Below are positions 1 to 64,000 of a stretch of 64,000 nucleotides of DNA, one piece after another. Where the stretch lies: NCBI RefSeq assembly GCF_015864665.1, contig NZ_JADYWU010000001.1, forward strand, positions 124,001 to 188,000, read 5' to 3'. The position numbers were made by a program, and so were the translations under genes. The stretch's first letter is position 1. The number at the start of each line of letters is the position of its first letter. The notes under the pieces were generated by a model. It ran no database searches. It worked only from the letters and a program-made list of their open reading frames with translations, and was not told the DNA's origin. Source of the DNA: Salinibacterium sp. SWN167 (GTDB taxonomy: Bacteria; Actinomycetota; Actinomycetes; Actinomycetales; Microbacteriaceae).

Positions 1-1620
1 TCCTTCTCCGTTGCGGCTGATGTGCTTTCGTTCGGAAGCCCGTTACACTCTCAGATTCTCAAAGGTCTAGAAACTCCGGTTGACGGCAGCGACCTCTACG
101 CGCAACTCACCCGCCACGCTGCGGTGACCGTGGATAGTGGCCTCATCACCTACCAGGTTGCTTTCACGCACGACGGAGCTATCGGTTGGGGAACCATCCG
201 TTCCGCAAGCCTGGACGCCGGAGAACACACCTTCAACCTCAGTGACCCGTGGAAGTCGAGCAAAAACATCGGCACCGCAATTGTGGCCAACACGGAGTAC
301 GCGCTCGGCGACATCCTCGATGCTCTGAACGCTCAAGACAACGCGCTGGGCACTGCTTTCGGCATTCAGGCCGATCATGCTGCACAAGTCTCGAGCCTGA
401 CGTGGGGCACCACCGAGTACAGCTTCAGCCTCAAAGTAATTGCGGCTGCCCCCGCAATCTCTGGAACCGCGATGGTTGGGGAAACTCTTACGGCGCAGCC
501 GAAAGCTACCGTGTGGATGCCATCCACCGGCGTGACGTTCACGTACCAGTGGAAAGCGAACGGCACCGCAATTTCGGGAGCAACCGGCTCAACATACAAC
601 GTTGCGGCTGCGGAGCTCGGCAAGAAGATTACGGTCACTGTCACTGGTTCCCTCGCGGGCTACACCAGTGCGTCCGAGACTTCGCCGACAACGAGCTCAG
701 TAGTCAACGACCGCATCGTTGTTTCGCGCCTCTCTGGTGCCGACCGCTACGCGACTGCCGCTGAGATTGCTCAGGAGTGGGACAGCGCTTCCGTTGTCTA
801 CATTGCCACGGGCGCTGGTTTCGCGGACGCTCTCAGCGCGAGTTCTGCTGCTGCCTACAAGGATGCCCCGCTGCTGCTGACTGACCCCAAGTCACTGTCT
901 GCCGCGGCTAAAGCTGAACTGCTGCGATTGAAGCCGAGCAAGATCATCATTGTCGGAGGAAGCGGCGCCGTCTCGAACAGTGTGAAGGCGAGCCTTCAGT
1001 CGCTGTCGTTCAACCCGTCGGTGACTCGCATTGGCGGCGCTGACCGTTACGCAACATCGCGACTGTTGGCACAAGCAACGTTCCCGGCCTCAGCCGTGAC
1101 CACCGCTTATGTTGCCAACGGTAGCGACTTCCCGGATGCGCTCACAGCAACCCCTGCTGCCGCCAACCTTGGTGGTCCAGTCGTGCTGATTCCTGGCAAC
1201 GCAAGCAAAGTTGATGCGGCAACCGTAACGCTCTTGAAGTCTCTGGGAGTGACCTCGGTGAAGATCGCCGGCGGCAGTGGCGTTGTCTCTAGCGCCATCC
1301 TGACCAACCTGAAGACGAACTTCTCGACCGTCAAGCGCAACAGTGGTTCCGACCGCTACGCGACCGCGGTTGCGATCAATGCCAACGAGTTCTCTTCAGC
1401 GAGCACCGTCTATCTCGCTACAGGCTCCGGGTTTGCGGATGCTCTCGCCGGTGCCGCTCTCGCAGGATCACAAAAAGCTCCGCTCTTCATCACTCCATCG
1501 AATTGCGTGCCGCAGTCAGTCCTGACAGCGATCACCAATCTAGACAACCCGAAGGTAGTACTGCTCGGTGGCACGGGAGTGCTCACCTCGTCAGTGGCAA
1601 GCCTGACTGTCTGCAGCTAA
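1..1620 (+). CDS. Cell wall-binding repeat 2 surface protein (5' truncated by window edge)
   Basis: The reading frame is open to the first base, so the start and any signal peptide lie outside the window. The visible part is at least 532 residues. The middle holds an Ig-like segment that starts around 'AISGTAMVGETL' and contains 'FTYQWKANG', typical of bacterial surface Ig folds. The C-terminal 300 residues hold three copies of the cell wall-binding repeat 2 (PF04122). Each begins with a '(S)GADRYATA'-type motif and contains 'GFADALSA' and 'IVGGSGAVS'-type motifs. Proteins of this class are exported and attach non-covalently to the actinobacterial or clostridial cell wall. The passenger function upstream is not visible here. 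The gene ends in a strong hairpin terminator. Surface location is inferred from the family; the repeats are seen directly. Confidence 0.88.
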   Translation, partial: SFSVAADVLSFGSPLHSQILKGLETPVDGSDLYAQLTRHAAVTVDSGLITYQVAFTHDGAIGWGTIRSASLDAGEHTFNLSDPWKSSKNIGTAIVANTEYALGDILDALNAQDNALGTAFGIQADHAAQVSSLTWGTTEYSFSLKVIAAAPAISGTAMVGETLTAQPKATVWMPSTGVTFTYQWKANGTAISGATGSTYNVAAAELGKKITVTVTGSLAGYTSASETSPTTSSVVNDRIVVSRLSGADRYATAAEIAQEWDSASVVYIATGAGFADALSASSAAAYKDAPLLLTDPKSLSAAAKAELLRLKPSKIIIVGGSGAVSNSVKASLQSLSFNPSVTRIGGADRYATSRLLAQATFPASAVTTAYVANGSDFPDALTATPAAANLGGPVVLIPGNASKVDAATVTLLKSLGVTSVKIAGGSGVVSSAILTNLKTNFSTVKRNSGSDRYATAVAINANEFSSASTVYLATGSGFADALAGAALAGSQKAPLFITPSNCVPQSVLTAITNLDNPKVVLLGGTGVLTSSVASLTVCS

Positions 1621-1622
1621 CA

Positions 1623-1687
1623 CTGCACAAGCAGTAAAGGGAGTGTGGTCCGCACCAGTGCGGGACACACTCCTTTTGCTTGTGCAG
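1623..1687. terminator. Long bidirectional hairpin terminator
   Basis: An interrupted inverted repeat follows the surface-protein stop. The outer arms are CTGCACAAGCA (1623-1633) and TGCTTGTGCAG (1677-1687). The inner arms run from AAAGGGAGTGTGG to CACACTCCTTTT around a GTGCGG-type loop stem. The T-run on the + strand and A-run on the - strand fit termination of the surface-protein gene and of the convergent gene ending at 1695. Confidence 0.8.
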
Positions 1688-1694
1688 AGCGCGG

Positions 1695-2690
1695 TTAACC
1701 GAGCTGCCGCCACCGTCCTGTCTGTTCGTCTCGCATCCACGTCGCATCAGAACCCGCATGCGTCACGACATCGGTGAACCAGTAGGTTTCGTCGGGGTTC
1801 CACCCGGCAATGACACTCGCGAAGTCGTCGTCGAGCGGGATAGCGACTCCTGCGGCAGAAAGATAGGCGGCGAGAGTAAGGTGCATCGCGTCGAAATCGT
1901 TGGCGACCCGCGACCAGTCAGGCATCATCCATTTGCCGCTGCGGCCGGTGGCGCGGTACCAATCGTGGCGCCGGGTAGCGGTGATCTCGAGCGGGTACCT
2001 CCGGCAGAGTTCGGCCCACGACTCTGCGGCAACGATTTCGAACACGCGCGGAGTGCCTTCGTCGGTCAGCAAGCGAGTATCCGCCGGTTCTTCGTCAGAG
2101 CGATCTTCGACCAGCCAAAGACCGACCGGGCCCAGCCCTGGCAGCGCCCGCGTTGTCGCGGTGAGCCCGAACGGTGGCCGCGACCACCAACCACCCGAAT
2201 CATCAGCGGTGGGGCCTGTGGGGCGATCTCGAAAATTGACCACCCACTGTTGCGGCTCCATGGGGGCACTCCACCACTCGATCGTCGGCGACGTCACGAT
2301 GTGCTCCGCGACGCGCATCAATGAGCCGTCGAGACGGGTGTCCGCTAGAAGTTGGTCTGTGCCATCGGGCTCCTGCCAATAGCGTGCGCTGTCCACAGAA
2401 GCAGCGCAGGCTTCGAGGGCATCGGCAATACCGATCGAGGTCAGCGGGATCCTGTCGAGGGCATCGGCAATGTCCTCGACGCTTGGCTCGGGAAGCGGAT
2501 CAGGGAAGCCCCAGCCGAAGATAGCTCCCCCTTGCCCTCGTGCCTTCTCCAGATGATGGGCGGCATAGAAAAGAAGGTATCCGAGCGATGCCGCTGCCGG
2601 GATTACCCCCTCCGGATCGTGCTCGGCCACAGCAAGGCAGAGGCGGCGACCGCGCGGTCCCGACAGAAGCGTGCGAGCATCCAGAGGCAT
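1695..2690 (-). CDS. Conserved hypothetical protein, 331 aa
   Basis: I do not recognise a characterised family. The protein is soluble-looking, with no signal peptide or membrane segment. It is rich in Trp and acidic residues, with several 'WW' and 'WYRATGRSGKW' stretches. The second half contains 'AMHLTLAAYLSAAGVAIPLDDD' followed by 'IAGWNPDETYWFTDV', a pattern seen in uncharacterised actinobacterial proteins. It stands alone, convergent with the surface-protein gene and divergent from the small gene at 2949. The ATG at 2690 follows a weak purine-rich region. The open frame, high-GC third positions and uniform composition support a real gene. No function is proposed. Confidence 0.75.
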   Translation of the reverse strand: MPLDARTLLSGPRGRRLCLAVAEHDPEGVIPAAASLGYLLFYAAHHLEKARGQGGAIFGWGFPDPLPEPSVEDIADALDRIPLTSIGIADALEACAASVDSARYWQEPDGTDQLLADTRLDGSLMRVAEHIVTSPTIEWWSAPMEPQQWVVNFRDRPTGPTADDSGGWWSRPPFGLTATTRALPGLGPVGLWLVEDRSDEEPADTRLLTDEGTPRVFEIVAAESWAELCRRYPLEITATRRHDWYRATGRSGKWMMPDWSRVANDFDAMHLTLAAYLSAAGVAIPLDDDFASVIAGWNPDETYWFTDVVTHAGSDATWMRDEQTGRWRQLG

Positions 2691-2948
2691 GACGTCAGCC
2701 TAAATCTCGAAGCCCGCAGAATAAAGCTTTACTCGAGAACGAAATTCAAGGATTGACGGCGGGGTGTGGAGCCAAAGCCGTCGTCGACAACATGAGCGCG
2801 CGTGCCCGTCGCTGCGCGCCAACGTGAGCCTCACCGCTCAGCAGTTCTTCGGCAATGCGCCAGTGCCAACGAGGCCGCTGCGGAACGCGTGTGAAACACG
2901 GGGAACTACCCCCTTACGCTCGTCGAGACCCGTGGCTACGCTGAGGTT

Positions 2949-3260
2949 ATGAGCGAACATGAGCACACTAAAGACGAGGGCGAAGAATCTGGTCTGGACG
3001 GCTACGTCAGATTCATCGATTGGCTGAACCACAAACTGTTTCCCGTTCTGGGCATACCAGATGTGGGCCCCTACGACGCCGTGGTCTCGAAGGTTGCGGA
3101 CGCCGTGTGTCCCGTGTGTGGGCGGCCAATGTCAGAACATTACATCGACCACTCGACGCCGGAGACGCTTCTCGACTGCCCTGTTGAACACCTGCCGGAG
3201 CCCGTCGATAACTCGCCTCTGAACGAACTCGGAATGGATGTCCCTTCCACCGAGAGTTGA
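2949..3260 (+). CDS. Small acidic protein with zinc-ribbon-like cysteine motif, 103 aa
   Basis: A short acidic protein of unknown function. The centre reads 'AVCPVCGRPMSEHYIDH', with a CxxC pair and, about 20 residues on, a further Cys and His ('LLDCPVEHLPE'). Together these could bind one zinc ion. There is no signal peptide or membrane span. The gene ends one base before the stop of the convergent metal-transporter ATPase gene, so the two 3' ends abut. The ATG is preceded by a weak 'GAGGTT' purine stretch. It could be a small zinc-binding accessory or regulatory protein, and its position beside a metal importer makes that attractive but unproven. Confidence 0.68.
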   Translation: MSEHEHTKDEGEESGLDGYVRFIDWLNHKLFPVLGIPDVGPYDAVVSKVADAVCPVCGRPMSEHYIDHSTPETLLDCPVEHLPEPVDNSPLNELGMDVPSTES

Positions 3261-3261
3261 T

Positions 3262-4038
3262 TCATTTCGGGTGATCGGTGGTCCGATGAGGGTCATCGAT
3301 AAACCCGTGGGTCGTCTCATGCAGAGCACCGAGCCCATAAGCGACCTCTAGGTTGTGACGCGTCAGCACCTTTTCCGGCGGGCCGGAAGCAACAACACGA
3401 CCACTGACTAATAGCACGTGGTCGGCAGCGCGAGCTTCGTCCAAGTCATGGGTGGTGAGCACTACGGTCTGGCTGTTGTCTCGTTCGGCATGGATGATGC
3501 GATCAATCGTGCGGGCAGAGACCAGATCGAGTCCGGTGAGGGGCTCATCCAACAGCAGTAGGTCGTGGTCTTGAGCGATGCCCTGCGCCATATAAACCCG
3601 TTGCCGTTGGCCACCAGAAAGCTCGCCGAGGTGCCGGCGCTGAAGGTCGTTCACGTCGAGTTCGTTGATGGCCCAGTCGACTTTGGCTCGATCGGCGGGG
3701 GTGGATCGGCGCCACAGCCCGAGATTCGAATAACGGGCCATGGCCACGGTTTCTCGCACGGTGATGGGCGTTCCGGTGGGCATCGCGACCGTTTGCAGCA
3801 CGTAGCTCACTCGCCGACGGGCCGCGAGAGGCGTATCGCCGAGCACCTCGATGTCACCCTGCTTGGGTTTGATCAATCCGGCGAGCGCGTGCAGCACCGT
3901 GCTCTTGCCCGACCCGTTGGGGCCGATGACAGCGGTGACCTTGCCCGCGGGAATCTCAAACGAGGATGCCGCCAGAGCGGTGTAGGAACCGTAAGCGAGC
4001 ACAAGATCGCTCGCGCGCGCAGCGCAGGTTTCGCTCAT
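3262..4038 (-). CDS. Zinc/manganese ABC importer, ATP-binding subunit
   Basis: This 258-aa ATPase powers the metal importer encoded with the two genes upstream. The Walker A motif GPNGSGKST lies at about residues 39-47, followed by the signature 'LGELSGGQRQR', Walker B 'LLLLDEPLTGLD' and the H-loop 'LTTHDLDEA'. These are the normal order and spacing for the ZnuC/MntB-type family. The reading frame stays open far upstream through the permease gene. I chose the ATG at 4038 because it overlaps the permease stop as ATGA and begins the conserved region. The gene ends the operon lipoprotein-permease-ATPase. Which metal it carries cannot be read from the ATPase. Confidence 0.92.
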   Translation of the reverse strand: MSETCAARASDLVLAYGSYTALAASSFEIPAGKVTAVIGPNGSGKSTVLHALAGLIKPKQGDIEVLGDTPLAARRRVSYVLQTVAMPTGTPITVRETVAMARYSNLGLWRRSTPADRAKVDWAINELDVNDLQRRHLGELSGGQRQRVYMAQGIAQDHDLLLLDEPLTGLDLVSARTIDRIIHAERDNSQTVVLTTHDLDEARAADHVLLVSGRVVASGPPEKVLTRHNLEVAYGLGALHETTHGFIDDPHRTTDHPK

Positions 4039-4907
4039 CGTGCTACCTCCTCTGCAGTTGTGGCCGCGCGGACACTGCGGTGGAATCGGCGGCGCAGCAC
4101 TGTGATGGTGAGGGTGAGGAAGAAGAACACGACGGGCACGATCGCCATGGTGGCGGATCCGGCGGTTCCGAGGTGGTAGCTCAGGAGCAGTCCGAGCCAC
4201 ACGGAGACGACAGAAATTACTGCCGCGAACCCCATCATCATTGGAACGGTGCGGGCGATGAGCGCTGCTGTGGCCGGTGGTCCGACGAGCAGCCCCAAGA
4301 CCAGCAGTGTGCCCACGGATTGGTAGCTTCCGATCACCGCAGCAGCGATGAGCGCCAAGAGGAGGGAGTGGGTGCGCCCGGGGTTCATGCCCAGGCTTTC
4401 GGCCTTGTTGCGATCGAACGAGAGGGCGAGCAAAGGCCGGTAGAGCACGACCGACAACGCGACAACCACGACGGCAAGGATCGCTTGAGCAAGCAGGTCG
4501 CTCCACGCCACACCCAAGGCATCGCCGAACAGGATGCTCGTGAGAGTGCCCGAGTAGGCATCGCTCTTAGAAATGATGACGACACCCAGCCCGAGCATTC
4601 CGACGAAGAGTAGTCCAATTCCGGTGTCTTCTTGCAGCGCCGTTTGCCGGTGCACCAGTTCGATTCCGGCCACCATCACGACGGCGGCGATGACTGCGCC
4701 CAGCACTGGGCTGAAGTCGAACACCACGGCCGCTGCGATTCCGGGAACAATGCCGTGAACGAAAGCGTCACCGAAAAAGCTCATTCCGCGAAGCACAAGC
4801 CACGTTCCGACAACGGACGACATGAGGCCCGCGATGATCCCGCCCAGCAGGGCACGCTGCTGGAAACCTAGCGCAAAGGGATCGATAAACCAGTCGAGGG
4901 TCATCAC
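4035..4907 (-). CDS. Zinc/manganese ABC importer, membrane permease (ABC-3 family)
   Basis: A 290-aa polytopic membrane protein with about eight hydrophobic segments, matching the ZnuB/MntC/TroC type ABC-3 permeases in length and motif order ('GSWLVLRGMSFFGDAFVHG'-like start, then 'LLVLGLLVGPPATA'). It forms the transmembrane channel for the metal released by the lipoprotein encoded just upstream. The start is GTG at 4907, directly after the lipoprotein stop at 4908; an ATG three bases later is an alternative. Its stop overlaps the ATPase start. No Zur or DtxR/MntR box was found in front of the operon, so the metal is uncertain. Confidence 0.92.
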   Translation of the reverse strand: MMTLDWFIDPFALGFQQRALLGGIIAGLMSSVVGTWLVLRGMSFFGDAFVHGIVPGIAAAVVFDFSPVLGAVIAAVVMVAGIELVHRQTALQEDTGIGLLFVGMLGLGVVIISKSDAYSGTLTSILFGDALGVAWSDLLAQAILAVVVVALSVVLYRPLLALSFDRNKAESLGMNPGRTHSLLLALIAAAVIGSYQSVGTLLVLGLLVGPPATAALIARTVPMMMGFAAVISVVSVWLGLLLSYHLGTAGSATMAIVPVVFFFLTLTITVLRRRFHRSVRAATTAEEVAR

Positions 4908-5834
4908 TCAGCCCAGTGCATCCGCGATCAGCTGAGCATTGGTAGTCATCATGTCGGGATAGCTTTCAGCGCCAGAACCCGCTGAGCCAACGCTGCCGAC
5001 ATACAGCGCCACCACCTCGATAGAGGTGCCAGCCTCGGCCGCAATGGTATCGACGAGCGCACTCGAGAGAGCAACGTTGGAGAAGATCGCTGGCACGTTT
5101 TTCTCTTGGATCACTTCGACCAAGTCAGCCAGTTCTTGCGAGGACGCTTCCGCTAGCGTCGAACCGCCGGGAACGATAACGCCAGCGATCTCAAAGTCAT
5201 AAGCGTCCGCAAAATAGCCGAACGCTTCATGGTCGGTCACGAGCACTCGCCTCTCCGCAGGAATCACCGAAAGGATGTCGCGCACCTGCTGATCGGTCGC
5301 CTCAAGAGCATCATGCGCCTCGCCGCCGCATTCAGCGTAGGCGTCGTCGCCGGTCACTTCGGCGAGCTTGTCGCCCACCAGAGTCGCCACCGTCGCCATT
5401 CGGGAAACGTCATTCCAAAAGTGTGGGTCCAGCGAACCGGCGGTATCTGAGTCTGAGCTGCTCTGCTCTCCGAAAGGAAGCGGATCGATGAGGGGCGCAA
5501 CTTCCATCACTTCAGCCCCTTCACCCTCGGCACTGGCGATGGCATCCGTTAGTCCGCCTTCGAGGTCGAGGCCATTCACCACCACCAGTTGAGCCGTCGC
5601 CATGTGTGCAACTTGCTCAGACGACGCGGAGAAGTCATGGGGGTCAACGCCGACCGGCATCAGAGTTTCTGTTGTTCCGCCGGCACACTCGGTGATATCT
5701 CCCACCACGCTGCCCAAGATAGTGGTGGTCGCGACGACGACAGGGTCGCCGCCGTCGGAAGCGGCAGTGGTGCATCCCGCGAGAGCAAGGCACGTCACCA
5801 CCGCAATGCTGGAAGCTACCGTGGCCACGCGCAC
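4908..5834 (-). CDS. Zinc/manganese-binding lipoprotein (cluster A-I solute-binding protein)
   Basis: The 308-aa extracytoplasmic metal receptor of the importer. An N-terminal signal ends in the lipobox LAGC with the lipidated Cys at residue 21. The A-I family metal ligands are visible: His in 'DPHDFSAS', His in 'DPHFWNDVS', the 'VTDHEAFGYFADAYDF' block, and a C-terminal 'YPDMMTTNAQ' carrying the Asp ligand. The His-rich loop typical of zinc-specific ZnuA is absent, which leaves manganese possible. GTG at 5834 is chosen because a GAGGCGGGG Shine-Dalgarno sequence lies just upstream. This is the first gene of a three-gene operon, divergent from pfkB. Confidence 0.9.
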   Translation of the reverse strand: MRVATVASSIAVVTCLALAGCTTAASDGGDPVVVATTTILGSVVGDITECAGGTTETLMPVGVDPHDFSASSEQVAHMATAQLVVVNGLDLEGGLTDAIASAEGEGAEVMEVAPLIDPLPFGEQSSSDSDTAGSLDPHFWNDVSRMATVATLVGDKLAEVTGDDAYAECGGEAHDALEATDQQVRDILSVIPAERRVLVTDHEAFGYFADAYDFEIAGVIVPGGSTLAEASSQELADLVEVIQEKNVPAIFSNVALSSALVDTIAAEAGTSIEVVALYVGSVGSAGSGAESYPDMMTTNAQLIADALG

Positions 5835-5986
5835 AATCCCCGCCTCTGTTCGAATGAGCGAAACAGTGCCGCTCCGGGATGATCTCAGCCGGAGCCTTCA
5901 CCACCATCAAGTCTACTCGCGGATGTTTCCTCACTGCCTGTTATCCGCCTCCCCACCGACAGTGACGACGACCTAAAGTGGAGACC

Positions 5987-6961
5987 ATGTCATCCGTTAC
6001 TCCCCCGCTGTCACCCCGCGCGCGTCCCATCGTGACCCTGACGGTCAACCCTGCGCTCGACATCAGCACGTCGACTCCACGGGTAATCAAGGATCACAAG
6101 ATGCGCTGTGGCCCCAGCCGCATCGACCCCGGCGGAGGCGGCGTGAATGTGGCGCGCACCATCCACAAACTCGGCGGGGACGCCCTTGCCATCTACGCGG
6201 CCGGTGGCCTCACGGGAGCCACCTACCAACAATTGCTCGAGACAGAAGGCGTGCCCAGCCTCGCCGTGCCCATTGCCGGCACAACTCGGGAGAGCTTCAC
6301 CGTTGACGAAAACGATTCGGGCCAACAGTTTCGGTTCGTGCTGCAGGGCCCAGAGTTTTGCGAAGCCGAGTGGCAACGCTGCCTTGCAACGCTAGAAGCA
6401 GCGATCATTCCCGGTGGCTATGTTGTGGCCAGCGGCAGTCTGCCGCCCGGAGTACCGACAGATTTTTATGCGCAAGTGGCACGATTGGCGCACCAGAAGG
6501 GTGCACGCTCGATCATCGACACCTCTGGCGAAGCGCTCACCGATGCCCTCGCCGAAGGTGTCTACCTGGTGAAGCCGAGCCTCCGCGAACTCAGCGAACT
6601 CGTGGGCCGAGAGCTCACCACCGAACAGAGTCAAGTGGATGCCGCCGCCGAGCTTGTCGCTCGCGGCTCCGCCCAACTCGTTGCTTTGACTCTTGGCGAG
6701 GCCGGCGCCGTGCTCGCCTCCGCCTCCGGCGTCATCCGGCTACCAGTGCCCACGGTGCGGGTGCAGAGTGCTGTCGGTGCTGGTGATGCATTTCTGGGAG
6801 CGTTTGTGTGGCGACTGTCACAGGGACAAGATCCCGAACGTGCATTCCGTTCTGCTGTCGCTGCGGGCAGCGCAACGGCAGCGACTCCGGCGACCGAGAT
6901 GTGTGCCCTTAAGGAAGTAGAAGCTCTCGAACTAGTGCTTCCGGAGGCCACACGCTATTAG
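5987..6961 (+). CDS. pfkB: 6-phosphofructokinase, PfkB (ribokinase) family
   Basis: Phosphorylates fructose 6-phosphate (or fructose 1-phosphate) with ATP in the cytosol. The 324-aa sequence follows the Escherichia coli PfkB pattern closely: 'VNPALDIS' start, 'GGGGVNVAR' substrate-binding motif, 'ASGSLPPGVP', 'VKPSLRELSELV', and the catalytic 'VGAGDAFLGAF' near residue 265. These PfkB-like features favour fructose 6-phosphate over the FruK reaction, but the specificity is inferred. I chose the ATG at 5987 because GGAG lies just before it; a GTG at 5978 is possible. A class I aldolase follows after 23 bases, so the pair encodes two successive glycolytic steps. A PfkA-type enzyme is also encoded at 54278. 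Confidence 0.88.
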   Translation: MSSVTPPLSPRARPIVTLTVNPALDISTSTPRVIKDHKMRCGPSRIDPGGGGVNVARTIHKLGGDALAIYAAGGLTGATYQQLLETEGVPSLAVPIAGTTRESFTVDENDSGQQFRFVLQGPEFCEAEWQRCLATLEAAIIPGGYVVASGSLPPGVPTDFYAQVARLAHQKGARSIIDTSGEALTDALAEGVYLVKPSLRELSELVGRELTTEQSQVDAAAELVARGSAQLVALTLGEAGAVLASASGVIRLPVPTVRVQSAVGAGDAFLGAFVWRLSQGQDPERAFRSAVAAGSATAATPATEMCALKEVEALELVLPEATRY

Positions 6962-6984
6962 GCGAAACGAAGAGGAGCATAACC

Positions 6985-7872
6985 ATGAATGAATTGCAGT
7001 TCACCAAGATCAAGGACGCTGACGGCTTCATTGCGGCTCTCGATCAGAGCGGTGGCAGCACGCCGAAAGCCCTGAAGCTCTATGGCATTCAGGATGACTC
7101 CTACTCTGACGACGAGGAGATGTTCGATCTCGTCCATGCGATGCGCACACGCATCGTCACCAACGCCAGCTTCAACGGTGACCGCATCCTGGGCGCGATT
7201 TTGTTCGAGCAGACAATGGACCGTCAGATCGAGGGCCACCTCAGCGCCGATTACTTGTGGAACGTCAAGAACATCGTTCCCTTTCTCAAAGTAGATAAGG
7301 GCCTCCAGCGCGAGGTCGACGGAGCTCAGTTGATGAACCCGCTGCCCGGACTCGACGCGGTGCTGGCCCGCGCTCTCGATAACGGCATCTTCGGCACCAA
7401 AATGCGATCGCTGATCCTGCTTGGTAACGCGGCAGGCGTGCAGACAATCGTTGACCAACAATTCGAGATCAGCCGTCAGATTCTGGCGGCCGGTCTTGTG
7501 CCGATCATTGAGCCTGAGATCGACATCCATTCGCCAAGCAAGCATGAAGCCGAGCGGATGCTCAAGGCCTCGCTCCTCGAACAGCTCGACTCCCTCGGCG
7601 CAGACCAGTACGTCATGCTCAAGCTGACGCTTCCCGAAGTCGATGACTTTTACGCAAACCTCGTGGCCCACCCGAACGTGCTGCGAGTGCTCGCGCTCTC
7701 AGGCGGCTACAGCCGCGCAGAGGCCAACGCTCGCCTCTCCCGTCAGCACGGCGTAGTGGCGAGCTTTTCGCGGGCACTCACGGAGGGGCTCACTATTCAG
7801 CAGAGCGACGACGAGTTCACCGCGACTCTGGAGGAGTCGATCAAGAGCATCTTCGGGGCATCCGCCACCTAG
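6985..7872 (+). CDS. fda: Fructose-bisphosphate aldolase, class I
   Basis: Cleaves fructose 1,6-bisphosphate to the two triose phosphates, or runs in reverse, by a Schiff-base mechanism. The 295-aa protein matches the short bacterial class I aldolases of the Staphylococcus type over its full length: 'GFIAALDQSGGSTPKAL', 'ILGAILFEQTMDR', 'VPFLKVDKGL', 'LVPIIEPEIDI', and the Schiff-base lysine K213 in 'VMLKLTLP'. The AGAGGAG ribosome site sits well before the ATG. It is co-transcribed with pfkB. Its last bases overlap the end of the convergent ppsA gene, with no room for a separate terminator. Confidence 0.95.
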   Translation: MNELQFTKIKDADGFIAALDQSGGSTPKALKLYGIQDDSYSDDEEMFDLVHAMRTRIVTNASFNGDRILGAILFEQTMDRQIEGHLSADYLWNVKNIVPFLKVDKGLQREVDGAQLMNPLPGLDAVLARALDNGIFGTKMRSLILLGNAAGVQTIVDQQFEISRQILAAGLVPIIEPEIDIHSPSKHEAERMLKASLLEQLDSLGADQYVMLKLTLPEVDDFYANLVAHPNVLRVLALSGGYSRAEANARLSRQHGVVASFSRALTEGLTIQQSDDEFTATLEESIKSIFGASAT

Positions 7873-10265
7873 CGGTCGCGCGCCTCGACGGCAGCCTCAG
7901 CGTCAGCGATATGGGGAACCGTCTTCATGAAGCTGTCGGGGTTGAGCGAAATGGAGTCGATTCCCTCGTTGACGAGGAACGCCGCAAAGTCGGGGTAGTT
8001 GCTGGGGCCCTGCCCGCAAATCCCGATCTTGATGCCAGCGGCGTGGGCTTTCTGGATAGCTTGGCTGATCATGGACGTGACCGCCTCATCCCGCTCGTCA
8101 AAAAGCGCTGCCAACTCTTCTGAGTCACGATCAACACCGAGTACCAATTGGGTCAAGTCGTTGGAACCGATCGAGAAACCATCGAACCGGGTGGCAAACT
8201 TTTCGGCCAGAATCACGTTGGCGGGAATCTCGCACATCATGTAAACCTGAAGCCCATTTTCGCCGCGCACCAAGCCGTTCTCTGCCATCACGGCCAGAAC
8301 ACGATCGGCCTCGGCCACAGTGCGACAGAACGGCACCATGATGATGATGTTGGCGAATCCAATCTGCTCGCGCACGCGCTTGAGCGCACGACATTCAAGG
8401 TCAAAGCCTTCGCGATAGCGCGGGCTGTAATAGCGCGACGCTCCCCGGAAGCCGAGCATCGGGTTCTCTTCAGAGTGCTCGAAAACACTGCCACCAATGA
8501 GGTGCGCGTACTCATTCGTTTTGAAGTCGCTGAGCCTCACGATCACTGGCAGCGGATGATACGGCGTAGCAAGTTTGGCAATCCCTAGTGCCAGGGTCTC
8601 CACAAAGAACTCCGTGGGGTCGTCAAAGCCGCGCGTGAGCTCCTCGATCTGTTGACGCTCACTCTGATCAGTGACCAGTTCGGGATGTACCAGGGCCATC
8701 GGATGAATCGTGATCAGATTATTGATGATGAATTCCATCCGGGCTAGACCAACCCCGGCTGCGGGCAACCGCCACCACTGGAAGGCTGCCGCTGGGCTCG
8801 CAATATTCACCATCACTGCTGTGCGTGTTGCCGACTGTGTCGCGGGGTCAAGCTCCTCGGTCTCAAAGGTGAGGGTGCCGTCGTAGATGTGGCCTTGGTC
8901 GCCTTCCGCACAGGACAGGGTGATTTCTTGGCCCTCTTTCAGCACCTCGGTAGCGGTGCCGGTTCCGACGACAGCGGGGATACCGAGTTCACGGCTGACG
9001 ATCGCCGCATGGCTTGTCGGACCACCATGATCAGTGACAATTCCCGAGGCCCGGGTCATGATCGGGACCCAGTCCGGGTCGGTCATTTCAGTGACCAGAA
9101 TCGCCCCGTCACGAAAGTTCTCGATGTCGGCGGGGTCCCGGATCACACACGCCGAACCGGTGGCAATTGCATCGCCGATGGCGGCGCCAGAGATGAGAAG
9201 CGGGCCATCCTGAGTGAGATGGTGGGTGGTGAATCGCGTACCCGTCTTGCGGGCCTGCACGGTCTCGGGGCGCGCTTGCACGATGAATAACTCGCCCGTC
9301 ACGCCATCCTTGGCCCATTCCATATCCATCGGGCGGCCATAGTGCGCCTCGACGACCACTGCCCACCGCGCTAACTGCAGAATTTCGGCATCAACAAGCA
9401 CGAACGACTGCTGTTCCCTCTCCGAGGTATCGACCATGCGCGTGCGCGCGCTGCCGCCCTTGCTGTAAATCATCTTGCGCGACTTGGCGCCCAGAGTTTT
9501 TTCGACAATCGGCGAACACCCCGGCGTCTCCAACAGGGGTTTGAACACGAGGTACTTGTCGGGGTTTACCGTTCCCTGAACAACAGTTTCGCCGAGTCCC
9601 CACGCGGCGCTAATTACCGCGACACGGGGAAAACCGCTCTCCGTGTCGATAGAGAACATCACCCCGGAGCCGCCAACATCCGACCGCACCATGCGCTGCA
9701 CGCCAATCGACAGCGCCGCATCCAGATGATCAAATTCTTTGACCTCGCGATAGCTGATCGCGCGGTCGGTGAACAACGAGGCGTAGCAACGGCGGCAGGC
9801 ATCCAGAAGCTCTCGCTCACCCCGCACATTCAGGAAGGTCTCTTGCTGACCGGCGAAACTGGCATCGGGAAGGTCTTCGGCCGTGGCGCTGCTGCGTACT
9901 GCAACCGCGGGGTTTGTTTCGCCCGAACGGGCGGCAAGCTGGCGATAGGAAGCGCGGATCTCTTCCGCAATGCCCTCAGGAAACTCGCTGCTGAGGAACA
10001 ACTCGCGCAGTGCTTCCCCCGTTTCGCGCAAGCTCGCACTCCCGGCATGAAAGCGATCAAGCTGCGCCCGTGCGGCTGTTGCAATCCCGTTCACATCAAC
10101 GAACGATCGATAGGCATCAGCGGTAGTCGCGAACCCTGGCGGCACCCGCACGCCCTCGCTCTCAAGAGTGCGAACCATTTCGCCCAGCGACGCATTCTTT
10201 CCCCCCACAATCGGAACATCTCCGATGCCAAGGTCTTCGAACCACATCACATGCTGCTTGCCCAT
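7869..10265 (-). CDS. ppsA: Phosphoenolpyruvate synthase
   Basis: Converts pyruvate, ATP and water to PEP, AMP and phosphate for gluconeogenesis. The 798-aa protein has the normal three-domain order. First is the ATP-grasp nucleotide-binding domain ('VGGKNASLGEM', 'AVRSSATAEDLPDASFAGQQ'). Next comes the swivelling phosphohistidine domain with 'GGPTSHAAIVSRE', in which His419 is the phosphoacceptor. Last is the PEP/pyruvate TIM barrel ending in 'GICGQGPSNYPDF', whose Cys is the expected acid/base. The start ATG follows GGGAGG. The gene overlaps the aldolase gene tail to tail, so glycolytic and gluconeogenic genes converge. Pyruvate phosphate dikinase is less likely given the length and motif set. 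Confidence 0.94.
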   Translation of the reverse strand: MGKQHVMWFEDLGIGDVPIVGGKNASLGEMVRTLESEGVRVPPGFATTADAYRSFVDVNGIATAARAQLDRFHAGSASLRETGEALRELFLSSEFPEGIAEEIRASYRQLAARSGETNPAVAVRSSATAEDLPDASFAGQQETFLNVRGERELLDACRRCYASLFTDRAISYREVKEFDHLDAALSIGVQRMVRSDVGGSGVMFSIDTESGFPRVAVISAAWGLGETVVQGTVNPDKYLVFKPLLETPGCSPIVEKTLGAKSRKMIYSKGGSARTRMVDTSEREQQSFVLVDAEILQLARWAVVVEAHYGRPMDMEWAKDGVTGELFIVQARPETVQARKTGTRFTTHHLTQDGPLLISGAAIGDAIATGSACVIRDPADIENFRDGAILVTEMTDPDWVPIMTRASGIVTDHGGPTSHAAIVSRELGIPAVVGTGTATEVLKEGQEITLSCAEGDQGHIYDGTLTFETEELDPATQSATRTAVMVNIASPAAAFQWWRLPAAGVGLARMEFIINNLITIHPMALVHPELVTDQSERQQIEELTRGFDDPTEFFVETLALGIAKLATPYHPLPVIVRLSDFKTNEYAHLIGGSVFEHSEENPMLGFRGASRYYSPRYREGFDLECRALKRVREQIGFANIIIMVPFCRTVAEADRVLAVMAENGLVRGENGLQVYMMCEIPANVILAEKFATRFDGFSIGSNDLTQLVLGVDRDSEELAALFDERDEAVTSMISQAIQKAHAAGIKIGICGQGPSNYPDFAAFLVNEGIDSISLNPDSFMKTVPHIADAEAAVEARDR

Positions 10266-10418
10266 ATCGTGCCTCCCACGTTTTTCACGGAGTTACCACT
10301 GCCTATGGTGTGAACTCTACGACTATTGCCGCATCCTCTCTAGGGGCGCCCACAAGAGACTCAGCCAATGCTGTGAAGAGCTTCCGATGCCGCCAAATCC
10401 TGTGTGAGAGAATCAACC

Positions 10419-10814
10419 ATGGCTGAATCGTGGCGTCGCACACCGACCGAAAGTCCTGTCACTTTCGAGATCGATACGGCAGCGTCCACTCCGCCGTTCG
10501 AGCAGATCAAAGCTCAAGCCATCGCTCAGATCGCGAGTGGTGAGCTTCTGGCTGGCACCAAGCTCGCAACCGTGCGACAGCTGGCCACCGACCTCGGCAT
10601 CGCCCCCAATACCGTGGCGCGGGCCTACCGCGAACTCGAGGCTGACGGTTTTCTGCACTCGCGCGGCCGCAATGGCACTGTCGTCAAGGCTCAGCCTGGC
10701 GATGCCGCAGCGCTTCTCCAACTTGAGGCCCGGGCCTACGCCAACCGCGCAGCAGAGCTCGGCATCAGCACGGACGAAGCACAGCGTTTCGTCGCGATCG
10801 CCCTCAAGGGTTAG
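10419..10814 (+). CDS. GntR-family transcriptional regulator (YtrA-like, short)
   Basis: A 131-aa regulator with an N-terminal winged helix-turn-helix: 'PPFEQIKAQAIAQIASGEL' followed by 'LATVRQLATDLGIAPNTVARAYRELE', the classic GntR helix 2/3 region. Only about 45 residues follow the DNA-binding domain. This matches the short YtrA subfamily, which usually controls ABC transporter genes and lacks a ligand-binding domain of FadR or HutC type. The ATG at 10419 is preferred over the GTG at 10404 because GAGAG lies upstream of it. It is divergent from ppsA and convergent with the response regulator gene. Its targets are not visible; the ABC exporter at 12856 is a candidate. Confidence 0.87.
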   Translation: MAESWRRTPTESPVTFEIDTAASTPPFEQIKAQAIAQIASGELLAGTKLATVRQLATDLGIAPNTVARAYRELEADGFLHSRGRNGTVVKAQPGDAAALLQLEARAYANRAAELGISTDEAQRFVAIALKG

Positions 10815-10860
10815 TCGACCAGAACAACAGCAGCGGGCCGAACGAGCGCTGCAGCCTGAA

Positions 10861-11481
10861 CTACCGCAGCACTCCCAGTTCGCGCGCCTTCGACACTGCA
10901 GCGGTACGCGACGACACATTTAGCTTCGAAAAAATGTGCACCAGGTGAGACTTCACCGTCGTTTGCGAGACAAAGATTTCTCCCGCGATCGCCGCGTTCG
11001 ACATCCCGGCGGCGACGCGCTCCAGCACCTCGATCTCGCGCTTGCTCAGACTCACTTGCGGAGCCCGCATCCGGTCTAGCAACCGGCCAGCGATCACGGG
11101 AGCCAAAGCGCTCTCGCCCGCAGCCGCAGCACGAACGGCCGCAATCAACTCATGGGGCGGCGCATCCTTCAGTAGATACCCGCTGGCACCAGCTTCTACG
11201 GCACCCAGGATGTCGCCATCGGTGTCGTAGTTGGTGAGAACCAACACGTACGGGGCAGCGTCGAGCGCGCGGATCCGGCGCGTGACCTCCGCCCCCGACT
11301 CCAGCTCCCCGAACTGCAGGTCCATCAAAATCACGCTCGGGTTCGCCGACTGCACGAGCGCAAAAGCTTCATCCGGCGTGGCCGCTTCCCCCACGACGGT
11401 GAGGTCAGTTTCGTGTTCGAGCAAGGCACGCAAACCAGCGCGGACGACCGGATGATCGTCGGCAATCGCCACCCGGATCAT
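10861..11481 (-). CDS. NarL/LuxR-family response regulator
   Basis: A 206-aa two-component response regulator. The receiver domain has the acidic pair D8/D9, the phosphoacceptor D54 in 'ILMDLQF', and a conserved lysine in 'GYLLKDAPP'. The C-terminal LuxR-type helix-turn-helix reads 'LSKREIEVLERVAAGMSNAAIAGEIF' and 'VSQTTVKSHLVHIFSKL'. It would be phosphorylated by the kinase encoded just upstream, with which it shares an ATGA overlap at 11478-11481, so the two are translationally coupled. The divergently transcribed ABC exporter at 12856 is the likely target, as is common for such trios. That regulatory link is inference. Confidence 0.93.
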   Translation of the reverse strand: MIRVAIADDHPVVRAGLRALLEHETDLTVVGEAATPDEAFALVQSANPSVILMDLQFGELESGAEVTRRIRALDAAPYVLVLTNYDTDGDILGAVEAGASGYLLKDAPPHELIAAVRAAAAGESALAPVIAGRLLDRMRAPQVSLSKREIEVLERVAAGMSNAAIAGEIFVSQTTVKSHLVHIFSKLNVSSRTAAVSKARELGVLR

Positions 11482-12692
11482 GCCGTCTCCCCCGCCGATG
11501 GGCTCAGCATCAGATCAACCGTCACCGTGGTGCCAGCGCCGGGGCTCGACTCCACCGTCAACGTGCCACCCAGTTGTTCGACACGTTCGCGGGTTGCCGT
11601 TAGCCCGAAGGAATCAGTGAACCCTCGAGCCGATGCTGCCTCCGCTCGTTCGGGATCGAACCCTCGCCCGTTGTCAGCAATCATGAGCCGCACATCCGAA
11701 TCATTTCGCTCGATGGAGATCGTGGCCTGCGTTGCCTCCGAGTGCTGCACGACGTTCGCCATCGCCCCCTGGGCGATGCGCAATAGCGCGGTCTGCACGG
11801 GCATCGGCAGGTCAAGAGCATCCGCCACCCGCACCCGGATCTCACGCTCGGGGGTCTGCCACTGGGTTTCAGCGAGACGACGCAAAGCCGCGCCCATCCC
11901 CTGCGCCACGAGTGCCGCCGGGGCGAGCTCGCGAATGAAGTTACGAGTGTCGGCGAGATTGGCGGCCGCAGTCTCACGGGCAAGGCGCACGTGTTCGAGG
12001 CCCACAGCATCCGGGTCAGCACGTTCAGCAGCATGCAGCAGCATCTGGATGCTCGACAACCCCTGCGCGACGGTGTCATGAATCTCGCGGGCGAGTCTCG
12101 CTCGCTCTGCCAGCACCCCGGATTCGCGTTCGGTCTGCGCCAACTGGTCGCGCGTCTCGAGGAGTTGCTTCACCAACAGTTCGCGGTCTGCAGCCTCAGC
12201 CGCGAGTGATTTGTAGCCAAGACCAATCACGATCGCAACGCCCGCTCCGACGAGTGGCCCCACCACGCCACCCACAGTCCATTCGCTGTGAAGACCGAGA
12301 GCGGCGATGGCCAGCAACGTCGATCCCAGCACGGCGAGGGTGCGCCAGCCGCGCGGCAACAGGTGCAGATAAAGAAAGAACAGGGGGAACACCAGGTAGG
12401 CGGCATCCGGGCTCAACCACACCAGCACGAGCCATTCTGCCGACAAGACCAGTGCCCACAGGTAGGCCGTCACCGACTGCGCGCTCGCCCCCGAACTCAT
12501 CGCATGTCTCGCCAAATAACCGCCGAAACCGTAAGTGATGAGCAACAGTGCGGCGAGCGCAATCACCGCCACCATGTTCGGGTTGCCATCGACAAGCGCA
12601 CGCACCACCACGAGCACAGTCAAAGCGACAAAGAGGATGTGCAAACTGGTGCGCAACCCCACAAAAACGGGGGTCAACGCAGTGTGGCTCAT
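11478..12692 (-). CDS. Sensor histidine kinase, NarL-type (HisKA_3)
   Basis: A 404-aa membrane sensor kinase. About five to six hydrophobic segments fill residues 10-160, with little extracytoplasmic sequence. This suggests sensing within or close to the membrane. The dimerisation/phosphoacceptor motif 'LAREIHDTVAQGLSSIQ' has the phosphorylated His at about residue 205. The ATPase domain shows the N-box 'IAQGAMANVVQHSEA' and the G-box 'IADNGRGFDPE'. It is cotranscribed with its regulator and divergent from an ABC exporter, an arrangement typical of envelope-stress or drug-sensing systems. The signal is unknown. Confidence 0.93.
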   Translation of the reverse strand: MSHTALTPVFVGLRTSLHILFVALTVLVVVRALVDGNPNMVAVIALAALLLITYGFGGYLARHAMSSGASAQSVTAYLWALVLSAEWLVLVWLSPDAAYLVFPLFFLYLHLLPRGWRTLAVLGSTLLAIAALGLHSEWTVGGVVGPLVGAGVAIVIGLGYKSLAAEAADRELLVKQLLETRDQLAQTERESGVLAERARLAREIHDTVAQGLSSIQMLLHAAERADPDAVGLEHVRLARETAAANLADTRNFIRELAPAALVAQGMGAALRRLAETQWQTPEREIRVRVADALDLPMPVQTALLRIAQGAMANVVQHSEATQATISIERNDSDVRLMIADNGRGFDPERAEAASARGFTDSFGLTATRERVEQLGGTLTVESSPGAGTTVTVDLMLSPSAGETA

Positions 12693-12855
12693 AATTCGAC
12701 CCTACTGCCGCGCACGAGTGCTTCTATCCATCGAAAGGATGATTGTGCCCTCCGCACTATGCGCCACGAAAGGTACCCTCCCGGCCGATGCCCTACCGCG
12801 CCCACACGAGGATGCTGGTTACTGTCGCCATTCGTCGACGCCGAAAGGACTCCCC

Positions 12856-13929
12856 ATGTTTGTTGCCTGGCGCGATCTGCGCTTCGCCCGCGGACGATTC
12901 GTGCTCATTGGCACAGTCGTCGCCCTCATCACGTTGCTCGTCGGCTTTCTGAGTGGCCTCACTGGTGGGCTCGCTGCCCAGAACATTTCTGGTGTTCTGT
13001 CGTTGCCGGCTGACCAGCTCGTGTTCGCCACCCCGAGCAGCAAGGGAGCGGATGAAGCCAGCTTCTCCGACTCGAACGTCACTGAGAAGCAGGCAAACAT
13101 CTGGGCTAACGCTGACGGTGTCGAGTCGGCCAACCCCATCGGAGTTTCGCAGACCAAGGCCGAGTCGCCCGAGTCGAGCACTTCCATCGCCGTCTTCGGA
13201 GTCGTTGCCGGTTTCGATGAGACCGCCCCGAGCGGCGACGGCAAGGTCGGCCTCTCGGAGGATGCCGCCACCGCCCTCGACGTTTCCACCGGCGACACCA
13301 TCACGGTTGCCGGCACCGACTACACGGTCGAGAAGGTCAGCGGCAACTGGTGGTACAACCACACGCCTGTCGTTCAGATGACCCTCGAAGACTGGCAGGG
13401 TTACTCCGCCACGACCGGAAACCCGGATGCCTACGCCACCGCCATTGCGGTCAACGGCGACGCCGACTGGGATGCCATCAATGCTGACGCTGACACCCTC
13501 AGCAACTCGGTTCTCCTGTCGCTGACCGCCGTGAGTTCGTTCCGCTCAGAGATCGGTTCGCTGCTACTGATGGTCGCGATGCTGTTCGGCATTTCGGCCC
13601 TCGTGATCGGCGCGTTCTTCACGGTGTGGACGATGCAGCGCAAGGCTGACATCGCGATGCTGAAAGCGCTCGGAGCATCCACCTCGTCACTCATCCGCGA
13701 CGCCCTCGGTCAGGCCCTCATCGTGCTGCTGATCGGTGTCGGAATCGGCATCGGCATCACGGCCCTTCTTGGGGTACTGATGGGCAGCGCGCTGCCGTTC
13801 ATCCTGAGCCCCTTCACCACCCTGCTGCCCGGCGTCATCATGATTGTGCTCGGCCTTGCCGGTGCTGCTTTCGCCCTGCGTTCCGTCACTACCGCCGATC
13901 CACTCACTGCCCTGGGGAGCACCCGATGA
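12856..13929 (+). CDS. FtsX/MacB-type ABC transporter permease
   Basis: A 357-aa permease with one N-terminal transmembrane helix ('FVLIGTVVALITLLVGFLSG'), an extracytoplasmic domain of about 190 residues, and three C-terminal helices. This is the FtsX/MacB topology. The last helices carry the usual 'WTMQRKADIAMLKALGAS' coupling region. The open frame runs further upstream, but the ATG at 12856, preceded by GAAAGGA and starting 'MFVAWRDLRFARGRF', is the natural start. It forms a pair with the ATPase gene by ATGA overlap. Exporters of this kind move lipids, peptides or antibiotics, or transmit force to cell-wall enzymes; the substrate cannot be told. It lies next to a divergent two-component system. 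Confidence 0.87.
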   Translation: MFVAWRDLRFARGRFVLIGTVVALITLLVGFLSGLTGGLAAQNISGVLSLPADQLVFATPSSKGADEASFSDSNVTEKQANIWANADGVESANPIGVSQTKAESPESSTSIAVFGVVAGFDETAPSGDGKVGLSEDAATALDVSTGDTITVAGTDYTVEKVSGNWWYNHTPVVQMTLEDWQGYSATTGNPDAYATAIAVNGDADWDAINADADTLSNSVLLSLTAVSSFRSEIGSLLLMVAMLFGISALVIGAFFTVWTMQRKADIAMLKALGASTSSLIRDALGQALIVLLIGVGIGIGITALLGVLMGSALPFILSPFTTLLPGVIMIVLGLAGAAFALRSVTTADPLTALGSTR

Positions 13930-14633
13930 TCCACCTAAACAACGTCACCCTCACCTTCCCCGACGGCGAAGGCCGCGTCACGGCCGTCGACCATGTCACG
14001 CTCAGTGCCCGCCCCGGCACCGTCACGGGCATCACCGGCCCGAGCGGTTCGGGCAAGTCGAGCCTGCTGGCCGTCGCCGCCACGCTCATCCGCCCCGACT
14101 CCGGTCGCGTCATGATCGATGACGTGGATGCCGCCCAGCTGTCGGCCGCCGAAGCCACCGTGCTACGCCGCGACAGCATCGGTATCGTCTTTCAGCAGTC
14201 GAACCTGCTGCCTTCGCTCACCGCGCTGGAACAGCTCGCCGTCATGAACGAGCTCGGTGCCCCGCACAGCCGTGGCAAGCGTGCCGCGGTTACCGCCCAC
14301 GCTCGCGAGCTGCTGGATGCCGTTGGCTTGGCCGACCAGGCTCACAAGCGTCCGCATCAGCTTTCGGGCGGTCAGCGTCAGCGCGTCAACATCGCGCGGG
14401 CGCTCATGAACGACCCGAAAGTGCTCCTCGTCGATGAACCGACCAGTGCCCTCGACCAGGAGCGCGGCGCGAGCATCATCGAACTCATCCTGCGTCTCAC
14501 CGACGAACGCAACACCTCAACGCTGCTCGTCACCCACGATCTTGTTCATCTCCCCCGTATGCACGCGGTCATGAACATGGTGGATGGCGCGCTCGAGTCG
14601 GTGCGCAGCGAGGTGCCGGTTACCGTCGGGTAA
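13926..14633 (+). CDS. ABC transporter ATP-binding protein (MacB/LolD type)
   Basis: The 235-aa ATPase partner of the FtsX-type permease. Walker A is 'GPSGSGKSS', the Q-loop region is 'VFQQSNLLPSLTALEQ', the signature is 'HQLSGGQRQRVNIARAL', and Walker B is 'VLLVDEPTSALD'. The 'QQSNLLPSLTALEQ' region is characteristic of the LolD/MacB/FtsE branch. The start codon overlaps the permease stop (ATGA), so the two proteins are made in a coupled way. The gene ends about 40 bases before an unrelated oxidoreductase gene with its own ribosome site. Confidence 0.93.
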   Translation: MIHLNNVTLTFPDGEGRVTAVDHVTLSARPGTVTGITGPSGSGKSSLLAVAATLIRPDSGRVMIDDVDAAQLSAAEATVLRRDSIGIVFQQSNLLPSLTALEQLAVMNELGAPHSRGKRAAVTAHARELLDAVGLADQAHKRPHQLSGGQRQRVNIARALMNDPKVLLVDEPTSALDQERGASIIELILRLTDERNTSTLLVTHDLVHLPRMHAVMNMVDGALESVRSEVPVTVG

Positions 14634-14675
14634 CCTCACTCCCTTGCGGGTAACTAGGGGTCATGCAGGAGCATT

Positions 14676-15707
14676 ATGGCCATGACCGACACCATGAACG
14701 CCGTAGCGTACTCGCATGCTTTGCCCATCGACGACCCCACGAGCCTGGAAGATGTGACTCTTCCGGTTCCTGCCGTGGGGCCGCACGACCTCCTCGTGAA
14801 GGTCGTCGCCGTTTCTGTGAACCCCGCCGACGTGAAGGTTCGCTCCGACATGGATCCGGGTGGGGTCCCGACCGTCCTCGGTTTCGACGCCGCTGGAACC
14901 GTCGCGGCCGTGGGCAGCGACGTCACCCTGTATGCCGTCGGCGACGAGGTGTACTACGCGGGAGCGATGGGCCGTTCCGGCTCCAACGCTGAACTTCAGG
15001 CCGTTGACGAGCGCATCGTCGGCACCAAGCCGAAGTCGGCCACCTTCGCCGAAGCCGCTGCACTCCCCCTCACCACTCTCACCGCGTGGGAGGGCCTGTT
15101 CGACAAGCTCAAGCTCACCGCCGAGAGCACGGGAACCCTGCTCGTCGTCGGCGGCGCTGGCGGCGTGGGCTCGATGATCATCCAGCTTCTCAAGGCACGC
15201 ACCCCCGGCATCCGCATCATCGCCTCCGCCGGTCGCGAAGCCAGCCAAGAGTGGGTTCGCTCGCTCGGAGCGGATGAGGTAGTCCGTCACGGCGAACACC
15301 TCACCGAAGACGTGAAGCGCGTCGCCCCCGAGGGAATCGACTACATCTACAGCACCAACACCGTGGGCCAGATCGAGGCCTTCGTCGAGATCTTGAACCC
15401 CTTCGGTGAGATCGTCGCCACCGACAACCCCGGCCTGGTCGACCTCGGCCTGTTCGGCGGCAAGAGCCTCTCGTGGCACTCCGAACTCATGTTCACGCGG
15501 TCGGTCTTCACCACGGCCGACATGGTGGTGCAGCACGAGCTTCTCACCACGGTCGGCGAAATGATCGACGCCGGCACCATCCGCAGCACCATGACCTCGG
15601 CCTTCAGCCCGCTGAACGCCGAGCAGCTGCGCCTCGCGCACGCCAGCGTCGAGACCGGTCGCACGCTCGGCAAGGTCGTCGTAACGAACGAGCCCCTCGC
15701 GAGCTAG
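14676..15707 (+). CDS. Zinc-type alcohol dehydrogenase-like / quinone oxidoreductase family protein
   Basis: A 343-aa medium-chain dehydrogenase/reductase. The N-terminal GroES-like half reads 'VVAVSVNPADVKVRSD' and 'VLGFDAAGTVAAVG'. The NAD(P)-binding half has 'LLVVGGAGGVGSMIIQLLKA', a glycine-rich Rossmann motif. The catalytic zinc Cys and the structural-zinc cysteine cluster of classical alcohol dehydrogenases are missing. It therefore most likely reduces quinones or enones with NADPH, although such proteins are often annotated as zinc-binding alcohol dehydrogenases. An AGGAG ribosome site precedes the start. The convergent aldo/keto reductase gene ends about 30 bases away. The physiological substrate is unknown. 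Confidence 0.88.
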   Translation: MAMTDTMNAVAYSHALPIDDPTSLEDVTLPVPAVGPHDLLVKVVAVSVNPADVKVRSDMDPGGVPTVLGFDAAGTVAAVGSDVTLYAVGDEVYYAGAMGRSGSNAELQAVDERIVGTKPKSATFAEAAALPLTTLTAWEGLFDKLKLTAESTGTLLVVGGAGGVGSMIIQLLKARTPGIRIIASAGREASQEWVRSLGADEVVRHGEHLTEDVKRVAPEGIDYIYSTNTVGQIEAFVEILNPFGEIVATDNPGLVDLGLFGGKSLSWHSELMFTRSVFTTADMVVQHELLTTVGEMIDAGTIRSTMTSAFSPLNAEQLRLAHASVETGRTLGKVVVTNEPLAS

Positions 15708-15737
15708 CGAGAACCGCCCGCGGTTGCGCCGTGGCGC

Positions 15738-16550
15738 CTAGTGACCGATCTGGTCGGAGTCAGCACCGGACCCCGGCACGTCGATCGCCGCAATGGCATC
15801 GAGGTCGCGCGAGTCGAGTTCGAAGTCGAAGACCGCAATGTTGTCGGCCAGCCTGTCGGGGTTGGCCGACTTCGGGATTGCGACGAGGCCATTCTGCAGG
15901 TGCCAGCGCAGCGCGATCTGAGCCGCTGAGCGCTCGTGCTTGGCCGCGATCTCGAGCAACACCGGCTGGTCGAGCACGCCCTTGATGGGGCTCCACGATT
16001 CCGTGACGATTCCGCGGGAGTCGTGATACGCCCGGTCGGCGAGGCGAGCGTTGGTCGGCGAGAGGTCAACCTGGTTCACGGCCGGAACGGTAGCGCCCGC
16101 ATCCGCCAGCACTTCAAGGTGGGCCGGCTTGAAATTTGAGACCCCGATCGAGCGCACAAAGCCATCTGCTTTGAGCTTCTCGAAGGTACGCCACGTGGAG
16201 AGGAACTTGTCGAGTTCTGGTCGAGGCCAGTGGATCAGCAGTAGGTCAACATACTCGAGGTCGAGGCGTTCGAGGCTGTCGCGCAGCCCCTCAATCGCGA
16301 GGTCGTCGCCTTGAAAGTCACCATCGAGTTTGGTCGTGACGAAGAGTTCGTCGCGATCAATGCCGCTGCGCCGGATGCCCTCGCCGACGCCCGCTTCGTT
16401 GCCGTAGCGCACCGCCGTATCGATGTGGCGATACCCGAGTTCGATGGCGGTTGGAACAACAACAGCGACTTCGGCATCGCTGAGCGGCCACGTGCCAAGA
16501 CCAAGCTGGGGGATGCTGTGGCCGTCGTTGAGAGGAATCGAGGGGATCAT
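15738..16550 (-). CDS. Aldo/keto reductase
   Basis: A 270-aa NADPH-dependent aldo/keto reductase of the 2,5-diketo-D-gluconate reductase type. The catalytic tetrad is intact: D44 and Y49 in 'HIDTAVRYGNE', K74 in 'VTTKL', and H107 in 'LLIHWP'. The 'IGVSNFKPAHLEVL' and C-terminal 'IPKSANPDRLADNIAVF' motifs contribute to cofactor binding. Family members reduce small aldehydes and ketones. The gene sits downstream of putA on the same strand but is separated from it by a hairpin terminator, so it is probably transcribed alone. Confidence 0.92.
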   Translation of the reverse strand: MIPSIPLNDGHSIPQLGLGTWPLSDAEVAVVVPTAIELGYRHIDTAVRYGNEAGVGEGIRRSGIDRDELFVTTKLDGDFQGDDLAIEGLRDSLERLDLEYVDLLLIHWPRPELDKFLSTWRTFEKLKADGFVRSIGVSNFKPAHLEVLADAGATVPAVNQVDLSPTNARLADRAYHDSRGIVTESWSPIKGVLDQPVLLEIAAKHERSAAQIALRWHLQNGLVAIPKSANPDRLADNIAVFDFELDSRDLDAIAAIDVPGSGADSDQIGH

Positions 16551-16574
16551 CCTCTTAGGCTAAACGACGCTCAG

Positions 16575-16619
16575 GACAGTGTGCGAGGACTCGCTGTAGC
16601 GAATCCCCGCACACCCTGT
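16575..16619 (-). terminator. Hairpin terminator downstream of putA
   Basis: A strong inverted repeat pairs GTGTGCGAGGACTCGCT with AGCGAATCCCCGCACAC, with two internal mismatches (core arms 16579-16614), and can be extended by ACAG/CTGT. It lies just after the putA stop and before the aldo/keto reductase start. There is no clear U-run, so termination strength is uncertain. Confidence 0.55.
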
Positions 16620-16626
16620 GAGTTCT

Positions 16627-19600
16627 TTAGACCTCGAGTGCGGCCATGGCCAGATCAGGGTTTCCGAAGCGGTGTGCTGTAATCGACAGTGACTGCTCTT
16701 GCACGAAGATCAGCAGTTCAACGCGACCGGATGTCGTGACCTCTCCCGACCACACAGCGACGTCAGGGTTTCCGCCAACGGCTTCTGCGAGATCGACAGA
16801 GGAACCACCGATGAGGCGCACCCGGCTCGTCTTCAACTCGCCCTTAGCCGCACGCTCGTTCCAGCGAGCATCCGACTCGACTCGAACCTGAGCGACCGAG
16901 ACTCCGGCATTTCCCGACTCGAATGATTCGGTGAGCAGCGACGGCAATGGAATAGCCGAGCTGATGTGAATGGTCGCGCCAATACGAGCAGCACCGGCGA
17001 TCATGCGCACCAGGCTGCCAAGCGGTTGACCGTCCGACAGGCGAATGGTGACGGGCACCGGGCGATAACGGAAGACGTTGCGTTCGACGCCGAGTCCTGA
17101 CACGTCGCGGCTAACACCGAACTCTGTCTCCCACGCGCGCTGGTCGCTTTCGGCGGCACGACGAACACGGTCGAACTCGTCGAACTCCATGCCCGACTGT
17201 GCTTTCTTGATAACCGAAGAGACCTGGTCGCTGAGACCGCGCACCTGAATGTCGCGAGCGGCGGGCTGCTCTACAGCCTTCCACTGCCCGAGTGTCATCA
17301 GGTAGTTGGGTCCGCCAGCCTTGGCGTGACAGCCGACGGCTGAACGCTTCCAACCGCCAAAGGGCTGGCGGCGAACGATGGCGCCGGTGATTCCACGGTT
17401 GACGTAGGCGTTTCCGGCCTGAACCTCATCGAGCCAGCGAGCAACCTCGGTGGGATCGAGCGAGTGGATGCCCGCAGTCAGTCCGTAGTCCACGGCGTTC
17501 TGCATCTCGATCGCTTCGGTGAGGTTCTTGGCACGCATCACGCCGAGAACGGGACCGAAGTATTCGGTCATGTGGAATTCGCTGCCCGACGCGACCCCGG
17601 TGCGAACTCCGGGAGTCCACTGCTTGCCTTCGTCATCAAGCTGACGTGGCTTCACGAGCCAGCTCTCGCCGGGAGCGAGGGTGGTGAGGGCGTTGAGCAA
17701 CTTGCCCTGAGCAGGCTCAACGATCGGGCCCATCATGGTGAGAGGGTCCTGAGGGAGGCCAACGCGCAGGGTGCGTACCGAGTCAACAAGCTGGCGCTCG
17801 AACCGTTCGCTCCTCCCGACCGAACCGACCAAGATCACGAGAGAGGCCGCTGAGCACTTTTGCCCTGCGTGTCCGAAGGCGCTCTTGGTGACGTCGGCGA
17901 CGGCGAGGTCGAGATCTGCGCTCGGCGTCACGATGATCGCGTTCTTTCCACTGGTCTCCGCGAGAATCGGCAGGTCATTGCGCCAGGAACGGAACATTGC
18001 TGCGGTCTCCCACGCACCGGTCAGGATGACGCGGTCAACGGCAGGGTCGGCAATCATGACGCGACCGAGTTCACGATCCTTCAAATCAACAAACGTGAGC
18101 ACGTCGCGCGGCACTCCGGCTTCCCAGAGAGCTTCGACCATCACTGCGGCGCTGCGCTGCGAGAGCTTCGCGGGCTTGATGATGACGCCGCTGCCGGAGG
18201 CGAGAGCCGAAAGGACGCTCCCTGCCGGAATGGCGACCGGGAAGTTCCACGGCGGGGTAACGACGATAAGCCCCGACGGAACAAAGGTGGCGTCTTCGAT
18301 CTTTTCAAGGTCGAGCGAGCGCTCTGCGTAGTAGTGCGCGAAGTCGATCGCTTCACTTACTTCAACGTCGCCTTCAGCAATGGTCTTGCCTGCTTCGTTG
18401 GCCATGACCTCGATGAGGCGGGCACGGGAGTTCTCGATGGCGTCACCGGCACGGTGCAAGATTGCGGCGCGCTCAGCGGCGGGCATCGCACCCCAGCGGC
18501 GTCCTGCAGCCGTTGTCGACTCGAGGATGCTCTTCATCTGTTCGGCGGTGCTGACTGCCCCAGCCGTGACGGTGTCGACACCGAGCTGCGACTCTCCACT
18601 GCGTGCCAAGATCGCGCGACCCCACGTGCGGTTATCGCCAATGGCGGGATCAGTGTCGGCAACGTTATCGAAGGGACGCTCGCCGATGATCGCAGCAGGT
18701 GTGGAGCGGTCCTGAATGCGGTTGGTGGTCTGAGCCGGCACGTCGAGGTTCGCGAGCGAAGCCAAGAAACGGTCTTGCTCGCGCACGAAGATGTGTTCGT
18801 TGCTGGAGAGTTCGAACAACCCCGACATGAAGTTCTCGGTGCTGGCGTTCTCTTCGAGGCGACGCACGAGGTAGCTGATGGCCGAGTCGAACTCGGTCGG
18901 CTGAACAACGGGCGTGTACAGCAGCAGGCTGCCGACGTCCTTTCGGACCGCTTCGGCCTGGCCAGTAGCCATTCCGAGGAGCATTTCGAACTCAATGCCG
19001 TGCGTTACGCCTCGCTCTTGAGCGAGGTGCCAGGCGAATGCAATGTCGAAGAGGTTGTGGCCAGCAACACCGATGCGCACGGCATCCACGTGCTCAGGGG
19101 TGAATGCCCAGTCGAGCACGCGCTTGTAGTGAGTGTCGGTGTCTTGCTTAGTTCCCCACGTGGCCATGGGCCAGTGGTGAGTTACCGCGTCAACGTGTTC
19201 CATCGCGAGGTTGGCGCCCTTAACAACGCGCACCTTGATGCCGGCACCGCCGCGAGCGCGACGTTCCATCGACCAGCGGGTGAGTTCCTGCAGCGCGGTG
19301 AGGGCATCCGGCAGATACGCCTGAAGCACGATACCCGCTTCAAGTTCGAGTAGTTCTGGCTGGTCGAGAAGCTTCTCGAAGACCGCGATCGTGAGGTCGA
19401 GGTCTTTGAACTCTTCCATGTCGAGGTTGATGAACTTCTTCTGCGGCGAGCGCAGCGCAAGCAGGTAGAGCGGGGTGAGGCGGTCGACAACACGGTCGAC
19501 GGTCTCGTCGAAGGCCCACATGGAAAGTTGGGACACGACCGACGACACCTTGATGGAGACGTAGTCAACGTCATCCCGGTTCAGAAGCGCGCGCGTTCCG

Positions 19601-20103
19601 GCGAGGCGCTTGTCTGCCTCGTCGTCACCAAGAACGGCTTCGCCGAGCAGGTTGAGGTTGAGGTTGACGCCTTCACGACGCAAGTGCACGAGGGCCTTGT
19701 CGAGCTTGGCGGGAGTGGCATCGATGATGAGGTGGCCGACCATGCCGCGGAGAACGCGACGAGCGATCGGGACGATGATCCACGGGAGCAGAGGTGCGAA
19801 GCCGCCACCGACCATGATCGCGAAGCGGAGGTACCACGGCAGGAAGGCCGGGATGATGTGCGTGAGGCGCTCGAGGTTGCGGCCGGCGACACGCAAATCT
19901 TCGGGACGCACAACGGTGTCAATGAAGCCAAGAGTGAACTCGAGTCCGTTCGGGTCTTTCAGCACACCGGCAAGGCGCGTGGCACTCGCGTCGGTGGGAA
20001 ACTCTTCACTTTCGGCCAGCCACCGGCGAACGGTGGCTACCGTTTGGTCGGCAATCTGCTGGTGTGAAGCATCGAGGTTGTCGGTAGAAGTTGACATGCT
20101 CAC
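16627..20103 (-). CDS. putA: Bifunctional proline dehydrogenase / L-glutamate gamma-semialdehyde dehydrogenase
   Basis: Oxidises proline to glutamate in two steps, with FAD in the first domain and NAD in the second. The 1158-aa protein has the PRODH TIM barrel at roughly residues 50-450, with 'VKGANLAMEH' and the conserved 'YLVRRLEENAS' near 411-421. The aldehyde dehydrogenase domain covers about 500-1000, with the general base E716 in 'LAETSGKNA' and the nucleophile C750 in 'GHAGQKCSA'. The N-terminal ribbon-helix-helix repressor domain of enterobacterial PutA is absent, so it should not autoregulate. The divergent LysR-type gene at 20225 is the likely regulator. Length and domain order match actinobacterial PutA proteins. 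Confidence 0.95.
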   Translation of the reverse strand: MSMSTSTDNLDASHQQIADQTVATVRRWLAESEEFPTDASATRLAGVLKDPNGLEFTLGFIDTVVRPEDLRVAGRNLERLTHIIPAFLPWYLRFAIMVGGGFAPLLPWIIVPIARRVLRGMVGHLIIDATPAKLDKALVHLRREGVNLNLNLLGEAVLGDDEADKRLAGTRALLNRDDVDYVSIKVSSVVSQLSMWAFDETVDRVVDRLTPLYLLALRSPQKKFINLDMEEFKDLDLTIAVFEKLLDQPELLELEAGIVLQAYLPDALTALQELTRWSMERRARGGAGIKVRVVKGANLAMEHVDAVTHHWPMATWGTKQDTDTHYKRVLDWAFTPEHVDAVRIGVAGHNLFDIAFAWHLAQERGVTHGIEFEMLLGMATGQAEAVRKDVGSLLLYTPVVQPTEFDSAISYLVRRLEENASTENFMSGLFELSSNEHIFVREQDRFLASLANLDVPAQTTNRIQDRSTPAAIIGERPFDNVADTDPAIGDNRTWGRAILARSGESQLGVDTVTAGAVSTAEQMKSILESTTAAGRRWGAMPAAERAAILHRAGDAIENSRARLIEVMANEAGKTIAEGDVEVSEAIDFAHYYAERSLDLEKIEDATFVPSGLIVVTPPWNFPVAIPAGSVLSALASGSGVIIKPAKLSQRSAAVMVEALWEAGVPRDVLTFVDLKDRELGRVMIADPAVDRVILTGAWETAAMFRSWRNDLPILAETSGKNAIIVTPSADLDLAVADVTKSAFGHAGQKCSAASLVILVGSVGRSERFERQLVDSVRTLRVGLPQDPLTMMGPIVEPAQGKLLNALTTLAPGESWLVKPRQLDDEGKQWTPGVRTGVASGSEFHMTEYFGPVLGVMRAKNLTEAIEMQNAVDYGLTAGIHSLDPTEVARWLDEVQAGNAYVNRGITGAIVRRQPFGGWKRSAVGCHAKAGGPNYLMTLGQWKAVEQPAARDIQVRGLSDQVSSVIKKAQSGMEFDEFDRVRRAAESDQRAWETEFGVSRDVSGLGVERNVFRYRPVPVTIRLSDGQPLGSLVRMIAGAARIGATIHISSAIPLPSLLTESFESGNAGVSVAQVRVESDARWNERAAKGELKTSRVRLIGGSSVDLAEAVGGNPDVAVWSGEVTTSGRVELLIFVQEQSLSITAHRFGNPDLAMAALEV

Positions 20104-20224
20104 GAGAATAGGCCTCCGAACGGGATTGTGGCTGGAACTCTCAGTGTGCGCCCGGGAGTGCCTTTAGCAAAAGCGACGGAAATCGCATGGTTTCAGTTAG
20201 AATTAGTTAACGATTGGCGGAGAA

Positions 20225-21118
20225 ATGCTCGATGTTAGACGGCTGCGACTTTTGCGAGAACTCAAGCTTCGCGGAACCATCGCCGCGGTGGCGAACGCCC
20301 TCAGTTACACGCCGTCTGCAGTCTCCCAACAGCTCGCTCTTCTTGAAGAAGAAGCGCGGGTTCCACTGCTCGTTAAAGCGGGTCGCCGCGTGCAGCTCAC
20401 CCCCGAAGCCGAGCTCCTCGTCGAGCACACTGTCGCCCTCCTCGAACGCCTCGAACTCATGGAAGCGGAGATCCACTCCTCGCTCACTGAAGTGCGCGGA
20501 AAAGTACGTCTCGCCGTATTCCAATCGGCAGCGCTCGGCATCATCCCCCAAGCGCTCAGCATCATTGCCGAAGAACACCCCCAACTGCGCATCGAGATGA
20601 CCCAGCGCGAACCCGAAAGTGCACTCTTCGAAACCTGGACGCGTGAATTCGACCTCGTGATCGCCGAACAGTATCCCGGCCATGCCGCACCCCGGCATCC
20701 CGATCTCGACATGCTCCCCCTCTATGCCGACGAGCTCTCGCTCGCTGTTCCTCACGAGAGTGGAATCATGAGTCTCGCCGACACCACCCAGAGTGCCTGG
20801 GTGATGGAACCCCGAGGCACCGCCTCCCGCCACTGGGCAGAACAGCAGTGCCGCCGCGCGGGGATAGAGCCCGACGTTCGCTACGAAACCGCCGACCTTC
20901 AGGCCCACATCCGTCTCGTTGAATCAGGCCACGCCACTGCAATCTTGCCGGGGCTCGTCTGGGGCAGCCGCACGCCGACCGTCGCCCTGAGGCCTATGCC
21001 GGGCCTCCCCCGCCGCACCGTCTTCACCTCAGTGCGCGACTCGAGCGTCAGCCGGCCATCGATTGTGGCGTGCCGAGAAGTGCTTGAGCGGGTCGTGCTC
21101 GCGCTCGCGCCGGAGTAG
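20225..21118 (+). CDS. LysR-family transcriptional regulator
   Basis: A 297-aa LysR-type regulator. The N-terminal helix-turn-helix reads 'LKLRGTIAAVANALSYTPSAVSQQLALLEEEA', followed by an effector-binding domain of periplasmic-binding-protein fold ('GKVRLAVFQSAALGIIPQAL'). Its start lies 121 bases from the start of the divergent putA gene. The shared region has an AT-rich stretch around TTAGAATTAGTTAAC at about 20195-20212. LysR regulators usually control the divergent neighbour, so control of proline catabolism is the natural guess, with proline or a pathway intermediate as effector. That is inference. The ATG directly follows a GGCGGAGA ribosome site. Confidence 0.92.
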   Translation: MLDVRRLRLLRELKLRGTIAAVANALSYTPSAVSQQLALLEEEARVPLLVKAGRRVQLTPEAELLVEHTVALLERLELMEAEIHSSLTEVRGKVRLAVFQSAALGIIPQALSIIAEEHPQLRIEMTQREPESALFETWTREFDLVIAEQYPGHAAPRHPDLDMLPLYADELSLAVPHESGIMSLADTTQSAWVMEPRGTASRHWAEQQCRRAGIEPDVRYETADLQAHIRLVESGHATAILPGLVWGSRTPTVALRPMPGLPRRTVFTSVRDSSVSRPSIVACREVLERVVLALAPE

Positions 21119-21146
21119 CCGCGACGGCTTCAGTGGCGAAACCTGA

Positions 21147-22139
21147 CTACGCAGAATCGCGGATGACGAGCTCAGTATCGAGGGTCGTCACGGTGTCGAC
21201 TGGTCGGTTTTCAATCAGGCCGACAATCATTTCGGCCATGCGGCGGCCCATCTCGACGGAGGGTTGACGCACTGTCGTCAGTGGTGGAGTCGCGGTGCTC
21301 CCATAGTTATCGTCGTCGAAACCGACCACGGCGATATCGTCGGGCACGGAGAGCCCGGCTTCGCGGATGGCCGAATAGGCACCGATGGCCATCTGGTCGT
21401 TGGCGGCGAAGATGCCGTCGATGGGCTCGCCGCGGGCCAGCAGGCGTCGCATTGCGTCTGCGCCGGAAGGCGGAGAGAAGTCGCCGACTTCCACGAGATC
21501 GCTCGTGAGACCGTGTTTTTCGAGAGTGGCGTGGAAGGCAGAAAGACGGTCAACGCCCGGGGGCATATCTTGCGGGCCAGCGATCGTGGCCAGCTTGGTG
21601 CGACCGGAAGCGATCAAATGCTCAACGGCAGTGCAGGCACCAGCAAAGTTGTCGACATCCACGTAGTAGTTGTCGCCGCCCACGTCGCTGAGCGGGCGCC
21701 CACCGAACACGACAGGCAGGGTGCGGCTGAGCTCAGAGTAGGAGTGGTCGCCCGTGTGGTGCGAGACCACGAGAGCGCCATCGACGTTGCCGCCGAGGAG
21801 ATAGCGCCGCGTCTTGTGTGATGCGGCCCCTGACTCGATGATCATGTTGAGCGTGTAATCGGTGTCTTCGAGGTAAAGCGCAACGCCCTGCACAACCGCT
21901 GCGAAGAAGGGGTCATCGAAGACCTTGGCTGCCGATTCCGGAACCACCATCGCGATGGCCTGCGTCTTGCGACTCACGAGCGAGCGGGCAGCGCGATTGG
22001 GCACGTAATTGAGCTCGTCGATGGCGGCCTGAACGACAGTGGCAACATCCGCGCTCACCTTAGGAGAACCGTTCACAACGCGAGACACGGTGGCGCGCGA
22101 AACGCCTGCCTGTGCCGCCACCATTTCGAGTGTTGGCAT
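21147..22139 (-). CDS. LacI-family repressor, CelR/CebR-like (beta-glucoside utilisation)
   Basis: A 330-aa LacI-type repressor: the DNA-binding headpiece 'PTLEMVAAQAGVSRATVSRVVNGSP', the hinge helix region 'NRAARSLVSRKT', then a sugar-binding core. It closely resembles Thermobifida CelR, including 'LATIAGPQDM' and 'VVGFDDD' motifs. CelR/CebR proteins bind TGGGAGCGCTCCCA-type operators and are released by cellobiose. Three very similar palindromes stand in front of the binding-protein gene of this cluster at 27074-27143. The gene is the last of the locus, 68 bases after the beta-glucosidase. The start is uncertain: the ATG at 22139 gives the usual family N-terminus, but a GTG at 22166 has a better AGGAGAG ribosome site and would add nine residues. 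Confidence 0.9.
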   Translation of the reverse strand: MPTLEMVAAQAGVSRATVSRVVNGSPKVSADVATVVQAAIDELNYVPNRAARSLVSRKTQAIAMVVPESAAKVFDDPFFAAVVQGVALYLEDTDYTLNMIIESGAASHKTRRYLLGGNVDGALVVSHHTGDHSYSELSRTLPVVFGGRPLSDVGGDNYYVDVDNFAGACTAVEHLIASGRTKLATIAGPQDMPPGVDRLSAFHATLEKHGLTSDLVEVGDFSPPSGADAMRRLLARGEPIDGIFAANDQMAIGAYSAIREAGLSVPDDIAVVGFDDDNYGSTATPPLTTVRQPSVEMGRRMAEMIVGLIENRPVDTVTTLDTELVIRDSA

Positions 22140-22207
22140 GGCCCCGCTGCGCAGTTTCTCCGCCACGAGCTCGCTCTCTCCTAGAAGGTCCTGCCTAACC
22201 CTAACGA

Positions 22208-23629
22208 TCAGGAGGCCTTCTTCGTGGCAGCGATGTGGGCTGCATACTCCGTGGCGCTGCGCTTCGGGATGCGCTCCTGGGTGTCGTAATCGACGTAAAC
22301 AATCCCGAAACGCTTGTTGTAGCCCCACGCCCATTCGAAGTTGTCGAGGAGCGACCACACGAAGTAGCCGCGCACATCAGCGCCGTCGGCAATGGCATCC
22401 GCGACCGCCTGAATGTGCTGGGCGATGTAGCTGGCACGCTTCGGGTCATCGATGGTGTCGCCGACGCGGGTGTCGTCGTACGACGCGCCATTTTCGGTGA
22501 CATACAGCGGCGGCAGAGTGGGATATTCCTTGCCGAGGCGCACAAGCAGGCGGCGTAGCCCGCTCGGGTTGACCTCCCAGTCCATGGCCGTTCGCGGAAG
22601 GTCGCGAGGGGGCATCGTCACGAACTCGCTGCCGACAAACATGGAGCGACCGGGCTTTGTGGTGGGGCGAAGTCCGGGCGCAGCGTCGGCGGGAGCGGGA
22701 TGCCCACTCACGTTGTCATCGTGGTAGTGGTTCACTCCCAAGAAGTCGATGGGGGCGGAGATGATCTCAAGGTCGCCCTCCTGCACATACTGCTCGAAGT
22801 CGTACTCGCGCATGTCGTCAATGACGTCGGCCGGGTAGGCGCCCAGCACGAGGGGCTCGAGGAACATGCGGTTCCAGATGCCGTCGATGCGGCGTGCGGC
22901 GTCGAGGTCGACGGGATCGTTCGGGTCGTTCGGCACGGCGTTGGTGAGGTTGAGCGTGATGCCGAGCTCAATCTCGCGGCCCTGGGCTGCAGCGAGCTTG
23001 CGCAGTCGTTCGGCGGCAAGGCCGTGCGCGAGGTGCTGGTGATGCAGCGCAGCCAGACCCTGGTTCGGGTCGGTGAGACCGGGAGCGTGCTCGCCGGCAA
23101 TGTAGCCAATCAGCGACGAGCAGAGTGGCTCGTTGAAGGTAGTCCAGTGGCTGACGCGATCGCCAAGCGCGGTATAGACAGCCTCGGCATAGTCAGCGAA
23201 ACGGTACGCGGTGTCGCGGTTCGCCCATCCGCCTTTCTCTTGAAGAGCCTGCGGCAGATCCCAGTGATAGAGAGTGAGCCACGGCAGGATGCCGGCCTCC
23301 AGCAGCGAGTCAACAAGTCGACTGTAGAAGTCGAGGCCCTCGGCGTTGGGCTCGCGGTCGCCGGGAACAACACGGGCCCAGCTGGTGGAGAAGCGGTAGG
23401 AATCGAGCCCCAGCTTCTTCATCAACTGCACGTCATCGTTCATGCGGTAGTAGTGGTCGACCGCAATTTCGGGGGTGTCTCCGTTGGCGACGGCGAGCGG
23501 CTGGCGGGCATAGTGATCCCAGATGGAATCCTCTTTGCCGCCTTCGTGAGCTGCTCCCTCGATCTGGGCAGCGGCGGTGGCGGATCCCCAGAGGAAGCCT
23601 TTCGGCCAGGTGGTGGTGAGAGTGTTCAT
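22208..23629 (-). CDS. GH1 beta-glucosidase
   Basis: A 473-aa cytoplasmic family 1 glycoside hydrolase that splits beta-glucosides, probably cellobiose brought in by the adjacent transporter, into glucose. The acid/base Glu is E167 in 'TTFNEP' and the nucleophile is E379 in 'LYVTENG'. The entry motif 'GFLWGSATAAAQIEG' and the 'YHWDLPQAL' and 'WSLLDNFEWAWGY' motifs are all present. There is no signal peptide. The reading frame is open upstream, but the ATG at 23629 overlaps the stop of the permease gene (TAATG), which fixes the start by coupling. Beta-galactosidase or 6-phospho-beta-glucosidase activity is less likely because the neighbours form an ABC transporter rather than a PTS. Confidence 0.94.
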   Translation of the reverse strand: MNTLTTTWPKGFLWGSATAAAQIEGAAHEGGKEDSIWDHYARQPLAVANGDTPEIAVDHYYRMNDDVQLMKKLGLDSYRFSTSWARVVPGDREPNAEGLDFYSRLVDSLLEAGILPWLTLYHWDLPQALQEKGGWANRDTAYRFADYAEAVYTALGDRVSHWTTFNEPLCSSLIGYIAGEHAPGLTDPNQGLAALHHQHLAHGLAAERLRKLAAAQGREIELGITLNLTNAVPNDPNDPVDLDAARRIDGIWNRMFLEPLVLGAYPADVIDDMREYDFEQYVQEGDLEIISAPIDFLGVNHYHDDNVSGHPAPADAAPGLRPTTKPGRSMFVGSEFVTMPPRDLPRTAMDWEVNPSGLRRLLVRLGKEYPTLPPLYVTENGASYDDTRVGDTIDDPKRASYIAQHIQAVADAIADGADVRGYFVWSLLDNFEWAWGYNKRFGIVYVDYDTQERIPKRSATEYAAHIAATKKAS

Positions 23630-24540
23630 TAGCCTTTTACTGCTCCTGCCATGATGCCCGAGACGAGTTGCCGTCCGGCGAGAATGAAGATGATGAGCAG
23701 CGGCAAGGTGGCGAGCACCGCTCCCGAAAGCACGACCGAGTAGTCCACGTATTTTGCGCTCTGCAGCTGACTCAGCGCAACCTGCAGGGTCGGATTTTGT
23801 GGTGCAACCAACAGCGGCCACAAGTAATCGGTCCACGCGGTCATGAAGGTGAAGAGTCCGAGAATCGCCATCGCGGGGCGGGCCGCGGGGATTCCGACGT
23901 TCCAGAAGGTGCGGAACATATTGGCCCCGTCGACACGGGCCGCTTCGATGAGTTCGTCGGGAATGACATCCACCAAATATTGGCGCATGAAGAACACCCC
24001 GAATGCTGTCACGAGCGTTGGCACGACAACAGCGCCGAGGGTGCCCGTCCAGCCGAGCTCTTTCATGAGCATGAACTGCGGGATGATGCCGAGTTGGGTT
24101 GGCACCGCAAGCGTGGCGATCACGAAGATCATGAGTCCTTCGCGGCCTTTGAAGCGCAGCTTCGCGAACGCATAGCCGGCCAGAGTCGAGAAGAAGATCA
24201 CCGAGGTCGTGATGATCGTCGAGACGATGATGCTGTTCAGCAGCGACTGCCAGAACGGAACGGTGGAGAGCACTTCGCCAACGTTGATCCAGAAGCGACC
24301 GCCGGGCAGCAACGGTGGCCAGGTGGCGGTGATGGCCGTGTTGTCGCTCGAGCCAACAACGTACGACCACCACAGCGGGTACGAACCGCCGAGGAACAGG
24401 GCCATCAGCAGACCGTAGATCAAGAAGCCGGGGCGTTCGGCGAGTCCACGGGCGCGGCCGCGACCACGGCGCTTCTCGTCCGCTAGGGCCTGCTTGTCGG
24501 CGGCGCGATCGGGGGTTCGTGTGGGGCTCGTGGTGCTCAT
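23629..24540 (-). CDS. Carbohydrate ABC transporter permease (MalG/CebG-like)
   Basis: A 303-aa inner-membrane permease with six predicted helices. The cytoplasmic coupling motif is 'EAARVDGANMFRTFWNVGIPAARPA', the EAA loop of MalG-type carbohydrate permeases. It pairs with the permease encoded upstream to form the channel for the sugar delivered by the lipoprotein. The frame is open further upstream, but the ATG at 24540 overlaps the upstream permease stop (ATGA). No ATPase gene is present; as in Streptomyces ceb loci, a shared MsiK-type ATPase elsewhere in the genome is expected. The family is clear and the substrate is inferred from the locus. Confidence 0.92.
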   Translation of the reverse strand: MSTTSPTRTPDRAADKQALADEKRRGRGRARGLAERPGFLIYGLLMALFLGGSYPLWWSYVVGSSDNTAITATWPPLLPGGRFWINVGEVLSTVPFWQSLLNSIIVSTIITTSVIFFSTLAGYAFAKLRFKGREGLMIFVIATLAVPTQLGIIPQFMLMKELGWTGTLGAVVVPTLVTAFGVFFMRQYLVDVIPDELIEAARVDGANMFRTFWNVGIPAARPAMAILGLFTFMTAWTDYLWPLLVAPQNPTLQVALSQLQSAKYVDYSVVLSGAVLATLPLLIIFILAGRQLVSGIMAGAVKG

Positions 24541-25634
24541 GAGCTCTTCTCCTCGTCTACGACGGATGCCGCTGGCACGCCGGTGGGGTTGGCCGCGGTG
24601 GTGGCGCGGTAGCGCGCAAGTTTCTTGGCTCGGCGCTTCGAAATGACCTTCACTTCGGTCGAGGCGATCTTGCGCGAAATCCAGAAATTCAGCATTCCGA
24701 TGCCGACGATGATGATGAACAGCAGCCACGCGATGGCGGAGGCCTTGCCGAAGTCACCGCGGTTGAACGCCATGTCCCACAGGTACAGCACGGTGGTTTG
24801 GTACTCGCGATGAGCACCGCCGAGGTTCGCACTGGTGGGGTTAAATAGCTTCGGTTCGGTGAAGATCTGCAGGCCACCGATCGTGGCGGTAATGATCACG
24901 AAGATCATGGTGGGGCGGATGCTCGGCAGCGTCATCGAGAAGAACCGACGCACGGCGCCCGCTCCATCCAGGGCTGCCGATTCGTAAATGTCGCGGGGAA
25001 CAGCCTGCATCGCGGCGAGAAGAATGAGCGCGTTGTAGCCGGTCCAGCGCCAGTTGACCATCGTGGCGATGGCGAAGTGGCTGGGGAAGACTTCGCTCTT
25101 CCACAACACAGGATCAATGTTGAAGGAGGTCAGGATGTTGTTGATGAGCCCGTACTTTTCGCCGAACGCACTCGAGAAGATGATGGCGACCGCGACCGGG
25201 GTCACGATGTACGGGATCAGAATGCTCATGCGCCAGAAGGTTTTGGCGCGAAGGTTTTGGTCGAGCAGGGCCGCGATGAAGACGGCGGCGACCAGCTGCG
25301 GAATCGCGCTGAGCAGGAAGATGCTCATCGTGTTGAAGAGCGAGTTCCAGAAGTAGGGGTCGTTGAGCTCGGCGACATAGTTGTCGAAGCCGATCCATTC
25401 ACCGGCACCGCTCAGGATGTCCCAGTCGTTGAGCGAGACAACAAACGTGTAGACGAGGGGGAAGAGCCCGATGAGTGCGAAGAGCACAAAGAAGGGGGCG
25501 ATATAGAGGTAGGGGGACGCTTTCACGTCGAGGCGACTCAGACGCTGCCGCCGGGTGAGCCGTGTCGCATTGCGCTCGGAGCGCTTCTTCGCCTCACCTG
25601 AATCAGGTCTCGGCGGGCTCGTCATCGTCGTCAT
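24537..25634 (-). CDS. Carbohydrate ABC transporter permease (MalF/CebF-like)
   Basis: A 365-aa permease with six main hydrophobic segments and a basic N-terminal cytoplasmic tail ('ERNATRLTRRQRLSRLDVK'). The EAA-type loop is 'YESAALDGAGAVRRFFSMTLPSIRPT'. It is longer than MalG partners, as usual for the MalF half. ATG at 25634 is followed by a second in-frame ATG three codons later; either could be used. Its ribosome site lies after the 12-bp hairpin that separates it from the lipoprotein gene. The C-terminal tail of about 40 residues is basic and probably cytoplasmic. Confidence 0.92.
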   Translation of the reverse strand: MTTMTSPPRPDSGEAKKRSERNATRLTRRQRLSRLDVKASPYLYIAPFFVLFALIGLFPLVYTFVVSLNDWDILSGAGEWIGFDNYVAELNDPYFWNSLFNTMSIFLLSAIPQLVAAVFIAALLDQNLRAKTFWRMSILIPYIVTPVAVAIIFSSAFGEKYGLINNILTSFNIDPVLWKSEVFPSHFAIATMVNWRWTGYNALILLAAMQAVPRDIYESAALDGAGAVRRFFSMTLPSIRPTMIFVIITATIGGLQIFTEPKLFNPTSANLGGAHREYQTTVLYLWDMAFNRGDFGKASAIAWLLFIIIVGIGMLNFWISRKIASTEVKVISKRRAKKLARYRATTAANPTGVPAASVVDEEKSS

Positions 25635-25654
25635 GAGATATCGCTTTCAAGAAG

Positions 25655-25689
25655 TGAGGCCCCCGGCCAGGGGATGACCGGGGGCCTCA
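25655..25689 (-). terminator. Perfect 12-bp intercistronic hairpin (attenuating/stabilising)
   Basis: TGAGGCCCCCGG (25655-25666) pairs perfectly with CCGGGGGCCTCA (25678-25689) around an 11-base loop. It sits between the sugar-binding lipoprotein gene and the permease genes. Such hairpins usually let the binding protein be made in excess, by partial termination or by protecting the 3' end of the first cistron. No strong U-run follows, so stabilisation or partial readthrough is more likely than full termination. Confidence 0.7.
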
Positions 25690-25703
25690 ATTGCTGCTGT
25701 GGA

Positions 25704-27023
25704 CTAGTTGAGGTCGAGGTTCTTTAGAACCTCAAGCGCGTTGTTCCACGCGGTGTCGCCGTCAACACCCGAGTCGAGTTCCTTGGTGGCAGGACCGAAG
25801 ACCTGCTCCTGAATAACGGCGTCGTTCGGACCCTTGAACTGAGCGGTTACGCCTTCTGCACGCGATCCGAGGATCGTGCCGATGGGAGCATCGTTGAAGA
25901 AGGTGCTGAGTTCGCTGCTGCCGGTGACTCCGTCATCCGTCTGCGCTGCGACAACGCTGGGGAAGGTTCCTGCAGCCTGGAAGGCGGCAACTTCGGACTC
26001 AGCCGAGGTCAGGTAAGCGGCGAGCTTTGCTGCCTCAGCAGGGTGCTCCGACTGGGTCGGAACGGTCAGGAAGGCGCCGCCCCAGTTTGCTGCTCCACCG
26101 GGGAAGACGTCTGCGAAGTCCCAGCCGCTTGTGGCGTCTCCGCCTGCTGCTTCAACCTGTCCCTTGACAACACCGAGCATCCAGCCAGGGCACATGAACG
26201 TAGCGAAAGAGCCATCAGTGAAGGCCTTTCCCCCGCCCCAGTCCCACGCGCTCTGCTCAGCCGAGAGGCCGGATGCTGCACCGTCGGCGAGGAGGTCCCA
26301 CTGCGACTTGAGGTCGGCGTTGCCTTCGATGTCGATCTCACCGTCTGCGGTGTAGTAGCCCTCGTCAAGCTGGTTGACCATGGCGTTCCAGACGAAGCCG
26401 GAGTGGTCGTAGAAGGCTGCGCCGGTTGCTGCGTTGTAGTCCTTGCCAACCTGGAAGAAGTCTTCCCACGTCGCGCTGTCGCCACCGAAGAGTTCGGCTA
26501 CGGCGTCGCGGTCGCCGGGCATTCCGGCGGCTTCGAGGAGGTCTCCGTTGTAGCAGAGGCCCTCAGGGCCGATGTCGGTTCCGTAACCGATGATGCGGCC
26601 GTCGGCGTCGGTGCCCTGAGCGAGCTTCCAGTCGACCCAGCGGTCCTTGATGTCGTCTGCGCCATATTCGCTGAGGTCAACGAACGTGTCGGAGACCTGC
26701 ATGACCTGGCCGAGCCATCCTTCTTCAACGGCCTGCACGTCGGCGAGACCGGCGCCTGCTGCCTGCTTGGTCTTCCAGTCGGTCAACGCGTTTCCACCGG
26801 TGTCGATGTTGGTTGCCTTGATGGTGATGTTGGGGTTCTCGGCTTCGTACGCTGCGTACAATCCGTCGAGTCCCATCGTGCCGAAGGTGGTCACGGTGAG
26901 GGTGATGGGGCCATCGCTGTCTCCACCGTCAGTTGCTGAACAACCGGTGGCGAGAAGAGCGAGAGATGCTGCGCCGGCGACGGCTGCAACCATCTTGGTG
27001 CGTCGTTGAGATTTCACGGTCAC
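25704..27023 (-). CDS. Sugar-binding lipoprotein of ABC importer (CebE-like)
   Basis: A 439-aa extracellular solute-binding protein of the carbohydrate (family 1) type. It has a basic N-terminus and a hydrophobic signal ending in the lipobox LATGC with Cys28. The mature protein has the standard beginning 'ITLTVTTFGTMGLDGLYAAYE' and 'QAAGAGLADVQAVEEGW'-type motifs of sugar-binding proteins, with many Trp and Asp residues for ligand stacking. It is the first gene of the transport/hydrolysis operon and is preceded by three palindromic operators. Cellobiose or another beta-glucoside is the inferred ligand, from the GH1 enzyme and the CelR-like repressor. Confidence 0.92.
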   Translation of the reverse strand: MTVKSQRRTKMVAAVAGAASLALLATGCSATDGGDSDGPITLTVTTFGTMGLDGLYAAYEAENPNITIKATNIDTGGNALTDWKTKQAAGAGLADVQAVEEGWLGQVMQVSDTFVDLSEYGADDIKDRWVDWKLAQGTDADGRIIGYGTDIGPEGLCYNGDLLEAAGMPGDRDAVAELFGGDSATWEDFFQVGKDYNAATGAAFYDHSGFVWNAMVNQLDEGYYTADGEIDIEGNADLKSQWDLLADGAASGLSAEQSAWDWGGGKAFTDGSFATFMCPGWMLGVVKGQVEAAGGDATSGWDFADVFPGGAANWGGAFLTVPTQSEHPAEAAKLAAYLTSAESEVAAFQAAGTFPSVVAAQTDDGVTGSSELSTFFNDAPIGTILGSRAEGVTAQFKGPNDAVIQEQVFGPATKELDSGVDGDTAWNNALEVLKNLDLN

Positions 27024-27073
27024 TTCCTTGTGAATGAGGGTTATTGGTGTCCGAAAGAGACCCCCATCAGGAA

Positions 27074-27087
27074 TGAGAGCGCTCTCA
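27074..27087. promoter_or_regulatory. CelR/CebR-type operator 1
   Basis: The perfect 14-bp palindrome TGAGAGCGCTCTCA starts 51 bases upstream of the binding-protein start. It differs from the known CelR/CebR operator TGGGAGCGCTCCCA only at two symmetric positions. It is the likely binding site of the repressor encoded at 21147. Confidence 0.85.
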
Positions 27088-27106
27088 CGATTGCAGACTG
27101 ATCTTA

Positions 27107-27120
27107 TGAGAGCGCTCTCT
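27107..27120. promoter_or_regulatory. CelR/CebR-type operator 2
   Basis: TGAGAGCGCTCTCT is a 14-bp palindrome with one end mismatch, 33 bases from operator 1 (start to start). It lies in the probable promoter region of the sugar-transport operon. Confidence 0.82.
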
Positions 27121-27129
27121 CGAATGTCA

Positions 27130-27143
27130 AGAGAGCGCTCTCA
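27130..27143. promoter_or_regulatory. CelR/CebR-type operator 3
   Basis: AGAGAGCGCTCTCA is a 14-bp palindrome with one end mismatch, 23 bases from operator 2. Together with the other two it gives three sites in 70 bases, suggesting cooperative or looped repression. The remaining bases to the next gene (27144-27272) hold no further clear element. Confidence 0.82.
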
Positions 27144-27272
27144 CATCCGCGAAAGTCACACAAATGACTGCAAACGCTTGCGGTGCGGGACGGCCCGGAA
27201 ACCAGCACAACCCCCGCGCCCCGGCCCGTTATGCGGCGAGGTGCAGGGGTTGGCGAAGAAAACTGAAGGCGC

Positions 27273-27821
27273 TTACTCCCAGACGCTGGGGGCTTCGACG
27301 CGACTAACGGGTAGCGCGACGTGATCAGCCCACTCTTGAACCCACTCAGGCATGGCCGGGGCAGGGGCATCCCATCCGATGGTTTCGAGCAATTCGGCTA
27401 CGGGCACGGTGCCGCCGGAGCTCTTGAGAAAACGCGCGCGGGTCATGGCCTGGGCATAAATCTGACCATCGACAACGAAGCGTTGTTCCACGAAGACGGC
27501 TTTCTCGTCGTAGCCAACGACGCGGCTCTCAAGCTGAAATTCTTTCCACAGATCGAGCGACTTGCGAAAGCTGATGGTCTCGTTGGCCATGACGGGGTAA
27601 AAGCCTTTAGCCCGCAGCTTCTGCCAGCCGCCGGCGCGGATAAGGAGATCCATGCGGCCGATGTCCATGATCGAGAAGTAGCGGCCATTGTTCATGTGGC
27701 GCAGCAAGTCGACATCCGTGGGCAGCACCCGCATCGTCATGCTGCCGACATCAGTGATGCCGAGCGGCGAACGACGTGTGCTGAGGAAGCGATGAAGGAT
27801 GGTGCGGAAGATCAGGTTCAC
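27273..27821 (-). CDS. Hotdog-fold acyl-CoA thioesterase family protein
   Basis: A 182-aa protein of the 4-hydroxybenzoyl-CoA thioesterase-like (hotdog) superfamily. The diagnostic 'DVDLLRHMNNGRYFSIMDIGR' motif contains the conserved HMNNGRY segment; 'FYPVMANETISFRKSL' and 'VFVEQRFV' follow as in THEM6-like and other hotdog proteins. Such enzymes hydrolyse acyl-CoA or acyl-ACP thioesters. The actual substrate is unknown, and some relatives have no proven activity. It stands between the sugar locus and an EEP-family gene, with no clear functional tie to either. Confidence 0.85.
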   Translation of the reverse strand: MNLIFRTILHRFLSTRRSPLGITDVGSMTMRVLPTDVDLLRHMNNGRYFSIMDIGRMDLLIRAGGWQKLRAKGFYPVMANETISFRKSLDLWKEFQLESRVVGYDEKAVFVEQRFVVDGQIYAQAMTRARFLKSSGGTVPVAELLETIGWDAPAPAMPEWVQEWADHVALPVSRVEAPSVWE

Positions 27822-27888
27822 TCGCCCAGATTAGGTGAATCGTGATCGAGTCCGTAAATCGTTTGTGGGGATGCTCTAGCGCGTGGAG

Positions 27889-28797
27889 CTATTTCGCCCC
27901 AACAAAACGCACAACGGCCTGCACTGGCGCATGATCCGACGGCCAGCCGCCCGAATACCGCGTGACGTTGATGCCTGTCTGCAGGACGGTCACGTCGGGC
28001 GTTGCAAGCACCCAGTCAATTCGTTTGCGATTGTGCTTCGGCGGGCCGTAATTGGGGAACGTTCCCCACACCTGGGTGAGACGCTCCTCGGCGGTGTTCC
28101 ACGTGTCGACCAGCAGCCCGTTACCGGTCAGCTGGTCATAAGGGTGAGTGTCAGCATCCGTATTGAAATCGCCGGTCATGATGGTCGGATACGGAGTCGC
28201 CTGCACGATGTTTCTCAACGCGTCAGCAGAGTGAAGGCGCGACGTGCGGGAACGGTGATCGAGATGCGTATTCACGGCCTGAAAGTGGATGCCGGTGGCG
28301 AGGTCACGGAAGATCGCTTCCACCACGACGCGCGGGGTGCGATTGCCCCACGAGACCGATCCCGGAACATTCGGAGTATCGGAGAGCGCGGACTGCCGCC
28401 ACTCGACCACCTGCAGACGAGTGGAATCGTAAAAGATGGGGCAGCCTTCGCCACCCGTGTTCCTTTCGCGACCGTGGCCGAGCGAACGATAGTGCTCCCC
28501 CAACGATTGGCCAACAAACCGCGCCTGAGTGAATAGTGCCTCTTGCACGCCGACCAGCGCTGGTTGTTCGGCAGCGAGGAGACGTGCCATCAACGGCTTG
28601 CGGCGTCTCCACAGGTCAGGGCTGCGTGGCAAAAGTTCTGGGCCGCGACGACGGATGTTGTAGGTCATCACATGCAAACCGGGGGCGTCGACGGGGCCAA
28701 TCATCGAGCTACCGCGGGGCGGGAACGCCAATTGGGGCTCACGCTCCGGGGCGAGCGCAGAAAAGTGCTTCGACCGTGGGGTGGTGATTCCCGTCAT
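27889..28797 (-). CDS. Endonuclease/exonuclease/phosphatase (EEP) family protein
   Basis: A 302-aa metal-dependent phosphoesterase of the EEP superfamily. The active-site motifs occur in order: 'MTYNIRRRG' (Asn), 'VGVQEAL' (Glu), 'NTHLDHRS', 'MTGDFN' (Asp/Asn), 'IDWVLA', and 'PSDHAPVQA' (Asp-His). There is no signal peptide, so it should act in the cytosol. The family includes exonuclease III, sphingomyelinases and sugar phosphatases; this compact type with 'GVQEAL...YDSTRL' resembles the generic metal-dependent hydrolases of Microbacteriaceae. The substrate is unknown. The first in-frame ATG at 28797 is used; an internal ATG about 31 codons in is an alternative. Confidence 0.88.
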   Translation of the reverse strand: MTGITTPRSKHFSALAPEREPQLAFPPRGSSMIGPVDAPGLHVMTYNIRRRGPELLPRSPDLWRRRKPLMARLLAAEQPALVGVQEALFTQARFVGQSLGEHYRSLGHGRERNTGGEGCPIFYDSTRLQVVEWRQSALSDTPNVPGSVSWGNRTPRVVVEAIFRDLATGIHFQAVNTHLDHRSRTSRLHSADALRNIVQATPYPTIMTGDFNTDADTHPYDQLTGNGLLVDTWNTAEERLTQVWGTFPNYGPPKHNRKRIDWVLATPDVTVLQTGINVTRYSGGWPSDHAPVQAVVRFVGAK

Positions 28798-28935
28798 AGT
28801 TCCAGCCTAAGGCGTGGTGTGGTGTTTCGGTGGGGTCGGGCGCGTGAAATGCCTCGCCGCAACGACTTGTCGATCTGCGCGGTTGCGGCACGGGTCAACG
28901 ACGATGTCGCTCCCCGGCCATATTCTGATTGAGAC

Positions 28936-31900
28936 ATGTACCTTCTCACCGATACCGCTCTCGTCACGAGCGCCAGCGATCTCACCCAAGCCTCGAACTG
29001 CGAGTTCGGCTTTCTGCGCGTGCTCGACAAGCGGTTGGGGTTCTCGACTGATCCGCTGCCTGACGACGACGCGATGCTCCTGCGGGCGGCCGAGCTCGGC
29101 AACGCTCATGAGGCCCGGCTGCGGGATCGCTATCGCGACGAGTTCGGTGATGCGATGGTCGAGTTCGATAAACCTCCGGGGCGGGATGCCGCGGTGCTGC
29201 GCGACTATGCCGAACGCACGCGCGACGCTCTGCTGGCCGGCGCCCCCGTCGTTTTCCAGGGCGTGTTCTTCGACGAATCCGACCCCGAGTCGCCGTTCAT
29301 TGGCTACGCCGACTTTCTCGTCAAACAGCCCGACGCCAGCTATCGGGTAGTCGACTCGAAGCTCTCCCGCCACGTGCGCGTCACCGCGCTGCTTCAGCTA
29401 GCGGCGTACCACGAGCAACTTCAGAAGCTCGGGGTTTCCGCCGACGGCACCGTCGAACTGATCCTCGGCAATGACACCTCCGAGCTCGCTGCCGTCGCCG
29501 ACATCGCTCCCGTGTTCCGGCGCCGTCGCGCTCGCATGCACGCGATCATTGCCGAACATCGCGCCGAAGGTACGCCGGTCGACTGGCACGATGAACGGTA
29601 CGCGCGGGATGGCCGCTGCAAGTTCTGCAAGGAACCATCGCAGGCCGCCGATGACCTGTTTACGGTCGCGGGATTGCGGGCCGGGCAGCGCACGAAGTTC
29701 CTGGCGGCGGGCATTCGCACCCTCACAGACCTCGCTGAAACCGAGGAGCGTCCCGACGACCTCGCGATCCCGAAGGCGAGCTTCGCGAAGCTTCATCTTC
29801 AGGCCAAGCTGCAGCACACGGTCGACCCGGCCGACAGTCACGCGAAACCGCCCGTCGTGGTTGTCGATCCCCTGCCGATCGCGAGCCTGCCCGCACCCAA
29901 CGCCGGCGACCTCTTCTTCGACTTCGAGGGCGACCCGATGTACTCCGAGCCCGGTATCGGCGGGACGCCGCGCTGGGGCCTCGACTACCTCTTCGGTTGG
30001 GTGGACGCCGCGGGCGACTTCGACTGCCTCTGGGCGCACTCCCTTGATGAGGAACGAACCGCGCTGCGGTCATTCCTGAAGTTCGTGACGGAGCGGCGGC
30101 AGCAGCATCCGGGCCTCCACATTTATCACTACGCCGCCTATGAGAAGACGCATCTGCTGAGCATTGCCGCGCGGCATGGGGAGGGTGAGGATGTTGTCGA
30201 CCAGCTGCTGCGCGAGGGTGTGCTCGTTGACCTGTATCCGATCGTGCGGGGCGCGCTGCGCATCGGAACGCCGTCGTATTCGATCAAGAAACTCGAGCCG
30301 CTCTATATGGGCGACGAGGAGCGCGCCGGGGTGACGAACGCGGCCGATTCGATTGGCGAGTACGTCGAGTCGAGCGTGGCGGCAGCCAACGGCAACATGG
30401 AACGAGCGACCGAAATTCGGGATGCGATCGCCCGCTACAACGAGTACGACTGCGTGTCGACGCTCAAGCTGCGCGATTGGCTGCGGGCGCTGCCCGAGGT
30501 GCAGGGCGTGACCGTCGACGTCGATGAGACCGAGCTCGACGTGAAGGCTTTTGAGCCCAGCGCGCTCGACCTGCAGCTGCAGGCCCTCGGCGACGACGCC
30601 GAGGAACGTGGCGATGACACTGCCGCGAGCGCCTATCGAATGGCCGCTGCCGCCATCGATTATCACCGGCGCGAGGTCAAGAGTTTTTGGTGGGAGCACT
30701 ACGACCGCCTCGAGCAGCCCTCCGAACTGTGGGAAGACACTCGCGGAATCTTCGTGGTCGACAGCGCGATGCTGACGCTCGATTGGCATAAAGAGGGGCG
30801 CCAACGCACCGAGCGTCGGCACCTGTATTTGCGCGGCCAGTGGGCGCCGGGCAGTAGTGCGCCGAGACCCGGTGGCGACGTTTTTCTCGTCTACGGTAAC
30901 CCGCTTCCGTACGTTCCTCCCGGCCATCGCACCGGGCAACGCCTTGCCCGCGCCGTGCGTTTCTCTGACCCCGCCGAGGATGCCGACGGCATCTTCGTGA
31001 TCGAAACCCGGCCCGACGAGATTCCGGCCTGGGATGAAATGCCCACCCACATCACGCCCGGGCCACCCCCGCGCGCCGACAGCATCGTCGCCGCGATAGA
31101 AGCCTGGGGTGAGACCGTCGTTGCGGCCGCTCCCGAGTGGCCCGACGACGCGATGTCTGATCTTCTCCTGCATAAAGCCCCCGCCACAGTAAGCGCCCTC
31201 GAACCGATGACGAGTGCGGATGATGGTGTGCGCGCCGTCATCGCCTCGCTGGTCTCGCGCGAGAGCGGCTATCTCGCTGTGCAGGGCCCTCCCGGCACGG
31301 GCAAGACGTATCTGGCGGCCCATGTCATCCACGAACTTGTCGAGAGACACCACTGGAAGGTGGGCATTACCGCGCAGTCGCACAAGGTGGTCGAGAACGT
31401 TCTCGATGCGGTCGTGCTCGATGCGAACCTCAACCCGGAGCTGGTGGCGAAGGCGGTTCCGGGCGAGTTCGGGCCGGGCTATTACACCGAGGGCCCGTTC
31501 AGCGAGCTTCCTTACAACGGTCACGCGGGTTTCGCGCTCGAGCACGAGAATTCGGGCTACGTCATCGGCGGCACGGCGTGGGATCTGACGAACCGCAAGC
31601 GCGTGCAGGCCGACCAGCTCGACCTTCTCGTGATCGATGAGGCGGGCCAGTTCTCGCTCGCGAACACGATCGGGGTGGCGGCGAGCGCGAAACGAATCTT
31701 GCTGCTCGGCGACCCGCAGCAGCTTCCGCAGGTGAGCCAGGGCATCCATCCGGCCCCGGTTGATGGTTCGGCGTTGGGTCATGTGATCGGCGAGCTGGCG
31801 GTGCTTCCGGATGACTTCGGCTATTTCCTCGAGGAGAGTCGCCGCATGGATGAGGCCGTCACGCGCCCCGTCTCGCAACTCTCGTATGACGGACTGCTGC

Positions 31901-32463
31901 GCTCGCACGCGTCAACAGAGGGGCGGATGCTCGCCGGCGTCGCCCCTGGCCTGCACTCGGTGCCGACCGCTCATGTCGACAACTCAACGTTCGCGAGCGA
32001 AGAAGCCGACCGCGTGGTGGAGCTGGTGCGCGAGCACCTCGGAGCCCTCTGGACCTCGCAGGCCGGCGGCACCCCGAAGCCGCTCGACGAGGACGGCATC
32101 ATCGTGGTGACGCCGTACAACGCGCAGGTCGAACTCATCCGCGGTCGCCTCGATGCCGCGGGCTATTCGCGCGTCGTCGTGGGAACCGTCGACAAGTTCC
32201 AGGGCCGAGAAGCCGTCATCTCGATCGTGAGCCTCGCCGCCTCGAGCGCCGACGATGTGCCCCGCGGCCTCGACTTTCTGCTCTCCCGCAACCGCCTCAA
32301 CGTCTCGATCTCGCGCGCCCAATGGGCGGCGTACCTCGTCTACTCCCCCGCGCTGCTCGACTCGCTGCCGCAGACCGCGGAAGGGGTAGCGACGTTGAGT
32401 CGGTTTATCTCGTTGGTTGAGGGTGCTTCTTTCCCTGGTTCTTCGCTCACACAAGAGCTCTGA
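28936..32463 (+). CDS. TM0106-family RecB-like nuclease fused to superfamily 1 helicase
   Basis: An 1175-aa multidomain DNA- or RNA-processing enzyme. The N-terminal PD-(D/E)xK nuclease of RecB type shows D126, the pair D140-x-K142 in 'VVDSKLS' and the QxxxY motif Q154-Y158. A Cys-containing 'GRCKFCKEP' segment follows. A predicted RNase H-like DEDD exonuclease domain begins with 'FFDFEGDP' near residue 328. The C-terminal half is an SF1 (Upf1/Dna2-like) helicase with Walker A GPPGTGKT at 784-791, Walker B 'VIDEAG' around 899-904 and the late motif 'VGTVDKFQGREA'. It runs toward the accessory island and ends 35 bases before its last gene. A role in repair or defence is plausible; none is demonstrated. 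Confidence 0.92.
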   Translation: MYLLTDTALVTSASDLTQASNCEFGFLRVLDKRLGFSTDPLPDDDAMLLRAAELGNAHEARLRDRYRDEFGDAMVEFDKPPGRDAAVLRDYAERTRDALLAGAPVVFQGVFFDESDPESPFIGYADFLVKQPDASYRVVDSKLSRHVRVTALLQLAAYHEQLQKLGVSADGTVELILGNDTSELAAVADIAPVFRRRRARMHAIIAEHRAEGTPVDWHDERYARDGRCKFCKEPSQAADDLFTVAGLRAGQRTKFLAAGIRTLTDLAETEERPDDLAIPKASFAKLHLQAKLQHTVDPADSHAKPPVVVVDPLPIASLPAPNAGDLFFDFEGDPMYSEPGIGGTPRWGLDYLFGWVDAAGDFDCLWAHSLDEERTALRSFLKFVTERRQQHPGLHIYHYAAYEKTHLLSIAARHGEGEDVVDQLLREGVLVDLYPIVRGALRIGTPSYSIKKLEPLYMGDEERAGVTNAADSIGEYVESSVAAANGNMERATEIRDAIARYNEYDCVSTLKLRDWLRALPEVQGVTVDVDETELDVKAFEPSALDLQLQALGDDAEERGDDTAASAYRMAAAAIDYHRREVKSFWWEHYDRLEQPSELWEDTRGIFVVDSAMLTLDWHKEGRQRTERRHLYLRGQWAPGSSAPRPGGDVFLVYGNPLPYVPPGHRTGQRLARAVRFSDPAEDADGIFVIETRPDEIPAWDEMPTHITPGPPPRADSIVAAIEAWGETVVAAAPEWPDDAMSDLLLHKAPATVSALEPMTSADDGVRAVIASLVSRESGYLAVQGPPGTGKTYLAAHVIHELVERHHWKVGITAQSHKVVENVLDAVVLDANLNPELVAKAVPGEFGPGYYTEGPFSELPYNGHAGFALEHENSGYVIGGTAWDLTNRKRVQADQLDLLVIDEAGQFSLANTIGVAASAKRILLLGDPQQLPQVSQGIHPAPVDGSALGHVIGELAVLPDDFGYFLEESRRMDEAVTRPVSQLSYDGLLRSHASTEGRMLAGVAPGLHSVPTAHVDNSTFASEEADRVVELVREHLGALWTSQAGGTPKPLDEDGIIVVTPYNAQVELIRGRLDAAGYSRVVVGTVDKFQGREAVISIVSLAASSADDVPRGLDFLLSRNRLNVSISRAQWAAYLVYSPALLDSLPQTAEGVATLSRFISLVEGASFPGSSLTQEL

Positions 32464-32498
32464 AAGTGGGCCGAAGATCCGGCTGCCCCAGCTCGCCT

Positions 32499-34406
32499 CT
32501 ACCTTCCCCCAGTACCTAGCTGTGCCGCTCTTGCCGCATCTTGGATACCCTGATCCGGCCCAGCCCACACCTTTGTTATTGCGATTGCGAGTTGCTGCGC
32601 ACGATCGGCGATGTCCTTTTCAGTCCATTCAATTTGGCTCTCGAGCACCTCTTTGTTTAAAACTAAGAGGTTGAACTCATCGAGGACGCTCCACTTGCCT
32701 TTGCCAGTTTTGCCCCCAACGCTTAGCCCCACCGCTTGCGAATCGGTCCAGGGGCGATTCGATAGTGACGAGTTGAGTGCCTGGGTGACGAGAGTCAGAT
32801 TGCCGAGGGAATGAACCGCCTTGTCGCGCTTTTGCTCCTGCTCTGGCGTAAGCCGCGGGGTCGATGTCCAATGCTCTCGCCACTTTTGGGGCATGACATG
32901 CTCGATAGTGAGGCCAGTCGGCAGACTAACAGCTCCATATTTAGAACTAAGTGAACGCTTGTACGCCTCGACCGCACCAAGAACCACCGCGATTCGGCCT
33001 TGCTTGATGTTGCCGTACATCCGCGGAGCCCCGACTTCTGCGATAAACCGTGCATCAGTGGGCCACTCGCGTGTACCCGCCGTTTGTTCCGACAGAAATC
33101 TTCTAACTCGTTCACCCGCTTCTGCAGGATGCACTCCTTTGAGGGCCTTCAGCAATGCGACAATGAGCTTATTCATGTCCTTCGAAGTGAGTTGGAGGAG
33201 AGTCCGGCGGACAACCCAACTTTCCAGCGCATCAAGACCAATCGTGATCTGGCTATCCGGGATTGCGTGATTGTCCGAGATAACCCACAAGAAAATTGGG
33301 GTGGTCGCAGCAAGCTCCATGGCTTCGATCACTCGAGTACGGAACCGCCCCGGAACGGTGTCGGCGCTGAGAGCCCCGAGGCCTCGATAGGTATCCGCAT
33401 CGTTACGAAGCTCCGAGAGGAACGACTCAGCAGAAGCAGCATCCAACATCAGCGGCTCTGCGTAATCCCGGAACTCGTCGAAGATGCGATCCTGCCGCAC
33501 CTCGTCGCGCAGCCGCATCGTTAACCAATAGTGAAGAAAGATGTCGACACGGGAACGACTCATCCGGCCTTGCGTGATCTCCTCACGCCACCAATCGGTA
33601 TCAAAGTCCTCCCAGACAGTCTGTGACCACTTATCAACATCAGCGCCGAGCGTCTTGCCGAGCCGGAACACCCAGTTCTTAATGAGGTCCGCTTTCAGCA
33701 GTGGGGTGCCACGATCGTTCAGGGTCTCGAAGATTAGCTGTGCGTCGTCGTCACCCGTGAGGTCGATTGACACGACAACGAGACGGTTCGCGAGAGTCTC
33801 AGTGAGCTCGGCAGCGCGCTCCGCCTCAGTACCCGGCGGAACGTTTCCGTCGTCGTCCGGATGCCCCAGGAGCCAGCGACGAGCCTCGGCACTGAAAAAA
33901 TCGTGGGCGCCCTGAATCTGCCCGGACACCTCCGGCGTAGATTCGCTCTCCGGATCCATCGCGTGCTTGAATTCCTCCCGGTTCGCCTGAGAGGGCCATA
34001 ACTTGAAGCGCTCAGGCAACCCTTTGTACTTAGATTCCTTGTTGAGAATGAGCGCTTCAAGGCGCTCGACGTCGTCGATATGATCGCGACCGACGAGCAC
34101 TTCATGAGCGGCATCTATGAGAATCTGCATGGTGGTGAGGCGCTGCTGGCCATCGATCACATCGAGCCGCACAAGCCCGGTTGAGCTACCTTGACCTGCC
34201 TCGAAAACGACCGCACCCAAGAAGTGCGATGCCACGCGCTTCGCACCGTCGATAAGGTGAGTCTCCGTGACGCTGACGATGTCATCCCAGAGTGGCGCCC
34301 ACTGGTCCTCCTCTGTCCAAACGTAGGGCCGCTGGTAGGCAGGTATCTCGTAATGCTTAGGTCCCCAAAAGAGATCCCCGGGAGTAGCTTTGCTCGGCTG
34401 TTGCAT
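32499..34406 (-). CDS. DUF262/DUF1524 (GmrSD-like) nuclease of the accessory island
   Basis: A 635-aa protein. The N-terminal DUF262 domain has 'IPAYQRPYVW' (residues 21-30) and the nucleotide-handling motif 'VIDGQQRLTT' with DGQQR at 85-89. The C-terminal DUF1524 domain has an HNH-type active site, 'LTIEHVMPQKWREHW' and then 'HSLGNLTLV'. This is the architecture of the type IV restriction enzyme GmrSD, which uses NTP hydrolysis to cut modified phage DNA, and of related defence nucleases. It is the last gene of the island, on the same strand as the others but 188 bases after the methyltransferase. It may be expressed from its own promoter or be a separate module. Nucleolytic function is inferred from motifs. 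Confidence 0.9.
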   Translation of the reverse strand: MQQPSKATPGDLFWGPKHYEIPAYQRPYVWTEEDQWAPLWDDIVSVTETHLIDGAKRVASHFLGAVVFEAGQGSSTGLVRLDVIDGQQRLTTMQILIDAAHEVLVGRDHIDDVERLEALILNKESKYKGLPERFKLWPSQANREEFKHAMDPESESTPEVSGQIQGAHDFFSAEARRWLLGHPDDDGNVPPGTEAERAAELTETLANRLVVVSIDLTGDDDAQLIFETLNDRGTPLLKADLIKNWVFRLGKTLGADVDKWSQTVWEDFDTDWWREEITQGRMSRSRVDIFLHYWLTMRLRDEVRQDRIFDEFRDYAEPLMLDAASAESFLSELRNDADTYRGLGALSADTVPGRFRTRVIEAMELAATTPIFLWVISDNHAIPDSQITIGLDALESWVVRRTLLQLTSKDMNKLIVALLKALKGVHPAEAGERVRRFLSEQTAGTREWPTDARFIAEVGAPRMYGNIKQGRIAVVLGAVEAYKRSLSSKYGAVSLPTGLTIEHVMPQKWREHWTSTPRLTPEQEQKRDKAVHSLGNLTLVTQALNSSLSNRPWTDSQAVGLSVGGKTGKGKWSVLDEFNLLVLNKEVLESQIEWTEKDIADRAQQLAIAITKVWAGPDQGIQDAARAAQLGTGGR

Positions 34407-34446
34407 GTCACGATCACTGACTTTCTAGTTTCGAAGTGCACGATGT

Positions 34447-34470
34447 ACCATTCGTTGGACCCCGAATGGT
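34447..34470. repeat. Small inverted repeat in the gap before the DUF262 gene
   Basis: ACCATTCG (34447-34454) pairs with CGAATGGT (34463-34470). It is the only clear structure in the AT-rich 188-base gap between the methyltransferase and DUF262 genes. It could be an operator or a weak attenuator. Confidence 0.4.
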
Positions 34471-34594
34471 ATCGCTACATTCGTTGCACACCGAGTCTCG
34501 TGCGGCTATTTAGCGCTTTGCCCCACCGAATTGCATTTATGCGACTCTTATCGACATTCGAGGCGAATTGGACCCTGGGATCTGCATGCGCATC

Positions 34595-37500
34595 TCAAGT
34601 AAGCCCTTCATCAGAAAACAGAGCATTGACTTCATCAGTTGCGCTGGGAGCCTGACGCATCCAAACCGGCGGCTCCGGTATCTCCGTAGCGAGCACAATA
34701 GGGCCCCGCAGAATCTGGTCTAATATAGCGATCCCGGCGGGGACTACTGCAAGTGTCTCCTTAAGCACGGCCACAATTTCAATGAGTTCTCGGCTCCACT
34801 CAGGCGACCAGGACTCGGGTCGAATTTTGTCCAGAGGAGATTTGCTCGAGGCAGCACGACCTGCTGGTTTGGTCATGCGATATCCAAGCCACTTCGGGAT
34901 TACCCCCATGCCGCTTACTTCGAAGGAGTAAACCTCGGGCGAGACACCGATAAGCACGCCATCTGCCACATGGAGCTCGCCGGTGGAGGCATCATACGAG
35001 ATCTCCTTTTTGTCGGCGGGTAGTCGACTCGGCTCGGACCTCCATGTCACTCCAGCGAGCGGGAGCCCGCCCTGGCCGTCGGTGAAACGCTCCCCGAAGG
35101 TCTGAAGCCAAATCAACTTCGCGCCGTGGGTAGCCATGCGGTCGAATAGTTCCGGATCTCGTGTGAGCACCACCCGCGGTCCCGCCGTTTCCAAGGCCTT
35201 ATGGAAGCGCGTGGTGTAATCAGTTCCAGCGAGCACTCCAAAGGTATAGGCGAAAAGCCGCTCATGCGTCACGGCGGAGGCGCTAGGGACCTGTCTTTGG
35301 TGCCCCTCTGTTAGCGCAGCGAGCAGTTTTGGGTCGACATTAGGCATCCCCTTTGCGTCGCGATAGAGGGGAAATATATCCTTGCCACCCCGCCCGCTGA
35401 AATAGTGTTTATCTGGCACGGCGGTTGCCAAAGTTGCAGCTGGGCCCGCGCCAAGGCTAGTAGTCGTCATTGTTGTTAGGAATACCTGATTTTCAGAGAG
35501 TGCGGCCCATAGCGCTGGTCGCTCGAGGGCAATCAGTCTCGGATCGTTGAGGATCCACTGACGGTCGAATGACCGAAGTGCCGTGCGCGTTACTGGATTC
35601 GCCGGGGCCTTCGACGTGAGCTCAACTAGTGGCACCATTCCCGCAATTTTGGTCGCTATGCCCCTGCCGGTTTTCGACGTTGCGAAAGCCTCCCTCCGTT
35701 CTGTGGGGACGGCAGTCGAAACAAGCGCTTCCCAGCGCCGAAGCAGCGTGTCACGATCCGGTGCTACCGGCCAGGTCCTGTTGATCATCATCCCTGGCTG
35801 TTGCCATGGAAACAAGTCCGTGAGCGCCGGATACGACGCCCACTCTGGACCCCCCGCAGCGGGTATAAACGATCCATGCCAAGCGTCGGTCGCGTCAGTC
35901 GTCTTTAGCTCCGCGTCGCCCGCGGCCAAGCTGGCTAGCATCTCCAATTTCTCACCACGCGTCCCCCGGATGCTGGCGTATCGCACTGGTGAAGGAGTGG
36001 AGCGGTCCGCCTTGCCACGACGAACGAGGGTAACGATCGCGACGGGTGACTCAATATCAAAAACATTCTCGTCTTTGCGAGTCCCCTTATTGTCCCCATG
36101 AAGATCTAGCACGATGATCTCGTCAGCAACTTCACGCGCAAGCCGCCGTAAGCCTAGGAAACCGGGCCCGTCCAACCACGAGGATGCAGTGATCATCGAT
36201 ATGATCGCTGGGCCCGTATTCTCCTCGAACACCTTCCAGATTCCCCAACGCCAAAAATAAACGTAGAGGTTATACAGGCTCGCATGTGAGCTGAAGATTA
36301 CGTGCTTCTTCGCGTCGTCGAAGATATCGTCGAACAGAGACTTAGAACTCCCAGGCTTCGGAGCCCGGACGAATCCTCCGGTGCCGGTACTTTCTACCCT
36401 GTCATACGGCGGATTCCCAATTAGCACGTTGTGGTGTCGGTCGTATTTCACCTCATTTGCCAGCACACCTTCGACGCCGACGGGGTCCTCCATGCTCTTG
36501 AGGCGGGCTACGCGACGAGGGCCAAGGGTATCCCCGAGGAATATTGGCAAGCGTTCCTTCTCCCTCAATCCCTCCGGGAGCTCGAGGGAAACCTTGAGGT
36601 GGCTCACCGCGTACGAAGCAAGCGAGATCTCTAAAGCAGATGCTTGGTGCAGCGCCGTCTCGAGACCGCGCGAGCCTGCGTTCTTTTTCGCCTGTGCCAG
36701 CCACTCGACGAGGAAGGTACCGGTGCCGTTCGCCGGGTCAAACATGGAGACTACAGAATCGGTCAGATTAACGTTGGCGGGAGCCTCTATACCTGGGTGC
36801 GCTTTGACGTAATCCGACCAAGTCGTTGGATCGGCAACGCCGAGCGGCAGACCGAACGATTTCAAGGCATCGTCAACCGTTTTCACGATATAACGCACGA
36901 CTGGCTTAGGTGTGTAGAAAGCACCTAGATCTTTACGCTGCTGGGCATCGTACTGCGCGAGAAACTCCTCGTAGAAGTAGACTACCGGGTCATCCCGTTG
37001 GTTATCGGCGCCGAAGTCCGCTAACAACTCGTCGATATCAGTCTCAGCGAGCTGCTTCGCGAGGTCCGCAAGCCCGAGTTCATCGACGTCGATGACGCCG
37101 TCCCCCTCGTCCCGGAATCGCGCATAAATTGCGTCAAGGAACTCGTTGTCAAATCTAATCACCGCGAGTGAGCGCTCGGACTTGAACTGCTCGGGATGGG
37201 CAATTCGAGCCGTAAGCAGCCCGTAAACCATCGTCTGCGCGTATACGTCGGCAAAATTCTCTGCCGAGATGTCACCAATTAGACGTTCCCGCACATCCTT
37301 GTAGAGCGACCGCATGGGGCCACTCTCCGTTTCGACCGAGATCAGTGCCTTAACCTCATTACGAACATCCTGTGCCACCTCCGCCATCCGGCGCGAAAGA
37401 ATCTTCGCACTACGGATTCCTTCTCGGTACGCGGTAAATCCACTGGCGGCATTGGGTTCGACAACGAGCTTCGGTCCTTCGTCCCCGACCCACCGGAGCT

Positions 37501-38017
37501 CCGCGAGGGCGCGCTGCATAAGGAGTTTGAGTCGCGTTTCCGTGGGATTATCGCTCCACGAGAGGACGCGGAGGACTCGTACCCCATCTTCTTCATGAAA
37601 GTTAACTACATGGAGGGCTTTATTCGCCCCTCCGGACGAACAAAAGAAAATTAAGTCGTCAAGGTCCCAAGATGGGGCCTTTCCACTCCCCCTGCCGCGC
37701 TTGCTGGTAACGAGCCGCTGAACGAGACGTCGTATTGCGCCGATGGGGAGCTGGCCCCCTTCGAAGCGCAGATAGAAGGCACCAAACTTCTGCTTCGATG
37801 TCAAAGGTGGGATCTGGGAGATACCCACCAGTCGTGCCACTTGAGCCGGATCAAGGTGAAGCTCTTCCGGGCTCCAATCGAGCAACAATTCCTCCGGTTC
37901 AAGCTCTGTATCGTAAATCGGCCAGTCGAGCCCTTCATCCAGCAATGAAATGAAGTCGCTGAGCGACTGAGGCGCCGACTTGATGAGTACACGCATCCGC
38001 GCGTCGTTGACTGTCAT
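34595..38017 (-). CDS. Type ISP/IIG-like N6-adenine DNA methyltransferase
   Basis: A 1140-aa DNA methyltransferase with an N-terminal region of about 340 residues of unknown fold. It is followed by the helical lead-in 'AFYTPKPVVRYIVKTVDDAL' typical of type ISP enzymes such as LlaGI. The SAM motif I is 'DPANGTGTFL' (427-436) and the catalytic motif IV is NPPY (535-538), which indicates N6-adenine methylation. The C-terminal 500 residues look like the type ISP target-recognition region ('INRTWPVAPDRDTLLRRWEAL'). Neither the nuclease nor the helicase part of full-length ISP enzymes is present. The ATG at 38017 overlaps the helicase stop (ATGA) and has GAGG upstream; an ATG at 38035 is an alternative. 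It probably marks self DNA and supplies specificity. Confidence 0.9.
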   Translation of the reverse strand: MTVNDARMRVLIKSAPQSLSDFISLLDEGLDWPIYDTELEPEELLLDWSPEELHLDPAQVARLVGISQIPPLTSKQKFGAFYLRFEGGQLPIGAIRRLVQRLVTSKRGRGSGKAPSWDLDDLIFFCSSGGANKALHVVNFHEEDGVRVLRVLSWSDNPTETRLKLLMQRALAELRWVGDEGPKLVVEPNAASGFTAYREGIRSAKILSRRMAEVAQDVRNEVKALISVETESGPMRSLYKDVRERLIGDISAENFADVYAQTMVYGLLTARIAHPEQFKSERSLAVIRFDNEFLDAIYARFRDEGDGVIDVDELGLADLAKQLAETDIDELLADFGADNQRDDPVVYFYEEFLAQYDAQQRKDLGAFYTPKPVVRYIVKTVDDALKSFGLPLGVADPTTWSDYVKAHPGIEAPANVNLTDSVVSMFDPANGTGTFLVEWLAQAKKNAGSRGLETALHQASALEISLASYAVSHLKVSLELPEGLREKERLPIFLGDTLGPRRVARLKSMEDPVGVEGVLANEVKYDRHHNVLIGNPPYDRVESTGTGGFVRAPKPGSSKSLFDDIFDDAKKHVIFSSHASLYNLYVYFWRWGIWKVFEENTGPAIISMITASSWLDGPGFLGLRRLAREVADEIIVLDLHGDNKGTRKDENVFDIESPVAIVTLVRRGKADRSTPSPVRYASIRGTRGEKLEMLASLAAGDAELKTTDATDAWHGSFIPAAGGPEWASYPALTDLFPWQQPGMMINRTWPVAPDRDTLLRRWEALVSTAVPTERREAFATSKTGRGIATKIAGMVPLVELTSKAPANPVTRTALRSFDRQWILNDPRLIALERPALWAALSENQVFLTTMTTTSLGAGPAATLATAVPDKHYFSGRGGKDIFPLYRDAKGMPNVDPKLLAALTEGHQRQVPSASAVTHERLFAYTFGVLAGTDYTTRFHKALETAGPRVVLTRDPELFDRMATHGAKLIWLQTFGERFTDGQGGLPLAGVTWRSEPSRLPADKKEISYDASTGELHVADGVLIGVSPEVYSFEVSGMGVIPKWLGYRMTKPAGRAASSKSPLDKIRPESWSPEWSRELIEIVAVLKETLAVVPAGIAILDQILRGPIVLATEIPEPPVWMRQAPSATDEVNALFSDEGLT

Positions 38018-41000
38018 ACGACCTCGATCCAACATATTGTTTCAGGCGCTGGTGCATCCAACGGCACTTGCATCTCTTTGCGGAGTTGCTTGGTCTCGTC
38101 GCGTTCAAAGCTACGCAAATCCGCTAGGAGCTGCGAAGACTCTCGAAACCCAGCGGCTGGTGAATTGCTGTTCGATTCGATAGCGGAATCGACTCGAAGA
38201 AGACCGCGCTCAACACCGGCACTGGATTTGAGTGCCCACTCGACTCGGCCTGGCTTAGTGCTCCACGACGACTGCGCCTCGTCGAGGGCCTTAGTAAGTA
38301 CTGGCACGCGACGGCAGAGGAACAGTCCTTTGGGCTCGCCAGTTTTCGCTACCGATATTCCGTCAGGAAGTCGCTGAACGAGGTCGTCGATGCCAGGATT
38401 AGCCTTCACGAGCGCGAGCCACTTGAGACGGAGATGCTCTAGAGGAGAGACATCGCCGTTGTACTCGTCCTTAAATGCTTGGAACACCTTGACGTCATCG
38501 AACATGTCCGACTCATCCAGAAGCTTCCCGCCGGGGATACCCAAGGTTTTCGAGATCATCAGTGTCTTACCATGGACCCGGTTATGCAGCTTGATTAGTG
38601 TCTCGATTTCGTCGGGCGGTAGGAAATTACGAATCTGGATGTGCCCACGGGACTTCGCCAACTTCGGGCGGTCTTTGATAATCGCCGCCTCGATTTCCGG
38701 GTTCATACGACGGTCAACACGACCAATGCGCTGCATGAGACGGACTGGATTCCAGTGGATGTCATAGTTGACTATCAGCGAGCCGTCCTGCAGGTTCACC
38801 CCCTCACTAAGCACGTCTGTAGAAACGAGCACCCGCAACGGGGAAAGCTTCTTGCGCCCCTCGGCGTCGACCTTGTTGTAGTAGGGCGAGAAGCGTTTGA
38901 TCATCGCAAAGCGATCATTCCCCCGGCTGCCGTCAATGCGGTCTACTTCCTCAACACCATCTGCCCGGAGTCGTTCTTCGATGTAGCGCGCGGTGTCAGC
39001 GAACTCGGTGAAGATGATCACCTGTTGAGTTCGGAACTCCTCCGTAAAGATTGCGCCGTCTGTAGATGCCTTCGCGGCCTTAGAAGGGCCACGAAGCAGC
39101 GTGCGAAGCTTGTCGTATTTATCGTCAAAGCCAGCACCGTCGAGAATCAATTCCATAAACCGCGTGAGTTGATCAAGATCGCCAAAAGCTGCGTCAACCA
39201 TTTCATCAAGCTTGAAACTTCCGCCGACCAAGTTCCACTCGAGCTCCTCGAGTTCTTCCTCAGTCAGATCTTGATCGTGCCAGACTTCATCCAATACAGC
39301 ACGGTATGTTTCATGGATCGCTTTAAGCGTGATTTCATTCTTCGCTCGCCATTCGGTTAGCCGCCCAAAACCCGCGACGTCGCCTTTTACGTTGACGTCA
39401 AGCCAGTGAAGAATCTTTGCTGACAAGTCGAGGCACGAGCCAGCGAACGCAGCGAGGCTCGACTCGAACCGCTTGAGGAAGATAGTTCGAATGAGTGCGA
39501 CAATTTGTCGTTGCCTATTCTCCAGAACCGTATCCACATCTCCGTCAGTAGAGAATGCCAGCGGGTAGTACATCGGCAATACGAACAGGGGTGACTTCTT
39601 GCTGAAGGCGGCTTGGATTTCATTGAATAGTGGCGCGTAGAGCAACCCGAATTCGTACGGCACGACCTTCGGCACTTGGGTGTCAGGGAAGACGACCTCG
39701 GCACCACCCGCGAGCTTCGCGCTATCGACCGCGTAGCGGCGACTGCTCTGGTGAATGATCGCTTGGAGGAGCTTGTCTTGGTCCATCAACGCATCAATCA
39801 CTGAGTGGTCTGGGACTAGGTCCTTGAACGGTTTCTCTAAACCGATGACGTACTTGCGAAGACTGCTGACTCCGATGCTCGAGAAATGACTATCGGCGTC
39901 GACGCCCGTAAAAAGCTCGGCTTGATGCACCAAATCGAAAAAATTGTTGTTGATCGGCGTGGCCGTCAACAGAAAAACAGTCTTCCCTTTACAAATCTCG
40001 TGCATACGCCACCATCGGGAGCCCCAAGGGTTTTCGTCAGACGGTGACTTTCCGTGGTTTCGGAAATTATGTGCCTCGTCGATGATGATTATATCGGCAC
40101 GCTTAGCAAGATGCTCGATCTCCTCGGCTCCGGCATTTGTTGATAGGTCTGTGTGCGCTTTGACAATGAGGTTTGAGAACTGGCCACCGTAAAGTTCTGG
40201 CAATTTGTCCTTGATCTCCGGATTCCACACCGCATCCTGACCGGTCTTCGTCGCCATAATCAAAACGTTCTTACGCTGCCGGACTGCGAAGTACTCAGTA
40301 AGCATCAGCCCGACATAAGTCTTACCAAGACCTACACCATCGGTGAGAAACCCTCCTCCCCACTGCTTCGACATCTCGACCAACGAGTGGAAAGCTTCCT
40401 GCTGGTATGGCGCAAGTTTGGGATAAATGACCGACTCAGACTCTTCCCAGCTTTTGTCGGTGGCGTCAGTGTTCGCGGTTAGCGCTCTTAACGCCTTCGC
40501 GTAGACCTCAAACGGCGTGAACTCACGGACATTGTGATCGAGCACGGCCAGAAGCTCTGGGCCCACTGCGACCGCTTTGCCCCAATGTTCCTCGTACCAA
40601 GACTGAAGGTCGTTGACTTCCGGGCCTTGAAACTTGACGTTCAGCTCGATGTTTTGGGTGAGGCCGGGCCGGGTGAAGTTTGAGGAGCCTACGAGTGCTG
40701 CAGAGCCAACGACTTTGAGCTTGCTATGGGTAATGTACGCCTTTGCGTGAAACTTTTTCGTCGTATAGACACGAATCTCGATCTTGCCCGAGCGGATGCC
40801 GTCAACCACTCCGTCAATTCCAGTTAGCAAGGCATCACCCTGCTGTCGCTCAATTTTGATAGAAGTGTCAAGAGCTGCGGCGATGGCGTCCGCGGTAGTT
40901 CTGCTCGTCTCACCACCGATGAGCAGTCGAATTTTGTCGACCTTCTGCCAGGCACCGTCGAGGGCTAGAAACGCACCGATTTCGAAGTGCCCCGTGGCGA

Positions 41001-41100
41001 TGTCAATCGCATCGCTGATCTCGCACCATTCGCGAACGTACTGAAGGGCTTTCCAATCCTCAGAAGCGTTATCCACTATGAACTGGTCAGATGTTGCCAT
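38014..41100 (-). CDS. PLD-nuclease/SNF2-helicase fusion protein
   Basis: A 1028-aa protein with a phospholipase D-type domain at the N-terminus (residues 1-170). It contains H118 and K120 in 'FHAKAYI' and the 'GSSNFTRPG' loop at 138-146, but His takes the place of the usual motif Asp. A SWI2/SNF2 helicase follows: 'TDGVGLGKTYVGL' (Walker A K260), DEAH at 341-344, 'LLTATPINNN', and motifs V/VI 'STDVLSEGVNLQDG' and 'QRIGRVDRR'. This combination is seen in predicted restriction systems, where the PLD part cuts DNA and the helicase translocates. It is coupled to the methyltransferase by an ATGA overlap and lies 18 bases after the HEPN gene. DrmD of DISARM has a similar helicase but without its drmA/drmB partners here. 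Confidence 0.9.
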   Translation of the reverse strand: MATSDQFIVDNASEDWKALQYVREWCEISDAIDIATGHFEIGAFLALDGAWQKVDKIRLLIGGETSRTTADAIAAALDTSIKIERQQGDALLTGIDGVVDGIRSGKIEIRVYTTKKFHAKAYITHSKLKVVGSAALVGSSNFTRPGLTQNIELNVKFQGPEVNDLQSWYEEHWGKAVAVGPELLAVLDHNVREFTPFEVYAKALRALTANTDATDKSWEESESVIYPKLAPYQQEAFHSLVEMSKQWGGGFLTDGVGLGKTYVGLMLTEYFAVRQRKNVLIMATKTGQDAVWNPEIKDKLPELYGGQFSNLIVKAHTDLSTNAGAEEIEHLAKRADIIIIDEAHNFRNHGKSPSDENPWGSRWWRMHEICKGKTVFLLTATPINNNFFDLVHQAELFTGVDADSHFSSIGVSSLRKYVIGLEKPFKDLVPDHSVIDALMDQDKLLQAIIHQSSRRYAVDSAKLAGGAEVVFPDTQVPKVVPYEFGLLYAPLFNEIQAAFSKKSPLFVLPMYYPLAFSTDGDVDTVLENRQRQIVALIRTIFLKRFESSLAAFAGSCLDLSAKILHWLDVNVKGDVAGFGRLTEWRAKNEITLKAIHETYRAVLDEVWHDQDLTEEELEELEWNLVGGSFKLDEMVDAAFGDLDQLTRFMELILDGAGFDDKYDKLRTLLRGPSKAAKASTDGAIFTEEFRTQQVIIFTEFADTARYIEERLRADGVEEVDRIDGSRGNDRFAMIKRFSPYYNKVDAEGRKKLSPLRVLVSTDVLSEGVNLQDGSLIVNYDIHWNPVRLMQRIGRVDRRMNPEIEAAIIKDRPKLAKSRGHIQIRNFLPPDEIETLIKLHNRVHGKTLMISKTLGIPGGKLLDESDMFDDVKVFQAFKDEYNGDVSPLEHLRLKWLALVKANPGIDDLVQRLPDGISVAKTGEPKGLFLCRRVPVLTKALDEAQSSWSTKPGRVEWALKSSAGVERGLLRVDSAIESNSNSPAAGFRESSQLLADLRSFERDETKQLRKEMQVPLDAPAPETICWIEVV

Positions 41101-41118
41101 TATTGGCGCCTTTCGCGT

Positions 41119-42201
41119 TCAACTAAGGTGTCCCGGAAACCACTCGGAGTCAGTAACAGTGGCGATGCGCTCGACACCGTGCGCGTCAGCAACTGAAATG
41201 ACATCTCCGTACGTTGTTACTCTGAGAAATGTTCCACTTGCCACGTTAGCGGAGGGGTCCCACTTCAGACGTTCTTCAGTGTCGAGGTCTACAACCGTGT
41301 CTTCATCGATGTAGTAGTAATGAGGGAGGAAAAATCCCCGTGCGACCTCATCGACTGGGTCCGTCCCGAGGTAGCCCAGGAGCCTAGGGGTGGCGCCTAT
41401 GTAGCCACCAAGAGCGCCATCTATGAGATCGACCCACACCTCACGCCCTCGCGGCTCCACAGCAGTCCACGCGCGAAATTTCTCGTCGAAGTCGCCAACC
41501 ATTTGAGTGCGGAGCGATTCCATCGTGTCCGGGTGAATAATGTCTCTTGATCTCGTAATCCTGTACCTAAGCTGTGGGATTTGACCGATCCAAGTCCCAC
41601 CGATACTCGGCCTCGGCAAGTCGGCTGGAAGCTCCAAGATTGCGTCCTCGCTCTCAGCAACAGTTTGGGAGCCGGTCCCGCGGTCCGCTACAGCCGCGGA
41701 ATGCGCAGGATGGCTGCCAGAGTGGATGCTCTCGAGGCGCGCGATGAGCTGACCAACACGAGGTTGAATGTGCATTCCGCTTTCCGCTACGAAGCTGTGT
41801 ACGACCTTCGCCGCCTCGGTAAGTTGTGCCAAGGTCGGGTCGCCGCCGAAGTGAAACCACGTGTTTCTCGTCCCCAATATCTTCCGCGCATGGTTTCGCT
41901 TCCCGGACCCCGCACCGAATACGCTTGCGTAGGGGGTATCTCGCTCGAAAACATAGTCGCGGAGAACCACCGAGCAGTCTTGGGGTTCAAACTTGTGATT
42001 TGGGTTCCAATTTGTTGGGTCCTCCCTCGTGAGTTCGCCTAGCCGCTCAGCGAACCAATGGGGGCCGTGCGATTCTCGCAAAGCGAAGTGAGCCGTTACG
42101 TAAAGGTCCCAACCGAACGCTTTCATTAAGGTGTAGTAACCCTTGACTAGCTCGCCAGCGCTCTCGTCCTCGGGAAGGGCAATGTTGACGTCTACATTCA
42201 C
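41119..42201 (-). CDS. Swt1-type HEPN domain protein
   Basis: A 360-aa protein whose first 140 residues resemble the Swt1/HEPN helical domain: 'LMKAFGWDLYVTAHFALRE', then 'NHARKILGTRNTWFHFG', with an Arg112-x4-His117 pair matching the RX4-6H catalytic motif of HEPN RNases. 'AKVVHSFVAESG' forms the last helix. The C-terminal 200 residues are of unknown type and end in a beta-rich region. HEPN proteins often cleave RNA to abort infection. RNase activity here is inference from one motif. The start overlaps the stop of the 199-aa gene (ATGA), so translation is coupled. Confidence 0.78.
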   Translation of the reverse strand: MNVDVNIALPEDESAGELVKGYYTLMKAFGWDLYVTAHFALRESHGPHWFAERLGELTREDPTNWNPNHKFEPQDCSVVLRDYVFERDTPYASVFGAGSGKRNHARKILGTRNTWFHFGGDPTLAQLTEAAKVVHSFVAESGMHIQPRVGQLIARLESIHSGSHPAHSAAVADRGTGSQTVAESEDAILELPADLPRPSIGGTWIGQIPQLRYRITRSRDIIHPDTMESLRTQMVGDFDEKFRAWTAVEPRGREVWVDLIDGALGGYIGATPRLLGYLGTDPVDEVARGFFLPHYYYIDEDTVVDLDTEERLKWDPSANVASGTFLRVTTYGDVISVADAHGVERIATVTDSEWFPGHLS

Positions 42202-42797
42202 AAGTTCGGCCCCTCAGAAAAAGCCTTCCCGTGCGCTTTCATAATCGGGACGATGCGGGTCGCGGCATATACAGCGAATAGCGGCGCGGGGTCATCCGTC
42301 GAGACCGTGACCGCTGGCTCGAGCTTGAAACGCGTGGCGGGCGGGAAAAGGTCGGCGTAAGCCCCGGTTCTGACCGCTCCCAGTTCGGCGAGAACTGCTT
42401 GCGCGTCGCCGTTTACGAGCTCGTCGATTCCCGACCAGTCGATAGTGTCTAGGCTCGCCCGTTCACTTCCTTCTTTGTACCTAAGCGCGCGAATTCGCGC
42501 CACGAGATCACCCCCGACGAATTTCGGCGCAAGCTCGCCTGCGCTCTTGAGGCGTTCGTAGTCTGCGGGGCCGCCAAGAAGCTCCGCTAGACGCAGCGAA
42601 ACCTCGTCGCCACTGGGCCAAGTCACTAGTGCGATTTGGGCGCGCAGTCCATCATCTGTCCGCATGTTCGCAAGCGCGCATGTTCCCGTCTGATGCGCCC
42701 CATCCCCGCGCCACTGGCTAGTGGGAATACCAGTAAACGGGAATCGACCATCAAGTACTTCAACTTCTACCGTTGCGATTGTGAATTTAGCGCTCAT
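42198..42797 (-). CDS. Unknown 199-aa protein of the accessory island
   Basis: I do not recognise the family. The protein is soluble, starts 'MSAKFTIATVEVEVLDGRFPFTG' and appears to be mixed alpha/beta, with no membrane segments and no catalytic signature. It sits between the AIPR-like and HEPN genes, 13 bases after the first and overlapping the second by ATGA, so it is surely part of the same operon. A partner, adaptor or immunity role for the HEPN protein is possible. Base composition is as AT-rich as the neighbouring island genes. Confidence 0.75.
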   Translation of the reverse strand: MSAKFTIATVEVEVLDGRFPFTGIPTSQWRGDGAHQTGTCALANMRTDDGLRAQIALVTWPSGDEVSLRLAELLGGPADYERLKSAGELAPKFVGGDLVARIRALRYKEGSERASLDTIDWSGIDELVNGDAQAVLAELGAVRTGAYADLFPPATRFKLEPAVTVSTDDPAPLFAVYAATRIVPIMKAHGKAFSEGPNL

Positions 42798-42810
42798 ATC
42801 TGTTTTTTAC

Positions 42811-44211
42811 TCACTTAACCGTCTTGGCAAGCGCGGCCTGATATGCGGTGGTGATGACCTGGTATGCAAGGGGAGCTTTGCCGACGCGGACCGGGTCCCA
42901 ATCCAGCGCGGAAACAACCGCCTTGTACGCCTCAGCGATTGATCCGATGTTTTCTCGAATGAATTGCACGGGGTCAACGCGCCATTCCACGAGACCGTCA
43001 GCGGACTGAGTCATCAACTCACGCACTCCGTAGACCACCGGATATAGGAAACCATCCGGGCTGGCCACAGGAATTGCTCGACCTTCGAAGTTTGTGGCCT
43101 TCGACCTCCCGCTCGCGTTCATCTTCTTGACCGCGCCGATACGCCCGTACTTTCCGTCGGCCTTGTTGTACGCATCGGGAAAGAGTTCCTCGATAAGGTC
43201 GAACACCTCTGGCATTTTGGAAGCGACTTTCAGAGCACTGTACACGCGCTGATTGTGCAACTCGAACGTGCCCCCTTGTTCAGAAGTTACAACGCTAAGA
43301 CGCATAAACCCGTCAAACTTGGTCAAGCACTCGCCCTTGTTGCGGTACAAGTTCTGCGGAATCGGTGGAACAATCGGCTTTTCTTTGGGGTCCGCGGGCA
43401 TCGGCTCGAGAATGCTTAGCGGAATCCAAGTGAGAGCGATCAAGTCGGAGACTTTCACGGCCCCGCCCTGCCCTGTCTTCCACTCGATACGCGCCGCGAT
43501 AGGTGAAGGCAACAAGTCTTTGAGGTTGTCGTAGAAACCAGCCTGATTCGACTTTCCCGCGACAACAAGCTCGGCGTTGTTATTGCGTGCGGCACAGATT
43601 TCCAGAATGGAGGATTGGAATTCGTTCACCACAACGACATCATCGGGATCGCTTGGGACGATCAGCTCGACGGGGACGAGGAAACCTAACTCATCGTTTT
43701 CTGACGGCTCTTGTTGCCCGAACGCGGAGAGTTCTCCCCGGAATTGTTTGACGGCGTCGGCTTCCGCATCCCACAGCTGGCGGAACGAAGCCCAATCTCG
43801 AGCCTTTCGAACACTCTTATCGGCGACGCCCGCTGCCCTGAGAATGTGCAGGCCGATCGCCATCGTGTTGTGCCCGCCATCAAGAATCCCCTCCTTGTCC
43901 CGCTCTATGAACTCGGCACGGACGCGACCGCGGTCGAGAACCTCGAAAAGCGTAGCCCCGAGCAGAACCCCCTTCGTCTTAAACGGAAACTCTTTGGGCG
44001 TCGTGTGTATCGATTCGATTATGGCGTCGGTAACGCGGCCAACTCGGGCCGCTCGAGGGTTCGCTTCAAGGTCAAGAGCATCGATTACGGCGATGAAATG
44101 CCGTGCTCGCACGAAACCGGAAATTCGAGTTATGCGGCCAGCAGTCTGCTTGGCAAGCTGTTCGAATTTGATAGTGATGACCGCAGGGGCGGGGGTAATG
44201 ACGTCCGACAT
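42811..44211 (-). CDS. AIPR-like / DGQHR-like protein, first gene of the island operon
   Basis: A 466-aa protein. The N-terminal part contains 'GILDGGHNTMAIGLHIL', with DGGH at residues 111-114, similar in position and style to the DGQHR motif of DndB-like proteins and the NGxQT motif of abortive-infection AIPR proteins (PF10592). It is followed by 'VNEFQSSILEICAARNNNAEL', which resembles the AIPR 'ATNxQ' region. AIPR proteins are linked to phage resistance, but their biochemistry is poorly known. The frame extends upstream, but the ATG at 44211 has a GGAAGGAA ribosome site and is the natural start. The leader of about 200 nt in front carries a terminator hairpin. Family assignment is tentative. 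Confidence 0.72.
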   Translation of the reverse strand: MSDVITPAPAVITIKFEQLAKQTAGRITRISGFVRARHFIAVIDALDLEANPRAARVGRVTDAIIESIHTTPKEFPFKTKGVLLGATLFEVLDRGRVRAEFIERDKEGILDGGHNTMAIGLHILRAAGVADKSVRKARDWASFRQLWDAEADAVKQFRGELSAFGQQEPSENDELGFLVPVELIVPSDPDDVVVVNEFQSSILEICAARNNNAELVVAGKSNQAGFYDNLKDLLPSPIAARIEWKTGQGGAVKVSDLIALTWIPLSILEPMPADPKEKPIVPPIPQNLYRNKGECLTKFDGFMRLSVVTSEQGGTFELHNQRVYSALKVASKMPEVFDLIEELFPDAYNKADGKYGRIGAVKKMNASGRSKATNFEGRAIPVASPDGFLYPVVYGVRELMTQSADGLVEWRVDPVQFIRENIGSIAEAYKAVVSALDWDPVRVGKAPLAYQVITTAYQAALAKTVK

Positions 44212-44256
44212 GAGGTGTTCCTTCCGATGAGGGAAGAACTCCTGGCCCTGAGATGG

Positions 44257-44279
44257 AAAAAGCCGGCGTCCGCCGGCTT
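44257..44279 (-). terminator. Intrinsic terminator/attenuator in the leader of the island operon
   Basis: AAGCCGGCG (44260-44268) pairs with CGCCGGCTT (44271-44279). Read on the minus strand, the GC-rich stem is followed by a run of T residues (44261-44257). It lies about 45 bases before the start of the AIPR-like gene and about 140 bases after a candidate promoter, so it would stop transcripts before the operon unless readthrough occurs. It may alternatively simply block readthrough from the gene ending at 44548. Confidence 0.72.
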
Positions 44280-44289
44280 CTGCAATCTC

Positions 44290-44311
44290 GAGTTCCACGT
44301 TCTTGGAACTC
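44290..44311 (-). promoter_or_regulatory. Leader hairpin upstream of the attenuator
   Basis: GAGTTCC (44290-44296) pairs with GGAACTC (44305-44311). The stem sits just ahead of the terminator in the transcript, as expected for a leader with several structural elements. Confidence 0.5.
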
Positions 44312-44328
44312 TGAGTTTTCCAGAAGCC

Positions 44329-44421
44329 CTATCCAGGGTTACTGAGTTGTGTCGCGGCCTTCGCAGGTCCGCCAAATGGGATGAAGCCCTTTCGTCCGTC
44401 CGGAAGAAAGTAGATAAACAT
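44329..44421 (-). CDS. Possible 30-aa leader peptide
   Basis: A 31-codon frame with ATG at 44421 and stop at 44329 begins 'MFIYFLPDGRKGFIPFGGP' and ends before the leader hairpins. It has no clear Shine-Dalgarno sequence, and the candidate -10 box overlaps its ATG, which argues against translation unless transcription starts further upstream. It is included because of its position in an attenuator-like leader and should be treated as speculative. Confidence 0.25.
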   Translation of the reverse strand: MFIYFLPDGRKGFIPFGGPAKAATQLSNPG

Positions 44422-44445
44422 CTCATAATCGCGAGCGCTCGTCAA
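44417..44445 (-). promoter_or_regulatory. Candidate promoter of the island operon
   Basis: On the minus strand TTGACG (-35, 44445-44440) is followed after 17 bases by GATGTT (-10, 44422-44417). The spacer contains the palindrome CGAGCGCTCG (44432-44441), which could be an operator. An upstream tract of T/A residues (44449-44460) could act as an UP element. The remaining part of the 336-base gap 44212-44547 holds the leader structures and a second palindromic CTGAAC-AG-GTTCAG element at 44504-44517. Confidence 0.5.
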
Positions 44446-44547
44446 GACTTTTTTTGTTTTGATCGGATTCAGTGGCGCTTCGACGGTTTACACCCCTAAA
44501 ACACTGAACAGGTTCAGCGCTAAAATTCCGCCACCGAATCTCGCAGG

Positions 44548-45219
44548 TCAAGCGCCCGAGAATAGCCGCGCAGGCTTCCCCACCGTGCCGGCGGCGAGCT
44601 CGCCCGTCGCCGCGAGTTGCGGTTCCATGGCGCGCCGGAAGCTGTCGCGCATGAGGGGTTCGCCGGCGACGGTTTCGTGCAGGTGCTGCAGTTGGCGGAG
44701 GGTGAAGGGGTGCTCCAGCAGGCCGGCCGGGTCGGGGGCTGCCGCGTAGCGTGTGCGGAGGGTGGCCACCGCTTGGTCGAGGATGTCGTTGTGGCCATAC
44801 GGGAGGGCGCCAGCATCCGCCACCGGCACTACCTTCGCGAGGGACTCGTCGATCGTGAGGCTCGGCCACGGCACCACATCGAGGTGGGCGACCGACAGCA
44901 CCCAGCCGCGATTGTCGCGGGCAGGGTCATCGAAAACGTGGAGCTGGCGGGGCGACAAGCCCGAGACTCCGGCCTTGGTGCGGAGGGAGCGCAGCACGGC
45001 ATCCGCCAGCAACTCGCCCTCGTGCAGGAAGGTGCCCGGCAGGCGCCAGGCGGTGCCGGTGCCGGTACCGGTGCCAGTGCCGACGCCAGCTCCCGCGCGC
45101 ACCAGCAGCGCGCTGAGCTCGCCGCCCGGCGGAACCGTGAGCACCGCGGTGTCGACGGCGACGGAGGGGCGCGGATAGTCGGTCAGGGCCCGGTCGTGTG
45201 AGTCGCGGTAGATCTCCAT
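44548..45219 (-). CDS. NrtR-like Nudix-domain transcriptional regulator
   Basis: A 223-aa protein with an N-terminal Nudix fold ('AVDTAVLTVPPGGELSALLVR') and a C-terminal winged helix region ('FTLRQLQHLHETVAGEPLMRDSFRRAM') like NrtR, a repressor of NAD-related genes that senses ADP-ribose. The Nudix box is degenerate: the REUxEE core reads RSLRTK (residues 77-82), so catalysis is not expected. This supports a sensory role. A run of five Gly-Thr pairs (residues 47-56), encoded by hexamer repeats, lies before the box. The gene is divergent from the ARPP-1/ADP-ribosylglycohydrolase operon, which it probably controls. Confidence 0.85.
   Translation of the reverse strand: MEIYRDSHDRALTDYPRPSVAVDTAVLTVPPGGELSALLVRAGAGVGTGTGTGTGTAWRLPGTFLHEGELLADAVLRSLRTKAGVSGLSPRQLHVFDDPARDNRGWVLSVAHLDVVPWPSLTIDESLAKVVPVADAGALPYGHNDILDQAVATLRTRYAAAPDPAGLLEHPFTLRQLQHLHETVAGEPLMRDSFRRAMEPQLAATGELAAGTVGKPARLFSGA
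45052..45081 (-). repeat. Hexanucleotide repeat encoding (Gly-Thr)5
   Basis: Five near-identical GGTGCC-type hexamers lie inside the Nudix-like regulator gene and encode alternating Gly-Thr. Two units differ by one base. Such repeats can expand or contract in frame. Confidence 0.75.
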
Positions 45220-45307
45220 ACAGACGATTATCGCAGATTCGCGCTAAATGTCAGTGGGGTGTCATACTCTGAATTTGCGCGACAATGCGCTAACTATCGG
45301 AGGCATC
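45220..45307. promoter_or_regulatory. Divergent regulatory region between NrtR-like gene and ARPP-1 operon
   Basis: The 88-base region holds two direct copies of GCGCTAA (45241-45247 and 45287-45293), and a TGTCA pair (TGTCAGTGGGGTGTCATA) lies between them. These are possible operator half sites for the NrtR-like protein. The known NrtR consensus is not obviously present. The plus-strand gene has a GGAGG ribosome site at its right end. Confidence 0.45.
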
Positions 45308-46267
45308 ATGAACAGAGAGATTCACCGCCACCAGAACAAACCACTCCCCCAGCTCCACGTCGGCCACGGCAGCCACCACGGCGCCCTCAGCATCTTCCCC
45401 CTCTGGGTCAACTCGCCCCGCGTCACCGGCCTCGATTGGAAGGCCAGCAGCATCCGCACCGCCGAACGAGAAGGCTCCCCCGTCGTCGGCGAACTCGTAC
45501 TGCACAACAGCACCGCCCGCCCCGTCGTCGCCCTCGAAGGCGACCTCCTCAAAGGCGGTTGGCAGGATCGGATGCTCGCCCGCAGCCTTCTGCTCGAACC
45601 CTTCGAGGCGCGCGTCGCCGAAGTGTTCTGCGTCGAAGCTGGGCGTTGGGGCGCACGCCCGGTGGAGACCCAAGCCGCCCACGAGGCCAGCGGCCGACGC
45701 AGTGCGCTCAGCGTGCGGCGCGGCAACGCCGGCGACGGCGAGCGCGGCGGAAGCCAGCAGTCAGAAGTGTGGCAGCGCATCAGCCGCTTCGAGAATGCCC
45801 TCGGCGCTACGGCTAGCTCCTCGATGCTTGATCATCTCGACCGCTCCGCGCCGCACCACGCCCGCCAGCTCGGAGCCCGCCCACTCGACGGCCAACGCGG
45901 CGTCATCATCGGCATCGGCGGCCGCGTAATCGGAGCAGAACTCTTCGGCAACACCGCCGGACTCCGCAGTCGGTGGCAGGGCATCCTCGCCGCCGCCGCC
46001 CTGGACGCCCAGCTCGCCCCACGCCGTCGCACCACCGCCCACGACGCCCGCGTCTTCACCCGTCACCTGCAAGGCGTGACCCTCGAAGACGGCGGAGACG
46101 GGGGGCTCGCCCGCGCAGTACGGTCACAACAGAGCCGACTGCGGGCATCCGGAATCGTGAACGCGAACGCGCACACCAGCATGCACACCAGCACCAGTGC
46201 ACCAACAGCCAGCATCATCCACCTCACCGCGTTTGACGACGCGCACCCCCTATTGGAGAACGCATGA
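45308..46267 (+). CDS. ARPP-1 (DUF6569) domain protein
   Basis: A 319-aa protein with the ARPP-1 domain named for its association with ADP-ribosylglycohydrolase (ARG) and rhodanese-phosphatase proteins. The family hallmarks are visible: 'HGALSIFPLW', 'VVGELVLHNSTARPVVALEGDLLKGGWQ' cut by 'DRMLARSLL', and 'VFCVEAGRWG'. The biochemical function is unknown; a role in nucleotide or ADP-ribose handling has been proposed from gene neighbourhoods. The C-terminal region is His/Thr/Ser-rich and may be disordered. The ATG at 45308 has a strong GGAGG site; the frame is open further upstream but without support. The gene overlaps the next gene by ATGA. Confidence 0.85.
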   Translation: MNREIHRHQNKPLPQLHVGHGSHHGALSIFPLWVNSPRVTGLDWKASSIRTAEREGSPVVGELVLHNSTARPVVALEGDLLKGGWQDRMLARSLLLEPFEARVAEVFCVEAGRWGARPVETQAAHEASGRRSALSVRRGNAGDGERGGSQQSEVWQRISRFENALGATASSSMLDHLDRSAPHHARQLGARPLDGQRGVIIGIGGRVIGAELFGNTAGLRSRWQGILAAAALDAQLAPRRRTTAHDARVFTRHLQGVTLEDGGDGGLARAVRSQQSRLRASGIVNANAHTSMHTSTSAPTASIIHLTAFDDAHPLLENA

Positions 46268-47172
46268 GCGAACCAACCCCCGCCCGAGAACGCCCCATCC
46301 CCGAACCGCAACGTTTCTACACCCGCTTCACCGACACCGGCTTTCTGCACGTCGGCACCTTCACTGGCATCACCCTCGACGGCGAGCGCCGCTACTTCAT
46401 GTGGCAAACGGATGACTGGGAAGAGATCTACCTCTCCGGGTTCGAGTACTACCGTGACGATGATGACACTCACTTCGCCGAGAGCAGTCGCGACGAAATT
46501 CGGCAGCTCAGCCCCGACGCGGTGGAAACCGAACCGGGTGGCGGGAGCTTTCTCGACGCCTACTTTGGTCGGGATCCCGATGACGAGATGTATCAAAAGA
46601 AGCGCACCCCGGAAGGCGAAATGATGAGCGAGGCAACCGAGGCAACCGACGCGACCGACGCAGCCGGCCTCGAAGGCGATCGCGAGAGCGACACCGACAC
46701 CGACGACATGCTCATGACCGAAGTGGATGCCATGGTGCAGCACGGCATCGCCGTCGGCATTGCGTCGATCGCCCACCGCGGCCAGACCGACAAGCTCGGC
46801 TATGACTACATTGATCACCCTGCCCGCGTCGCCGAGAGTTTCGATTGGCTGAACCAGCCGGTCGAGCACTGCGCCGCGTGGCTGCACGATGTGATCGAAG
46901 ACACCGACATCACCGCCACTGACCTGCTGAAGGCCGGCATGCTGCCCGAGATCGTGGAGGCCGTCGTACTGCTGACCAGACGAGCGGATGTCGCCGACGC
47001 CGACTATTACGAACGCATCCGCCAGCATCCGGTTGCACTCGCGGTGAAGCTTGCAGACATTGATGACAACCTCGCCGAGTGGCGTTTTCGCAAGCTCGAC
47101 TACGACCTTCAGGAGCGGTTGTCGAACAAGTATTTTCATGCCCGGCAACTGCTGCAGGCGACGCCCGAGTGA
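46264..47172 (+). CDS. HD-domain hydrolase with N-terminal unknown domain
   Basis: A 302-aa protein. Residues 1-100 form an unidentified domain ('FYTRFTDTGFLHVGTFTGITLDGERRYF'). An acidic Thr/Glu-rich linker follows. The C-terminal 160 residues are an HD phosphohydrolase of the RelA/SpoT-HD or MESH1 type: 'AHRGQTDKLGYDYIDHPARVAE', the HD pair in 'AAWLHDVIEDTD', and 'VKLADIDDNLAEWR'. Such enzymes remove phosphates from ppGpp, NADPH or other nucleotides; here the partners point to an ADP-ribose-related nucleotide. Start codon and upstream stop overlap (ATGA), so it is made together with the ARPP-1 protein. The substrate is unknown. Confidence 0.83.
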   Translation: MSEPTPARERPIPEPQRFYTRFTDTGFLHVGTFTGITLDGERRYFMWQTDDWEEIYLSGFEYYRDDDDTHFAESSRDEIRQLSPDAVETEPGGGSFLDAYFGRDPDDEMYQKKRTPEGEMMSEATEATDATDAAGLEGDRESDTDTDDMLMTEVDAMVQHGIAVGIASIAHRGQTDKLGYDYIDHPARVAESFDWLNQPVEHCAAWLHDVIEDTDITATDLLKAGMLPEIVEAVVLLTRRADVADADYYERIRQHPVALAVKLADIDDNLAEWRFRKLDYDLQERLSNKYFHARQLLQATPE

Positions 47173-47243
47173 TGCGCTCGCGCTGAACCCCAGCCGAACG
47201 ACTCACTCCTTGACGATGCAGCATCCGACCCCACGGAGAACCC

Positions 47244-48659
47244 ATGAAACTTTCTAGTGCCCAAACTGACCGCGCCACTGGCGTGATGCTCGCGATGGCC
47301 TGCGGCGATGCTCTCGGCGCTGGCTACGAATTCGGGCCTCCCTTCGAGGGCGAGGTTGCCATGAAGGGAGGCGGCGGCTTCGGTTGGGCGCCCGGAGAAT
47401 GGACCGACGACACCTCCATGGCCGTGCCCATCCTGCGCGCGGCGGCCTCCGGGCGCGACCTGCGCGACGAGGCTGTGCTCGACGAGATCGTTGCGGCCTG
47501 GGTCAACTGGGCCAAGACGGCTCCGGATGTCGGGGTGCAGACCAGCGGAGCGCTCCGCGGCATCGAACCTACCGCGAGCGCCGCCCGCGCATCCGCCCGC
47601 CGCGTGCATGACGCTCGCGGTCGCAGCGGCGGAAACGGCTCGCTCATGCGCACCGCCCCGGTCGCACTCGCTTACCTCGGCGACGCGCACGCTCTCGCCG
47701 AGGCGGCCCGCGCGATCAGCGACCTCACCCACTTTGACGAGGATGCCGGCGACGCCTGCGTGCTCTGGAGCCTCGCCATCCGTCACGCGATCCTCACCGG
47801 CGAGGCGGATGTTCGGGTCGGGCTTTCGGCCCTCGCCCCCGACCGCGCCGCCCGCTGGGCCGAGTTCATCGCGGACTCCGAGACCCAGCAGCCCCGTGAC
47901 TTCACCAAGAACGGCTGGGTGGTTGAAGCACTGCAGGCCGCGTGGTCGGCGATCGTCAACGGCGAGAGCCTCGTCGACACCCTCGAACGTGCCGTGCGGG
48001 GTGGCCGCGACGCCGACACCGTTGCGGCCATCGCGGGCGGTCTCGTGGGCGCCCGCTGGGGACTCTCCGCGATCCCCGCCGCCTGGCAGCGCATCGTGCA
48101 CGGCTGGCCAAACCTCACGAGCCTCGACCTGGTGCGCCTCTCCACCGAGGTCGTGCGGGGCGAGCCGGTGCCCGAACGCATCGACTACACCGAGTTAGGC
48201 GATGTGTCGACGTTGGTGCAGCATCCGCACGACGCCGGAGTCTGGCTCGGCGCTGTCGGCGCGCTCGACGCGCTTCCCCCCGAAGTGGATGCCGTGGTCT
48301 CGCTCTGCCGCATCGGCTCTAGGCAGGTGCCAGCCCGCATCCGCCACCGCGTCGAGGTACGCCTGATCGACAAGTCGACACCCTCCGAAAACCCGAACCT
48401 GCTCTTCGTGCTCGCCGATGCAGCGGATGCCGTGGCCGCCCTGCGCGCCGAGGGCCACACGGTGCTGCTCCACTGCGTGCAAGCGCAAAGCCGCACCCCC
48501 ACCGTCGCTGCGCTCTATGCCGCGCGGCACCTCGGGGTGCCGATCGATACTGCGCTGGCCGAGGTACGCGCGGCGCTGCCCAACGCTCGCCCGAATGGGG
48601 CATTTCGGGCGGCGCTTGCCGACACTAGCTTGGTTCGAACTGAGGGAGCATCCGAATGA
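47244..48659 (+). CDS. ADP-ribosylglycohydrolase fused to Cys-X5-Arg phosphatase domain
   Basis: A 471-aa two-domain enzyme. Residues 1-310 are an ADP-ribosylglycohydrolase (DraG/ARH): 'GDALGAGYEFG', the metal-binding 'EWTDDTSMA', and 'RDADTVAAIAGGLVGARWG'. The C-terminal 140 residues carry 'HCVQAQSRTP' with C411 and R417, the C-X5-R signature of the rhodanese/dual-specificity phosphatase superfamily. Together they could remove ADP-ribose from a target and dephosphorylate the product or the same nucleic-acid end. The gene lies 71 bases after the HD gene and overlaps the PHP gene by ATGA. The fusion is a direct observation; the joint function is inference. Confidence 0.9.
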   Translation: MKLSSAQTDRATGVMLAMACGDALGAGYEFGPPFEGEVAMKGGGGFGWAPGEWTDDTSMAVPILRAAASGRDLRDEAVLDEIVAAWVNWAKTAPDVGVQTSGALRGIEPTASAARASARRVHDARGRSGGNGSLMRTAPVALAYLGDAHALAEAARAISDLTHFDEDAGDACVLWSLAIRHAILTGEADVRVGLSALAPDRAARWAEFIADSETQQPRDFTKNGWVVEALQAAWSAIVNGESLVDTLERAVRGGRDADTVAAIAGGLVGARWGLSAIPAAWQRIVHGWPNLTSLDLVRLSTEVVRGEPVPERIDYTELGDVSTLVQHPHDAGVWLGAVGALDALPPEVDAVVSLCRIGSRQVPARIRHRVEVRLIDKSTPSENPNLLFVLADAADAVAALRAEGHTVLLHCVQAQSRTPTVAALYAARHLGVPIDTALAEVRAALPNARPNGAFRAALADTSLVRTEGASE

Positions 48660-49501
48660 TGATCGATCTCCACACGCACTCGGCGGTCTCCGACGGTCTC
48701 GACTCCCCTGCCGAGCTGATGCGGCTGGGCGCCGAAGCGGGGCTGTCGGTCATCGGCCTCACCGATCACGACACAACGGCGGGCTGGGCAGAAGCATCCG
48801 TCGCCGCACAGGAGCAGGGCATCGGCTTACTTCGTGGTGCCGAGCTTTCTACGACGGATGCCCGGGGCGGCACAGTGCACATGCTGGCGTACCTGTTTGA
48901 TCCGAAAGCGCCCGAGCTGCTTGCCGAACTCGCGAAAGCTCCCCAGCAACGCGAGGATCGCGTGCGGGCGATTATCGAGCGCCTCCAGCAGGATTTCGCT
49001 GTCTCGTTCGAGTCGATTACCGAGCGCGCCGGTGTCGGCACGATGCTGGGCAAGCCGCACATCGCGGCCGAGCTAGTGGCGATAGGAGCGGTCCCTACTC
49101 CGCGTGACGCTTTCACGAATATTCTCGCGGACGGCAGCAAATACCTTGTCCCCTTGATACGGATGAGCCCGCTCACCACTGTCGAGCTCGTCCAGAAAGC
49201 CGGCGGAGTCACGGTCATCGCGCATCCGCGAGACGGAGGACGGGGCAGCGGCCTCACCGCCGCCGAGATCGCTGAGCTGCGGGATGCCGGACTCTTTGGT
49301 CTCGAAGTCGACCACCGCGAGCACACCGCCCTCGCCCGCGCAGAACTCACTGCCCTGGCCACCGACCTAGGACTGCGGATGACCGGCTCCAGCGACTACC
49401 ACTCGACGGTCAAGCCCAATCGCCTCGGCGAGAACACCACTGCCCCCGAGGTGCTCGACGAGCTCCTCGCGAGCGCGACCTCGGGGATGAGGCTCGTGTA
49501 G
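48656..49501 (+). CDS. PHP-domain phosphoesterase (TrpH/3',5'-nucleotide phosphatase-like)
   Basis: A 281-aa metal-dependent phosphoesterase. The PHP metal ligands occur in order: 'DLHTHS' (H6, H8), 'LTDHD', 'GAELS', 'GKPH', 'IAHPRD', and 'SSDYH'. Relatives such as YciV/TrpH hydrolyse 3',5'-bisphosphate nucleosides and 5' ends of short RNAs. The start overlaps the stop of the ADP-ribosylglycohydrolase/phosphatase gene, so it belongs to that operon, and a role in trimming nucleotide products fits the context. It is also a common standalone housekeeping gene in actinobacteria, so its co-location is suggestive only. Confidence 0.9.
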   Translation: MMIDLHTHSAVSDGLDSPAELMRLGAEAGLSVIGLTDHDTTAGWAEASVAAQEQGIGLLRGAELSTTDARGGTVHMLAYLFDPKAPELLAELAKAPQQREDRVRAIIERLQQDFAVSFESITERAGVGTMLGKPHIAAELVAIGAVPTPRDAFTNILADGSKYLVPLIRMSPLTTVELVQKAGGVTVIAHPRDGGRGSGLTAAEIAELRDAGLFGLEVDHREHTALARAELTALATDLGLRMTGSSDYHSTVKPNRLGENTTAPEVLDELLASATSGMRLV

Positions 49502-49588
49502 TCATGGAGCACGACGCGCCCGCAATGTCGCTGGCTACCGATATTTTCTCAGCAAGCGGACCGGCCGGGCCGCACAGGGAAGGTGGTC

Positions 49589-51469
49589 ATGATGCCGCTA
49601 GAGCACGTCAACTCCAGCGCTGACGTTCTGGAATTAGCTTCCGGGCTGCTCAACCCGCGTCGAGACCGCCCGTGGGCGGTCGTATCGATTCCTGTAGCCG
49701 GCGCCTCTCCGCTGGTCGACGTCGATCAGCTGGCTACCGAGGTCGGGGATGTCTGCGGTATTTTCATCATCGCGACCGGCACTCTCACTCGCGAACTCGA
49801 TGAGCTCCTCCCCGACCGCTGCCAGGTCTACGGTGGAGCTGCCCGCGTGTATCCAACAGGGGCCACGTGGCACAAAGCTCCCGAAGAGTCGCCGCTGCGA
49901 ATCGTTCACAACCCGCGCGATACTGCAGACGTCACCGACAAATTAGTCGCGGATGCGCTCGGCATGGCCCACTCTGCGGGGCTTTTCGTCAAGGCTGCGC
50001 CGAGTTCCATTCCGGTCAGTGGCCACGTGCGTACTCTTCTCGCTGGCGGAAAACGTGCCCTCGTACAGCTGGACTCCGGCGGGTTCGCCACCATCGTTCA
50101 CGAGCTCACTTTTCCGCAGATTCCCCTTGAGTGGGTCATCCGCGAGGACCAACGCGTCACTGGCTTGTATGACCCCGAAACCAAGCGACTCGCCCTCGAT
50201 GTAGTCCGCGTCGACCCCAAGGAACTCCTCGAGCACTACCCCGACGGCACCGTCACTTTGGCATTCGTCGTTTCGGTTGAGCGGCAGACGGGCATTCTCG
50301 CTGTTCACCCTTCGCTTCCCATCACTGTCACGCGCGCACAAGTGTCAACGAATCCGTTGGACCGTGTCGACTTGCTCCTGGCCCCCGGCGATGTGGTGCG
50401 CGTGCGGGTGGTTCGGGATGCTCGGGGTCGCACTGCGGTTCGCCTTAGCGACGTGGATGACGACGAAGAGATTTGCACACCTCTTGCGCTTATCCCTGGG
50501 GGTGAGCCCTGGCTCGTCGAGGATCGACACAAGCCTGAAGTTATCCCTAACAAAGCCATGCCTCCGGAAAGCGACGACGAAACTCTTCCCGGTGATCCGA
50601 CAGGCGACACCCTGCCCTCAGCCCCGCCCCGCCGCCCCGCACCGCGGCCGGCACCGGGCATCCACCTGATTAGAACGGCGGTCGACAGCAATCCGCTGCC
50701 GGAACGTGATTCGTTGACCGACGCCGAGCCCCTCAGCGAGCCCGCTAGCGAGCTCGACGACTCGCCCGCACCGCCCGCTCCTCGCCACAAGTCGTCTGCT
50801 CTTCTCACCACCCAATTAGCGCTTCAGCAGGAGCGCGAGCGCTCCAAGCGGCTAGAAGAGCAACTCCAAGAAATTGGTTCAGCGAGCGCCCTTGAACAAG
50901 CGTCAATCCTTCGGTTTGAACTTCGAGAGTTGCATGCCGAGAACGTGCGGCAGCAGGAGCAACTGGTGAGGCTGAAAGCTGACCAACAAACGCAGCGTGC
51001 ACTGCTGCGTCGGGCACGACAAACTGTGTCTGAACCGCGCCAGGAGCAACGACGAGAACGTTTTGACACCGTTGACGAGTGGGTTCGCCACGAGATCTAC
51101 CTTGCTTGGATCGAAAGAATGGACGCAAACGATCGGGCCAACTGGCCGCTCCCGACAAAGTATTCGGTCGGCGAGCAGTTTTCGCCGTCATTTGAACTGC
51201 ACGATAGCTCTTCTCGCGATAAGACACTCAAAGCGGTCGTCGACGTGCTCACTGGCCGAGCGCGTGAACTCCCCGCCCGCGCGCTGCACCCGTTGCGAAG
51301 CGGCGACGGTGCGACCGCCGGCGACGTAGTTCGCTCTGACGGAGCTCGCTGCATGCGCGTTCATATCGAAAAGAATGTTGCATCAGCGCGACGTCTCCAC
51401 TTTTGGCAATGTGACGACGGAGGCATCGAGCTGAGCCGAGTCGTGGTGCACGACGACATGGAACCGTGA
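49589..51469 (+). CDS. Large multidomain protein of unknown function with S1/OB-like repeats and coiled coil
   Basis: A 626-aa protein I do not recognise. Residues 1-110 form an alpha/beta domain ending in 'VYGGAARVYPTG'. Next come two OB/S1-like stretches: 'VSGHVRTLLAGGKRALVQL' with 'IREDQRVTGLYD', and 'LLAPGDVVRVRVVRDARGR' with 'TAVRLSDVD'. A Pro-rich acidic linker (about 310-400) leads to a coiled coil ('LALQQERERSKRLEEQLQEI' onward, about 410-490). The end is a compact domain finishing 'LHFWQCDDGGIELSRVVVHDD', which faintly recalls RelE-like toxin folds. The ATG at 49589 follows GGGAAGG; a GTG at 49583 and an ATG at 49592 are alternatives. RNA binding is a reasonable guess from the OB folds only. 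Confidence 0.72.
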   Translation: MMPLEHVNSSADVLELASGLLNPRRDRPWAVVSIPVAGASPLVDVDQLATEVGDVCGIFIIATGTLTRELDELLPDRCQVYGGAARVYPTGATWHKAPEESPLRIVHNPRDTADVTDKLVADALGMAHSAGLFVKAAPSSIPVSGHVRTLLAGGKRALVQLDSGGFATIVHELTFPQIPLEWVIREDQRVTGLYDPETKRLALDVVRVDPKELLEHYPDGTVTLAFVVSVERQTGILAVHPSLPITVTRAQVSTNPLDRVDLLLAPGDVVRVRVVRDARGRTAVRLSDVDDDEEICTPLALIPGGEPWLVEDRHKPEVIPNKAMPPESDDETLPGDPTGDTLPSAPPRRPAPRPAPGIHLIRTAVDSNPLPERDSLTDAEPLSEPASELDDSPAPPAPRHKSSALLTTQLALQQERERSKRLEEQLQEIGSASALEQASILRFELRELHAENVRQQEQLVRLKADQQTQRALLRRARQTVSEPRQEQRRERFDTVDEWVRHEIYLAWIERMDANDRANWPLPTKYSVGEQFSPSFELHDSSSRDKTLKAVVDVLTGRARELPARALHPLRSGDGATAGDVVRSDGARCMRVHIEKNVASARRLHFWQCDDGGIELSRVVVHDDMEP

Positions 51470-51503
51470 CCCCACCTAGCGAAGCTGCACTGGACCCGCG
51501 CCG

Positions 51504-52439
51504 CTAGTGCGAGCGGTGATCCTGAATCGTCATGCGCGCACCAAACGCCGGCTTGCGAAACCCGGATGCCGTGATGAGTCGCACAACCCGCTGACGGTGG
51601 CCGCGCCAGGGCTCGAGCAGTTCGAGCATCCGCTCATCGTCGACGGGTTCCCCAATGAGGGCCCAACCGACGACCGCGGCAAGGTGGTAATCGCCGACGC
51701 TGGGGCTATCGGGGTCGGCGTGGGAGCGCTGCGCGGTTTCGGCGGCCGTCCACACTCCAACGCCCACGACTGATCGCAGCGCGGCCTCAATGCGCGGCCC
51801 GCCGCGGCCCCAGTCGGCCGTGCGCTCGAGGGATGCCGCCACTTGCGTCGCGCGCATCACCGTCGCCGAACGCTGCGGCCCGACCCCGGCGCGGTGCCAC
51901 TCCCACGACGGAATCCGCGCCCACTCCTGCGGCGACGGCACGACCCGCATCCCGGCCGGAGCCGGCCCGGGGGCTGGTGAACCGAACTTGGTGACGAGGA
52001 TGCGCCACCCCCGCTTTGCTTCGATACCCGTGACCTTCTGCTCCAGAATCGCCATCACGAGTGCTTCGAACACGAGCTTGGTGCGAGTGAGCCGCAGGCC
52101 GGGGTTCTGCCGCTGGGCCTCAGCCGCGAAAGGAAGCGCCGATATATCGAAGTCGCTCCAGTCGTCGCCCTCCCCCAGCAACTCGGGAACGCTGTCGATC
52201 GCCCACTCGGCTCCGGCGCCCCACGCGGTGCACTCCACATGCGACTGGTGCTGCACGAGAAGCAAGGTGGCGGGGCCAGCAGGCGTGAGCATCGTGCGCC
52301 AGGTGCCCGCGGCATCCACCTGCATGGTCGGATCACCGGCACCACGCTTGAGCGGCTGCAGCGTCGCGCGCACATCGACGGGCCGCCCGGGCGCGAAACG
52401 CAGGCGCACAGGCTCGGCGGCAGCGAGCGCGTCAGTCAT
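51504..52439 (-). CDS. DNA-3-methyladenine glycosylase family protein (AlkA-like HhH-GPD)
   Basis: A 311-aa base-excision repair glycosylase of the HhH-GPD superfamily. The helix-hairpin-helix and catalytic region reads 'LRSVVGVGVWTAAETAQRSHAD', followed by 'SVGDYHLA', where D250 is the expected catalytic Asp. The N-terminal AlkA-like beta domain is partly visible. The frame is open further upstream across unrelated sequence. The ATG at 52439 begins the conserved region and is used. It stands between the unknown 626-aa gene and two divergent membrane-protein genes. The damage spectrum cannot be predicted. Confidence 0.87.
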   Translation of the reverse strand: MTDALAAAEPVRLRFAPGRPVDVRATLQPLKRGAGDPTMQVDAAGTWRTMLTPAGPATLLLVQHQSHVECTAWGAGAEWAIDSVPELLGEGDDWSDFDISALPFAAEAQRQNPGLRLTRTKLVFEALVMAILEQKVTGIEAKRGWRILVTKFGSPAPGPAPAGMRVVPSPQEWARIPSWEWHRAGVGPQRSATVMRATQVAASLERTADWGRGGPRIEAALRSVVGVGVWTAAETAQRSHADPDSPSVGDYHLAAVVGWALIGEPVDDERMLELLEPWRGHRQRVVRLITASGFRKPAFGARMTIQDHRSH

Positions 52440-52481
52440 GAGCCCTAGATTACGCGCCACCCCTGACGTAGAGTTTGTCTC

Positions 52482-52850
52482 ATGATGTGGTTGGTTATTG
52501 CGGCGGTGATCGGATTGATCACGGGGGTGCTGTCGTGCGAAGCACGCACTCCGACCTACAAACCGCTTCCCAACGTCGTCATTCTCATGGTGGGCATGGG
52601 CGCGGTAATCGTCATCATCGCAACAACAGGAGGCCACGGGATGATGGGCTATGCCTTTCTCGGCGGCCTGATCATTACCCAATTTGCTTACGCCCCGCGG
52701 ATCTGGCTACGGGCCTTCCCCGAATCCGGCTTCACCTACTGGCAGCTGGTTGCGCGCCAATTCAGCAACCCCCGCGACCTGCGCAAGGAGTACACGGCGA
52801 TGCTCGACGACCGCGAACTCTCAGAAGGCCAGAACCCCGCCGCTGACTAA
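52482..52850 (+). CDS. Small membrane protein, 122 aa
   Basis: An uncharacterised protein with two to three hydrophobic segments ('MWLVIAAVIGLITGVLSC', 'NVVILMVGMGAVIVIIATTGG', 'MGYAFLGGLIITQF') and a charged C-terminus that should lie in the cytoplasm. It is 9 bases upstream of another small membrane-protein gene on the same strand and probably forms an operon with it. No family or function is recognised. Confidence 0.72.
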   Translation: MMWLVIAAVIGLITGVLSCEARTPTYKPLPNVVILMVGMGAVIVIIATTGGHGMMGYAFLGGLIITQFAYAPRIWLRAFPESGFTYWQLVARQFSNPRDLRKEYTAMLDDRELSEGQNPAAD

Positions 52851-52859
52851 ACTGCGTCC

Positions 52860-53315
52860 ATGCTTCTCTTCATCGGCGCGATCGTCGGCGGCCTTCTTAT
52901 TGGGGCCGTCTATGCCAGGGTGCACGTGCCTACCCCTCGGCCGCTCCTCCGTGCGGGTGCGATCCTTCTTGGCTTCGCCGGCGCGATGGCCGTGCTGCTT
53001 CTGCAGCCCGACGTCGCCCCGCTGCAGCACGCCTTGAACACCCTCATCGCCTACGCCCTCAGCTTCGTGCTGGCGTCAACACTGGTGCGCGGTACGCTCT
53101 GGCACCGCCTCCTCCCCGACTCCGGTCGCACGCTCGCTCAGACCATAGGCCGTGTCTTCCTCCGCCCCGACGACGTGTACGACGAGTGGATGCTCTTCCT
53201 CCAGTCAGAGCTCGCCGCCGCCGAAGCCGACGAAGCCGACACGACTGTAGACGCGCCCGCGGCATCCAGCCCCAGCGCCGCCGGCAAGTGCAACTCCCCC
53301 AGCCAACAGCCGTAA
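52860..53315 (+). CDS. Small membrane protein, 151 aa
   Basis: An uncharacterised protein with three hydrophobic stretches ('LLFIGAIVGGLLIGAVYA', 'LLRAGAILLGFAGAMAVLLL', 'LIAYALSFVLASTLV'), then a soluble tail ending in an Ala/Asp-rich, probably disordered, segment. It lies 9 bases after the previous membrane-protein gene and 9 bases before trhO, so all three could be co-transcribed. No function is suggested. Confidence 0.72.
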   Translation: MLLFIGAIVGGLLIGAVYARVHVPTPRPLLRAGAILLGFAGAMAVLLLQPDVAPLQHALNTLIAYALSFVLASTLVRGTLWHRLLPDSGRTLAQTIGRVFLRPDDVYDEWMLFLQSELAAAEADEADTTVDAPAASSPSAAGKCNSPSQQP

Positions 53316-53324
53316 ACTTGCCCC

Positions 53325-54212
53325 GTGGCTGTTCCTAAGATCCTTCTCTTCTACGTGTTCACGCCGCTGGCCGATCCGGAGGCTGTGCGGCTGTGGCAGC
53401 GCGACCTGTGCGAGTTCCTCGGGCTCGGCGGTCGCATCATCCTCTCCAAAGACGGCATGAATGGCACCGTTGGCGGCGAGCTCAAAGACATCAAGCGTTA
53501 CGTGCGCAAGACGCGCGAGTACCCGGCGTTCAAGAACATCGACTTCAAGTGGAGCGAGGGTCAGGGCAACGACTTCCCGAAGCTCAGCGTGAAGGTGCGC
53601 GACGAGATCGTGAGCTTCGGCGCCCCCGGTGAGTTGAAGGTCGACGAGAACGGTGTGATTGGCGGCGGCACGAAGCTCAGCCCCGAAGAGCTCCACGAGC
53701 TCGTGGCTCGCAAAGAGGTCACCTTCTTCGACGGCCGCAATCCCATCGAGGCCGCGATCGGCAAATTCACCGATGCGATAGTTCCGGATGTCGCCACCAC
53801 TCGTGACTTCGTCGCCGAACTCGACAGCGGCAAGTACGACCATCTCAAGAACACTCCCGTTGTCACGTACTGCACGGGCGGCATCCGCTGTGAAGTTCTC
53901 TCCTCCCTCATGCGCAGCCGAGGCTTCGGCGAGGTCTACCAACTCGAGGGCGGTATCGTTCGCTACGGCGAGAAGTACGGCGACTCCGGCCTCTGGAACG
54001 GTTCGCTCTACGTCTTCGACAAGCGCATGGCCATTGACTTCACTGCAGACACCAAAGCAATCGGCGCCTGCTACCAGTGCGGTGCGGCAACCAAACGGGT
54101 TGAGAATTGCCACAACAAGGCCTGCCGTGAGCAGTTCGTGGTGTGCGATGAGCACGCAGACTCCGTGGCGTGTGCCGCGCATCCGATCGGCGAAGCAGCA
54201 ATCAGCCGCTAA
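53325..54212 (+). CDS. trhO: tRNA uridine(34) hydroxylase, TrhO
   Basis: An oxygen-dependent enzyme (formerly a rhodanese-like YceA protein) that hydroxylates uridine 34 of certain tRNAs to give 5-hydroxyuridine. The 295-aa protein has an N-terminal ferredoxin-like domain ('[18 protein letters not shown]'), a rhodanese domain with the catalytic C183 in '[10 protein letters not shown]', and a C-terminal cysteine cluster ('[19 protein letters not shown]') that probably binds zinc. The start is GTG at 53325, just after the membrane-protein gene. Its length and motif order are standard. Confidence 0.93.
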
Positions 54213-54277
54213 AGTTATGCGGCGCTGCGAACCAGATCGTGGCTCGCTAGCGCACAAAAATGCGCCATGATGGGTTC

Positions 54278-55303
54278 ATGAAGATCGGAATCCTGACCAG
54301 CGGTGGCGATTGCCCCGGGTTGAACGCAGTTATTCGCGGCATCGTGCTCAAGGGCACGCAGGTCTACGACAAAGAGTTCGTCGGCTTCCGCGACGGTTGG
54401 CGTGGAGTCGTTGAAGGCGACGCCATGCCCCTCACTCGCAAAGACATTCAGGGCATCTCCAAGCAGGGTGGCACCATTCTGGGCACCTCGCGCACGAACC
54501 CCTTCGAGGGCACCGACGGCGCCGACACTGTGCGCGAAAACATGGAACGCCTCGGCGTTGACTCCCTCATCGCCATCGGCGGCGAAGGCACCCTTGCTGC
54601 TGCCAAGCGGTTGACGGATGCCGGCATCAAGATCGTCGGAGTCCCCAAAACGGTAGACAACGATCTTTCGGCCACCGACTACACGTTCGGCTTCGACACT
54701 GCCACGCAGATCGCGACCGACGCCATGGACCGCCTGCGCACCACCGGTGACTCGCACGGCCGCTGCATGGTCGCCGAGGTCATGGGCCGCCACGTCGGCT
54801 GGATCGCCCTCCACTCGGGAATGGCTGCCGGCGCTCACGCGATTCTCATCCCCGAACAGAAGACGAGCATGGCGCAGATCGTGGAGTGGGTAAATTCTGC
54901 TCGCGACCGCGGCCGCGCCCCTCTCGTTGTTGTGGCCGAAGGCTTCACGCTCGACACCATGGACGACGCCCACTCCGAGCGCGGCCTGGACGCCTTCGGT
55001 CGCCCCCGCCTCGGCGGCATCGGCGACCAGCTCGCGCCCGAGATCGAAGCCCTCACCGGCCTCGAGACGCGCTCAACCACTCTGGGTCACATTCAGCGCG
55101 GTGGAACGCCCAGCGCCTACGACCGCGTTCTCGCCACTCGCTACGGCCTCGCCGCAGTTGACGCGGTCATCCACGGCCGTTGGGGTCGCATGGTCTCCCT
55201 GCGGGGAACCGAGATCACCAACGTGGCGTTCGAGGATGCCCTCGGCAAGCTCAACACGGTGCCACAGTCACGCTACGACGAAGCTGCGATTCTCTTCGGC
55301 TAA
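54278..55303 (+). CDS. pfkA: ATP-dependent 6-phosphofructokinase, PfkA type (actinobacterial group)
   Basis: Phosphorylates fructose 6-phosphate, committing carbon to glycolysis. The 341-aa enzyme starts 'MKIGILTSGGDCPGLNAVIRG'. It has G104 in 'GGEGT', which predicts ATP rather than pyrophosphate as phosphoryl donor, with K124 in 'VPKTVDND', as in the Streptomyces ATP enzyme. Other conserved parts are 'EVMGRHVGWIA' and 'TLGHIQRGGTPSAYDR'. The ATG at 54278 starts the conserved region; an upstream ATG would add six residues. A second, PfkB-type enzyme is encoded at 5987 beside an aldolase, so the organism carries two unrelated phosphofructokinases. Confidence 0.95.
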   Translation: MKIGILTSGGDCPGLNAVIRGIVLKGTQVYDKEFVGFRDGWRGVVEGDAMPLTRKDIQGISKQGGTILGTSRTNPFEGTDGADTVRENMERLGVDSLIAIGGEGTLAAAKRLTDAGIKIVGVPKTVDNDLSATDYTFGFDTATQIATDAMDRLRTTGDSHGRCMVAEVMGRHVGWIALHSGMAAGAHAILIPEQKTSMAQIVEWVNSARDRGRAPLVVVAEGFTLDTMDDAHSERGLDAFGRPRLGGIGDQLAPEIEALTGLETRSTTLGHIQRGGTPSAYDRVLATRYGLAAVDAVIHGRWGRMVSLRGTEITNVAFEDALGKLNTVPQSRYDEAAILFG

Positions 55304-55349
55304 CACCAGCACTGAACCAAAACCCAGCCTGCGGTTCTAGGCTGACGGT

Positions 55350-56339
55350 ATGTGGCGTGGAATCGAAGTAACCAAGAACGAGTCTGACCGACAAGCTCCG
55401 GCGCACGTGGAGCTCTCTGAGCAACTGGATGACAGCATCCTGATGCCCGGAGACGTGACGATCGATGTCGAGTTCTCCAGCCTCAACTACAAAGACGGCA
55501 TCGCCCTCACCGGCAGACCTGGCATCGTTCGCGCCCCGCGCCTGATCGCCGGAATTGACCTCGTCGGCGTTGTCGCCGAGTCGACGGATGACCGCTTTAG
55601 TGCTGGTCAGCGTGTGTTGGTGAACGGCTGCGGTCTCAGTGAAACCCATCATGGTGGTTACGCGGAACGGGCACGTGTTCCGGGCGATTGGGTTGTTCCA
55701 GTGCCCGCCGGCATCAGCAATCATCAGGCCGCCGCCATCGGCACGGCCGGTTTCACCGCGATGCTCTCCGTGCTCGCCATCGAGCGCGGCGGGGTCTCCG
55801 GCGAGGTTCTCGTCACCGGTGCTGCCGGCGGAGTAGGGTCTGTGGCCATCGCCCTGCTCAATAAGCTCGGGTACAGCGTGACGGCATCCACTGGTCGCGA
55901 AAGCGAACACGACTACTTGCGCGCCCTAGGTGCCACCACCATCATTGACCGCGCCGAACTCAGCACCGAACCCAAAGCCCTCATGAAGCAGCGCTGGGCA
56001 GGCGCGATCGACGCCGTCGGTGGCACGACTCTGGCCTCGGCGATCGCCGCGACCGAGTACGGCGGCACCGTGACGGCGTGCGGCAACGCCCAATCGAGCG
56101 ACCTGCACACGAGCGTGATGCCCTTCATTTTGCGCGGAGTCAGCCTCGTCGGCATCAATTCGGTCTTCACCCCGCGAGCACACCGCCTCGAAGCGTGGGA
56201 GCGTTTGGAGCGCGATCTCGACCTCAGCCTGCTCGAGAGCACGACTTCCACGATCGGGCTCAGCAGCGCTATTGCTGCTGGCGAGGACATCATCGCGGGT
56301 CGCATCCGCGGTCGAACTGTCGTTGACGTGCACGGCTAA
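55350..56339 (+). CDS. acuI: Acrylyl-CoA reductase / YhdH-type quinone oxidoreductase
   Basis: A 329-aa medium-chain dehydrogenase/reductase of the YhdH/AcuI group, which reduces acrylyl-CoA with NADPH. The markers are 'FSSLNYKDGIALTG', 'IAGIDLVGVV', 'VTGAAGGVGSVAI' (cofactor-binding) and 'STGRESEHDYLRALGATTIIDR', all typical of the group. Zinc ligands are absent as expected. No neighbouring gene explains its role, so it may serve detoxification or general enone reduction. The start ATG is at the beginning of the conserved region. Confidence 0.9.
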   Translation: MWRGIEVTKNESDRQAPAHVELSEQLDDSILMPGDVTIDVEFSSLNYKDGIALTGRPGIVRAPRLIAGIDLVGVVAESTDDRFSAGQRVLVNGCGLSETHHGGYAERARVPGDWVVPVPAGISNHQAAAIGTAGFTAMLSVLAIERGGVSGEVLVTGAAGGVGSVAIALLNKLGYSVTASTGRESEHDYLRALGATTIIDRAELSTEPKALMKQRWAGAIDAVGGTTLASAIAATEYGGTVTACGNAQSSDLHTSVMPFILRGVSLVGINSVFTPRAHRLEAWERLERDLDLSLLESTTSTIGLSSAIAAGEDIIAGRIRGRTVVDVHG

Positions 56340-56367
56340 GCATTCCGGCTGTGCCACACTTTTGAGC

Positions 56368-56775
56368 ATGAACACTGCTTTAGCCATCCTCGGATCAGCT
56401 TTTATCTTTCTCGCCGCCCTCGTGCACCTCATGATTTTCTTCATGGAGAGCGTGCTCTTTCACACGCCTCGCGTTCAGCAGATCTTCGGCGTGCGCCCCC
56501 AGGATGCGGATGCCGTGAAGCCGTGGGCCTATAACCAGGGCTTCTACAACGTGTTCCTCGCTCTCGGCGCCGGAACGGGTCTCGTGCTCATGGGCACCAC
56601 CAACCTGTGGCCGGCCGGCATCGCGCTCGCCATGTTTGGAGCGCTCAGCATGCTTCTCGCGGCCGTGGTTTTGATTACGTCGCAGCCGAAGCTGATGGCT
56701 CGCCCCGCGATCATCCAGGGAACGCCGCCGCTACTCGGAATCATCTTCCTCGTCCTGGCCCTCAACGTCGGCTAA
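56368..56775 (+). CDS. DUF1304 membrane protein
   Basis: A 135-aa four-helix membrane protein of the DUF1304 family. The landmark sequences are 'ALVHLMIFFMESVLF', then 'WAYNQGFYNVFLALGAGTG' and 'IIQGTPPLLGIIFLVLAL'. Family members have no assigned function. The open frame extends upstream into the acuI gene, but the ATG at 56368 begins the family pattern and has GAG-type purines before it. It lies downstream of acuI and convergent with hemD. Confidence 0.87.
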   Translation: MNTALAILGSAFIFLAALVHLMIFFMESVLFHTPRVQQIFGVRPQDADAVKPWAYNQGFYNVFLALGAGTGLVLMGTTNLWPAGIALAMFGALSMLLAAVVLITSQPKLMARPAIIQGTPPLLGIIFLVLALNVG

Positions 56776-56827
56776 GACGCCACGAACCGGCGGCAACCGC
56801 CACACCCGCGCTAACGTCGGCCTTCGC

Positions 56828-56857
56828 CCGCTGGCGGGCTGCACCACCCGCTAGCGG
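56828..56857. terminator. Bidirectional hairpin between DUF1304 gene and hemD
   Basis: CCGCTGGCGGG pairs with CCCGCTAGCGG (56847-56857) with one mismatch. The second arm overlaps the hemD stop codon. It could end both convergent transcripts, although no clear U-run is present. Confidence 0.5.
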
Positions 56858-57603
56858 CGCAGGTACTCGACAAGCGTCTCGACGAGAGATTCGCTCGAGC
56901 GATCTTCGGCGATCACGTGCACGGTGAGACCAGCTGCACGCGCGTCGAACGCCGTGCGCGGACCAATGCACGCCACGATGGTGTCTTCGGGCAGCGGCGC
57001 GAGCTGCTCGGCCACTTGCCGCGCGACCGAACCAGAACTGATCAGCACGGCTGCGATACGACCGGATGCGACATCCTCGCGCACCTTGTCAGCGACAGGC
57101 ACCCCAACGGTGCTATATGCCGAAACGCTCAATACCTCGTGACCGAGCGCACCGAGCCCATCGACAAGAGTCGTATCGGCAAGGTTCGATTGCGGTGCCA
57201 AAACCCGGAGGCCTGGAGTCGTGTCGGGCCACTCTTTAACGAGCCCACGACCGGAGTTATCAAACTCGGGAACGAAATCGACCCGGTGTCCAGCGAGCGC
57301 CAGCGCGCTGGCGGTGGTTTCGCCGACGGCAGCGATCTTGGTGTTGTCGGGGATTTTGACGCCACTTGCTATCAACACATCAATGGTGGTCGCGCTGGTC
57401 ACAGCGATCCAGTCGAACTGCCCATCATTGAGTTCATGAAAGGCGTTGGCGAGCGCGGCGACATTCTCTGAGGGCGCGAAATTGATGAGGGGCGCAATCA
57501 CGGGAATGCCCGCGTGACCCCTCAAAAGTGCTGCGACGCTGTCGCCCCAATTGCCTCCGCGCGGGACGAGCACGCGCAAACCATCGAGTGCTTTTCTTGC
57601 CAT
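56851..57603 (-). CDS. hemD: Uroporphyrinogen-III synthase
   Basis: Closes and inverts ring D of hydroxymethylbilane to give uroporphyrinogen III. The 250-aa two-lobed protein shows the usual weakly conserved signs: 'LRVLVPRGGNWGDSVAALL', 'FDWIAVTSATTIDVL', 'IAAVGETTASAL', 'VLAPQSNLADTTLVDGL', and 'AAVLISSGSVARQVAEQL' with the 'IVACIGPRTAFDARAAGL' end. The sequence family diverges fast, but these positions and the nearby haem genes make the assignment firm. It is separated from hemC-hemB-hemL by three small envelope-type genes, unlike the order hemC-hemD in many bacteria. Confidence 0.9.
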   Translation of the reverse strand: MARKALDGLRVLVPRGGNWGDSVAALLRGHAGIPVIAPLINFAPSENVAALANAFHELNDGQFDWIAVTSATTIDVLIASGVKIPDNTKIAAVGETTASALALAGHRVDFVPEFDNSGRGLVKEWPDTTPGLRVLAPQSNLADTTLVDGLGALGHEVLSVSAYSTVGVPVADKVREDVASGRIAAVLISSGSVARQVAEQLAPLPEDTIVACIGPRTAFDARAAGLTVHVIAEDRSSESLVETLVEYLRR

Positions 57604-57646
57604 GCTCTCTATACTCCCCCTGTTGGGGAGTCAGACGCTAATCGAG

Positions 57647-57874
57647 CTAGTCGTCGTCGCTGAGAATTGCCCATGCAACGACGGCCACTACCGAGACCGC
57701 GGCCGCTGCTGCACCAATAATCCACGGCAACGGGTTGCTCTCGTAGGAGGTGCGTACGTTGGTTGCAACTTCATCTACACGCTTGCCAATGTTGAACTTA
57801 TCTTCGATGGCGTCGAGCGTTTTTTCGAGTTCGGCGCGAGCCTGCTCGATCGTGTTGTTGGTCTCTTCAGACAT
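57647..57874 (-). CDS. DUF3618-like small membrane-anchored protein, 75 aa
   Basis: A short protein with an N-terminal acidic helix ('NNTIEQARAELEKTLDAIEDKF') and one C-terminal membrane segment ('WIIGAAAAAVSVVAVVAWAIL'). This matches the actinobacterial DUF3618 pattern. Members often occur with Holin-X and YtxH-like proteins and are thought to belong to envelope or stress-linked sets. The gene starts within the stop of the Holin-X gene (TAATG), so it is the third gene of a small operon. Confidence 0.83.
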   Translation of the reverse strand: MSEETNNTIEQARAELEKTLDAIEDKFNIGKRVDEVATNVRTSYESNPLPWIIGAAAAAVSVVAVVAWAILSDDD

Positions 57875-58302
57875 TATGACCTCCGCTTTCGGGTGCCTTT
57901 GATGGCACGAACGTCGCTCTTAATACTTTCAATCGTTTCGGTGGGGGCTGGCGGGGTTCCCTTTTTGACGAGCGCGAGGCCCACAAAAACGAGAATCGCC
58001 ACGATCACAAGCAAAATGCCGGCCACGATCAGAGCGGCAGCCCAGGCTGGCACTACTTCCGCAAAGCCGAGCACGGCGGCAGCAATGAGAACCATCAGCG
58101 CAAACAGCGCGAAAAACGCTGCTCCCGCAAACAGGCCAACGCCAATTCCGGCGTTCTTGAGTTTGCCGACCATCTCGCTCTTGAGCGATTCGATCTCTCC
58201 GCGGACGAGATCGCCGAGAAGGCGAGGGACGTCGGCGATTAGTGCAGCGAGTGACCGCTTGGGGTCGCGCTGCGGTTCTGTATTCGGTGATTCACCGTAC
58301 AT
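57874..58302 (-). CDS. Actinobacterial Holin-X family protein (phage holin family), 142 aa
   Basis: A 142-aa protein with an N-terminal helix ('LAALIADVPRLLGDLVRGEIES'), two central membrane helices ('LFAGAAFFALFALMVLIAAAVLGF' and 'WAAALIVAGILLVIVAILVFVG') and a basic C-terminal tail. This fits Holin-X (PF07332). Despite the name, no phage genes are nearby, and this family is normally a chromosomal membrane protein. It is between the YtxH-like gene (7-base gap) and the DUF3618 gene. Confidence 0.86.
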   Translation of the reverse strand: MYGESPNTEPQRDPKRSLAALIADVPRLLGDLVRGEIESLKSEMVGKLKNAGIGVGLFAGAAFFALFALMVLIAAAVLGFAEVVPAWAAALIVAGILLVIVAILVFVGLALVKKGTPPAPTETIESIKSDVRAIKGTRKRRS

Positions 58303-58309
58303 GGCAGCC

Positions 58310-58663
58310 CTACTTCGAGTTGGTGGACTTCGTCGTGGATGCCGCTGACGAAGACTTCTTGGCGGCAGGCTTCTTTTTAGGCGCGCTGCTGGTGGTCGTC
58401 ACTTTTTCTGGCGCCGCCTTGTCGCTCTTGCTTGACGCGACCTGCTTGACAACCTTCTTGGCGCCGTCTGCAAGGAACTCCGCAACATCCGGAGCCTTGT
58501 CTTTCACAAAGTCTTCAGCGTTATGGCGTTGCTGGGTGATGCGGGGATCGTTCCACAGCTTGCCTGCCGTTGCCTTGATCTTTTCGTACTTTTCGCGGCC
58601 AGCGCGGGTTCCGAGCACGTAGCCGATGCCGAGTCCTACTACTAGGAGGATCTTGCCCTTCAT
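58310..58663 (-). CDS. YtxH-like membrane-anchored protein, 117 aa
   Basis: The N-terminus is a short hydrophobic helix with a glycine-rich pattern, 'MKGKILLVVGLGIGYVLGTRAGREKYEKI', typical of YtxH-like proteins. A Lys/Ala/Ser-rich, probably disordered tail ends the protein. The ATG at 58663 is chosen because a GGAG site lies 6 bases upstream; the frame is open further up. It is the first gene of the three-gene group. A stress-related or envelope role is suggested only by analogy. Confidence 0.82.
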   Translation of the reverse strand: MKGKILLVVGLGIGYVLGTRAGREKYEKIKATAGKLWNDPRITQQRHNAEDFVKDKAPDVAEFLADGAKKVVKQVASSKSDKAAPEKVTTTSSAPKKKPAAKKSSSAASTTKSTNSK

Positions 58664-58842
58664 GGTGAACTCCATTTCGTTGCCGGTTGGTTCTTCCAAC
58701 ATACTCGCGTTAACTGCAGCCCGGGGTCAGGGTTTTCTGGTAACGCAGGTAGCTATTCTGGAGCATATTCTCAGATTGGCATAGTGCTTCCCCAAGAACT
58801 CACACAGAGTTTACAGTCGAGCCATCATCGCTTTCGAGGCCC

Positions 58843-58858
58843 GCGGCGAGGTCGCCGC
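58843..58858 (-). terminator. Possible terminator of the hem operon
   Basis: GCGGCGA and TCGCCGC form an inverted repeat 13 bases downstream of the hemL stop, on the minus strand. There is no U-run. The rest of the gap 58664-58842 shows no other clear structure and probably holds the promoter of the YtxH-like gene. Confidence 0.4.
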
Positions 58859-58870
58859 AAGCAATCCCGG

Positions 58871-60256
58871 CTACTGAGGGGCGGATGCCGCGGCGGCAGC
58901 CTTCGCGGCGGCGGGCAGCGCCTCGACAATCTTCGAGACCACGCCATCGTCGTGGGCTGCCGAAACGAACCACGCTTCAAACACGCTCGGCGGCAGCGAG
59001 ACCCCGGAGTCCAGCATCGAGTGGAAGAACGGTGCGTAGCGGTAGCCCTGCTGGGCCTTCACGTCGGCAAAGTTCATCGGCTCGGAGCCGCTAAACACGA
59101 ACGAGAACAGGTTGCCCGCGTGCTGCACGACGTGCTCAACACCCTCGGCGGAGAGTGCGGCCGACGTTTCGGCCGAGAGAGTTTCGGCAACCTGGTTGAG
59201 CCGCGAATACACGGCGTCGTCAGCGAGCCGCAGCGTAGCGAGGCCCGCCGCAACGGCGACGGGGTTTCCGCTCAGGGTGCCAGCTTGGTAGACCGGGCCG
59301 AGCGGAGCCAGCAACTCCATGATGCGAGCCGAACCACCTAGAGCGGCCAACGGCATCCCGCCACCGATGACTTTGCCAAAGGTGAAGAGGTCGGGAACCC
59401 AGCGCGCCTCGGGGGCGTCGGGGGTGGCGGCCGCGGCAGCGCGAGCATCCAAGCCCCAGTAGCCAGCGGGGTCAACACGGAAGCCCGTGAGAACTTCGTC
59501 GCTGATCGCGAGGGCGCCGTGCTCGTGGGCGATGCGCACGATGGCTTCGTTGAAGCCTGGCTGCGGGGCGAGCACGCCCATGTTCGCGGCGGCGGCTTCG
59601 AAGATCACGCCGGCAATGTCGTGGCCGTGTTCGGCGAAGACCTGCTCGAGCGCGGCAATGTTGTTGTACTCAATGACAAGGGTCTGCGCGGCGGTCTCGG
59701 CGGTGACTCCGGCAGAGCCAGGCATCGAGAGCGTCGCGAGGCCAGAACCGGCTTCAGCCAAGAGCCCGTCGGAGTGACCGTGGTAGTGCCCGGCAAACTT
59801 CACAAGTAAGCGACGACCGGTGGCACCGCGAGCCAAACGGATGGCCGTCATGGTCGCTTCGGTGCCGGTGGAAACGAGGCGCAAGCGCTCGATTGGGCTC
59901 ACTCCCCCGACGCTGATGCGGGCGCGCACGAGTTCGGCGAGCTCGGTCTCGGCGGGGGTGGAAGCTCCAAAGCCGAGGCCGCGCGACGCTGCCTGCTGAA
60001 CGGCGTCGATCACTTCGGGATGAGCGTGGCCGAGAATGGCGGGGCCCCACGAGTTGACGAGGTCGATGTACGACCGGCCCTCGACATCCGTCACGTACGA
60101 GCCGGAGGCCTTCACGTAAAAGCGGGGCGTTCCGCCGACGGAGCCGAACGCACGCACGGGCGAGTTGACGCCGCCCGGAAGCACGCCGCGAGCGCGGTCG
60201 AACGACTGCTGGTTGGTGGCGGTGGCGGACGGGGTGTTGGACGTGGTGTCGCTCAT
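58871..60256 (-). CDS. hemL: Glutamate-1-semialdehyde 2,1-aminomutase
   Basis: Converts glutamate 1-semialdehyde to 5-aminolevulinate, the C5-route entry step of tetrapyrrole synthesis, with pyridoxal phosphate. The 461-aa enzyme has '[18 protein letters not shown]', '[15 protein letters not shown]', '[10 protein letters not shown]' and the Schiff-base lysine K295 in '[12 protein letters not shown]'. The ATG at 60256 overlaps the hemB stop as ATGA and is preferred over the ATG at 60268. It is the last gene of the coupled haem operon. Confidence 0.95.
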
Positions 60257-61248
60257 TCGCGTAGCCATTCTGCAAGTTCAGTTGCGTAGTAGGTGAGCAC
60301 CGCTTCGGCGCCAGCCCTCTGGATGCTGAGTACTGATTCTTCGATAGCGCGGCGGCGGTCGATCCAGCCGTTCGCGGCGGCGGCTTCGATCATCGCGTAT
60401 TCGCCGGAGACTTGGTACGCCCAGACCGGCACGCTGCTGATGGCGCTGGCGTCGGCCAGCACGTCGAGGAAGCTCATGGCGGGCTTGACCATCACCACGT
60501 CGGCGCCTTCGTCGATGTCGAGTTCGACTTCGCGGATGCCTTCGCGGCGGTTGGCGGGGTTCTGTTGGTACGCGCGGCGGTCGCCCTCAAGCGAGGACTG
60601 CACGGCTTCGCGGAACGGTCCGTAGAACGCGGAGGCGTACTTGGCGGCGTAACCGAGCAAGGGGGTGTCGGTATGACCAGCGGTGTCGAGCGCGTCGCGA
60701 ACGGCGGCGACTTGGCCGTCCATCATGCCGCTGAGGCCGAGCAGTTGCGAGCCGGCTTCGGCCTGAGCGACGCCCATTTCGCGGTATCGCTCGAGCGAGG
60801 CGTCGTTGTCGACGACGAGTTCGGTCACACCGGTCACGGGGTGGGTGCGTCCGCGCAGTACCCCGCAGTGACCGTGATCAGTGAATTCGTCGAGGCAGAG
60901 ATCGGTTTGCACCACGAGGGCGTCACCAGCCTCGGCGACAGCCGCGCGCGTGGCGACGTTGAGGATTCCGTTGGGGTCGATCGCTCCCGAGCCCTCGGCA
61001 TCCTTGTGTTCAGGCACACCGAAGAGCATCACGCCACCGACGCCGAGTTCGGCGGCTTCGGCAATCGCGCGGCGCATCGAGTCGAGCGAATGCTGCTGCA
61101 CGCCCGGCATCGAACTGATCGCGGCAGGCTCGGTGAGCCCTTCGCGCACAAACATCGGCAGGATCAGCTGGTTGGGGTGGGTGCGGTTTTCGGCGACCAG
61201 ACGACGCATCGCCGGGCTCGACCGCAAACGGCGGGGGCGGATGATCAC
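60253..61248 (-). CDS. hemB: Delta-aminolevulinic acid dehydratase (porphobilinogen synthase)
   Basis: Joins two 5-aminolevulinate molecules to porphobilinogen. The 331-aa protein has both active-site lysines, K203 in '[11 protein letters not shown]' and K255 in '[10 protein letters not shown]'. The metal loop reads '[14 protein letters not shown]', with C118 and C128 but Asp120 in place of the middle Cys. This is not the classical three-cysteine zinc site, so metal dependence is uncertain and may differ from the zinc enzymes. GTG at 61248 overlaps the hemC stop (GTGA). Confidence 0.95.
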
Positions 61249-62159
61249 GCTCGTGCCCCGGTGAGCTCCCCAGCGCCCTGTGCCAAAAGATCGTCGGCGA
61301 CCCGCTGTGCTGCCTCGCGGGCCGGGTCATCCACATCGTTGACGTACAGCGCGTGCGAGCTGGTGAGGTAGCGGGAGCCATCGAGGGCGTAGACCCGCGC
61401 ATCCAAGAACAGCAGGCCGTCGTCGATCACGGCGTGCGCTCCGAGGGGTGCCGAGCATCCGGCGTCGAGGAAAGCGAGAACGTAGCGTTCGGCGTCTGTC
61501 TTGGTGCGGCTGGGTTTGTGGTCGAGCACTGCCGCGAGCTTCTCTTCACCCGTGCGCGTTTCGATCGCGAGGGCGCCTTGGCCGGGAGCCGTTGGCCAGC
61601 CCGAAATGCCTAGGTACTCAGTGATGGCGGCGGCACGACCGGCGCGGGCGAGGCCGGCGGCGGCGAGAATGACGGCATCCAACTCACCGTTTGACACCTT
61701 GTCGAGTCGCGAATCGATGTTGCCCCGAATGTCGACAACTTCAAGGTCGGGGTAGAGCGAACGCAGCTGAGCTTGGCGACGGGGCGAACCGGTGCCGACC
61801 TTGGAACCGGCGGGCAATGTCGCGAGCGTGAGCTCATCGCGAGCACACACCACGTCGCGCTCGTCGGCACGCTTGGGGATGGCCGCGATCGTGAGACCGG
61901 GCACGGGAGCGGTCGGAAGATCCTTGAGCGAGTGCACGACAACATCGCACTCCCCCGCGAGCAGCGCTTCGCGCAGAGCGTTCGCAAACACACCCTGCCC
62001 GCCGATCGTGGAGAGCGATTCTGTTGAGCGGTCACCCTGAGTGGAGATCGGAATGATTTCCGTCTCGACGCCGGTCTTGCTTTCGAGCTGGCGTGCCACC
62101 GTGGTGGTCTGCGCCATTGCGAGTGTGCTGCCTCGCGTGCCAATTCGAATTACGGTCAC
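61245..62159 (-). CDS. hemC: Hydroxymethylbilane synthase (porphobilinogen deaminase)
   Basis: Polymerises four porphobilinogens to hydroxymethylbilane. The 304-aa enzyme has the start '[14 protein letters not shown]', '[12 protein letters not shown]', '[11 protein letters not shown]' and the cofactor-binding C235 in '[13 protein letters not shown]', where the dipyrromethane cofactor is attached. GTG at 62159 overlaps the ferrochelatase stop as GTGA. It sits centrally in the operon hemQ-hemH-hemC-hemB-hemL. Confidence 0.95.
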
Positions 62160-63325
62160 GGTGCTACCCCCGCGGCTGCCGGCTTGAAGCCGAGCCGCAC
62201 GTTTTCACAGCATCCAGGACGACAGACGTCGTACCAGGGGCCGATTGTTGTTAGTGCGGGGCGGTCTGCCACCGGCACTCCGTCGCGGCGCTCCAACACG
62301 AGGTCAACAAGACCCGTGACGAACGCCGGATGTACGCCGGGCGTGGGAACGCGAACGGCAACCATGTTGTGGCCTCCCGCCGTTTCCAACGCTTCGGTGT
62401 CGAGATCCCACTTCACTTCCATGTGGTCAGAAATGAATCCGACCGGAACAATAACGACCGCTTCGATGCCATCGGCGGCAAGCGCATCGATGGCGTCGTT
62501 GATGTCGGGCTCGAGCCACGGCATCGAGGGCGGGCCACTGCGCGACTGGTACACGAGACTGTGCGCCGGCAGCGTGGTGGCGGAAAAGTCTTCCGCCTGC
62601 GCCGCCATCACAACTTCGGACACGGCGAGGTGCTGTGCCGCGTAGGCACCGCCCTCTCCGAAACCGCGCGACTCCGGGCCGCTCTTGGCGGCATCCGTCG
62701 ACGGAATCGAGTGGGTCGTGAAGAGCACGTGCGTCTTCTCGGGCGCAATGCCCTTGGCGGCGATCTGAGCGAGACCGTCACGAACGCCGTCGATGAACGG
62801 CTGCACGAAGCCGGGGTGGTCGAAGAACTGACGCACCTTGTCGATCTGGATCGTGCCTTCGAGACCGGTCTGCTCGAGCGCAATTGCGTAGTCTTCGCGG
62901 TACTGGCGGCAGCTCGAGTACGAGCTATAGGCGCTCGTGCCGACGGCGATGAGCTTCTTAAAGCCGCGCTCGTTGGCCTCGGTGAGCGCATCGCTCAAGT
63001 AGGGGTTCCAGTTGCGGTTTCCCCACAGCACGGGCAGGTCAATGCCGCGACGAGCAAGTTCGGCTTCAAGCGCGGCCTTCAACTCGCGATTCTGGTCGTT
63101 GATCGGGCTGATGCCACCGAACGCGCGGTAGTGATGCGCGACCTCTTCGAGGCGCTCTTCGGGGATGCCTCGTCCGCGCGTGACGTTCCGCAGGAACGGG
63201 ATGACATCGTCTTGACCCTCAGGCCCACCAAAACTCGCGAGGAGAATGGCGTCATACGCCACGGCTTCTTCAACGTGTTCGGGGCCGGATGCCGCGGCAT
63301 CCGTAGCACCGAGAACGTGGGTCAT
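62156..63325 (-). CDS. hemH: Coproporphyrin ferrochelatase with [2Fe-2S]-type cysteine pattern
   Basis: Inserts ferrous iron into coproporphyrin III in the coproporphyrin-dependent haem pathway (also named cpfC). The 389-aa protein has 'LLASFGGPEG', 'WGNRNWNPYLSDAL', 'AVGTSAYSSYSSCRQYRED' with C139, and a C-terminal cysteine group C368, C372, C373 in 'YDVCRPGCCENVR'. These four cysteines resemble the actinobacterial ferrochelatases that carry a [2Fe-2S] cluster. The pairing with HemQ in the same operon indicates coproporphyrin rather than protoporphyrin as substrate. The start is ATG at 63325, overlapping the hemQ stop. Confidence 0.94.
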   Translation of the reverse strand: MTHVLGATDAAASGPEHVEEAVAYDAILLASFGGPEGQDDVIPFLRNVTRGRGIPEERLEEVAHHYRAFGGISPINDQNRELKAALEAELARRGIDLPVLWGNRNWNPYLSDALTEANERGFKKLIAVGTSAYSSYSSCRQYREDYAIALEQTGLEGTIQIDKVRQFFDHPGFVQPFIDGVRDGLAQIAAKGIAPEKTHVLFTTHSIPSTDAAKSGPESRGFGEGGAYAAQHLAVSEVVMAAQAEDFSATTLPAHSLVYQSRSGPPSMPWLEPDINDAIDALAADGIEAVVIVPVGFISDHMEVKWDLDTEALETAGGHNMVAVRVPTPGVHPAFVTGLVDLVLERRDGVPVADRPALTTIGPWYDVCRPGCCENVRLGFKPAAAGVAP

Positions 63326-63993
63326 GCCAGCACCTCAGCGATCTCGTCGAGAGTGATGCGACGGCCCGTGTAGAACGGCACCTCTTCGCGCACATGCAGG
63401 CGGGCATCCGTCTGGCGCAGGTGACGCATGAGGTCGACCAGGTCGACAAGTTCGGGGGCTTCGAGCGCGAGCATCCACTCGTAATCTCCGAGGGCGAAGC
63501 TCGCAACGGTGTTCGCGAGAACCTGGGGCATTTCGGAGCCCTTCATGCCGTGGTCGCGCAACATCTTGCTGCGCTCGGCATCGGGCAGCAGGTACCACTC
63601 GTAGCTACGCACGAAGGGGTAAATGGTGAGCCAGGCTTCGGGCTCCTTGCCGCGCATGAAGGCGGGCATGTGGCTCTTCGAGAACTCCGCGTCGCGGTGC
63701 ACGCCCATGGCGTTCCACGTGGGAAGCAGCGAGGCGAGCGGGTCATGGCGACGCAACTCGCGCAGTGCCCATTGGAGGTCTTCGGGGTTGCTGCCGTGCA
63801 GCCAAATCATGATGTCAGCGTCGGCGCGCATGCCCGAGACATCATAGAAACCGCGGATGGTGACCCCGCGGGCCTCGACAGCGGCAACAGCCGGCTCCAA
63901 GTTACCGGCGAGCGCCGGACGGTGCGGGTCACGACGGAGAACCGCCCACAGCGTGTAACCCAAAATTTCAGTGGACTTGTCGACGTCTGTCAT
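63322..63993 (-). CDS. hemQ: Coproheme decarboxylase, HemQ (ChdC)
   Basis: Decarboxylates coproheme III to haem b, the last step of the route used by actinobacteria and firmicutes. The 223-aa protein is of chlorite-dismutase fold, with 'YTLWAVLRRD', 'WLHGSNPEDLQWALRELRR', 'YPFVRSYEWYLLPDAERSKML' (the Tyr of 'SYEWY' type fits the actinobacterial catalytic tyrosine region) and 'EAPELVDLVDLMRHLR'. GGAAGAC precedes the ATG at the window's right edge, and the operon may continue upstream. The C-terminus overlaps hemH by ATGA. Confidence 0.94.
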   Translation of the reverse strand: MTDVDKSTEILGYTLWAVLRRDPHRPALAGNLEPAVAAVEARGVTIRGFYDVSGMRADADIMIWLHGSNPEDLQWALRELRRHDPLASLLPTWNAMGVHRDAEFSKSHMPAFMRGKEPEAWLTIYPFVRSYEWYLLPDAERSKMLRDHGMKGSEMPQVLANTVASFALGDYEWMLALEAPELVDLVDLMRHLRQTDARLHVREEVPFYTGRRITLDEIAEVLA

Positions 63994-64000
63994 GTCTTCC

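Follow-up and report, generated by a model that had tools for sequence, protein, structure and literature searches.

A Salinibacterium defence-hotspot operon with a two-gene cassette that recurs beside unrelated restriction-modification cores

Described systems closest to the locus

Type ISP restriction-modification (R-M) enzymes are single chains with an Mrr nuclease (PMC3874165). Our locus resembles the Type ISP enzymes LlaGI and LlaBIII in combining an N6-methyltransferase (MTase) with an ISP C-terminal specificity domain, and helicase-driven restriction is likewise expected, whereas here two chains are present and a PLD nuclease is carried on an SNF2 helicase. Links to R-M operons are described for at least 16 HEPN clades, PrrC serving as the model, and it has been suggested that HEPN genes next to R-M systems act as a second line of suicide effectors (PMC3710099). 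As in PrrC/EcoprrI, where a HEPN anticodon nuclease guards a Type Ic R-M system (PMC3710099), a HEPN protein is encoded together with R-M; unlike PrrC/EcoprrI, the locus gave no ABC ATPase domain match, has a small partner (u199), and shares its cassette with R-M systems of several unrelated families.

BREX-related Type-2 (BR) systems comprise an HKD-SNF2 helicase, an N6-MTase, DUF499 and DUF3780 (PMC12839542). The N-terminal HKD nuclease on an SNF2 helicase and the N6-MTase are shared with our locus; neither DUF499 nor DUF3780 was matched in the six proteins by Pfam, and DUF499 had no match in the whole own genome (control matches in 1/14 genomes). CxC ABC-ATPase/PbeABCD systems contain an HKD endoDNase fused to an SF2 helicase, a DNA methylase and a small protein (PMC10853773). 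The HKD/helicase, the methylase and a small protein are shared here, a PbeA model matching the helicase of our locus (1.5e-13), and no ABC ATPase or DndE match was found among the six proteins. With respect to DISARM class 1 (DrmD, DrmMI), the SNF2 helicase was DrmD-like at 130 bits, far below the cut-off of 610, and one DrmA model gave a partial helicase match to the same protein (1.5e-15), weaker than those of C3a139 and DrmD. The DrmB-type MZB domain (PF09369, which we take to be the family formerly named DUF1998) and PglZ had no match in the whole own genome, with control matches in 8/14 and 2/14 genomes, respectively, which bears out, for DrmB and PglZ, the initial annotation that the DISARM and BREX core partners are absent. 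The BrxC ATPase was not matched among the six proteins, and the model of the MADS methyltransferase MAD2 reached 15.6 bits where its cut-off is 720. Membership in DISARM (DrmB), BREX (PglZ), BR Type-2 (DUF499, DUF3780), Pbe (ABC ATPase with DndE) or MADS (MAD2) was rejected on the defining parts named in brackets, none of which was found. GmrSD/BrxU Type IV enzymes likewise have DUF262 and DUF1524 in one chain, whereas here this protein is an add-on beside an R-M core. A literature search with the PADLOC model names found nothing.

Gene content and modular structure of the operon

The window (the whole 64,000-nucleotide stretch of Salinibacterium sp. SWN167 that was analysed) contains six minus-strand open reading frames, confirmed as previously annotated in an AT-richer block (GC of 2-kb windows 0.53-0.59 within the block and 0.59-0.68 outside). 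The features are as follows.

42811..44211, minus strand: AIPR-like protein, 466 aa (Pfam AIPR)
42198..42797, minus strand: u199, cassette gene 1, 199 aa, predicted compact alpha/beta protein (structure prediction)
41119..42201, minus strand: HEPNb, cassette gene 2, putative Swt1-HEPN-like part plus beta-rich domain (HEPN_Swt1 matches of relatives, model)
38014..41100, minus strand: PLD-nuclease/SNF2 helicase, putative R/translocase subunit (Pfam domains, motifs)
34595..38035, minus strand: N6-adenine DNA MTase with Type ISP C-terminal specificity domain, putative M+S subunit (Pfam, motifs)
32499..34406, minus strand: GmrSD-like Type IV nuclease, DUF262 plus DUF1524 (Pfam)
32434..44559, no strand: variable defence-hotspot insert (congener flank alignment)

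The operon is located in a defence hotspot. Both flanks aligned to about 32434 and 44559 in 5 congeners, and the 44560 side aligned in 2 further congeners, for which the 20 kb compared contained only that side. Other cargo lies between the flanks in congeners, including DUF499 in one (L046). The first five genes had been described as tightly coupled. The gaps of 13 bases (AIPR/u199) and 18 bases (HEPNb/helicase) stood, while the 4-base u199/HEPNb overlap is GTGA rather than the ATGA first given, because HEPNb starts with GTG; the ATGA overlap of helicase and MTase holds provided that the MTase begins at its 7th codon (likely start 38017), like its homologue in the Agromyces locus L016. The gap between MTase and GmrSD is 188 bases. 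The AIPR frame was listed with a GTG start at 44298, and the ATG at 44211 agrees better with its relatives. Promoter and terminator scans gave matches no more frequent than in shuffled sequence.

In Pfam searches, the MTase matched Type_ISP_C (PF18135, E 3.6e-66) and N6_Mtase (E 2.6e-7); its DPANGTG and NPPY motifs are intact, it matches LlaBIII (894-1174, E 3.5e-14) and LlaGI, and no nuclease family was matched in it. The helicase matched PLDc_2 (E 4e-10), SNF2-rel (E 2.7e-6) and Helicase_C (E 4.5e-16), with HxK...GSSN, Walker A, DEAH and motif VI all intact. Among the compared core proteins, MTase motif IV and Walker A were each conserved in 15/15 and the PLD motif in 14/15. A PLDSNF2 profile run at E 1e-80 across 346 genomes of the phylum recovered the own genome only. 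In the AIPR-like protein, the sequence EGILDGGHN is shared without change by 5 relatives, and the AIPR label is backed by weak Pfam AIPR matches in 5/5 relatives (best E 3.4e-4), the window protein itself reaching 14.6 bits for PF10592, below the curated cut-off of 25. The last protein matched GmrSD_N (DUF262, E 8.1e-36) and GmrSD_C (DUF1524, E 1e-19), with DGQQR present. These domain searches agree with the part assignments of the initial annotation and with its view of a composite defence operon.

The same six-gene order recurs in Agromyces L016, so the order is not due to chance assembly, a doubt that the initial annotation had proposed to settle by such a search. Between the two loci, identity is 77% for the helicase and 74% for the MTase and just 23% for GmrSD; the latter is therefore loosely attached, which agrees with its 188-base gap. 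On a provirus contig (L054), AIPR, PLDSNF2 and an ISP MTase form a separate operon with an ATGA overlap and without the cassette, and in L051 AIPR stands with an Eco57I MTase and PLDSNF2, again without the cassette. Because core and AIPR thus exist without the other genes, the six genes are, judged from gene content, a stack of modules and not one new system: a two-subunit R-M core, an AIPR-like first gene, the u199-HEPNb cassette and a loosely attached GmrSD. The earlier proposal of a single unnamed system did not hold, since subsets occur separately.

The u199-HEPNb cassette and its exchange between cores

The new part of the operon is the u199-HEPNb cassette, of which no description was found in the accessible portions of the literature consulted. 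Searches with the two proteins of the window returned nothing from Pfam (E 0.1) and nothing from PADLOC and NCBIfam (E 0.01). The structure of u199 was predicted with pLDDT 89.8 and pTM 0.89, and no fold-search match had an E below 0.089 (the best, in BFVD); the best PDB matches in Foldseek (E 0.36 for u199, 0.42 for HEPNb) were not usable. The u199 fold is apparently new. Recurring orthomyxovirus PB2 matches (TM-scores ≤0.34) were considered chance, as were a match to Tox-GHH2 (E 0.015) in 1/11 u199 members and one to DUF4210 (E 0.17), also in 1/11. As u199 has no known relative, the term antitoxin would draw on position and overlap only.

HEPNb was modelled as an all-helical domain (about 15-161), a disordered linker (164-195) and a beta-rich C-terminal domain. 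The all-helical domain carries an R-x4-6-H motif (RNTWFH at 112-117 in the window protein), with N113 and H117 present in 11/11 members and R112 in 10/11, the arginine being lost in L008. With E values up to 1 admitted, 7/11 members matched HEPN_Swt1, the best at 6.6e-4, and the other four did not. The window protein gave no match, and the member of L006 scored 15.7 bits against a cut-off of 27.5. The Swt1-HEPN label first given to this gene thus draws its support from relatives, and the HEPN assignment is weak. Alignment of the HEPNb profile by hhalign with one DUF499-fused HEPN_Swt1 gave no match, a weakly informative result with a single-sequence template. The C-terminal domain was conserved equally or better than the HEPN part in 7/8 pairs (window-L016, 46 vs 34%; window-L008, 32 vs 14%), so the HEPN part may not be the essential one.

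In all 11 distinct cassette loci, u199 lies directly upstream of HEPNb with overlapping stop and start codons, and the pair clusters with an N6-MTase and an SNF2 helicase (helicase within 6 kb); a twelfth locus, which ends at a contig end, is not among the 11. The neighbouring MTases belong to the unrelated families ISP, Eco57I, MmeI and D12. The cassette is convergent with the core in L007, not in one operon, and no relative of the window's AIPR was found in the examined stretches of eight cassette loci (L006, L007, L008, L010, L011, L012, L014, L015). Context-blind searches, by short peptide patterns or on overlapping samples of 249, 396, 396 and 329 genomes, revealed no cassette outside R-M loci; no copy was found on 72,556 plasmid records, no HEPNb on 50,697 phage records and no relative of the cassette on the viral contigs scanned. 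A genome-contig scan with u199 alone also found no relative, although u199 genes at 53-56% identity occur there, so this type of scan misses much.

Comparison of the loci pointed to exchange of the cassette. The cassette proteins of L010 and L014 are 88/84% identical, whereas their helicases share 27% and their MTases 18%; conversely, L014 and L016 share 80% in helicases and 70% in MTases and 41/30% in the cassette. For two cross-core pairs, DNA homology begins and ends at the cassette ends or within about 80 bases of them, that of L010/L014 (9405-11076) setting in at the start codon of u199 and ending about 11 bases beyond HEPNb. In L010/L015 and L011/L015, homology ends about 150 bases inside HEPNb, not at a gene border, and in L014/L016 it starts about 380 bases inside HEPNb. 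Exchange is not entirely free, as HEPNb identity correlates with helicase identity over the whole set of 11 loci (rho 0.56, p 0.019). These comparisons indicate that u199-HEPNb is a two-gene cassette that has been exchanged in one piece among unrelated defence systems.

Proposed mechanism and alternative explanations

For the operon, we infer restriction plus a suicide RNase. A split Type ISP-like, ATP-dependent R-M system with a plug-in PrrC-like backup, a HEPN RNase restrained until the core is beaten, has in our judgement close to an even chance of being correct; it builds on the observed gene order, overlapping frames, intact catalytic motifs and presence of the same cassette beside unrelated cores. 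From its motifs, the MTase-specificity protein would read a DNA site and methylate adenine on self DNA; on unmethylated DNA it would load or license the separate PLD-SNF2 protein, whose domains and conserved motifs suggest translocation and cutting. The AIPR-like protein, by position, may be an accessory regulator or sensor of the core. HEPNb would be an RNase silenced by u199 and/or the intact R-M complex; inhibition or overrunning of the core would free it and halt growth before phage spread, as for PrrC beside EcoprrI. Phage DNA that carries modifications is probably restricted in addition by GmrSD. Tentatively, the cassette could be a portable, core-independent guard (sensor/inhibitor plus HEPN RNase) fitting any R-M system with an N6-MTase and an SNF2 translocase (ISP, Eco57I, MmeI, D12), sensing a shared feature and arresting growth on R-M failure.

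The occurrence of every cassette found (11/11) with an MTase and SNF2 core, loss of the HEPN arginine in L008 and a C-terminal domain conserved at least as well as the HEPN part in 7/8 pairs would also suit u199 and HEPNb as adaptor or assembly subunits bridging MTase and SNF2 translocase, with the HEPN-like fold serving dimerisation or nucleic-acid binding only. We consider this less likely, as related cores lack the cassette (the ISP core of L054 and the Eco57I core of L051) and nearly identical copies beside unrelated MTase families are hard to reconcile with a tight structural subunit. A plain toxin-antitoxin addiction pair, hitch-hiking in and stabilising defence islands, is improbable: two overlapping genes with the small one first, a HEPN-like fold and occurrence beside unrelated cores would fit it, but a free toxin-antitoxin pair would be expected outside R-M loci too, where the context-blind searches, limited to the patterns and genome samples used, found none, and the plasmid and phage records contained none of the parts sought. 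Least probable is one obligate novel six-gene system; it accounts for the order shared with Agromyces, and it was rejected because subsets occur alone, given the eight cassette loci without an AIPR relative in the stretches examined, L054 and L051 without the cassette, and GmrSD identity down to 23%.

The cassette is unusual in that one gene pair, almost without change, accompanies cores whose methyltransferases are unrelated; no other such pair is known to us, nor was one found in the accessible literature. As a guard, the cassette would have to sense a generic feature of restriction, such as translocation, complex integrity or unmethylated sites; what guards sense would thereby become directly testable, by combining one cassette with several cores.

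Operon content and the predicted products

The six minus-strand open reading frames that the initial annotation placed at window 32499-44211, together with the lower GC of this block relative to its surroundings, were borne out in the Salinibacterium sp. SWN167 genome (3.0 Mb, 3 contigs). Pfam, PADLOC and NCBIfam identified an N6-methyltransferase (MTase) that carries a Type ISP specificity domain, an SNF2/DEAH helicase with a fused PLD nuclease (PLDSNF2), and GmrSD_N and GmrSD_C domains in the GmrSD protein. Searched alone, the window's AIPR-like protein, 199-residue protein (u199) and Swt1-HEPN-like protein (HEPNb, 360 aa) had no confident match in these databases. On sequence comparison, the AIPR and HEPN_Swt1 labels gained support once relatives were included, AIPR in 5 of 5 (best E 3.4e-4) and HEPN_Swt1 in 7 of 11 members (best E 6.6e-4, none shown above the Pfam curated cut-off); u199 received no Pfam family even then. 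Across the whole genome, MZB (DrmB-type), PglZ and DUF499 had no match.

The AlphaFold2 model of HEPNb (pLDDT 81.5, pTM 0.49) was helical at 15-161, disordered at 164-195 and mostly strands after 250, and that of u199 (pLDDT 89.8, pTM 0.89) showed mixed strands with a C-terminal helix. Foldseek found no significant match for either model in the PDB, nor for u199 in BFVD. HEPNb residues N113 and H117 were present in 11/11 members and R112 in 10/11 (L in L008), and in 7 of the 8 pairs compared, conservation of the C-terminal half equalled or exceeded that of the HEPN half. For the MTase-helicase core, 15 helicases (11 cassette loci plus L021, L051, L054 and L060) and 15 MTases were compared. Walker A and motif VI occurred in all 15 helicases, PLD HxK...GSSN in 14 (absent from L008) and the DEAH pattern in 13 (unmatched in L007 and L015), while (N/D)PP(Y/W) occurred in all 15 MTases.

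Distribution and gene order of the u199-HEPNb cassette

The u199-HEPNb cassette was rare in these searches. Query P0005 matched 4 of 249 family genomes and A3 matched 5 of 329 (own genome counted in both; one A3 match was a fragment at a contig end), and with A1 the own genome was the sole match in 396 phylum genomes and in 396 order genomes; these samples overlap and genome sampling was partial. A scan of 84,980 species, one genome each, yielded 9 cassette loci, 2 of them duplicating loci already found; a preceding scan that used only u199 detected none. No relative was detected for HEPNb on the plasmids or phages searched, for u199 on the plasmids searched, or for the cassette in the viral contigs searched. 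Eleven distinct full-length loci were retained, with L008 equal to L018 and L006 equal to L013 (Terrimesophilobacter mesophilus; proteins 99.8-100% identical), and every named cassette locus came from Actinomycetota.

Gene order at the cassette loci and at two cores lacking the cassette (for L010, L011, L012, L014, L016 and L017, the MTase and helicase were named by similarity to Pfam-scanned relatives)
Window and L016 (Agromyces): AIPR-u199-HEPNb-PLDSNF2-ISP MTase-GmrSD; identities in that order 49/32/37/77/74/23%
L014: u199-HEPNb-PLDSNF2-ISP; identities in that order 56/60/76/70%
L011: u199-HEPNb-PLDSNF2-ISP; GmrSD ~5 kb upstream, opposite strand
L006, L010, L012: u199-HEPNb-Eco57I MTase-PLDSNF2
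L017: u199-HEPNb-AIPR-Eco57I MTase-PLDSNF2
L015: u199-HEPNb-PLDSNF2-Eco57I MTase, then an AAA_5 gene and a McrBC gene
L007: u199-HEPNb convergent with PLDSNF2-MmeI; GmrSD further out
L008 (Aquiluna): u199-HEPNb-D12 MTase-DUF6997-DndB-small ORF-SNF2, the SNF2 without PLD
L054 (IMG/VR provirus contig), no cassette: AIPR-PLDSNF2-ISP, ATGA overlap
L051, no cassette: AIPR-Eco57I MTase-PLDSNF2

At all 11 loci u199 preceded HEPNb with overlapping stop and start codons (4 bases in 9, 1 base in 2), and the HEPNb-to-helicase distance ranged from a few-base overlap up to 5.7 kb.

Several neighbouring genes were also recorded. Four of the 11 cassette loci had, within or close by, a DrmD-like SNF2 helicase without PLD (L006:53-2608, L014:11677-12870, L017:4674-7862 and L008:15582-18992, the last matching PDLC02623 at E 3.9e-133). 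In L011 (M. flavum; L011:2457-4637 and L011:17506-18567), a GmrSD carrying an extra RAMA domain (E 6.1e-19) lay near the cassette, and a DUF3644 gene followed the MTase. The defence hotspots of two congeners (L044:4830-14044 and L047:9291-18505) shared three ORF lengths (2154, 742 and 140 aa), with similar N-termini and the same orientation relative to the common flank.

One cassette type with several unrelated cores

Across the 11 loci, u199 and HEPNb identities covaried (rho 0.88, p 0.001), and rho between the two cassette proteins and the MTase was -0.06 and -0.10. Helicase and MTase covaried weakly (rho 0.32, p 0.0095), HEPNb and helicase showed a partial correlation (rho 0.56, p 0.019), and u199 and helicase gave rho 0.42 (p 0.067); within the seven close-cassette loci of our own grouping, HEPNb-helicase rho was 0.25 (p 0.24) and u199-helicase 0.00. 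L010 and L014 had cassettes 88/84% identical, helicases 27% and MTases 18%; L014 and L016 had cores 80/70% identical and cassettes 41/30%.

DNA was compared for 13 selected pairs from 9 regions, with L007 and L008 left out. Between loci with different cores, homology in L010-L014 ran from the u199 start codon to ~11 bases beyond HEPNb (87.4%), and in L010-L011 from ~80 bases upstream of u199 to 7 bases short of the HEPNb end (85.2%); outside these spans, alignment was limited to a 110-136-base helicase stretch. In L010-L015 and L011-L015, also with different cores, homology began 80 to 260 bases upstream of u199 and ended ~150 bases inside HEPNb, and in L014-L016 it started ~380 bases inside HEPNb. 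Therefore, two pairs had clean cassette edges and others were broken inside HEPNb. Window and L016 were homologous from the helicase start codon on and over an AIPR stretch, their cassettes being too diverged to align.

Separately, the L010 and L012 operons were ~90% identical in DNA, and their sole break (L010:13620-15018) fell in the last third of the Eco57I MTase, likely the specificity domain; L006 and L017 broke at about the same place. Specificity switching is probable.

AIPR relatives and a proposed mechanism

Nine AIPR relatives at >=40% identity were counted, window included (L016, L017, L019, L020, L051-L054); the count excludes three more Roseomonas records whose match values were the same, along with seven plasmid records that reached 20-27% identity. 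MTase and PLDSNF2 lay downstream of AIPR in 5 of the 9, with the cassette in between in the window and L016. L020 and L052 had no MTase plus PLDSNF2 within the DNA stretch covered, and a contig end cuts L053. On a Roseomonas mucosa plasmid (L019:11995-15237), a transposase and, among insertion sequences, part of an Eco57I MTase came after the AIPR relative; this arrangement resembles a core that has decayed. The provirus core (L054:7827-16004) lay just beyond putative phage lysis genes, judged by eye; because of this adjacency, the core restriction-modification (R-M) genes may be carried by phage.

Related arrangements are documented for HKD-SNF2 with an N6-MTase, accompanied by DUF499 and DUF3780 (PMC12839542), for HKD-SF2 with an ABC ATPase and DndE (PMC10853773), and for AIPR as an additional protein of another R-M-like system (PMC9523054); DUF262/DUF1524 are summarized in PMC10952713 and Type ISP architecture in PMC3874165. 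PMC3710099 presents PrrC as a precedent and ties no fewer than 16 HEPN clades to R-M operons. The passages of these sources, from one open literature collection, do not describe the cassette. The operon would most likely act as a split Type ISP-like enzyme, in which the MTase would provide recognition and self-marking and the PLD-SNF2 protein translocation and DNA cutting, with the cassette as a second line, a predicted HEPN RNase that would be held back by u199 and/or the core.
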